Part shown: positions 1-28,600 of the stretch, one piece after another
Layout of the letters: each line of letters starts with the position of its first letter
Position numbering within the stretch: position 1 is the stretch's first letter
IMG/VR virus record: IMGVR_UViG_3300020194_000314
Span: 1-28,600 of that record
Reading direction: 5' to 3' (one strand)
Length of the DNA: 28,600 nucleotides
Origin: a virus
The notes under the pieces: model-generated
Databases searched by the model: none
Told to the model about the DNA's origin: nothing
Seen by the model: the letters and a program-made list of their open reading frames with translations, nothing else
Made by a program: the position numbers and the translations under genes

Positions 1-2
1 CT

Positions 3-3000
3 GCTACTGCTATTGTTAAAACTTACGAGATGCCCGGCGGTAGTAAACGTACCGTACTGGTTGATAAAGCTAATCCAGAGAGAGTAGTAGAAGCAGCTGG
101 TGTTATACCGAAAGCTCCTGAAGTCGGTGATCGCTTTACAAGAGCTAGTATAATCGAACAGGACAAACCATTCCTTGTGTTACAAGACGGTAGACAGTTT
201 GGTCCTTTAACCAGAGAGAAATTAGATTTAAACATAAGAACAAAAGCTTTAAAACCAGATGCGAAGATAGCACAAATGGGAGGTAAGCAGTGGTTTGATC
301 TATCTGAGTTAATGGGAGGAAAAGCAGGAGCTGGTAGAGATGTAACAGAAGCTTTAGGTACTAAAGAAGACATCACAAGAGTAGGTAATACTTGGGAAGC
401 AATGTCGCAGACTGAACCGTTGTTTAGAACGAAAGCATCGTTTCAAGGTGAGCTTGAAGATATTATTACAGACCCAACGACTGGTTTTAAAGATTGGCAG
501 GTTAAAAAGGAAAGAAATGGAGATTTTAAGTTTACTAAAAAACAAGGTGAGGGAGAAATAACTGTTAGAGAAAAAGGTGATGTAGTAAGAGTTGTTTCAG
601 ATTTGGCAAAGCGTAAAGGGGAGGAAGTGTATCAAACTGTTTTACAGTATGCACATAATAACAAAAAAATCTACAAACCGTCTGAGTTTAGTCTTAGCGA
701 TATTAATCAGGTTAGAACTATAGGTGCTATGTTTAGTAGTGCGTTGAAAAATAAAACAACTAAACATTTTACATTATCAGAGACGCATAAAAAGTTTTTC
801 GAGCTGCCTGAAGGTTATAAATGGGGTCAGGATTACCAACAGGATTTAAAGTATTTAGCATTAGCAGAACGCAATATAGTAGCTGATAGATTGGATAGCT
901 TAGGGTTAGGTTTACTGGACGATTACAGACTTGAAGATTTTGAATATGACTTTAATAAAAATAAGTTTTTAGACGAACAAGGGGAGATAAGCGACCAAGA
1001 GATAATAGACCTTATTAAAGCTGACGACCCTGAGTTTAAAGCAGGTATTGGACTTACAACGTTTAAAAGAGCAGTTGTTACCGATACAATCATGCGTGGT
1101 CCTAAACCCGGTTTTAGAGGAGAAACAGGAGTAGCTAAAACAGCTTTAGACAGAATATTCCCAATGCCCGCTGAAGCCAAAGGTCCGTCCAGTTTTGGTA
1201 CTGAAATAGACCCTAAGACAAAAGAGTTCTTACTCAAAGGTACTGAATCTAGAAAAATAAAAGAAAAAGGATTTAAGGAAACGAGAACTGAAGCAGGTGT
1301 TGTACGAGAAAGGATTAAGCCTGAAGATTTGGATGAAATTCCTACTGTAAGTAATACTTTAGATCAGCTAACAACAAATGCTAAAAGTCCTGAAGTTCGT
1401 AACTTAGCTAAGTCTTTAAAGGAAATAATAAACGATCCCGAAGATTTAAATGTACCTATTGATTATAATCCAAAAGAAGGTAAGCCTTTTACAACTTCAG
1501 AAGGTACAATTCAAACACTAGGTAGTTACGCTCCGGTTAAAGATGCAATAAATTTAAATAAAGCAGCAAATGAAGAAACTTTAGTTCACGAAATACTTCA
1601 CGGTGTTACTTCTCGGAAACTAGCTGGTTGGGTTGGGAAAGGTGAAAAGGCATTAGATTCTGTGACGTTAGCAGATACAGGTGCTCTCATTGATAATCCA
1701 AAGACTCCTAAAGCTGTTAAGGAATTAGCACTTTCTTTTAGAAAAGTAGCCCTCGGTAAAATGGTGAGCGGGGCAGGACTTTACCCTATGAAAAATTTAG
1801 ATGAGTTTCTTGTGGGTGCTTTTACTAACAAGAATTTTCAAGAACTTCTAAGTACAATACCCGCAGAAGATAACAGGAATCTATTTCAAAAAATTGTCGA
1901 TGCCGTAGCTGAGTTGATAGGTATTAAAGATAAAGGCACTTTGTTAGAAAAAGTAATAAGGGATGGTGCTGAGATTATATCGTCTAGCAGAAGAGAAGCA
2001 GTTAGTCCTGAATTTACAAAAGGATTAAAAGAATTTGATGCACGAGTTCAGCAACCACCATTAAGGTATTCTAAGAAAGAACCGCAGAAGTTCCTTGAAG
2101 CCGTACCTGAGAAGTTTCGTGGATACGCAGAAGCATTGTTAGACCCTTCAAAAGGTACACCTAGACTACCACAGTTTGCTTTAGAAACGGGTGACGATGT
2201 TGTAGTACTAAAGGAGTTATTAGAAAGTTACTACAAAGAAAACCCAGATAAGATAACAGTACAAGGAGCAGTAACCGAAGTAGGAGAAGAGATTGAAAAG
2301 CAATTAATGCTACAGCAAGGTAAAGATACTGCTACTAAGATAGCTGAAGCCCGCGTAATACAGCAAAGCTTAAGAGACCAAGGAGCTGCTGTTATCAACA
2401 ACTTAACTGAGTCTATAAGGAAGTACGACGATGCTGGCGGGGGTGATGTGGCAGTAGCTGAGATAAAGAACAACTTCCAACAGTTACTTAGTGTGGCTGA
2501 TGTATACAGACAGTTAGGTAGAGAAAGTAGTTTACTTTTAGGTGCTAGAAGAGAGAACTACGGAAGTCGTAAGATCGGTCTTAGTGAATCTGATTTTCAA
2601 ATAGAAGGTATACGTAAAGAGTTTGCTAATGCTTCTGGTTCCGATCCTAAAAAGATGGTTAACATTATCAGGGAGAACATCGACGAAAACGATCCTGAAG
2701 CTACGTTTAATAAACTGTTTAAAGTATCTAAACAAGCACAAGGTAAAAGTTTCTTGGATATGCCTACTGAGTATTGGATGAATGCTATACTTAGTGGACC
2801 CAAAACCCAAGTAGTCAATGCGATGGGTAATAGTCTTACTCAGATATGGTCTTCCATTGAATCTGTTTTAGGTGGTATAGCAAGTGGTAATATGGACGTT
2901 GTACGTGCTGTTATGGCTTCTTGGTCCGATAAAGAAATGTTTAAAGAAGCAGGTAAATTTGCTAAGAAAGCTTTTAAACAATCTGATAACGTATTAGACC

Positions 3001-4757
3001 CACAAGCTCGTGCATTTAGTGATCGTCCATCTGTTGCTATCACAGGTAAAAGAATCTCTGAAGCTCTGCCCGGACAAGGTTTATCAATCAAGCAAGAACA
3101 AGGTTTAGATTGGTTTGCTAACAATGTTATAAGAATACCAAGTCGTTTGTTGATGACAACTGATGAGTTCTTTAAACAATTAGCTTATCGTAGAGCAGCT
3201 CGATTAAAAGCAGCTATGTCTGGTATACAGCAAGGAGTAAATGATCCGAAGAAACTTGCTGAATACATAAATAAAACATTAGACGGCGTTATCACAGAAG
3301 GCGGACGCATGGCCTCTAAAGAAGGACTTGCTAGAGAAGCTAATCAAATAGCAGTTAGTAAAGGAATCAAAGATACTACTGAAAAGAATAAGTTCATATT
3401 AGATTATGTAGAAAAGAACTTTGATGAAGATAAGTCTGCACTCATACAATACGCACAAGACGAAGCGAGGTATCTTACTTTTACAAAAGAACTAGAAGAA
3501 GGTGTAGGTAAAACATTACAAGACTTCACGAACAGACACCCCTCATTCCGTTTTATATTACCTTTCGTAAGAACTCCTACTAACATCCTTACATTTGCTA
3601 TAGAACGCACACCGTTGATGGCTAATCCGTTAATGATGCAAGAGTTCGCTATCTTACGTAAAGAGTTCGGGAGTGCTGATCCTATTGTGAAAGCACAAGC
3701 TAGGGGTAAAGTAGTGACTGCTGTTTTAGTAACTCTTGGATTAGTAGAAGCTGTAACTGATACTGACGGTTCAATCACAGGTGGGGGACCAAAGAACGAA
3801 AGGGAAAAGAAAGCTTTACAAGCAGCTGGATGGCAACCGTACAGTATAAAAATTGGAGATACTTATTATAGTTATCAAAGATTAGACCCATTAGCTACTC
3901 CTCTTGGAATTATAGCTGACTTAGTAGAAACTGGTAGGGATATATCTGCATTAGAAAGTAAAGACTCAGAAAAATTAATAGAACACGCTTATCAATCTTT
4001 TATTATATCTCTTACAAGAAACATTACTAATAAATCTTACTTAACAGGTATACAAACCTTCATAGATGCAGCAAGTGATCCAGAGCGTTTTGCTTCTAAA
4101 TTCATGAAAAACTTTACTTCTTCTTTTGTGCCTAATGTTTTATCTCAAATGGCAGATAGCGACGAACAGGTAATGAAAGAAACTAGAGGCGTTATGGATG
4201 CCATTAAACGGAAGTTAGGAGCACGTGGCGGTTTAGATGCTAAAAGGAATGCGTTGGGTGAGGAGATAATGACAGAGACGTTGTTAGCTTCTCCTATGCA
4301 AGCCCTTAATCCTATAGCAGTATCAACTAAAAAGGATGACCCTGTGTTGCAAGCAATGGCTGAATTAAAGCACGGCTTCAGGAATCCTATACCTAATTTA
4401 GGTGGTGATATAGATTTACTAGACTACGAAACAGAAAGTGGTCAATCAGCTTACGATAGATGGTTGCAGTTGTCTTCTGAAATTAAAGTTAAAGGAGATA
4501 CATTAAGACAACGATTAAATAGACTCGTAAAATCTAGAGACTTCAAAAATATGACCCCGTTATCTGAACCGGGACTTCCCAGCCCAAGAATACAGATGAT
4601 AAATAGTATATTAGATGAATACAGAAAGGCTGCTCGTAAACAAATGTTAAAGGAGTTTCCTGAATTAGATCGAAAGTATTCTTCGTTAACTCTTGCTAGA
4701 ACGAGACTTAAAACTGGCGTATCTCGTGAAGATGTACTTGCTCTTCTCACTCAATAA
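3..4757 (+). CDS. Giant internal virion (DNA-ejection) protein, 5' truncated
   Basis: The frame is open from base 3, so the gene begins upstream; the first visible Met (base 30) is probably internal. At least 1,575 residues are visible, in the size class of T7 gp16-type ejection proteins. Counting from that Met, residues 47-95 resemble a GYF_2 domain (FGPL turn at 58-61, terminal W88-F-D-L). A zincin-like HEILH motif lies at 520-524, with a candidate third ligand E592 in 'LDEFLVGAF'. The C-terminal half carries blocks typical of large phage internal virion and polyvalent proteins: 'PTEYWMNAILSGPKT', 'FILPFVRTPTNIL' and 'GWQPYSIKIGD' followed by 'YQRLDPLATPLG'. Its place just upstream of the gp17-like fibre gene matches T7 gene 16. 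By family analogy it would be packed in the capsid and ejected into the envelope. No T7-type N-terminal transglycosylase is visible, but the N-terminus is missing. Peptidase activity is inferred from the motif only. Confidence 0.85.
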   Translation, partial: ATAIVKTYEMPGGSKRTVLVDKANPERVVEAAGVIPKAPEVGDRFTRASIIEQDKPFLVLQDGRQFGPLTREKLDLNIRTKALKPDAKIAQMGGKQWFDLSELMGGKAGAGRDVTEALGTKEDITRVGNTWEAMSQTEPLFRTKASFQGELEDIITDPTTGFKDWQVKKERNGDFKFTKKQGEGEITVREKGDVVRVVSDLAKRKGEEVYQTVLQYAHNNKKIYKPSEFSLSDINQVRTIGAMFSSALKNKTTKHFTLSETHKKFFELPEGYKWGQDYQQDLKYLALAERNIVADRLDSLGLGLLDDYRLEDFEYDFNKNKFLDEQGEISDQEIIDLIKADDPEFKAGIGLTTFKRAVVTDTIMRGPKPGFRGETGVAKTALDRIFPMPAEAKGPSSFGTEIDPKTKEFLLKGTESRKIKEKGFKETRTEAGVVRERIKPEDLDEIPTVSNTLDQLTTNAKSPEVRNLAKSLKEIINDPEDLNVPIDYNPKEGKPFTTSEGTIQTLGSYAPVKDAINLNKAANEETLVHEILHGVTSRKLAGWVGKGEKALDSVTLADTGALIDNPKTPKAVKELALSFRKVALGKMVSGAGLYPMKNLDEFLVGAFTNKNFQELLSTIPAEDNRNLFQKIVDAVAELIGIKDKGTLLEKVIRDGAEIISSSRREAVSPEFTKGLKEFDARVQQPPLRYSKKEPQKFLEAVPEKFRGYAEALLDPSKGTPRLPQFALETGDDVVVLKELLESYYKENPDKITVQGAVTEVGEEIEKQLMLQQGKDTATKIAEARVIQQSLRDQGAAVINNLTESIRKYDDAGGGDVAVAEIKNNFQQLLSVADVYRQLGRESSLLLGARRENYGSRKIGLSESDFQIEGIRKEFANASGSDPKKMVNIIRENIDENDPEATFNKLFKVSKQAQGKSFLDMPTEYWMNAILSGPKTQVVNAMGNSLTQIWSSIESVLGGIASGNMDVVRAVMASWSDKEMFKEAGKFAKKAFKQSDNVLDPQARAFSDRPSVAITGKRISEALPGQGLSIKQEQGLDWFANNVIRIPSRLLMTTDEFFKQLAYRRAARLKAAMSGIQQGVNDPKKLAEYINKTLDGVITEGGRMASKEGLAREANQIAVSKGIKDTTEKNKFILDYVEKNFDEDKSALIQYAQDEARYLTFTKELEEGVGKTLQDFTNRHPSFRFILPFVRTPTNILTFAIERTPLMANPLMMQEFAILRKEFGSADPIVKAQARGKVVTAVLVTLGLVEAVTDTDGSITGGGPKNEREKKALQAAGWQPYSIKIGDTYYSYQRLDPLATPLGIIADLVETGRDISALESKDSEKLIEHAYQSFIISLTRNITNKSYLTGIQTFIDAASDPERFASKFMKNFTSSFVPNVLSQMADSDEQVMKETRGVMDAIKRKLGARGGLDAKRNALGEEIMTETLLASPMQALNPIAVSTKKDDPVLQAMAELKHGFRNPIPNLGGDIDLLDYETESGQSAYDRWLQLSSEIKVKGDTLRQRLNRLVKSRDFKNMTPLSEPGLPSPRIQMINSILDEYRKAARKQMLKEFPELDRKYSSLTLARTRLKTGVSREDVLALLTQ

Positions 4758-4779
4758 TTAATAATATACACTTAACATC

Positions 4780-5703
4780 ATGGCTAACACTTACCAAGAC
4801 GATATAGCAGATGCCGGACAGACGGACTTTGCTTTTACTTTTGATTACTTAGAAGACGAACACGTTACGGTCGAGATTAACGGTGTTGTTCAACTTACAT
4901 CTGATTATTCAATCATCGTTGAAAGTAATGGCGATACAAAGGTACGGTTAAATGTTGGAGCAACAGCTGGACAAATCGTCCGAGTACGCAGAAAGAGCCA
5001 ACCCGGTGATAACCTTGTAGACTTTGTAAATGGTTCTGTATTAACGGAATCGGAGTTAGACAGAGCGTACCTACACAATCGTTATCTTGCTGAAGAGATC
5101 AGTGAGTTAAATGATGCGTCGTTGCAGCGTAAAGAAGGAAGTCAGGACTTCACTACTAATAACCAAAAGATAAAAGACGTAGCTGATCCAGTAGACGCAC
5201 AAGACGCAGCTACTAAGAACTACGTTGATACTAACGATGCGTTAAAAGTTAATAAAGCTGGAGACACGATGTCTGGTGCTTTAGCGATGGGTAGTAATAA
5301 GATAACAGGTTTAGGCACTCCTACTGCTTCAGCAGATGCAACCACTAAGACATACGTAGACAGTACTGTATCGTCTGCTTTAACTGGTATTGGGCTTACT
5401 CCTGACTTCTCTAAACTGCAAGGAGACGGTTCTAAGACAGACTTCTCTTTAACATTCAATACGAACAGTATCTCTTCATCTGCTATCTTAGTTACAATTA
5501 ACGGAGAAGTGCAAGACCCAGATGACTACACGATTGTTGGGGGAGATAACGAAATAAGATTTACTACACCCCCAGCGAACCTATCAGAGATACTTGTTAT
5601 CGAGCGAGGATATAAAACAAAGATGGATATACCAGACGAATACGACTACGGTACTTTAACTGATCCGGTTAAAGCGTCTTACACTTACGGAGGGATTGTA
5701 TAA
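4780..5703 (+). CDS. T7 gp17-like tail fibre protein
   Basis: A 307-residue protein whose first ~90 residues match the T7 tail-fibre N-terminal domain: MANTYQDDIADAGQTDFAF, then 'FDYLEDEHVTVEINGV', which anchors fibres to the tail. A central region has two fibre-type 'AATKNYVD' / 'ATTKTYVD' repeats (about residues 145-200). A second copy of the N-terminal fold appears near residues 210-285 ('DGSKTDFSLTF', 'ILVTINGEVQDPDDYTI'). T7 gp17 is 553 residues; this protein lacks a long receptor-binding tip and probably acts as an adaptor on which the fibre proteins encoded downstream assemble. The leader before ATG is A/T-rich (TAATATACACTTAACATC) with no Shine-Dalgarno sequence. Fibre identity is clear from the motif; the adaptor role is inferred from length and gene order. 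Confidence 0.88.
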   Translation: MANTYQDDIADAGQTDFAFTFDYLEDEHVTVEINGVVQLTSDYSIIVESNGDTKVRLNVGATAGQIVRVRRKSQPGDNLVDFVNGSVLTESELDRAYLHNRYLAEEISELNDASLQRKEGSQDFTTNNQKIKDVADPVDAQDAATKNYVDTNDALKVNKAGDTMSGALAMGSNKITGLGTPTASADATTKTYVDSTVSSALTGIGLTPDFSKLQGDGSKTDFSLTFNTNSISSSAILVTINGEVQDPDDYTIVGGDNEIRFTTPPANLSEILVIERGYKTKMDIPDEYDYGTLTDPVKASYTYGGIV

Positions 5704-5704
5704 T

Positions 5705-6148
5705 ATGAGCATTCAAGTACAACTTAGAAGAGGCACATCCGCACAGAACTCAGCATTTATAGGAAAATCAGGTGAGTTAATCTACACAACAGATACTAAA
5801 GAATTGTTTGTACACGACGGTACGACACCAGGTGGTACTGAGATAGTATCACTTAGTGCGTTAGCAGCTGTAGCGTCGTCTGGTAGTTATAACGATTTAA
5901 GTGATCAACCAGATTTATTCAGTGGTAGTTATAACGATTTAAGTGATCAACCAACCATACCAACAAATAACGTTTCGCTTGCTAATGGAGCAGGTTATAC
6001 AACTAATACAGGAACTGTTACTCAGGTTAATACTGGAACTAGTTTAACTGGTGGTCCGATAACTACAACTGGAACAGTAAGCATAGCTAACGGAGGAGTA
6101 GTATCTGCAATGCTATCAACAACATTAGACTTTGGATCAATCGCATGA
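5705..6148 (+). CDS. Tail-fibre/adhesin subunit with RRGT N-terminal domain
   Basis: The chosen start is ATG 5705 (MSIQVQLRRGTSAQ), with GGAGGG at 5689-5694 as ribosome site; a TTG at 5696 would add three residues but lies inside the previous gene. Residues 1-45 form the short domain found at the head of many phage fibre and tropism-determinant proteins: 'QLRRGT', 'GELIYTTDTKELFVHDGT'. A tandem GSYNDLSDQP repeat follows, then a low-complexity Thr/Gly/Asn tail, which suits a beta-rich trimeric fibre. The gene follows the gp17-like fibre by 1 nt, so it is translated with it. The domain also occurs in the proteins starting at 6214 and 7748. At 147 residues it is short for a complete receptor-binding fibre. 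Confidence 0.75.
   Translation: MSIQVQLRRGTSAQNSAFIGKSGELIYTTDTKELFVHDGTTPGGTEIVSLSALAAVASSGSYNDLSDQPDLFSGSYNDLSDQPTIPTNNVSLANGAGYTTNTGTVTQVNTGTSLTGGPITTTGTVSIANGGVVSAMLSTTLDFGSIA
5881..5953 (+). repeat. Tandem 31-bp perfect repeat inside a fibre gene
   Basis: Two identical 31-nt copies at 5881-5911 and 5923-5953, with a 42-nt period (14 codons), encode the repeated peptide GSYNDLSDQP. Identity down to synonymous positions suggests recent duplication and a possible site of length variation. Confidence 0.9.
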
Positions 6149-6177
6149 GTGTTTACCGAACGCTAGTAAGTAAACAC
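6149..6177 (+). terminator. Perfect 8-bp hairpin between fibre genes; terminator-like without T tract
   Basis: GTGTTTAC (6149-6156) pairs with GTAAACAC (6170-6177) around a 13-nt loop, starting one base after a stop codon. No T run follows, so it is not a standard intrinsic terminator. It could be a weak pause, an mRNA stabiliser or an RNase III processing site of the kind known between T7 genes. Confidence 0.45.
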
Positions 6178-6213
6178 GATGAAAGTAAAGCGAACAAATA
6201 ACCACATATAATC

Positions 6214-7080
6214 ATGGCAAACATAGAAGTAAAACTTAGAAGAGGAACCACCACAGAACACAGTACATTTCCCGGTGCACAGGGAGAAATAACCGTAGAC
6301 ACTGATAAAAATACAGTTGTAGTACACGACGGCACGACCGCTGGAGGTCATGAACTACTGAAAGGTGATAACTCTAATTTAGATGTGGGGGCTAGTTCGG
6401 TTGTAGTAAACGAAAGTGGTGCTGATGTTAAAGTAGGTATCGGAGGAGCTGTAGACAATACAAATGAAATAGCTTTATACGGTGATGTAATTATTAAAGA
6501 CAGTGAGAATTTAGCATCATTAACCATCGAGCAAACTGGTGCAACATCAGGAGCAATTATGTATTTACAAGCACCCGGTAATGGTAACATTCGGTTTATA
6601 GATACGAATGCAGCGGCTGGTAATCAGCAAATGCAGTTGACGGTAGGTTCTGGTCAAATGCTATTTCAAGCTTTAAGTGATGATGGTACGTCAGTTTCAC
6701 AAGATATATTGAAATTAGGTAGTAGTGGTGAGGTGGGTATAGCTAAAACAGCTGATACTGGGTATAAATTAGATGTATTAGGTACTATTAGGACTACCGA
6801 TGGTAATCTATTTATCACAGGAGACGAAGCGGCTTTTGGTATCGGTAACGGACCGGGGATTAGAATTATATATGATGATGGAGCAGGTACTTTAGAAACA
6901 AGAGACATATTTGTTAAAGCAAACGGTGATTTGGACTTTAATAATTTAGAATCAAATAGTACGCCTTTTAGGATTAAAAAAAATGGTGGTCTAAATTTTG
7001 GAAACATACCCACTTCATCTTCTGGTCTATCTAGCGGTGATGTTTGGAATAACTCTGGAGTACTAAACATAGTTCCATAA
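6214..7080 (+). CDS. Tail-fibre/adhesin protein with RRGT N-terminal domain
   Basis: A 288-residue protein. Its N-terminus (MANIEVKLRRGTTTEHSTF, then 'GEITVDTDKNTVVVHDGTTAGG') is paralogous to that of the preceding fibre subunit. The middle and C-terminus look like a beta-structured fibre shaft: 'GAIMYLQAPGNGNIRFID', 'GEVGIAKTADTGYKLDVLGTIRTTDGNLFITGDEAAFGIG' is the style of phage fibre and chaperone-tip precursors, where 'YKLDVxGxIR' is common. The C-terminal ~20 residues ('SGLSSGDVWNNSGVLNIVP') resemble a short tip. No catalytic endosialidase or peptidase dyad was recognised. ATG 6214 follows an A/T-rich leader (CATATAATC) without a Shine-Dalgarno sequence. Likely role: virion receptor-binding fibre. 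Confidence 0.75.
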   Translation: MANIEVKLRRGTTTEHSTFPGAQGEITVDTDKNTVVVHDGTTAGGHELLKGDNSNLDVGASSVVVNESGADVKVGIGGAVDNTNEIALYGDVIIKDSENLASLTIEQTGATSGAIMYLQAPGNGNIRFIDTNAAAGNQQMQLTVGSGQMLFQALSDDGTSVSQDILKLGSSGEVGIAKTADTGYKLDVLGTIRTTDGNLFITGDEAAFGIGNGPGIRIIYDDGAGTLETRDIFVKANGDLDFNNLESNSTPFRIKKNGGLNFGNIPTSSSGLSSGDVWNNSGVLNIVP

Positions 7081-7081
7081 G

Positions 7082-7333
7082 ATGATCGACTCCCTCTCTG
7101 GCTTTCTTAACACCGCTCTTGTCGTCGCTCTGGGCGTGATCGGGTGGATTATCAAACGTGTTATTGAACGTCTTGATCTTGGTGAGAAAAGAATGACTAA
7201 GATAGAGGTGGAGTTAGCTGCACAGCGGGAAAGAGATAGAGCTGTTGAAGCACGGATCGCAAAGGTAGAAGAAGCACTTAAAGAAGTTCACACTAAATTA
7301 GATCGTATGATGGAGGTATTAGTGAGGAAATAG
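7082..7333 (+). CDS. Small membrane-anchored coiled-coil protein, possible holin/lysis protein
   Basis: An 83-residue protein with one N-terminal transmembrane helix (about residues 8-25, 'TALVVALGVIGWIIK') followed by a highly charged region predicted to form a coiled coil ('EKRMTKIEVELAAQRERDRAVEARIAKVEEALKEV'). It lies between the fibre genes and the terminase, where T7 carries its gp17.5 holin. T7 gp17.5 (67 residues) likewise has one hydrophobic segment and a charged C-terminus, so a class II/III holin or a regulator of lysis is plausible. It starts 1 nt after the previous stop. Codon use is more C/G-rich than in the neighbours (CTC, GTC, GGC in the first 20 codons). Function is inferred from position and topology only. 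Confidence 0.6.
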   Translation: MIDSLSGFLNTALVVALGVIGWIIKRVIERLDLGEKRMTKIEVELAAQRERDRAVEARIAKVEEALKEVHTKLDRMMEVLVRK

Positions 7334-7336
7334 ATT

Positions 7337-7471
7337 ATGAAGAAAAAGAAACCGGGGTTGTATGAGAATATGAATAAGCGTAAAGCTTTAGGTATTAGTA
7401 GAAGCAAAAGTAAATCTACAGTTACACCAAAGGCTTACGCTAATATGAAGCGTGGGTTTAAGAAGCCCTAA
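7337..7471 (+). CDS. Tiny basic conserved phage protein (KKKPGLY type)
   Basis: A 44-residue ORF, beginning MKKKKPGLYENMNKRK and ending GFKKP. About one third of residues are Lys or Arg. Small basic proteins of the pattern 'KKPGLYxNIxxKRxRI' recur near the lysis and terminase genes of marine podoviruses, which supports this being real despite its size. Its function is unknown; nucleic-acid or membrane binding would suit the charge. It starts 3 nt after the upstream stop, and its own TAA (7469-7471) lies in the same frame as the next gene. Confidence 0.7.
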   Translation: MKKKKPGLYENMNKRKALGISRSKSKSTVTPKAYANMKRGFKKP

Positions 7472-7477
7472 CAATTA

Positions 7478-7744
7478 GTGGCTAGACCGTACAGAAGACC
7501 TCGTGTTGTTAGACCGAGTCCATTAATCGCTCAATACAATACACTTGGTGCGGTTGCTGCGGGAAGTGCGACGGAAGCGGTAACTACAGCAACGGCTGCT
7601 AAAGCAGTGACAGATTCTATTACAGCTGACCCTGACATCATTGGATTAAGTGGTGGTGACGCACCGTTGAGTGACCCACAGATCGATTCTTTAGGAGCAA
7701 CTGCTAGTGATAACTTAGATGTTTACGAAGGAGGAGGAGCATAA
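7478..7744 (+). CDS. Hypothetical virion-region protein, GTG start in frame with the upstream gene
   Basis: An 88-residue ORF with a basic N-terminus (MARPYRRPRVVRPSP) followed by an Ala/Thr-rich stretch and an acidic end ('DPQIDSLGATASDNLDVYEGGG'). I recognise no family. The only usable start is GTG 7478, two codons after the TAA that ends the upstream 44-residue gene in the same frame. No Shine-Dalgarno sequence lies at a usable distance, so expression must depend on re-initiation, coupling or stop-codon readthrough. The end overlaps the GGAGGAGGAG ribosome site of the next gene. It probably belongs to the structural or lysis block by position. Confidence 0.6.
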   Translation: MARPYRRPRVVRPSPLIAQYNTLGAVAAGSATEAVTTATAAKAVTDSITADPDIIGLSGGDAPLSDPQIDSLGATASDNLDVYEGGGA

Positions 7745-7747
7745 CAA

Positions 7748-7981
7748 ATGGCTACATTTAGTAAAAGAATACAACTTAGAAGGGATACCCCCAGTAATTG
7801 GGCAGCCACCAACCCTGTACTTTTAGAAGGGGAGATAGGCCTTGAATTGGATAGCAGTCGTAACAGGATGAAGATCGGAAACGGGACGGATGCTTGGAAT
7901 GATTTACCGTACTTCTTAGACGCACACGAGGAGGATGTTGGTGATTATCAAGACTTTATAGATGGATTAAATACACCGTAA
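7748..7981 (+). CDS. Small fibre protein, tropism-determinant-like N-terminal domain
   Basis: A 77-residue protein matching the classic phage fibre-head domain: 'KRIQLRRDTPSNWAATNPVLLEGEIGLE', then 'NRMKIGNGTDAWNDLPYF'. This 'GEIGxExD...KIGDGTxxWNxL' pattern is found at the N-terminus of major tropism determinants and many phage tail fibres. Here it stands nearly alone, with a short acidic tail, so it may act as a connector or cap that trimerises with the following fibre proteins. A strong ribosome site (GGAGGAGG, 7731-7738) precedes ATG 7748. It is the third copy of this domain type in the block. Confidence 0.78.
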   Translation: MATFSKRIQLRRDTPSNWAATNPVLLEGEIGLELDSSRNRMKIGNGTDAWNDLPYFLDAHEEDVGDYQDFIDGLNTP

Positions 7982-7987
7982 CGAGCA

Positions 7988-8332
7988 ATGAGCAGTTTAC
8001 TTACACAGTTAGGTCAGAAGGTTAAAGCCAAGCTTGATAACAAGTTTGATAAGTCTGGAGGCTTGATTAGTGGTTCGGTAAATATATCACAATCTCTGCA
8101 AATTGGATCATATCTTACATCAAGTTTACCAGAAGCTGGTACATCAGGACGTATCATATATGTCACAGATGGAGATGGTAGTGGTGGTCCTTGTATAGCG
8201 GTTGACGACGGAACAGCGTGGAAAATCGTAGAGCTTGGAGGTGCGGTACCTACTGCTACTCATATACTTGCAGAAGATGGAGACAGCTTAACGACTGAGG
8301 CTGGAGCTATTCTGATTACCGAGGTAGCTTGA
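7988..8332 (+). CDS. Fibre/adhesin protein sharing an N-terminal module with the next gene
   Basis: A 114-residue protein. The N-terminus MSSLLTQLGQKVKAKLDNKFD is nearly repeated in the protein starting at 8397 (MSSLLTQLGQKTKVELDKK), which indicates a shared attachment module. The centre has the motif 'GRIIYVTDGDGSGGPCIAVDDGTAWKIVELG', a common fibre pattern ('G.IYV.DGD..PCLAV.DG..W'). The C-terminus ('HILAEDGDSLTTEAGAILITE') resembles the repetitive beta strands of phage tip proteins. It begins 6 nt after the previous stop. Probably a virion adhesin that competes or co-assembles with its longer paralogue. Confidence 0.68.
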   Translation: MSSLLTQLGQKVKAKLDNKFDKSGGLISGSVNISQSLQIGSYLTSSLPEAGTSGRIIYVTDGDGSGGPCIAVDDGTAWKIVELGGAVPTATHILAEDGDSLTTEAGAILITEVA

Positions 8333-8347
8333 CAGTTATTAGCTGTC
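8331..8347 (+). other. Hairpin GACAG-TTATTAG-CTGTC after a fibre gene
   Basis: A 5-bp stem with a 7-nt loop overlaps the end of the upstream gene. The same GACAG/CTGTC arms recur in the 13203 and 13237 repeats. It is too weak and lacks a T tract to be called a terminator. Confidence 0.3.
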
Positions 8348-8396
8348 CTTATACTCTTTCTAAACACAACTAACCCACAACAAAGGATTATATATT

Positions 8397-9368
8397 ATGT
8401 CTAGTTTGCTTACCCAATTGGGTCAAAAAACAAAAGTAGAGCTTGATAAGAAGCTTGCCCTCGCAGGTGGAACAATGACTGGGGCTTTGACCCTCAGCGG
8501 TGCTCCTACTGCTTCCCTTCACGCCGCTACCAAAGCTTATGTAGATACTGCTTCTGATACTTCAGCTCTTCAGTCCGAACTTGATGCAACTCAAGCAGGT
8601 GCTGGTCTTGGAACAGGTGGTGCTTATACAGCTAACGGTTCTGCTAACTACATCAGTTCGGTAACGACTCTTCAAGCTGCTGATAACGCTCTTGATAGTC
8701 AGTTAAAGACTGTTGCTGACGCTGTTGCTTCTAACGACTCCGACATTTCTACCTTACAATCTAACGTAAGCAGCAATGACTCGGACATCAGCTCACTTCA
8801 ATCTGACGTTTCATCTGCTCAGTCTGACATCACTACTCTTCAATCGAACGTTTCTTCGAATGATAGTGACATCTCTTCTTTGCAGTCCGACGTATCTGCT
8901 AACACTTCTGCTATCAGCAGTAACGACACAGACATCTCTGCTCTTCAAACACAAGCTGGTTCCCTCGCTTCTGACGGTAACTCTGCTTCGTTCAGTGGAA
9001 ACATCAGTGCTGCCAATGCTACGTTCTCTGGTAACTTGACTGTTAATGGTACGACCACTTCGGTTAACACCACCAACATCGATGTTACTGACAGCATCAT
9101 GAACCTTTCTAAAGGTGCTGGTTCCGGAACAAATGCTTCGAATGACGGTGGTTTCATCGTTGAGCGTGGTTCTTCCGAAAGCAATGTTGCTTTTATATGG
9201 GACGAAGGAGACGACAAGTTCAAAGTTCTCTCTACTTCCGCAACTGCTGCTGCTACTGACATCTCTTCGACTGACGGATCGGCTAGTGCCGCTAAGTTTG
9301 ACGCTGACCTCTACCATAACGGTACTGAGTTAGGAACAGTCGCTGAGTTCGAAGCTGCTTTAAGTTAA
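8397..9368 (+). CDS. Coiled-coil tail fibre with repeated NDSDISxLQSxV units
   Basis: A 323-residue fibre. It opens with the module shared with the preceding gene, then 'LAGGTMTGALTLSGAPTASLHAATKAYVDTA', a standard fibre head. Residues ~105-190 hold about six tandem units related to SSNDSDISSLQSDV (14 residues), expected to form a trimeric coiled coil. The C-terminal domain 'FSGNLTVNGTTTSVNTTNIDVTD' and 'FIVERGSSESNVAFIWDEGDDKF' matches the phage and marine structural-protein pattern for a fibre tip. ATG 8397 follows AAAGGA (8381-8386). Leucine is mostly CTT here, whereas neighbouring genes favour TTA, which suggests strong expression or separate origin. It is the last gene before the strong terminator at 9391. 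Confidence 0.8.
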   Translation: MSSLLTQLGQKTKVELDKKLALAGGTMTGALTLSGAPTASLHAATKAYVDTASDTSALQSELDATQAGAGLGTGGAYTANGSANYISSVTTLQAADNALDSQLKTVADAVASNDSDISTLQSNVSSNDSDISSLQSDVSSAQSDITTLQSNVSSNDSDISSLQSDVSANTSAISSNDTDISALQTQAGSLASDGNSASFSGNISAANATFSGNLTVNGTTTSVNTTNIDVTDSIMNLSKGAGSGTNASNDGGFIVERGSSESNVAFIWDEGDDKFKVLSTSATAAATDISSTDGSASAAKFDADLYHNGTELGTVAEFEAALS

Positions 9369-9390
9369 GCTTTACAGCTCATCCATCATT

Positions 9391-9421
9391 AAGGGGCGGT
9401 TCTTCGGAGCCGCCTCTTTTT
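9391..9421 (+). terminator. Strong intrinsic terminator (UUCG tetraloop)
   Basis: GGGGCGGTTC (9393-9402) pairs with GAGCCGCCTC (9407-9416) around a TTCG tetraloop, with two G-T wobbles, and is followed by five T's. Flanking AA/TT extends the stem to 12 bp. It would end late structural transcripts before the terminase genes. Confidence 0.93.
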
Positions 9422-9457
9422 GTTTACAAAGATAACAACAGATAGTAATATAACACC

Positions 9458-9715
9458 ATGCTTAGTCATAAAGAGGGAAGTAAACTGCACGATAAGATAG
9501 CAGGTGCGTACAGCCACAGCATAGATATGATGGAAGATATGGGGGAGTACAACGCTGCCTTACTCAATGGAGCTAGACAGTTCTTGAAAGATAACAACGT
9601 TACTATGGACAGCGGTGTAGGTACGCCATTGGAAGCATTAGACCATCAATTAAAAGCGTTACCATTTGAAGAAGAAGAACAACATCGAGATACCACCCAA
9701 GCTCAAGGACTTTAG
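9458..9715 (+). CDS. Terminase small subunit, T7 gp18-like
   Basis: An 85-residue acidic protein directly upstream of, and overlapping by 50 nt, the large terminase. The core 'EYNAALLNGARQFLKDNNVTM' resembles the T7 gp18 (DNA maturase A, 89 residues) segment in which an 'ARxFLKDN' helix follows an N-terminal helical region. The start ATG 9458 lies behind TAATATAACACC, with no Shine-Dalgarno sequence. By family knowledge it recognises concatemeric DNA and loads the large subunit for packaging. Sequence similarity in this family is low, so the call rests on length, motif and position together. Confidence 0.75.
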   Translation: MLSHKEGSKLHDKIAGAYSHSIDMMEDMGEYNAALLNGARQFLKDNNVTMDSGVGTPLEALDHQLKALPFEEEEQHRDTTQAQGL

Positions 9716-11357
9716 AAACTTTCTATACTTAGTTTGGAAACATTTAAATCTGCCTGACCCTACCGAGCTACAGTACGACATAGCGGAGTACTTGCAACAC
9801 GGCCCTAAGCGGTCTGTTATCATGGCGTTCCGGGGAGTAGGTAAGAGTTGGATAACATCTGCTTTTGTAGTACATCAGCTACTGCTTAATCCATCTAAAA
9901 ACATACTTGTTGTATCAGCCAGTAAGAATAGATCGGATGACTTCTCTACCTTTACCCTTCGTATCATCCAAGAGATTCCTATACTACAAGGATTAAAACC
10001 ATCAGAGAACCAACGATTCAGTAAGATAGCATTTGATGTAGGGCCAGCTCCTGCGTCTCACGCACCCTCTGTTAAGTCCCTAGGTATATCGTCACAGCTC
10101 ACAGGTTCCCGTGCAGACATCATCGTAGCGGACGACGTAGAGGTAGCTAATAACAGTGCTACTCAAGGAATGAGGGATAAGCTGGATGAACAAGTAAAAG
10201 AGTTCGACGCTATTGTTAAACCGCTGGACTCCTCCCGTATCATCTTTCTTGGTACTCCTCAATGTGAGGACAGTATATACAACAAACTGCGAGAGAGGGG
10301 CTACAAGAGCCGTATATGGCCTTCAGAGTATCCAGATGAGGTAGAAGCTACTAACAACTATGGAGGCGATCTAGCACCCCTTATAGCGGATAACATAGCT
10401 CCTGATACTGTCGGTACTTCTACAGAACCCTTACGGTTCACTGATCTCGACCTAGAAGAACGTAAGATGAGTTACGGTCGTACCGGGTACGCTCTTCAGT
10501 TCATGTTGAACCCGAAGCTGTCTGATGCTGATCGATACCCACTAAAGATTAACGATCTGATTATATCTGATGTAGATGTAGACCTAGCTCCTGAAAAGAT
10601 TGTGTGGTCATCTGACCCGGATAATACGGATCGTGACCTCCCAAATGTCGGATTGGCGGGGGATCGATTTAGGAGACCCTTTTCCACTGTAGGTGATATG
10701 ATACCGTACAGCGGCTCTGTGTTATCTATTGACCCCAGTGGACGTGGTAAGGACGAGACAGGGTACGCTGTGGTTAAGATGCTTAACGGACAACTGTACG
10801 TACCTGATGCTGGTGGTATAAAAGGTGGGTACGACGAAAGCACCCTTAAACAACTGGTAGCTATAGCAAAGGATAACAAAGTTAATATCGTTGTTATAGA
10901 GTCTAACTTTGGAGACGGTATGTTTATGGAGCTGATTAAACCTCTGTTTAGAACAACATACCCGGTAACCATAGAAGAAGTTAGACATAACAAACAAAAG
11001 GAGCTACGTATCGTTGATGTAATGGAACCAGTACTTAACGCTCATAGACTTGTTGTTGATCCTAAAGTTATAACAAATGATTACAGATCAGCTCTTAGCT
11101 ACCCTATAGAACAACAGACCAGATATATGTTAATGTATCAGCTATCACGGATAACAAGAGATAAAGGATCACTGGTACACGATGACCGTCTTGACGCACT
11201 ATCAATCGCTGTTGGTTATTGGACGCAGCAGATGGCTGCTAACGCTGACCAATCGATGGTTGATAGACAACAAGAACTACTTCATAAAGAACTACAAGAC
11301 TTCACGGATAGCTTCCATAAGCGTAATAACAAAGCTGTAGCTGTCACTTGGATGTGA
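9666..11357 (+). CDS. Terminase large subunit, T7 gp19-like packaging ATPase/nuclease
   Basis: A 563-residue packaging motor, close to T7 gp19 (586). The ATPase has Walker A 'AFRGVGKSW' (K60) and Walker B 'DIIVADDVE' (D156, D157), with a coupling-type 'FLGTPQ' at 194-199. The nuclease domain shows RNase H-like acidic positions: D356 in 'LSIDPSGRGKDET', E412 in 'VVIESNFGDGMF', and D506/D507/D510 in 'HDDRLDALSIA'. An in-frame TAA at 9651 leaves TTG 9666 as the first usable start, inside the small-subunit gene, and no ATG precedes the Walker A motif. The gene ends at the boundary to the 577-nt noncoding segment, as expected for the last late gene of a T7-like genome. Confidence 0.93.
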   Translation: MKKKNNIEIPPKLKDFRNFLYLVWKHLNLPDPTELQYDIAEYLQHGPKRSVIMAFRGVGKSWITSAFVVHQLLLNPSKNILVVSASKNRSDDFSTFTLRIIQEIPILQGLKPSENQRFSKIAFDVGPAPASHAPSVKSLGISSQLTGSRADIIVADDVEVANNSATQGMRDKLDEQVKEFDAIVKPLDSSRIIFLGTPQCEDSIYNKLRERGYKSRIWPSEYPDEVEATNNYGGDLAPLIADNIAPDTVGTSTEPLRFTDLDLEERKMSYGRTGYALQFMLNPKLSDADRYPLKINDLIISDVDVDLAPEKIVWSSDPDNTDRDLPNVGLAGDRFRRPFSTVGDMIPYSGSVLSIDPSGRGKDETGYAVVKMLNGQLYVPDAGGIKGGYDESTLKQLVAIAKDNKVNIVVIESNFGDGMFMELIKPLFRTTYPVTIEEVRHNKQKELRIVDVMEPVLNAHRLVVDPKVITNDYRSALSYPIEQQTRYMLMYQLSRITRDKGSLVHDDRLDALSIAVGYWTQQMAANADQSMVDRQQELLHKELQDFTDSFHKRNNKAVAVTWM

Positions 11358-11934
11358 GTCGCTAACGCTCCTCCTACTTATAACAAACCTTTGATTACCT
11401 GTTATAGCTGTTATATAAGGTGATAACGTAGTTAGTGTAAATACATAAATAGCTATACCTTGAAATACTAAAGTTAGAGTTTAGATTTACTAGGTCTACT
11501 GTTGTAGACACACCTATCCTTAAAAACTTATTTAAAGATCACGTTATCAATCAGACCGTTTAGAGATGTTAGCGAAAGAACGAATGTATGAGCTAACTAA
11601 ACAACTGGTATATTGATCTGATGGAAGCTGCTGTATTTGTAAGGTTTACCTTTGTTAAAAGGAACTACTACAACTAGCGTCAGCTGATGTAACCTCTTAG
11701 TAGGTATTGCTTATATTCTTATCTATATACCTATTAATATGAGACGTTTTAAACGAAGTTACAACGACTATCTAAATCTCATTAGTATAAAAAGTAACAG
11801 CCGAAGGGAGTATGTAAAGCATAAAAGTTAAAGATGTAGTGTTTAAGCGGTAGACAGCGGGTGTCTCAAAACTGTCTCAATAACATCTCACATTTAACTA
11901 GTAAACAGCTTTGTTATAAAGTAGTATAGCTACT
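11358..11934 (+). other. Noncoding junction between late and early regions; probable genome-end region
   Basis: No ORF above 60 codons lies on either strand. I see a 6-bp hairpin GTCTAC-TGTT-GTAGAC (11494-11509) enclosed by a 9-bp inverted repeat TGATAACGT (11421-11429) / ACGTTATCA (11541-11549). Others are GTTAGC/GCTAAC (11568-11573, 11592-11597), TAGTAGGTAT/ATACCTATTA (11698-11707, 11727-11736, one wobble), the dyad CGTTTTAAACG (11745-11755), AGACA-GCGGG-TGTCT (11852-11866) and AGTAG-TATAG-CTACT (11920-11934) just before the next start. TTGAAA-16-TAGATT (11460-11487) is a weak host-type promoter candidate. In T7, the terminal repeat and early host promoters lie at this position in the map. 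The repeat limits cannot be seen in a single copy. Confidence 0.6.
11739..11831 (+). CDS. Possible 30-residue basic early peptide
   Basis: ATG 11739 opens a short frame beginning MRRFKRSYNDYLNLIS and ending YVKHKS, rich in Lys, Arg, Ser and Tyr. It starts 2 nt after the stem-loop ending at 11736 and has no Shine-Dalgarno sequence. Small basic peptides are common at the left end of T7-like genomes, but a frame of this length can occur by chance, so this is tentative. Confidence 0.25.
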   Translation: MRRFKRSYNDYLNLISIKSNSRREYVKHKS

Positions 11935-12162
11935 GTGAATATTAACGATCAAACAGATACGTTCCAGTACGAACTAGCCAAGCTTATATATAGGTTCAAG
12001 AGCGAATACGATATTAACGATTACACGATAGCCGGATGCTTGGACTTCGCTAAACTGTCTGTATTGACGGAAACAGATGATGTTATCTTTAACCCAGACT
12101 TAATCACCGACAATGAAGAAGAAGACACAGACACCGACGACAACAACAACATTACCTTCTAG
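11935..12162 (+). CDS. Hypothetical acidic early protein
   Basis: A 75-residue protein, and the first substantial gene after the noncoding junction. An in-frame stop at 11917 leaves GTG 11935 as the first start, directly behind a 5-bp hairpin and with no Shine-Dalgarno sequence. The N-terminal ~50 residues look globular ('QYELAKLIYRFKSEYDINDYTIAGCLDFAKL'), while the C-terminus is a low-complexity Asp/Glu/Asn tail ('DNEEEDTDTDDNNNITF'). An acidic tail and early position recall T7 early host-interaction proteins that mimic DNA or bind host enzymes, but no family is recognised. It overlaps the next gene by 50 nt. Confidence 0.6.
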   Translation: MNINDQTDTFQYELAKLIYRFKSEYDINDYTIAGCLDFAKLSVLTETDDVIFNPDLITDNEEEDTDTDDNNNITF

Positions 12163-12358
12163 CGAAGTAGATCCAACCCTACCAATCATTCGTATCGTCT
12201 CTGAAGAAGAAGAGATGCACGTAAAGCTTGAACTGGAGATGGAAGATGAAACCCACGATATGCTTGTTAAATGGGGCAAAGAGGTAGCATCCGATGAGGA
12301 CTACATCAATATCGCCCTTACGGACGGCTTAAAGCACGGTATATCAAGCGATAAGTAG
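12113..12358 (+). CDS. Hypothetical early protein
   Basis: An 81-residue ORF starting at ATG 12113 inside the previous gene (50-nt overlap). The first ~17 residues are Lys/Thr-rich and low complexity, being encoded by the same ACN/GAN-rich DNA as the upstream acidic tail. The rest is a plausible folded domain: 'MHVKLELEMEDETHDMLVKWGKEVASDEDYINIALTDGL'. A strand followed by two helices in this order recalls ribbon-helix-helix-like small proteins, but no diagnostic residues support a DNA-binding call. An internal ATG at 12215 is an alternative start. Confidence 0.58.
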   Translation: MKKKTQTPTTTTTLPSSEVDPTLPIIRIVSEEEEMHVKLELEMEDETHDMLVKWGKEVASDEDYINIALTDGLKHGISSDK

Positions 12359-12684
12359 CACTTCGCTACAGCTGTTCAAAAGGTTTTAGTCGGAAAAATC
12401 TGAAAGGCTAATATAACGCTGTGTATCCGTCCGTTACCCCCGCATGTACCCGCAAGATTCTTATAGGGAGGGGGGATGTATTGCTTCGTACTCTATGTAT
12501 TATGTCTAATTAGTTTTGTTGATAATCAACGATTTACGCAAACATCGCCAGTTTCCTGCTGATCTATTGCTTAATTTTCTTCGTTATTGCAAGTAAGTTG
12601 CAGTAAGAATCGGTACTAATACTTTCGTTGTTAGTGTATTTATGTATTTACTCTTGTTTGTATTTTTCGCTTTTCAGGTTCAAA
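12359..12684 (+). other. Noncoding stretch with phage-promoter-like TATAGGGAG and a dyad
   Basis: No convincing gene. TATAGGGAG at 12462-12470 equals the melting and initiation part (-4 to +5) of the T7 promoter consensus, here followed by more G's; the upstream recognition half does not match T7, as expected for a diverged polymerase. GTTGATAATCAAC (12518-12530) is a 6-bp dyad around one base, operator-like. TAATATAACG (12409-12418) resembles A/T motifs in leaders elsewhere in the window. The remainder is T-rich leader-like DNA leading into the repeat array at 12685. Confidence 0.45.
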
Positions 12685-12787
12685 TGTATAAAAAATATAC
12701 ACTAGTCTGTATAGAAAATATACACGATGTATAAAAAATATACACATGCTGTATAAAAATTAGACACATTGTATAGGAATTATGCAC
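12685..12787 (+). repeat. Five tandem 18-bp dyad repeats (iteron/operator array)
   Basis: Five copies start at 12685, 12708, 12728, 12750 and 12770, so spacings are 23, 20, 22 and 20 bp, about two helical turns. Copies 1 and 3 are identical (TGTATAAAAAATATACAC). Copy 2 has one change; copies 4 and 5 diverge in the right half. Each intact copy is a dyad, TGTATA-N5-TATACA. An inverted half site (TATACA) follows at 12791-12796. The regular phase puts bound proteins on one DNA face. An operator array for the gene at 12898 or a replication-origin iteron set are the two main readings. Confidence 0.88.
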
Positions 12788-12800
12788 CACTATACAGCAA

Positions 12801-12866
12801 TTTTGATTGGCATGGTGTTTGCTAATAAGGGGTAGTTCTTTCTCAAGGGTCAGTTTCCTGATCCTT
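12801..12866 (+). promoter_or_regulatory. Candidate extended -10 promoter and leader hairpin downstream of the iterons
   Basis: TGCTAATAA (12820-12828) fits an extended -10 element; TTTTGA (12801-12806) would be a poor -35 at 16-nt spacing. The predicted transcript then contains AAGGGTCAG-TTTC-CTGATCCTT (12845-12866), a 9-bp stem with one wobble and no T tract, before ATG 12898. The promoter is only suggested by the sequence; the hairpin is clear. Confidence 0.4.
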
Positions 12867-12897
12867 CTAAATAAACCAATAAAAAATACTAAATACC

Positions 12898-13113
12898 ATG
12901 AATGATACAAAAACACTAATTAACAAGGTTAAAGCTATCGGTAATCAAGTTGACCGGGTCAGTAATCAAGTGGATCGGGCCACTCAGGCACTTCGCAATC
13001 AAGAATTGCGTAGAATCATGAAATCACAGCCCAAAACGCATACTGAGAAAGTGGACATCGTAGATGCACTGCATATGATAGCTAATGACATCAATCCGTC
13101 CATCCTTCGTTAA
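12898..13113 (+). CDS. Small helical hypothetical protein of the iteron cassette
   Basis: A 71-residue basic, probably all-helical protein. Residues ~15-35 contain a near-duplicated unit, 'GNQVDRVSNQVDRATQALRNQ', suggesting a coiled coil. The C-terminal part ('EKVDIVDALHMIANDINPSILR') reads as a second helix pair. No known family is recognised. It is a single-gene transcription unit: the iteron array and a candidate promoter lie upstream, and an intrinsic terminator begins 12 nt downstream. This arrangement suggests either an autoregulated DNA-binding protein acting on the repeats or a moron-like insertion. The leader (AATACTAAATACC) has no Shine-Dalgarno sequence. Confidence 0.65.
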   Translation: MNDTKTLINKVKAIGNQVDRVSNQVDRATQALRNQELRRIMKSQPKTHTEKVDIVDALHMIANDINPSILR

Positions 13114-13125
13114 CATTCAACCTTT

Positions 13126-13157
13126 AAACCTCACCTTTAATCGGGTGAGGTTTTTTT
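13126..13157 (+). terminator. Intrinsic terminator after the iteron-cassette gene
   Basis: AAACCTCACC (13126-13135) pairs perfectly with GGTGAGGTTT (13144-13153) around an 8-nt loop, and a run of seven T's spans 13151-13157. It isolates the 12898 gene from the downstream early genes. Confidence 0.94.
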
Positions 13158-13202
13158 GTGACTGGTAAAAATGCTGTGAATAACTCCTTGAATTATATGT
13201 TT

Positions 13203-13255
13203 GACAGCTTACCTGTCCGTATATTTAAGGGAGCAAGACAGCTTACCTGTCCGTA
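13203..13255 (+). repeat. Two 19-bp direct repeats, each a GACAG/CTGTC hairpin
   Basis: GACAGCTTACCTGTCCGTA occurs perfectly at 13203-13221 and 13237-13255, a 34-bp period. Each copy contains a 5-bp stem (GACAG/CTGTC) with loop CTTAC. TTTAAGGGAGC (13224-13234) lies between them and resembles a T7-type initiation site. The pair sits upstream of the operon starting at 13290 and is a good candidate for a promoter or regulator site. Confidence 0.85.
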
Positions 13256-13289
13256 CAAACCAAATAACCAATAACACCAAAAATACAGA

Positions 13290-13544
13290 ATGAATACTAC
13301 AGATAACACTTACAACGGATGGACAAACTACGCAACTTGGCGTGTAAACTTAGAGCTATTTGATGGAGACAACGAAAGGTGGTCTTATGGATCGCCTGAT
13401 GGGATGCGTGAATTTGCAGAGCTATTAATCACCGAAAGTACAGATGAAGGCGTAGGCAGAGATTATGCAATGGCTTTTCTTGATGAAGTGAACTGGCAAG
13501 AAATTGCAGAGCATTACGAAGAAGAAGAACTTGCAACCGCTTAA
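13290..13544 (+). CDS. Conserved phage protein, DUF7249-like
   Basis: An 84-residue acidic protein. The opening 'YNGWTNYATWRVNLELFDGD' is the signature of a small protein family spread among phages and mobile elements ('NGWTNYETWxVxLW'), annotated as DUF7249 as far as I recall. Later 'MAFLDEVNWQEIAEHY' fits the usual family C-terminal helix. The function is unknown. It heads the run of small genes behind the terminator at 13126-13157 and the paired 19-bp repeats, so it is probably the first gene of an early transcript. The leader 'AATAACACCAAAAATACAGA' is A/C-rich with no Shine-Dalgarno sequence. Confidence 0.75.
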   Translation: MNTTDNTYNGWTNYATWRVNLELFDGDNERWSYGSPDGMREFAELLITESTDEGVGRDYAMAFLDEVNWQEIAEHYEEEELATA

Positions 13545-13548
13545 GACC

Positions 13549-13716
13549 ATGAAACCTATCAAAGTAATCAATCGCATACCAACACCTGCCGATCAAATCG
13601 AAAGAGAGACGGCAAAGCTTTTCAATACCAAGCTAAACAAGTTCCTTGGCTATGCTTTCCCGCTTTTGTGTGGGCTGGGCTGGCTTCTTATCTTGTTAGC
13701 TATCTTCAGTTCATAA
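13549..13716 (+). CDS. Small single-pass membrane protein
   Basis: A 55-residue protein from ATG 13549, four bases after the previous stop; a TTG at 13504 would add 15 residues inside the upstream gene and is less likely. It has a basic/amphipathic N-terminus ('MKPIKVINRIPTPADQIERE') and a C-terminal transmembrane segment ('FLGYAFPLLCGLGWLLILLAIF', about residues 31-53). No family is recognised. An early-expressed C-tail-anchored protein could act in superinfection exclusion or on a host membrane target; this is speculation from topology and position. Confidence 0.58.
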   Translation: MKPIKVINRIPTPADQIERETAKLFNTKLNKFLGYAFPLLCGLGWLLILLAIFSS

Positions 13717-13734
13717 ACCTACAAATCAAAACCA

Positions 13735-14025
13735 ATGAATATTAAAATAAATGTCCGAGAAGATAGCATGGGCTGTCTTTATTTAACACCTGTCAAACAA
13801 TCATATATCGATCAAATCATTGATTATCTAAAAGAGTTTAATGTAGACTCTGACGGCTCTGTATTGATTCAATCCGATTATGAAGTGGAAAGCTTTTACG
13901 AAGATTGTACTTATCGACAAAAGAAAGATATTCAATCGGGTTGGGGGGCTAACATGTTATTCGATGCGTGGACTTTCCTTAATTATGTAGGATGGGATGC
14001 TTGTGAAGGGTTGGAATTAAAATGA
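13735..14025 (+). CDS. Hypothetical early protein
   Basis: A 96-residue acidic soluble protein with no recognised family. The N-terminal half is a probable alpha/beta unit ('GCLYLTPVKQSYIDQIIDYLKEFNVDSDGSVLIQSDYEVE'). The C-terminal half is aromatic-rich ('SGWGANMLFDAWTFLNYVGWDACEG'). It has two cysteines in the C-terminal half and no metal-binding pattern. Its stop overlaps the next start (ATGA at 14022-14025), which shows translational coupling. Confidence 0.62.
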   Translation: MNIKINVREDSMGCLYLTPVKQSYIDQIIDYLKEFNVDSDGSVLIQSDYEVESFYEDCTYRQKKDIQSGWGANMLFDAWTFLNYVGWDACEGLELK

Positions 14026-14375
14026 ATAACAAAGAAAATACTGACCCAAAGCTTTGCATCAAACAAGTAAATCATTACGAATCCTTGCAACCTATGGCAT
14101 ACGATGTCTACAAAGTTTCCATTGAATGCTTGGAACGCTCTTTTGATATGGCTTGTAATGAATTAAAAGCGTACCCAAAAGGAAACCTTGGATTGACCTT
14201 GGATTCTGCAAAGGATAAACGCTGGCATGAGCTACGCAAGGTAAAGGAAATCTATCAAGGGGGCATGAGGAAACTCAATAGAATGGCTCCTAAATCTTAC
14301 CTACTGAAAAGACGGGAAGAAATACGGGAACAAAAGCATTCAGTGAGCAAAGCGAATGAATGCGTTGGAGCGTAG
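14022..14375 (+). CDS. Hypothetical basic early protein
   Basis: A 117-residue, Lys/Arg-rich and probably mostly helical protein. The middle 'VYKVSIECLERSFDMACNELKAYPKGNLGLTLDSAKDKRWHELRKVKEIYQGGMRKLNR' would form long helices, and the C-terminus is highly basic ('KRREEIREQKH'). No family is recognised. It is coupled to the preceding gene by an ATGA overlap. Its end overlaps one possible start (14356) of the next gene. Confidence 0.6.
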   Translation: MNNKENTDPKLCIKQVNHYESLQPMAYDVYKVSIECLERSFDMACNELKAYPKGNLGLTLDSAKDKRWHELRKVKEIYQGGMRKLNRMAPKSYLLKRREEIREQKHSVSKANECVGA

Positions 14376-14379
14376 CGAC

Positions 14380-14544
14380 ATGAAAATAAACCAACCTACC
14401 GAAAACTCTCTTTATGTGACAATTGGCAACTTTACTTACTACTTTGACGATTCAATAGAAGGGGAGTGTACAGTCAACAGATGGCATAAAGATGATGATG
14501 ATATAAACGAACCTGAGCTTTTCCAAACAACCGAGGACGAATAA
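14380..14544 (+). CDS. Hypothetical small acidic early protein
   Basis: A 54-residue protein from ATG 14380, five bases after the previous stop. An earlier in-frame ATG at 14356 would add eight residues (MNALERSD) but overlaps the upstream gene by 20 nt. The fold is probably a small beta-sheet ('NSLYVTIGNFTYYFDDSIEGECTV'), and it ends with an acidic tail ('DDDDINEPELFQTTEDE'). No family is recognised. Confidence 0.55.
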   Translation: MKINQPTENSLYVTIGNFTYYFDDSIEGECTVNRWHKDDDDINEPELFQTTEDE

Positions 14545-14550
14545 ACGAAA

Positions 14551-14745
14551 ATGAAAATACAACCAAAACTTAACTATTCTATGTCTGGCTACGGACAACT
14601 CAATAAAGATAAAATCTATTCTGCCATTGACGCAACCAACCAACCAAATTGGAAAGAAGAGGGAAAGATATTTGTCGAAGCCAACGAAGATTTAACGATT
14701 GAGCTGTTATTAAAACAGGGAGAGTACGAACTTATAAAAGAATGA
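14551..14745 (+). CDS. Hypothetical small early protein
   Basis: A 64-residue protein with 'MSGYGQLNKDKIYSAIDATNQPNWKEEGKIFVE' followed by a C-terminal helix ('LTIELLLKQGEYELIKE'). The layout resembles small phage early proteins of unknown role; no motif is diagnostic. Start ATG 14551 is 6 nt after the previous stop, and the stop overlaps the next start in an ATGA. Confidence 0.58.
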   Translation: MKIQPKLNYSMSGYGQLNKDKIYSAIDATNQPNWKEEGKIFVEANEDLTIELLLKQGEYELIKE

Positions 14746-14993
14746 AAATACTTGTTTTAACTATCCGAGCACACGGGGAAGAAGATGATATATATGTCTT
14801 TGATAACCGAGAAGTGAATGTCTTACCTACCATTAAAGAGTGGCTTAAAGAGAACGATATAAAGCTTACCTTACCTGACCATGTAACCGACACCTACAGC
14901 TTCATGGACTGGTTTTACGATGCTGAGAACAGCCTTGAAATAGGTACTGATTTCTTTGTTAACTTACAATACAAAGAGTTGTTATCCGAATGA
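14742..14993 (+). CDS. Hypothetical early protein
   Basis: An 83-residue acidic protein: 'MKILVLTIRAHGEEDDIYVFDNREVNVLPTIKEWLKEN', then an aromatic-rich segment 'YSFMDWFYDAENSLEIG'. The start strand and acidic helix suggest a compact alpha/beta fold. No family is recognised. ATGA overlaps on both sides show it is translated as part of one coupled run from 14551 to 15274. Confidence 0.6.
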   Translation: MKILVLTIRAHGEEDDIYVFDNREVNVLPTIKEWLKENDIKLTLPDHVTDTYSFMDWFYDAENSLEIGTDFFVNLQYKELLSE

Positions 14994-15274
14994 GTGTAAC
15001 CATCTACCTAACCGATCACAACGGAAAGCAGGTTGCGTTCTTCTATCGAATCGATTCAGAGAGATATTTAACAGCACCTCAGCTTATCTGGGCGTGTCGT
15101 CAACATCCAGAGTATCAAGGCACAGCGGAATCAAAGGAGCACTTCATCGAGCAAGCAAAGGGTGTTATCAAGGAGCTTAGCCGATCACCAAAAGTTTGCA
15201 AAGATTGTGGGTTGACATCTCCAAAAATGGAGTCACAACTTACCTGTCCGCAATGCTTAATAAATGACCAGTAA
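14990..15274 (+). CDS. Hypothetical protein with C-terminal zinc ribbon
   Basis: A 94-residue protein. The N-terminal ~65 residues ('VTIYLTDHNGKQVAFFYRIDSERYL') are of unknown fold. The C-terminal part has a clear zinc-ribbon pattern, CKDC near residues 69-72 and CPQC near 86-89, separated by 13 residues. This may bind zinc and nucleic acid or protein. One copy of TTACCTGTCC lies within its coding sequence (15240-15249), under the second CxxC. The start overlaps the previous stop by ATGA; the end overlaps the next gene by 11 nt. Confidence 0.65.
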   Translation: MSVTIYLTDHNGKQVAFFYRIDSERYLTAPQLIWACRQHPEYQGTAESKEHFIEQAKGVIKELSRSPKVCKDCGLTSPKMESQLTCPQCLINDQ

Positions 15275-15713
15275 CAACGAACCGACCTTTTTAGATATGA
15301 ACGACCTATGTGACGATAGCCTTGAGGCTTTAATACAGCATTACCTGTCCTTGAAGCATAAGATGCCTGACTCTGTAACTGTCCGTGAACGATTGCTTGA
15401 GCTTGAGAGGGAGCAATTTAACCGAGAGAAATCGTCCACAATAGAGGGCGTTATCCGACAGAACACCGACAACCCAATACAACCAATGAGTGAAGACAAA
15501 GAAAAGTACAGCGGTGATTTATACGGCTATGAAGTAATGTTACGAGTCCTTGATGAAGAGACTTGGATCGTAGATGTCCGTGATGAGGTAACCGATGAAT
15601 ATGTAGACGGCTACGAGTTTGAAAACTACGATGAAGCTGTGACTGAATACAAATTACAAGTTAATCATCTATGTAATAACAAAGAACCTAAACTATGCAA
15701 TGACCTTAACTGA
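15264..15713 (+). CDS. Hypothetical acidic early protein
   Basis: A 149-residue acidic protein with two apparent parts. Residues ~10-60 are helical ('DLCDDSLEALIQHYLSLKHK', 'RERLLELEREQF'). Residues ~75-135 look like a beta/alpha domain: 'YSGDLYGYEVMLRVLDEETWIVDVRDE' and 'DGYEFENYDEAVTEYKLQ'. An in-frame ATG at 15486 (MSEDKEKYS) could start the second part alone, so it may be a fusion of two small early proteins. No family is recognised. A TTACCTGTCC motif lies inside the first part at 15341-15350. Confidence 0.62.
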   Translation: MTSNNEPTFLDMNDLCDDSLEALIQHYLSLKHKMPDSVTVRERLLELEREQFNREKSSTIEGVIRQNTDNPIQPMSEDKEKYSGDLYGYEVMLRVLDEETWIVDVRDEVTDEYVDGYEFENYDEAVTEYKLQVNHLCNNKEPKLCNDLN

Positions 15714-15729
15714 AGGAGAATATATACTT

Positions 15730-15801
15730 ATGACTATGATGACACTATTTTGCGTAGCACTGGTGGCAATAATCTTTACCTGTTGGATGTACCGTGATTA
15801 A
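15730..15801 (+). CDS. Tiny 23-residue membrane peptide
   Basis: ATG 15730 encodes MTMMTLFCVALVAIIFTCW plus MYRD: almost one transmembrane helix with a charged C-terminal end. AAGGAG at 15713-15718, 11 nt before the ATG, is one of the clearer Shine-Dalgarno sequences in the early block, which favours a real gene. The stop overlaps the GTG 15794 alternative start of the next gene. Function unknown; tiny single-pass early proteins may modulate host membrane enzymes. Confidence 0.5.
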   Translation: MTMMTLFCVALVAIIFTCWMYRD

Positions 15802-16006
15802 TACAGGATTATTTACCCGAACCAAATACAACAACGATATGAACAACTACGACACTTGGTTGTTTGAACCTTATGAAAAGCATTACAATGAAATGGAAAA
15901 ACTGGAAGCACACTTGGAAGAACTACGTGAAATGGAGGAAGAGGATCAACAGACATACTGCGACATCCACAACCTCAACTTCGGAGACATCCAAGCGTAC
16001 TTGTGA
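15794..16006 (+). CDS. Hypothetical acidic early protein, possibly frameshifted at its end
   Basis: A 70-residue ORF from GTG 15794, or 55 residues from ATG 15839 (MNNYDTWLFEPYEKHY), which I regard as equally likely; neither has a Shine-Dalgarno sequence. The protein is strongly acidic and helical ('EMEKLEAHLEELREMEEEDQQ'). It ends at TGA 16004-16006 after 'GDIQAYL'. A start-less coding-quality frame continues directly in the +1 frame (16005-16145), so the product may be extended by frameshifting, or the stop may be a sequence error. No family is recognised. Confidence 0.55.
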   Translation: MINTGLFTRTKYNNDMNNYDTWLFEPYEKHYNEMEKLEAHLEELREMEEEDQQTYCDIHNLNFGDIQAYL

Positions 16007-16145
16007 TGGTATTTTTTGGGATGTTAATCGTGAACGATCACAGCGTGATAACGAACTGCGTTCGATTAACACTATCGCTGAAGCTGACATCATACGACAG
16101 GATTTATTAAGTGAACGAGAACTACTTAGACTTCGAACCGACTGA
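16005..16145 (+). other. Start-less coding-like frame, possible +1 frameshift extension
   Basis: In the +1 frame relative to the upstream gene, codons from 16005 encode 'DGIFWDVNRERSQRDNELR' and continue through 'LLSERELLRLRTD' to TGA at 16143-16145. The composition and codon choice (GAA, CGT, GAT, GCT) look like real protein. There is no ATG, GTG or TTG at its head. A +1 shift at TTG-TGA (16001-16006) would fuse it to 'GDIQAYL'. Confidence 0.35.
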
Positions 16146-16350
16146 TGTCCCGCTGTTTAATTGGGGTGGGGTGGATCACGAAGCTATTCGTCAAGGTTTC
16201 GATTATTTCTTCTCACAGAACCAAGTGACAGGGTTTAAGATGGACAAGAACGGAGAGTACGAACGCACGGAGGACGGCAGATTGGTCGCTTATCGTACAA
16301 GCACTGCTCGTACACTACCTAGCTGTTGGTTCAATAACTATTCACAGTAA
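16111..16350 (+). CDS. Hypothetical early protein upstream of RNA polymerase
   Basis: A 79-residue protein: 'NYLDFEPTDVPLFNWGGVDHEAIRQGFDYFFSQ', then 'GFKMDKNGEYERTEDGRLVAYRT'. It has a folded-protein composition with an aromatic-rich N-terminal half, but I recognise no family. An in-frame TAA at 16108 means GTG 16111 is the first possible start. No Shine-Dalgarno sequence is visible, and the start lies within the preceding coding-like frame, which suggests coupling. It ends 3 nt before the RNA polymerase start. Confidence 0.6.
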   Translation: MNENYLDFEPTDVPLFNWGGVDHEAIRQGFDYFFSQNQVTGFKMDKNGEYERTEDGRLVAYRTSTARTLPSCWFNNYSQ

Positions 16351-16353
16351 CAT

Positions 16354-18699
16354 ATGACAAAGCAAACAAGAGGACACGCTTGGCGGATGAGGGAGTGGGG
16401 ACGCACAGCGTACCGTAACCGACAAGCAAAGTTACGAATGGAAGGGGAGTCGTCTAAGACGGAAGCATCTAAGCGTATGTTAAAAGTCATGGCTCCAAGG
16501 TTGGGTAAGCGAGTGGATGAGTTTATGTACACTTTTGGAGGCAACACACAGCACACTACACCGTTGTTCCTTACTTTTGTACTTGATATGTGTCCGTATC
16601 AGATAGCTAGTATCGCTTTACAAACTTTGCTTGATCACCTCCACTTTAACTTACCTGTTGGACGGATGGCTTACAAGATAGGAAAAGCATTTGAGAACCA
16701 AGCGAGGTGGGACAAAGCGATGGAAGAAATGCATCCACACAAGAAAGACTTACTTGCCTTTGACGATCGTTCGAAAGCGATGAAGTTGAAGCAGTTTTAC
16801 GACTACGAAGAGGAACGGTTCACACTGTGGGACAGTAGGTGTAAGGCTGGGCTGGGTGCTTGGTTATTGGAAACGATCCGTGAAGAGACAGGGATATGGG
16901 AGTTAGACTTTGCACTTGGTAGACAGAAGGGGCACAAGCCGGAGCGTATCGTCAAAGCGAGTGGTGGATATACGGACTGGGTCAAACGGTTTGATGCGTG
17001 GAAAGAAACGACTCGTGTGTTTAAGATGGCGATCCCGGATGAACCAATTGATTGGTACACATTAGTGGGTGGAGGGTACAGCTTAAAGCACATGCCACCA
17101 CAGGAGTTTTTCACGGGGAAACCGATGTCGTGGTTTAAAGATTACGAGAGTAGTTACCAACATGCATTCAGTGCTGTTAATAAGTTACAGAAAGTAAGTT
17201 GGAAAATTAACAAAGAGATTTTAGAAATTACTCGAAAATGTTACGACAATAAAAGAGTAGTAGGAAACATACCTAACTTTAGTGAGATACCAGAGCAACC
17301 AAGGTACAATGGAGGTGACGAGCATGAGTTACGTGCGTGGAAGCTGAAGCAAAAGGACATCAAAGGAGTCAACGAAGCGAACGCCAGTAAACGTTACCTG
17401 ACTGTACGTGTACTACACCTCGCCAAGATATACAGTGAGTGGGATAAGTTTTACTTTCCGTATCGTTGCGATTACAGGGGTAGAGTGTACGCTTTACCGT
17501 ATTATCTCCATCCACAAGGGTCTGACTTAGCGAAGAGCTTGTTGGATTTCAGTAACGGACAGCAAGTGGTGGATGAAGAGGACTTGGAAGCTGTGCTTGT
17601 ACACGGAGCTAACATGTGGGGAGTAAAAGGTACACGAGCGGAGCGACTGGAGTGGGTAGGTAAGCGACAGAAGTTTATATTGGAAGCTGCGAATGATCCA
17701 CACGGTACAGATTGGTGGACTGATGCAAGTGATCCGTTTTGTTTCCTTCGATTCTGTCTGGAGTTTAAGCAATTCACGGAAGAGGGGTACGGATATGTAT
17801 CGTATCTACCTGTTCGTCAGGATTGTAGCAACAATGGTATGCAGATACTTTCGTTATTACTACGGGACAAAGAGACCGGACGGATGTGTAACTTAGTAGA
17901 AGAGGACCGAGCTAATGATATGTACACTGAGTTTGCTGATCGTGTGTACGAGGAGTTAAAACAAGATGAAAGTATAATAGCACAAGAGTGGTTGAAGTAC
18001 GGCATCTCTAGGAAGTTAGCAAAGCTTGCAGTTATGAACCGTCCGTATGGAGCTACTCATTACAACCTCGTACAAGATGTATTTAAAAGTATCGGAGTGA
18101 ACCACAACTGGTCATCGACTGGTGAGATGCTCACTGCTGTTATCTACCTGTGTAAGATCGTCAACCGACTAGCTAATGAAGCGTGTCGTCCAGTAAACAG
18201 AGTGATGAAATTCTTACGTGAAAGTGTACGAGCACTGGGGTACGACAAAGCGATTACTTGGACTACACCCACAGGATTTAAAGTAGTACAGAGCTACCGT
18301 AAGTATAAGAAAGTAGAAGTAGAATCTGTCTTTCAAAATGTAAACATCACTATACAAACAGACAAAGTACTGGATGAGATCGATGCAAAGGGACAAACGA
18401 ACGCAGTCACTGCTAACTTTATACACAGCTTAGATGCTTGTATCGTACATCAAGTTGCAAACAGTGTTGACTTTGACCTCGCTACTATACATGACTGTTT
18501 CGTGACCCACGCTTCCAATGTACGCAGAATGAATACAATAGTACGAGAAACATATACAAACACTTTCACTGTTGATCTCCTAAGCGAGTTCCGTGCGGAG
18601 CAAATCAACAACAACCCAGATGCAGAACTACCTGATGTGCCGGAACTTGGATGCTTAGATGTGTCCGCAGTAAAACGCCAGCAGTATCTGTTATCTTAA
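16354..18699 (+). CDS. T7-type single-subunit DNA-directed RNA polymerase
   Basis: A 781-residue polymerase (T7: 883). Catalytic residues align with T7: D490 in 'PVRQDCSNNGMQ' (T7 D537), R553/K557/Y565 in 'RKLAKLAVMNRPYG' (T7 R627, K631, Y639) and H713/D714 in 'IHDCFVT' (T7 H811, D812). The conserved 'YRGRVYALPYYLHPQGSDLAK' block is also present. It transcribes the phage middle and late genes from its own promoters. About 100 residues are missing relative to T7, partly between D490 and K557 (67 apart versus 94), a region that in T7 lies in the fingers/palm insertions; promoter specificity should therefore differ from T7. ATG 16354 directly follows the small early genes. The C-terminus lacks the T7 'FAFA' end. 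Confidence 0.97.
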   Translation: MTKQTRGHAWRMREWGRTAYRNRQAKLRMEGESSKTEASKRMLKVMAPRLGKRVDEFMYTFGGNTQHTTPLFLTFVLDMCPYQIASIALQTLLDHLHFNLPVGRMAYKIGKAFENQARWDKAMEEMHPHKKDLLAFDDRSKAMKLKQFYDYEEERFTLWDSRCKAGLGAWLLETIREETGIWELDFALGRQKGHKPERIVKASGGYTDWVKRFDAWKETTRVFKMAIPDEPIDWYTLVGGGYSLKHMPPQEFFTGKPMSWFKDYESSYQHAFSAVNKLQKVSWKINKEILEITRKCYDNKRVVGNIPNFSEIPEQPRYNGGDEHELRAWKLKQKDIKGVNEANASKRYLTVRVLHLAKIYSEWDKFYFPYRCDYRGRVYALPYYLHPQGSDLAKSLLDFSNGQQVVDEEDLEAVLVHGANMWGVKGTRAERLEWVGKRQKFILEAANDPHGTDWWTDASDPFCFLRFCLEFKQFTEEGYGYVSYLPVRQDCSNNGMQILSLLLRDKETGRMCNLVEEDRANDMYTEFADRVYEELKQDESIIAQEWLKYGISRKLAKLAVMNRPYGATHYNLVQDVFKSIGVNHNWSSTGEMLTAVIYLCKIVNRLANEACRPVNRVMKFLRESVRALGYDKAITWTTPTGFKVVQSYRKYKKVEVESVFQNVNITIQTDKVLDEIDAKGQTNAVTANFIHSLDACIVHQVANSVDFDLATIHDCFVTHASNVRRMNTIVRETYTNTFTVDLLSEFRAEQINNNPDAELPDVPELGCLDVSAVKRQQYLLS

Positions 18700-18722
18700 A
18701 CCAAATAAATACACTGAGAAAT

Positions 18723-19355
18723 ATGACAGTAAAAGCACGTAAGAAACACGACATAATAAAAGCACAAGGCACAGCTAGATATGCCCACTTGAATGAACCT
18801 AATAAAAGGTTTGATCCTGAGTACGGTGTATATAGTTGTGATCTTGTTATCGACGAAGAAACAAAACAAGGAATCGTACAGAAGTTAAAGCCTATCTATG
18901 AGGCTGAGCTACGAGACATCATGGAAGCTAATCCCGGCAAGAAGATCGAGCAGAAGGGGTTACCTTTTACTGAGGTAGATGGCGGACACATGTTGAAAGC
19001 CAAGCTGAAAGCTGGAGGTAGAAGACGGGACGGTACGGAGTATCAACTATCTATCGCTCTGTTTGATGCCGCTGGTAATAAGTTACCGGAGGATGTACAA
19101 GTATGGGGAGGTTCCAAAGTGAACGTAGCATTCCGTCCGAAGTTCTGGTACGTACCAAGTCAGGGGTTTGGGGTGACCTTTGAGTTGTCTGCTGTACAAG
19201 TGATCGAACTATCCAACGGTGGTGTAAACACTCCAAGTGCAGATGCTTTTGGATTTACTTCGGAAGAAGGATACATCGCTAATGGAGGTGAAGACTTGAC
19301 CGGAGCATTTGATGCGGAAGAGACAGAAGAAACGACGCTCACAGCGAACTTCTAA
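18723..19355 (+). CDS. Single-stranded DNA-binding protein, T7 gp2.5-like
   Basis: A 210-residue protein from ATG 18723 (MTVKARKKHDIIKAQGTARY); an in-frame ATG/TTG further upstream lies inside the polymerase gene. The order 'QGTARYAHLNEPNKRFDPEYGVYSCDLVID', 'PFTEVDGGHMLKAKLKAGGR' and 'WGGSKVNVAFRPKFWYVPSQGFGVTFELSAVQVIEL' matches the OB-fold of T7-type SSBs (gp2.5, 232 residues). The C-terminus is acidic and ends in phenylalanine ('AEETEETTLTANF'), as in gp2.5, where the acidic tail and terminal Phe contact polymerase and helicase. It coats single-stranded DNA and organises the replisome. The end overlaps the next start by 44 nt. Confidence 0.9.
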   Translation: MTVKARKKHDIIKAQGTARYAHLNEPNKRFDPEYGVYSCDLVIDEETKQGIVQKLKPIYEAELRDIMEANPGKKIEQKGLPFTEVDGGHMLKAKLKAGGRRRDGTEYQLSIALFDAAGNKLPEDVQVWGGSKVNVAFRPKFWYVPSQGFGVTFELSAVQVIELSNGGVNTPSADAFGFTSEEGYIANGGEDLTGAFDAEETEETTLTANF

Positions 19356-19812
19356 TTATCGATCCGGATTCGAAGCTACACTAGCTAACCAACTTAAGCG
19401 TGGTGGTGTTAGTTTCCAATACGAAACGTTACAGTTAGAGTACACTAAAACGGCAACTTATACTCCCGACTTCATACTACCTAACGGCATCATCATAGAA
19501 GCTAAAGGATTGTGGACAGTCGAGGATAGAACAAAGCATTTACTAGTCAAAGCCCAACATCCACACCTAGACATACGACTAGTATTTATGAATGCTTTTA
19601 ATAAGATTCGTAAAGGAAGCAACACCACCTACGCTGCTTGGTGTGAAAAGAAAAACATACAATATGCAAATAAAACTATACCTAAATCATGGCTTTCACA
19701 ACCACCCATCAACCATGCGATAAGTGCGGAAGCTCCGACGGATTATCAACCAACGACGACGGTAGCACCCACTGTTTCGTATGCCAAGATCACGTTGGAG
19801 CCGGACGAATGA
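19312..19812 (+). CDS. T7 gp3-like endonuclease (Holliday-junction resolvase)
   Basis: A 166-residue nuclease from ATG 19312; a TTG three bases upstream is unlikely. Sixteen residues precede 'RSGFEATLANQLK', almost as in T7 gp3. Active-site residues align with T7 endonuclease I: E21, E38 ('FQYETLQLEY'), D53 ('TYTPDFILPNG'), E63 and K65 ('IIEAKGLW'). It resolves branched DNA and degrades host DNA. Conserved 'DRTKHLLVKAQHPHLDIRLVF' and 'CEKKNIQYANKTIPKSWL' follow. The last 41 residues overlap the primase-helicase N-terminus in another frame and are Pro/Thr-rich, extending beyond the T7 length (149). Confidence 0.95.
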   Translation: MRKRQKKRRSQRTSNYRSGFEATLANQLKRGGVSFQYETLQLEYTKTATYTPDFILPNGIIIEAKGLWTVEDRTKHLLVKAQHPHLDIRLVFMNAFNKIRKGSNTTYAAWCEKKNIQYANKTIPKSWLSQPPINHAISAEAPTDYQPTTTVAPTVSYAKITLEPDE

Positions 19813-21281
19813 AGAACGAAACCAAGCCTTCCCCAACACCGAGAGATTATGTACAAGGAAAACCAGAAGCTATAGCACGACGCAACCTCACCGAAGACAC
19901 TTGTCGGAAGTGGGGGTACTGGTGTGGTGCTATGAATGGTGAGCCTGTACAGATAGCTAACTATAAAACACGAGACGGCAAGACGTGCGGACAAAAGATT
20001 CGTACACCTAACAAGAAGTTCCACATTAAAGGAGAACTGTTAGGATTGTACGGTCAGCACCTGTGGCGTGACGGCGGTCGTCGTGTCATTGTAGTGGAAG
20101 GAGAGATCGACGCTCTTAGTACCAGCCAAGCTATGGATAACAAGTGGCCCGTCGTATCTGTACCGAACGGAGCAGGAGCAGCTAAGAAATATGTAGCTCA
20201 AGCTATCGATTGGTTAGATCGTTACGAACAAGTGGTCTTCTGTTTTGATATGGATGATGTCGGACGAAAGGGAGCAGCAGAATGTGCAGCCCTTTTAACA
20301 CCCGGCAAAGCGTACATCGCAGAGATACCACTGAAGGACCCGTCGGATATGTTAGTCGCTGGACGAGCTAAGGAGTTAGTCAGTTGCTTGTTCGATGCTA
20401 GAGAGTACAGACCAGACGGTATTGTAAACGGTAAAGAACTGTGGGATGTCATAGCTGACAGAGAAAACAGTAAGTCTATACCGTATCCGTATGCCGGACT
20501 GAACGAGCTGACACTTGGACTAAGACAAGGAGAACTTGTTACTGTGTGTGCTGGCAGTGGTATCGGTAAGTCGTTGTTCTGTAGAGAGATCGCTCACCAC
20601 ATCCTCGGACTGAAAGAGAAGGTAGGATACATCGCTCTTGAAGAAAGTGTACGACGCACAGCTCTTGGTATCATGGGCATCCACATCAACAAACCTATCC
20701 ACCTTGAAGAAGACGATACAAGTGAGGAGGTACTGAGACCAGCGTTTGAAGAGACGGTAGGTAACGGAAACTTCTACACCTACGATCACTTCGGTAGTAT
20801 GGATAGCGACAACTTACTAGGTAAGATAAAGTATCTAGTGAAGGGGTACGATTGTAAGTGGATATTCTTGGATCACCTATCGATTGTTGTTAGTGGTATC
20901 CAAGGAGACGACGAACGACGATTGATCGACAACACCATGACCAAGCTACGTTCTTTAGTCGAAGAGACAGGATGTGGTATGGTACTTGTCAGCCATCTGA
21001 AGCGTGTCGATAGTGGACACGAAGAGGGAGGACGAGTAAGTCTGCACCACCTAAGAGGATCACAAGCAATCGCACAGCTGTCGGACATGGTGATCGGTCT
21101 GGAACGTAACCAACAAAGCGAAACAATAAGTAACGAGACACGAGTCCGAGTACTGAAGAATAGATTCAGCGGACAAACAGGACACTGCGACACACTCTAC
21201 TATAGTGGAGACACTGGACGGTACACTCCTGATGTGTTCAAACCAACTAACGATAACAATGAAACCAATAACCCATTCTAA
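19689..21281 (+). CDS. Primase-helicase, T7 gp4-like
   Basis: A 530-residue bifunctional replication protein (T7 gp4A: 566). The zinc-binding domain has C10, C13, C29 and C32, so ATG 19689 is needed even though it lies 124 nt inside the endonuclease gene. The TOPRIM primase has E137/E139/D141 ('VVEGEIDAL') and D187/D189/D190 ('FDMDDVGRKG'). The RecA-like helicase has Walker A 'GSGIGKS' (289-295), 'ALEES' (316-320) and Walker B D395 ('WIFLDHLS'), with 'GMVLVSHLKR' and 'LRGSQAIAQLSD' further on. The C-terminus ('NNETNNPF') ends in Phe, as in T7 gp4, where the tail contacts the polymerase. It unwinds the fork and primes lagging-strand synthesis. Confidence 0.96.
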   Translation: MAFTTTHQPCDKCGSSDGLSTNDDGSTHCFVCQDHVGAGRMKNETKPSPTPRDYVQGKPEAIARRNLTEDTCRKWGYWCGAMNGEPVQIANYKTRDGKTCGQKIRTPNKKFHIKGELLGLYGQHLWRDGGRRVIVVEGEIDALSTSQAMDNKWPVVSVPNGAGAAKKYVAQAIDWLDRYEQVVFCFDMDDVGRKGAAECAALLTPGKAYIAEIPLKDPSDMLVAGRAKELVSCLFDAREYRPDGIVNGKELWDVIADRENSKSIPYPYAGLNELTLGLRQGELVTVCAGSGIGKSLFCREIAHHILGLKEKVGYIALEESVRRTALGIMGIHINKPIHLEEDDTSEEVLRPAFEETVGNGNFYTYDHFGSMDSDNLLGKIKYLVKGYDCKWIFLDHLSIVVSGIQGDDERRLIDNTMTKLRSLVEETGCGMVLVSHLKRVDSGHEEGGRVSLHHLRGSQAIAQLSDMVIGLERNQQSETISNETRVRVLKNRFSGQTGHCDTLYYSGDTGRYTPDVFKPTNDNNETNNPF

Positions 21282-21283
21282 TT

Positions 21284-23161
21284 ATGACACGAACACTATT
21301 CTTCGACATCGAGACCAACGCCATTAACGATTGGTCCACTTACTCAGACCTTCACACCGTCCACTGTCTATCTATCTACGATCCTATGATGCCTAAGATG
21401 CTGACGTTTCACGGGGAAAGTATAGAGCGTGGATTGTTAGAGCTACAGAAAGCAGACCGTATCGTCGGACACAACGTCATTGACTTCGATATACCAGCGT
21501 TGAAGAAGCTGTACGGTTTCTCACCACCACTCATTAAAGTATTAGATACATTAGTTGTTAGTCGATGTGTGTTTCCTGATCTACGGAACGATGACTTCGG
21601 ACGGAACGGATTCGATAAAGCACTCGTTGGTAGTCACTCGTTAAAAGCTTGGGGACACCGGATGGGTAGCACAACTAAGCTGACATACGGAGAGGAAGAC
21701 GGAGCGTTCAACAGTTACAACGAAGAGATGCGGAAGTACTGCGAGCGTGATGTTATTGTTACACAGTTGCTGTACGACTATCTGTTTAAGCAGAACCCCA
21801 GCCGAGAGATGATAGCGATTGAGCATTGGTTCAAGTTTGTTATCAGCTTGCAAGAGCGACACGGGTTTAAGTTTGATCTGGATAAAGCAGACGTACTGAC
21901 TGCCAAGCTTATGGGCATCCGAGCCAAGCTGACCACTGACTTACAGAATCAATGGAAACCTACACAGGTAGAGATGAAGAGTCCTGCTGGTTGGACGCTT
22001 GAGATAAAGATGGAAGACGGTGTAGAGATTATCAGTCGTAAGACAAAGAACGAACTGAAGCAGGAGCTGAAGAGTCGTGGTTTGAAACAGACGCTGGTAA
22101 AGGATGCTAAGAAACAAGGCAACGCTGTGAAAGAGATACCGTTTAATCCGGGTAGTCGTAAGCAGATCGCTGAACGATTGATGGGTCTTGGGTATGAACT
22201 GCCTACTGAGAACGACGGAGTATCTTATAAGGTAGATGAATCTGTATTACGTGGTATCGACCACCCTATAGCAGAGGATTTGTTATCGTATCTACTCGTA
22301 CAGAAAAGACTTGGTCAGTTAGCAGAAGGACAACAAGCGTGGCTCAAGCTACAAAAGAACGGAGTGATCCACGGTAAAGTAAATACCAACGGTGCAGTGA
22401 CAGGTAGATGTACACACAGTAATCCTAATGTAGCACAAGTACCAAGTGTACGAGCTGACTACGGATCGGAGTGTCGTGAGTTATTCACAGTGCGTAACGG
22501 TTACAAGTTAGTAGGGTGTGATGCATCTGGACTTGAGCTTCGTATGCTTGCCCACTACATGGCATTCTACGACAACGGACAATACGCTAAGATCGTGACC
22601 GAAGGAGATGTACACACCGTCAATCAAAAGGCAGCAGGTTTGGAGACACGTGACCAAGCTAAGACATTCATCTACGCTTTGTTATATGGGGCAGGTGACG
22701 AGAAGATTGGTAACATAGCAGGTGGTAACGCACAGCTCGGACAGAAACTAAAACGTAAGTTCTTCAGTAGTCTACCAGCACTCGCTCGTTTACAAGCTGA
22801 TGTACAACGAAAAGTAAAACACGGTGGAGAGTTGATCGGTTTAGATGGACGCATACTTCCGATACGCAGCAGTCACGCAGCCCTCAACATGTTATTACAA
22901 TCAGCTGGTGCAGTAGTTATGAAAGTAGCGTTGATCCAACTGTTTCATTTACTGAACGGATTGAGATGGCAACACGGTAGAGAGTATGCATTCGTTGCTA
23001 ATATACACGACGAGTTCCAAGCAGAGGTTACACCTGATAAAGCGGAAGCATTCGGTAAGTTAGCCGTTGAATCTATCCAACACGCAGGTAAACAACTCAA
23101 GCTTAACGTACCGTTAGACGGTGAGTATAAGATCGGCAACAACTGGGCTGAGACACACTAA
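21284..23161 (+). CDS. Family A DNA polymerase with 3'-5' exonuclease, T7 gp5-like
   Basis: A 625-residue replicative polymerase (T7: 704). The exonuclease domain has D8/E10 ('FFDIET'), 'GHNVIDFDIPALKK' and 'YCERDVIVTQLL'. Polymerase motif A is 'GCDASGLELRMLAHYM' (D413). The O-helix is 'RDQAKTFIYALLYGAG' with R456, K460, Y464 and Y468, and motif C is 'IHDEFQAE' (D576, E577). Y464 matches E. coli F762 / T7 Y526; Phe or Tyr at this site is commonly linked with virulent phages. The thumb is shorter than in T7, so a thioredoxin-binding loop is not evident and the processivity factor is unknown. It starts two bases after the primase-helicase stop. Confidence 0.97.
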   Translation: MTRTLFFDIETNAINDWSTYSDLHTVHCLSIYDPMMPKMLTFHGESIERGLLELQKADRIVGHNVIDFDIPALKKLYGFSPPLIKVLDTLVVSRCVFPDLRNDDFGRNGFDKALVGSHSLKAWGHRMGSTTKLTYGEEDGAFNSYNEEMRKYCERDVIVTQLLYDYLFKQNPSREMIAIEHWFKFVISLQERHGFKFDLDKADVLTAKLMGIRAKLTTDLQNQWKPTQVEMKSPAGWTLEIKMEDGVEIISRKTKNELKQELKSRGLKQTLVKDAKKQGNAVKEIPFNPGSRKQIAERLMGLGYELPTENDGVSYKVDESVLRGIDHPIAEDLLSYLLVQKRLGQLAEGQQAWLKLQKNGVIHGKVNTNGAVTGRCTHSNPNVAQVPSVRADYGSECRELFTVRNGYKLVGCDASGLELRMLAHYMAFYDNGQYAKIVTEGDVHTVNQKAAGLETRDQAKTFIYALLYGAGDEKIGNIAGGNAQLGQKLKRKFFSSLPALARLQADVQRKVKHGGELIGLDGRILPIRSSHAALNMLLQSAGAVVMKVALIQLFHLLNGLRWQHGREYAFVANIHDEFQAEVTPDKAEAFGKLAVESIQHAGKQLKLNVPLDGEYKIGNNWAETH

Positions 23162-23163
23162 TC

Positions 23164-23661
23164 ATGACAGAGATAGAATATGATATGTACACTACCTTAG
23201 CCAATGTCTATGATACACAAGACCTTACGGTCGATTACGATTGGAGACAACAATACAACGATAAGATGCCATCATCAAACGCACAACGGATCGGAGCAAT
23301 AGCAGAGACACGTTTTATAGCTGAATGTTTAGAGCGTGACTTCGAACCACATACCCCCACAACGCCGATGCCTTGGGACTTCATTGTCACTTGTCCAGCC
23401 GGAGACCTGAAGGTACAAATCAAAAGCACATCAGTTAAAGCTGGAACATTCTATACAGTTAATGCTGGATCAGGAACTACACAGAAGCTACACATATCAA
23501 ACGATGTAGATGTAGTGGGTGTTTATGTATCTCCTATTAAGATGTGGTGGATGATACCTCGTGGATTAATAGAAAGTAAAACAATCAAGCTATCACCCGA
23601 ACAAGCAAGCCGATCTAAATATAAAAAATACCAAGAGAACTGGAGTATATACTATGAGTAA
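23164..23661 (+). CDS. PD-(D/E)XK-type nuclease-like protein
   Basis: A 165-residue protein. The pattern 'RIGAIAETRFIAECLERDFEPHTP' followed by 'PMPWDFIVTCPAGDLKVQIKST' fits the PD-(D/E)XK fold: E48 in the first helix, D72 before the second strand, and Q85-x-K87 in the third strand (the QxK variant of ExK). Members include archaeal-type resolvases and restriction-like enzymes. 'DVVGVYVSPIKMWWMIP' matches the later strand of that group. It stands between polymerase and exonuclease, so a role in recombination, host DNA breakdown or genome processing is likely. It is a second candidate resolvase besides the gp3-like enzyme. The end overlaps the next start by 8 nt. Confidence 0.8.
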   Translation: MTEIEYDMYTTLANVYDTQDLTVDYDWRQQYNDKMPSSNAQRIGAIAETRFIAECLERDFEPHTPTTPMPWDFIVTCPAGDLKVQIKSTSVKAGTFYTVNAGSGTTQKLHISNDVDVVGVYVSPIKMWWMIPRGLIESKTIKLSPEQASRSKYKKYQENWSIYYE

Positions 23662-24577
23662 AACCAAAACAACATTACTGATTGATGCAGACGTATTAGC
23701 GTTTGAAGCGTCAGTCGTAGCTGAAGAATCTATACATTGGAAGGACGAACTGTGGACTGTACACGCAGACATGGCATTAGCTAAAGCTCGTGTAGTCAAC
23801 AAGATCGTAGAGTTCCAAGAACAATTAAAGACGGAAAATGTAGTGCTGTGCCTGAGTGACCGTGCGAACTTCCGTCGTAAATTAAACCCAGACTACAAAG
23901 CAAACCGTGCTAAGTCCCGCTTGCCCATCATCTTACGACAAGTAAAGCAGTGGATCATCGACGAGTTAGGTGGTGTGTTGTGGGCGAACCTAGAAGCAGA
24001 CGATGTTATATCTATATTAGCTACCGATAAAGCGATGGATGAAGAGACTATCGTTGTTAGTATAGACAAAGACTTCAAGAGTGTACCCGGTATCTTCTAC
24101 GACTATAACCGTGGAGAGTACCACCAACCAAGTGAGGAAGAGGCGGACAACTATCACTTGATACAAACCATAGCAGGAGATCATACGGATGGATACAGCG
24201 GAGTGCCCGGCGTGGGTGTGGTGAAAGCGGAACGAATACTGGAGAAGGATGGATACACATGGGAGACCGTTGTAACATGTTACGAGAAAGCAGGGCTTAC
24301 TGAACGGGACGCACTGATGAACGCTTGGATGGCACGACTACTACGCAGTGATAACTATTGTTTCAGAACAAACACTATTAAAAAACTATGGACACCAAAG
24401 AACTACCAAACCAAGGATATACTAGAGATTTCTCAACAGGGGCTAAGCGTGACGGGGATGATGGACGGGGACGACCCTGCCTTATTCCTCCAGTCGCCCT
24501 TCGCCGTCTCGCAAAAAGATTTGAAGATGGCGGAAAGCTTTACGGAGACAACAACTGGAAACGAGGTTTCCCTCTAA
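23654..24577 (+). CDS. 5'-3' exonuclease of the FEN/PIN family, T7 gp6-like
   Basis: A 307-residue nuclease (T7 gp6: 300; T5 D15: 291). Metal-binding acids are visible: D11 ('LLIDADVLAFEA'), D69 ('LCLSDRANFRRKLNPDYKANR'), E114/D116/D117 ('LEADDVI'), D138/D140 ('SIDKDFK') and D176/D179 ('AGDHTDGYSG'). The helix-hairpin-helix region 'GVPGVGVVKAERIL' follows. It removes primers and degrades host DNA to recycle nucleotides. The last ~62 residues (from about 245) are encoded in DNA that also encodes the N-terminus of the DUF5664-like protein. That tail has no recognisable family motif and probably arose by overprinting or extension. Confidence 0.93.
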   Translation: MSKTKTTLLIDADVLAFEASVVAEESIHWKDELWTVHADMALAKARVVNKIVEFQEQLKTENVVLCLSDRANFRRKLNPDYKANRAKSRLPIILRQVKQWIIDELGGVLWANLEADDVISILATDKAMDEETIVVSIDKDFKSVPGIFYDYNRGEYHQPSEEEADNYHLIQTIAGDHTDGYSGVPGVGVVKAERILEKDGYTWETVVTCYEKAGLTERDALMNAWMARLLRSDNYCFRTNTIKKLWTPKNYQTKDILEISQQGLSVTGMMDGDDPALFLQSPFAVSQKDLKMAESFTETTTGNEVSL

Positions 24578-24753
24578 GTAGATTATATGACTCGATGTTT
24601 AGACATTTGTTGGGGCTGGCTGAGGGGGACAACTCTGAAGACCATGCGGCTGCTATCTTGTGGAATGCGTCGGCTTGGTGCTGGACTGAAGAAAAGATTA
24701 AAGAGGGAAAGCTCCCTTCGGAACTGGACGATATAGATTATAACAATGAATGA
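24388..24753 (+). CDS. dATP/dGTP diphosphohydrolase-like protein (DUF5664/MazZ-type)
   Basis: A 121-residue all-helical protein. The pattern 'RDFSTGAKRDGDDGRGRPCLIPPVALRRLAKRFEDGGKLYGDNNWKRG', then 'SRLYDSMFRHLLGLAEGDNSEDHAAAILWNASAWCW', matches the phage DUF5664 family. The family includes MazZ-type dATP/dGTP pyrophosphohydrolases. Candidate metal ligands are E46 and the ExD/H set of 'NSEDHAAAILWN'. It would act on deoxynucleotides, either to shape the dNTP pool or in the 2-aminoadenine (Z) pathway. No PurZ is encoded in this window. The start lies 190 nt inside the exonuclease gene, and conserved residues from position 11 onward need that overlap, so ATG 24388 is well supported. Confidence 0.8.
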   Translation: MDTKELPNQGYTRDFSTGAKRDGDDGRGRPCLIPPVALRRLAKRFEDGGKLYGDNNWKRGFPLSRLYDSMFRHLLGLAEGDNSEDHAAAILWNASAWCWTEEKIKEGKLPSELDDIDYNNE

Positions 24754-24949
24754 AGAAATAGTACTACCCGCTCTGTCTCAGGACTTAATCAATAAACTTG
24801 ACAAACTATTCCCGGATAAATGTCCACTGTTGACAGACACAGAACGTGAGGTATGGTATAAGGTAGGACAAAGAAGTGTAATTAATTATCTTCAACAGAC
24901 TTACGACGACCAACTAGAACAAGATATAGTAACTAAACAAGTACAGTAA
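24746..24949 (+). CDS. Conserved small phage protein of unknown function
   Basis: A 67-residue protein: 'LSQDLINKLDKLFPDKCPLLTDTEREVWYKVGQRSVINYLQQTYDDQ'. The block 'LTDTEREVWYKVGQRSVINYL' is like a short protein I associate with T7-like marine phages just before the portal region. It probably forms two or three helices; no catalytic motif is seen. The start overlaps the previous stop by 8 nt. Confidence 0.65.
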   Translation: MNEEIVLPALSQDLINKLDKLFPDKCPLLTDTEREVWYKVGQRSVINYLQQTYDDQLEQDIVTKQVQ

Positions 24950-24953
24950 TACC

Positions 24954-25181
24954 ATGTGTTTCAGCCAACCTAAGATGCCCCCTATGCCGGAGATACCACC
25001 ACCTCCACCTCCGCCAGCACCACCTCCACCGCCTCTAGCTATGGCTGAGAAAGCACCGACTAAGAGAGCTACTCAACCTACTAAGCGTCGTCGTGGTACT
25101 CAACAAGTTACAGCTCGTCGTCGTCCTAGTATCGGAATGGGTGGCGGTAACGGTGGAACGGGAGTACAGCTTTCACAATAA
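24954..25181 (+). CDS. Proline-rich, basic small virion-region protein
   Basis: A 75-residue protein. The N-terminus MCFSQPKMPPMPEIPPPPPP continues as a polyproline stretch, followed by a Lys/Arg/Thr-rich region ('KAPTKRATQPTKRRRGTQQVTARRRPS') and a Gly-rich end. Proteins with this layout (Met-Cys-Phe, polyproline, then RRxRxSL...GGxG) recur just upstream of the portal gene in marine podoviruses. Cys2 is suggestive of lipid attachment but no signal peptide precedes it. It is probably a minor virion or head-completion protein; its exact job is unknown. Confidence 0.7.
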   Translation: MCFSQPKMPPMPEIPPPPPPPAPPPPPLAMAEKAPTKRATQPTKRRRGTQQVTARRRPSIGMGGGNGGTGVQLSQ

Positions 25182-25206
25182 TATAACAATATAAATATAA
25201 ATATAT

Positions 25207-25533
25207 ATGAGCCTTCGCACACTTGATAAAAAGACGTTGCTCTCATCCGTTACAGCTGACGGAGCGGGCAGTGCATTCTCGGTTGAGCGTTCTAAGGGAT
25301 GGACATTTGTAATCGTTTCATCTTCTGTTACCTCTGGAGCAACCATAGACATTGAAGCTTATCTAAGCGATAGTTCCGCTTGGCATATTATCCACAGTGA
25401 GGCCGTCACAGGAGACGGTAGCATTATGGTAAGAGATGATATGGGTCACTACGAAAAGATCAGAGCTAAAGTATCTAGCAGAGTTGACGGTACATACAGC
25501 GTCTACGCTACTGGTACTGTTGAGTCTCTGTAA
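25207..25533 (+). CDS. Putative virion structural/head-decoration protein
   Basis: A 108-residue, Ser/Thr/Val-rich and mostly beta-strand protein: 'SAFSVERSKGWTFVIVSSSVTSGATIDIEAYLSDSSAWHIIHSEAVTGDGSIMVRDDMGHYEKIRAKVS', ending 'GTYSVYATGTVESL'. This is a compact beta-sandwich-type pattern of the kind seen in phage virion and capsid-decoration proteins. No family is recognised. The leader consists of A/T repeats (ATATAAATATAAATATAT) with TAATATAACA at 25179-25188 and no Shine-Dalgarno sequence. It is the first of five beta-rich proteins in this block. Confidence 0.55.
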   Translation: MSLRTLDKKTLLSSVTADGAGSAFSVERSKGWTFVIVSSSVTSGATIDIEAYLSDSSAWHIIHSEAVTGDGSIMVRDDMGHYEKIRAKVSSRVDGTYSVYATGTVESL

Positions 25534-25539
25534 TCTACA

Positions 25540-26457
25540 ATGGCTCTTACGTTTCCAACGGGTACAAGGTATCCTAGTAACGTAGTACTTTTACCTAGCA
25601 ACTGTATACGCCCCGCATTTGAGGAGCTGTATGGGTTTGATTCAAAACAAGATGTAGAGTTAGCTACTCCTGATATAGCTGTCGTTCAGCTCGGAGATGA
25701 CGGTGCAACGATAAGCACGAGCGGAGTTAGCGGAGCAACTAGCTACACCTATGAAAGAGATACAGACTCTGGGTTTTCTAGTCCAACAACTATATCTAGT
25801 GGTACATTAGACTTAACAGTAAACGATACAGGTTTATCTAAAACAGTTACATATTACTACAGGATAGCAGCGACAGACGGAGTAGAGACTACGACATCTG
25901 TTACATCTTCGCTTGTTATAGTTGGTGATTTTACTACAGCCTCTTTACTAGGTTCTAGCACTGTAGCTAATACAGTCAATACGTTTACTCTAACAATCCG
26001 TCCAGAGGTAGACATAACAAGCGGTACGGTTACATTGACAGGACTAGATGTGTCGCAGACAGCGGACAACGCATCTCTTAGTATAACAAGTACAAGTAAT
26101 ATCTTTGGTACAACTGCTGACTGGACACAATCTACAGGAACTCTTGTACTTACTGTATCTACAACTGTACCAAGCAACGCTGACACTATTGTTACTTTTG
26201 ATTTAACTAATCCATCCGACACGCCAAATAGTGGATCAACAGGTATTACATTGGATAGTGCTAACTACAATCAAGCATCGATCATCGGTACTTTCTTAAA
26301 TACAGTTAACTCTTACATTATAACAAACACTACCCGCAATGAGTCGGTGATACTGGCAGACACTACTCAAACACAATACACTATAGAGTACGGAGCAGAC
26401 ACACAAGACTTGTATGTATGGGATGGCAGTGCTTGGTACATTTTCAATAACGATTAA
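25540..26457 (+). CDS. Beta-sandwich adhesin-like protein with Fn3-like domain
   Basis: A 305-residue protein. Residues ~45-130 resemble a fibronectin type III fold ('SGATSYTYERDTDSGFSSPTTISSGTLDLTVNDTGLSKTVTYYYRIAATDG'). Residues ~135-250 form a second Ig-like region ('NTFTLTIRPEVDITSGTVTLTGLDVSQ', 'SNADTIVTFDLTNP'). The C-terminus, 'TQDLYVWDGSAWYIFNND', is almost repeated at the end of the protein starting at 26964. Ig-like and Fn3 domains on phage virions commonly bind carbohydrate or the host surface. It begins 6 nt after the previous stop. The role as a decoration or fibre protein is inferred from composition and modules. Confidence 0.65.
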   Translation: MALTFPTGTRYPSNVVLLPSNCIRPAFEELYGFDSKQDVELATPDIAVVQLGDDGATISTSGVSGATSYTYERDTDSGFSSPTTISSGTLDLTVNDTGLSKTVTYYYRIAATDGVETTTSVTSSLVIVGDFTTASLLGSSTVANTVNTFTLTIRPEVDITSGTVTLTGLDVSQTADNASLSITSTSNIFGTTADWTQSTGTLVLTVSTTVPSNADTIVTFDLTNPSDTPNSGSTGITLDSANYNQASIIGTFLNTVNSYIITNTTRNESVILADTTQTQYTIEYGADTQDLYVWDGSAWYIFNND

Positions 26458-26473
26458 ATAATATAATTTAAAG

Positions 26474-26959
26474 ATGGCTAATAAAAAGATTACCGAACTT
26501 ACGGAGCTGACAACACCAGCAGGTGCAGACATTCTTGCAATCGTTGACGACATAGCTGGAACCGCAACCACTAAGAAAGTATCTGTTACTAATTTGATGG
26601 GGCAAGCATCCGCTTCCAACTTGTCTAGTTACGACTTCAACGGAAACGCTATCAGTAACTTCGACGCTTCAATCAACGATCAAACAGGAACCACCTATAC
26701 ATTAGTAGCTGGAGATAACGGTAAAGTAGTAGTACTAGACAACGCTTCTGCTGTAACTGTCACAGTACCAAGCGGATTGGGTGCAGGGTTTAATTGTAGC
26801 TTCGTACAAAAAGGAGCAGGTCAAGTATCGTTCAGTGCTTCAGGAACTACTGTTAACAATAGACAGTCCCACACTAAGATTAGCGGACAGTACGGAGTGG
26901 CTAGTGTAGTTGCTTACGCTGCTGACACGTTTATACTTGCTGGAGACACCGCTTCGTAA
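26474..26959 (+). CDS. Fibre-type structural protein (KKITELTELTTP N-terminus)
   Basis: A 161-residue protein. The N-terminus 'MANKKITELTELTTPAGADILAIVDDIAGTATTKKVSVTNLM' is a standard head of phage fibre and structural proteins, in which 'DxxPIVDDxxGTTKKIxVxNL' recurs. The C-terminal half ('TTYTLVAGDNGKVVVLDNASAVTVTVPSGLGAGFNCSFVQKGAGQVSFSASGTTVNNR') resembles a common beta-helical tip or shaft domain. ATG 26474 follows a leader with TAATATAATTTAAAG. It is probably a virion attachment protein. Confidence 0.72.
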   Translation: MANKKITELTELTTPAGADILAIVDDIAGTATTKKVSVTNLMGQASASNLSSYDFNGNAISNFDASINDQTGTTYTLVAGDNGKVVVLDNASAVTVTVPSGLGAGFNCSFVQKGAGQVSFSASGTTVNNRQSHTKISGQYGVASVVAYAADTFILAGDTAS

Positions 26960-26963
26960 CAAT

Positions 26964-27173
26964 ATGTTTGTCTTGCCTACAGTTGGATTAGGTGTTATTG
27001 CTACACTACTTGATAGTAGTTTTACTATTGAGGATACAGACACTGAATCTAACATCTTATCAACAACACCAACCAATCCAACCGGAGAAGTAACTATTAA
27101 ATTTGGAACAGATACTTACGACCTATATATCTACGACGGTTCCGCTTGGTATATCTTCAATAACGATTCATAA
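26964..27173 (+). CDS. Small adhesin-like protein sharing the DGSAWYIFNND C-terminus
   Basis: A 69-residue protein from ATG 26964, five bases after the previous stop; a TTG start at 26910 would lie inside the upstream gene. A hydrophobic N-terminus ('MFVLPTVGLGVIATLLDSS') could be a signal or membrane segment. The C-terminus 'TPTNPTGEVTIKFGTDTYDLYIYDGSAWYIFNND' closely matches the last ~30 residues of the protein ending at 26457. This appears to be a reused fibre cap or attachment module. Function unknown. Confidence 0.6.
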   Translation: MFVLPTVGLGVIATLLDSSFTIEDTDTESNILSTTPTNPTGEVTIKFGTDTYDLYIYDGSAWYIFNNDS

Positions 27174-27176
27174 AAC

Positions 27177-27986
27177 ATGAGTACAATTCAAGCTTACACT
27201 ACAGCCACTAGACCGTCTGCCGTTGGTAATACAGGTCTGACTATATTCAATACCACTAGTAAAGATATTAACGTATCAGATGGCACTAGCTGGCGAGCGT
27301 ATGCAAATGATGGTGTGTCTATTGTATTAGGAGCAAGTACACACTCACTAGCACTAGATGGTACTGATGACCGCATGGAATGTGGTGATGTTTCGGGAAT
27401 AAGTTCAGTTACCGCATTTAGTGTATCAGCATGGTTTCGCACTAGCTCAACTGCAACTATGTATCTTTTATCAGGCGTTGGTTCAGCAACAGACCCCTCC
27501 GCATTTTATGATGGTTTTCAAGTTTACATAAGTGGTGGAAAGCCGTATTTTGTTGTTGGTAATGGGGCTTCTAAGTATGATGGTGCTAATAACACTACTA
27601 CTGTAAATGACGATGATTGGCATCATGTGGTCGGTGTTATGAACGGTTCGACATACACAGTTTATGTGGATGGTTCTACTGTAGGTTCTACCAATATAGG
27701 TGATGGAACAGTTTCAACAACACATAGTACCTGTGGAGGCAATTTTACAATAGGTGAGAGGTTTGATTCAAATAACACATATGCGTTTAATGGTTATGTA
27801 GATGATGTAGCTGTATTTAATCGAGCTTTAACTAGCTCAGAGGTCAGCAACATATACAACAACGCTGATTATTTGAGTCCCATAAATTTATGGAAGATGG
27901 ATGATAGTACTGATGATTTAGTTGGTTCTAACAACGGCACACTACAAGCTAATGCCGACTTCACAGACTTAACAAAACGCACATAA
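27177..27986 (+). CDS. LamG-type lectin domain adhesin
   Basis: A 269-residue protein. The N-terminal ~50 residues have the phage structural pattern 'TRPSAVGNTGLTIFNTTSKDINVSDGTSWRAYAND'. Residues ~60-225 form a laminin-G/concanavalin A-like jellyroll: 'SLALDGTDDRMECGDVSG', 'FSVSAWFRTSS', 'DDDWHHVVGVMNGSTYTVYVDG', 'NGYVDDVAVFNRALTSSEVSNIYN'. The WHHVVGV and 'VDDVAVFNRALT' blocks are typical of the LamG_3 family, which binds glycans, often with calcium. It most likely recognises host surface polysaccharide. Its location before the portal, far from the tail-fibre block, is notable. Confidence 0.85.
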   Translation: MSTIQAYTTATRPSAVGNTGLTIFNTTSKDINVSDGTSWRAYANDGVSIVLGASTHSLALDGTDDRMECGDVSGISSVTAFSVSAWFRTSSTATMYLLSGVGSATDPSAFYDGFQVYISGGKPYFVVGNGASKYDGANNTTTVNDDDWHHVVGVMNGSTYTVYVDGSTVGSTNIGDGTVSTTHSTCGGNFTIGERFDSNNTYAFNGYVDDVAVFNRALTSSEVSNIYNNADYLSPINLWKMDDSTDDLVGSNNGTLQANADFTDLTKRT

Positions 27987-27987
27987 A

Positions 27988-28221
27988 ATGAATAATATAA
28001 ATTATGTTATTGTGGATTCTTCTGAGGTATCGAGCGTAGACTTCGACCAAGTGATGCAAACATCTGCTGATAAACTTCGTTACTCATTAGATGGAAGTAA
28101 AGCACTACTCAAATACGAAGGCACACAACCATTTTTTCTGCTCGGCAAGACAGAGTACACCCACTCCGAAATACTAAGCATCTTGAGTGGGCCTGAGTGG
28201 CAGTCCGAAGAACTTATCTAA
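27988..28221 (+). CDS. Hypothetical protein upstream of the portal
   Basis: A 77-residue acidic protein: 'INYVIVDSSEVSSVDFDQVMQTSADKLRYSLDGSKALLKYEGTQPFFLLGKTEYTHSEILSILSGPEW'. 'TSADKLRYSLDGSKALLKYEG' and 'YTHSEILSIL' read as a compact alpha/beta protein of a type that is common next to fibre genes in marine phages and cyanophages ('LRKSLDGTKAIVKW...EGxTYLTHEEILxIM'). Its function is unknown; being linked to virion adhesin genes it may be a fibre chaperone or assembly factor. It starts one base after the LamG gene and ends 3 nt before the portal gene. Confidence 0.6.
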   Translation: MNNINYVIVDSSEVSSVDFDQVMQTSADKLRYSLDGSKALLKYEGTQPFFLLGKTEYTHSEILSILSGPEWQSEELI

Positions 28222-28224
28222 GGT

Positions 28225-28600
28225 ATGCACGAAACAGCCCAAGGGCTATATCATTCGTTGGAGAACCAGCGGTGGTCATTCTTAGACAGAGGACGTACAT
28301 CTTCTGAGCTTACACTTCCTTATGTCTTACCACCAGATGGTCACAACTACGCTACTAAGTATTACACACCGTACCAAGGTATCGGAGCTAGAGGAGTATT
28401 AAATCTAAGTAGTAAGCTATTGCTTGCACTGCTCCCACCTAACGCTCCCTTCTTTCGTCTTGTTATAGATCGCTATGAGTTAGACAAAGCAAAGGAAGAC
28501 CTCGGTGTAGAAGGAGCAGAACAACTACGTACTGACTTAGAGAAAGCATTAGCTGATGTAGAGCGTAGTGTATCACAGGAAGTAGAAGTACAGAACTTCA
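28225..28600 (+). CDS. Portal (head-tail connector) protein, T7 gp8-like, 3' truncated by window
   Basis: 125 complete codons are present from ATG 28225 to the window end. The pattern 'HSLENQRWSFLDRGRTSSELTLPYVLPPDG', then 'YTPYQGIGARGVLNLSSKLLLALLPPNAPFFRLVI', aligns with the T7 gp8 N-terminus, where 'TPWQAVGARGLNNLASKLMLALFP' is diagnostic. T7 gp8 is 536 residues. It forms the dodecameric portal through which DNA enters and leaves the capsid. The position after the exonuclease and accessory genes matches T7 gene order. Confidence 0.95.
   Translation, partial: MHETAQGLYHSLENQRWSFLDRGRTSSELTLPYVLPPDGHNYATKYYTPYQGIGARGVLNLSSKLLLALLPPNAPFFRLVIDRYELDKAKEDLGVEGAEQLRTDLEKALADVERSVSQEVEVQNF

Follow-up and report, generated by a model that had tools for sequence, protein, structure and literature searches.

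A compact cassette at the head of the early genes of an uncultured marine T7-like phage very probably constitutes a first early promoter that depends on host sigma-54 and is activated from an enhancer, as judged from its sequence and that of its relatives. By placing what resembles a complete bacterial sigma-54 promoter, with a row of activator sites, ahead of the first early gene, the phage probably makes the onset of infection dependent on a signal sensed by the host cell. The window, i.e. the whole stretch of 28,600 nucleotides analyzed, contains the following elements:

12657..12681, + strand, conserved anchor TTTGTATTTTTCGCTTTTCAGGTTC, followed in relatives by one of several array types
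12685..12786, + strand, type A array of five TGTATA-N5-TATACA dyads, read as putative activator (UAS) sites
12808..12823, + strand, sigma-54 core TGGCATGGTGTTTGCT (-24 TGGCA, -12 TTGCT), a consensus match conserved in relatives
12834..12845, + strand, predicted transcription start (A at 12834, with +1 counted from the -12 C) and conserved initial block AGTTCTTTCTCA
12845..12866, + strand, leader stem-loop, found in relatives at the same position with a different sequence
12898..13113, + strand, ORF71, the first early gene, encoding a short helical protein of 71 amino acids
13126..13153, + strand, intrinsic terminator ending the cassette (hairpin and T-run)

The window is a permuted fragment in which late genes are followed by the terminase large subunit (ending at 11357), small early genes, and then the single-subunit RNA polymerase (16354), SSB, primase-helicase, DNA polymerase and exonuclease. 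The cassette is flanked by the terminase side and the early genes. Identity of the RNA polymerase to that of the best-matching annotated phages is below about 31%, and relatives of 78–100% are encoded on many marine contigs. By terminase, the closest annotated phage is Ayaqvirus S45C18 (65%), in whose early region a search for a sigma-54 core found none; annotated phages searched with the cassette, as DNA and as protein, gave no match. A search for tRNA genes found none either. Shine-Dalgarno sequences are not enriched at gene starts between 4780 and 27988 of the window (5 of 31, against 14% by chance), and an absence of such enrichment is typical of Bacteroidota. For this phylum, control of chaperone genes by sigma-54 has been reported (PMC12316311). 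A block made of a C-run and a G-run (12436-12475), located between anchor and terminase side, is strongly conserved in the relatives read and is a candidate for a concatemer junction or the physical end of the genome.

The dyad array is far beyond chance. Its dyads start at 12685, 12708, 12728, 12750 and 12770, with start-to-start spacings of 23, 20, 22 and 20 bp; three are perfect and two carry one mismatch. Five sites with at most one mismatch within 102 bp compare with an average of 0.2 in dinucleotide shuffles, and the 500 shuffled windows never contained more than two sites clustered per 120 bp. The array described in an earlier sequence-only reading is therefore real, with a repeat unit of 17 bp and not of 18 bp as was claimed. 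A gap of 21 bp separates the dyads from the core. Sigma-54 promoters commonly, though not obligatorily, have an IHF bend site between the activator sites and the core; in the window, this gap contains none. An IHF consensus, AATCAACGATTTA, does occur at 12524-12536, about 280 bp upstream of the core, and its GTTGATWATCAAC element directly precedes the core in type B relatives.

The core matches TGGCACG-N4-TTGCW at 11 of 12 positions and keeps the GG and GC dinucleotides (GG-N10-GC). No other site in the 28.6 kb scores 10 or more out of 12, and 0.09 matches at 11 or more are expected per shuffled window; in the loci from the first two scans, scores of at least 11 occur solely at the orthologous place. 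The candidate promoter of the sequence-only reading thus holds as a match to a sigma-54 core and does not hold as a sigma-70 promoter, matches to the latter being no more numerous in the region than in shuffles. Position +1 falls on the A of AGTTCTTTCTCA in the window, in L008, L012, L053, L055, L060, L088, L094 and L225, and also in the first promoter of L099 and the second of L093. The block starts 1 base later in the second promoter of L099, and 2–3 bases later in L057, L049, L082 and the first promoter of L093. A start-site block fixed relative to the core is the pattern expected of a working promoter.

Downstream of this start, the RNA 12834-12900 has a folding energy of -11.6 kcal/mol (z = -3.3), which bears out the stem-loop leader noticed earlier. 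The 71-residue gene, likewise described as helical, is predicted to fold into a 42-residue helix and a short helix (residues 2-43 and 54-64, mean pLDDT 81). Its family shares the motif LRxIM...KVDIxDAL, and a search of ORF71 for known DNA-binding domains found none. As the first protein made, ORF71 may act on host machinery, which is a guess. In L100 and in the second cassette of L099, it is replaced by a 26-amino-acid ORF with a similar DI[IV]xAL motif; this ORF, MNNTENQIDIVNALEIIFAEHGDKLS, is the sole gene of a complete sigma-54 cassette (L100:476-556; L099 second cassette). The hairpin and T-run have the look of a terminator and recur after the gene in relatives; the terminator of the sequence-only reading is confirmed. 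Just past it lies an exact 19-bp direct repeat, GACAGCTTACCTGTCCGTA, at 13203-13221 and 13237-13255, which is found at the same place in relatives, resembles the Bacteroidota -33/-7 promoter (TTTG...TATATTTA) and may be an early promoter or a processing hairpin.

The core, the start-site block and the layout of short ORF and terminator recur in relatives, and at least six types of array follow the conserved anchor. Type A (TGTATA-N5-TATACA) is found in the window, L057, L094, L099 and L104, and also in L100 and L103, and type B (GTGTCA/TGTCAC) in L008, L012, L048, L053, L055, L060, L082, L088 and L093. Both accompany a sigma-54 core. Types C–F (CGATCA, TCTCAA, GATTGAAAC and GTTCA..TGAAC) generally have none. 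Over 71 unique orthologous regions, a core (score at least 9) is present in 14 of 14 A/B regions versus 7 of 57 others, with a Fisher p of about 5e-10 that is inflated by the shared ancestry of the regions. On the RNA polymerase tree, about six trait changes are seen, at least four of them on well-supported branches, and sister pairs carry different arrays: the window (A) with L008 (B), and L060 (B) with L066 (C). A phylogeny-corrected pair test gives an agreement of 3.8 out of 4 on average, with only four fully independent pairs. One protein family sits behind two unrelated array types. The modules of types C–F replace the sigma-54 module after the anchor in L017, L026, L032, L065, L066 and others; they have half-sites at a period of 9–11 bp, often with TTGACA downstream, and probably represent other activator or operator codes.

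From the center of the last dyad to the -24 GG, the distance is 30/31 bp in the window, L094, L099 and L100, 21 bp in L057, L093 and the minus strand of L100, and 72 and 76 bp in L103. Type A is compact and its distances are mostly helically phased, 30/31 and 21 bp being one turn apart. In seven type B relatives an IHF consensus lies at -27/-28 from the core, and in L082, also of type B, it is in reverse.

The cassette behaves as a moron-like, self-contained unit, one of the possibilities raised by the sequence-only reading: it has its own promoter and terminator, is absent from close relatives and from most related phages, and occurs in tandem in related contigs (three promoters in L099; a B-type followed by an A-type promoter in L093). 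In L128, a remnant of the ORF71 C-terminus follows the anchor, with no array and no core, and from this sequence the cassette seems to have been deleted.

Similar arrangements occur in other viruses. A scan of viral contigs for tandem type A dyads retrieved 16 contigs, and a core lies near the dyads in L093, L094, L099, L100, L103 and L104 of the wider group, L103 having one ahead of each of two early operons. The unrelated, GC-richer L096 and L098 contain a perfect core about 200 bp downstream of the dyads; the TGTATA-type arrays of L092, L097 and L101 have no sigma-54 core nearby. Scanning for dyad plus core added L208 (GC 0.56, four degenerate dyads, core TGGCACGGTATGTGCT) and L207 (one dyad). 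For type B, 38 viral contigs were found, corresponding, besides the T7-like clade, to about 18 unrelated lineages as grouped by eye, against a chance level of about 4 contigs roughly estimated from base frequencies. A further observation concerns L212, L218, L223, L224, L233, L237 and L239, unrelated viral contigs with an elaborate GTGAC-N7-GTCAC-N3-GTGAC array ahead of a sigma-54 core, which is strong in several of the lineages. Another is a 76.6-kb viral contig (L214:11062-11474) with a sigma-54 core and a TGTCAC array, in which an ORF resembling, by eye, a small heat-shock protein starts 29 bases after the core start. The wider proposition is that in many unrelated phages early genes are controlled by host sigma-54, with enhancer arrays exchanged like cartridges, so that each phage reads a host signal of its own before it commits to infection; this has about an even chance of being true.

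In cells, tandem dyads occur at 20 places among 84,980 bacterial and archaeal species. A correctly oriented core (score at least 11) lies within 250 bp in 5 of these 20 dyad pairs versus 0.18 expected, the five amounting to about three lineages. Half of the Desulfobacterota-type pairs (4 of 8) are without a clear core, a Desulfobacterota scan for a dyad-core gap of 40–70 bp gave 2 of 198, and no dyad with a core 6–36 bp away was found in 395 Bacteroidota genomes. One Desulfobacterota MAG (L194) contains a response-regulator bEBP, a sensor kinase, two dyads 32 bp apart and a perfect core. Its dyads lie between the kinase-bEBP operon and a gene resembling the Metal_resist matches of L188 and L196, a layout that recalls ZraSR-zraP. 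In L201 (Clostridium brassicae), two dyads identical to those of the window directly adjoin the end of a gene for a Fis-HTH bEBP. Dyad pairs exactly 32 bp apart are found in the Desulfobacterota-type MAGs L187, L188, L190, L193, L194, L196 and L199, several of them between kinase and Metal_resist-like genes, and by their sequence look like an undescribed ZraR-like regulon.

The mechanism proposed for the sigma-54 promoter would begin soon after DNA entry, with host RNA polymerase and sigma-54 occupying the core and staying silent. A host AAA+ enhancer-binding protein, possibly a bEBP whose HTH is of the Fis type, similar to the ZraR/HydG-like regulators adjoining the same dyads in bacteria, would then oligomerize on the array and bring about open-complex formation. 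The first early transcript would encode ORF71 and end at its own terminator. Relatives that swap the array for the second dyad type, usually together with an IHF bend site, would change the signal that is read and keep the promoter and the cassette architecture. A promoter awaiting a host activator would make early transcription dependent on a stress or nutrient signal of the host. As a counterpoint, the dyads are nearer the core, at 21 bp, than classical enhancers are.

The activator is likeliest supplied by the host, because a search of 12 phage records, several of them fragments, found no Sigma54_activat (bEBP) domain. The same result makes it decidedly improbable that the promoter is a true sigma-54 one served by a protein of the phage, such as one carried in by the virion, even though many phage proteins lack a known function and such a protein would explain the use of one array by different phages. 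Also unlikely, if somewhat less so, is an operator role of the array, in which ORF71 or a host protein, as repressor or autoregulator, would control an ordinary early promoter. Tandem dyads adjoining a promoter, with a gene directly downstream, have the usual look of an operator. However, the promoter fits sigma-54, which requires an activator, and ORF71 is a long predicted helix with no known DNA-binding domain. Its homologues, moreover, occur behind two unrelated array types: when co-occurrence of repeats and gene was checked, relatives were found to retain the gene with other repeats. Autoregulation by the 71-residue protein, as suggested earlier, is disfavored since arrays change while the ORF71 family stays.

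Two readings unrelated to transcription are weakened by the arrangement of the arrays. Short terminal repeats of the T7 SRL/SRR kind, serving concatemer processing at a genome end, would be expected between terminase and early genes, where the array and the conserved C-run/G-run block are found. Yet L099, L093 and L103 have arrays within early cassettes arranged in tandem and ahead of a second early operon, always upstream of a core, and the short terminal repeats of T7 are not dyads with a promoter; this possibility is very slight. The AT-rich tandem repeats adjoining a small gene had also suggested a second, iteron-type replication origin with its own initiator. That this is so is scarcely credible, for there is no initiator domain in ORF71 or its neighbors and no change of skew, array and gene are missing from most relatives, and the array is geometrically tied to the promoter. 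All three rivals, autoregulation included, lose weight through the exchange of arrays, their presence inside tandem cassettes, and the lack of an initiator or a skew change.

The usual view is that lytic phages begin from sigma-70 promoters that are strong and constitutive. A start from sigma-54 stays silent until a host enhancer-binding protein is activated; infection would then depend on the physiology of the host, and which signal is read would be written in the enhancer sequence. Promoter and array together form a sequence code by which such phages could be found in metagenomes, and suggest that control regions, besides receptor proteins, are swapped during phage adaptation to hosts. Sigma-54 promoters and phage use of host two-component control are already known; for lytic T7-like phages, the open-access literature searched contained no report of a first early promoter that uses sigma-54 and has exchangeable enhancers. 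The earlier remark that no such arrays are known in T7-like phages passes over the short terminal repeats of T7, but sigma-54 enhancer arrays beside early genes do seem unreported in the literature searched.

The order of early genes, single-subunit RNA polymerase and replication genes is that of T7, in which host sigma-70 promoters A1-A3 are used before the phage RNA polymerase, whereas here the first early promoter is sigma-54-like. The putative sigma-54-like protein encoded by a T7-like phage (PMC7693777), a weak HHpred match, is a different thing. Phage morons share with the cassette an own promoter, a small gene, an own terminator and patchy presence, but not its fixed place, swapped enhancers and tandem repetition in some relatives. 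In cyanophages, genes come under host PhoBR control via pho boxes (PMC10976474); a host two-component signal governs viral genes there too, with pho boxes on particular genes rather than sigma-54 at the first early promoter. The nearest likeness is to bacterial sigma-54/bEBP promoters of the ZraSR-zraP type; in Salmonella, zraP is listed as dependent on ZraR and sigma-54 (PMC3844500). The resemblance extends to the -24/-12 core, the upstream tandem dyads, the IHF site of B-type relatives and the dyad consensus, which is identical next to the bEBP genes of L194 and L201. Unlike its bacterial counterparts, the phage promoter has arrays of 4–6 dyads located 11–21 bp from the core and no activator gene nearby, and the gene that it would drive is the first early one of a lytic virus.
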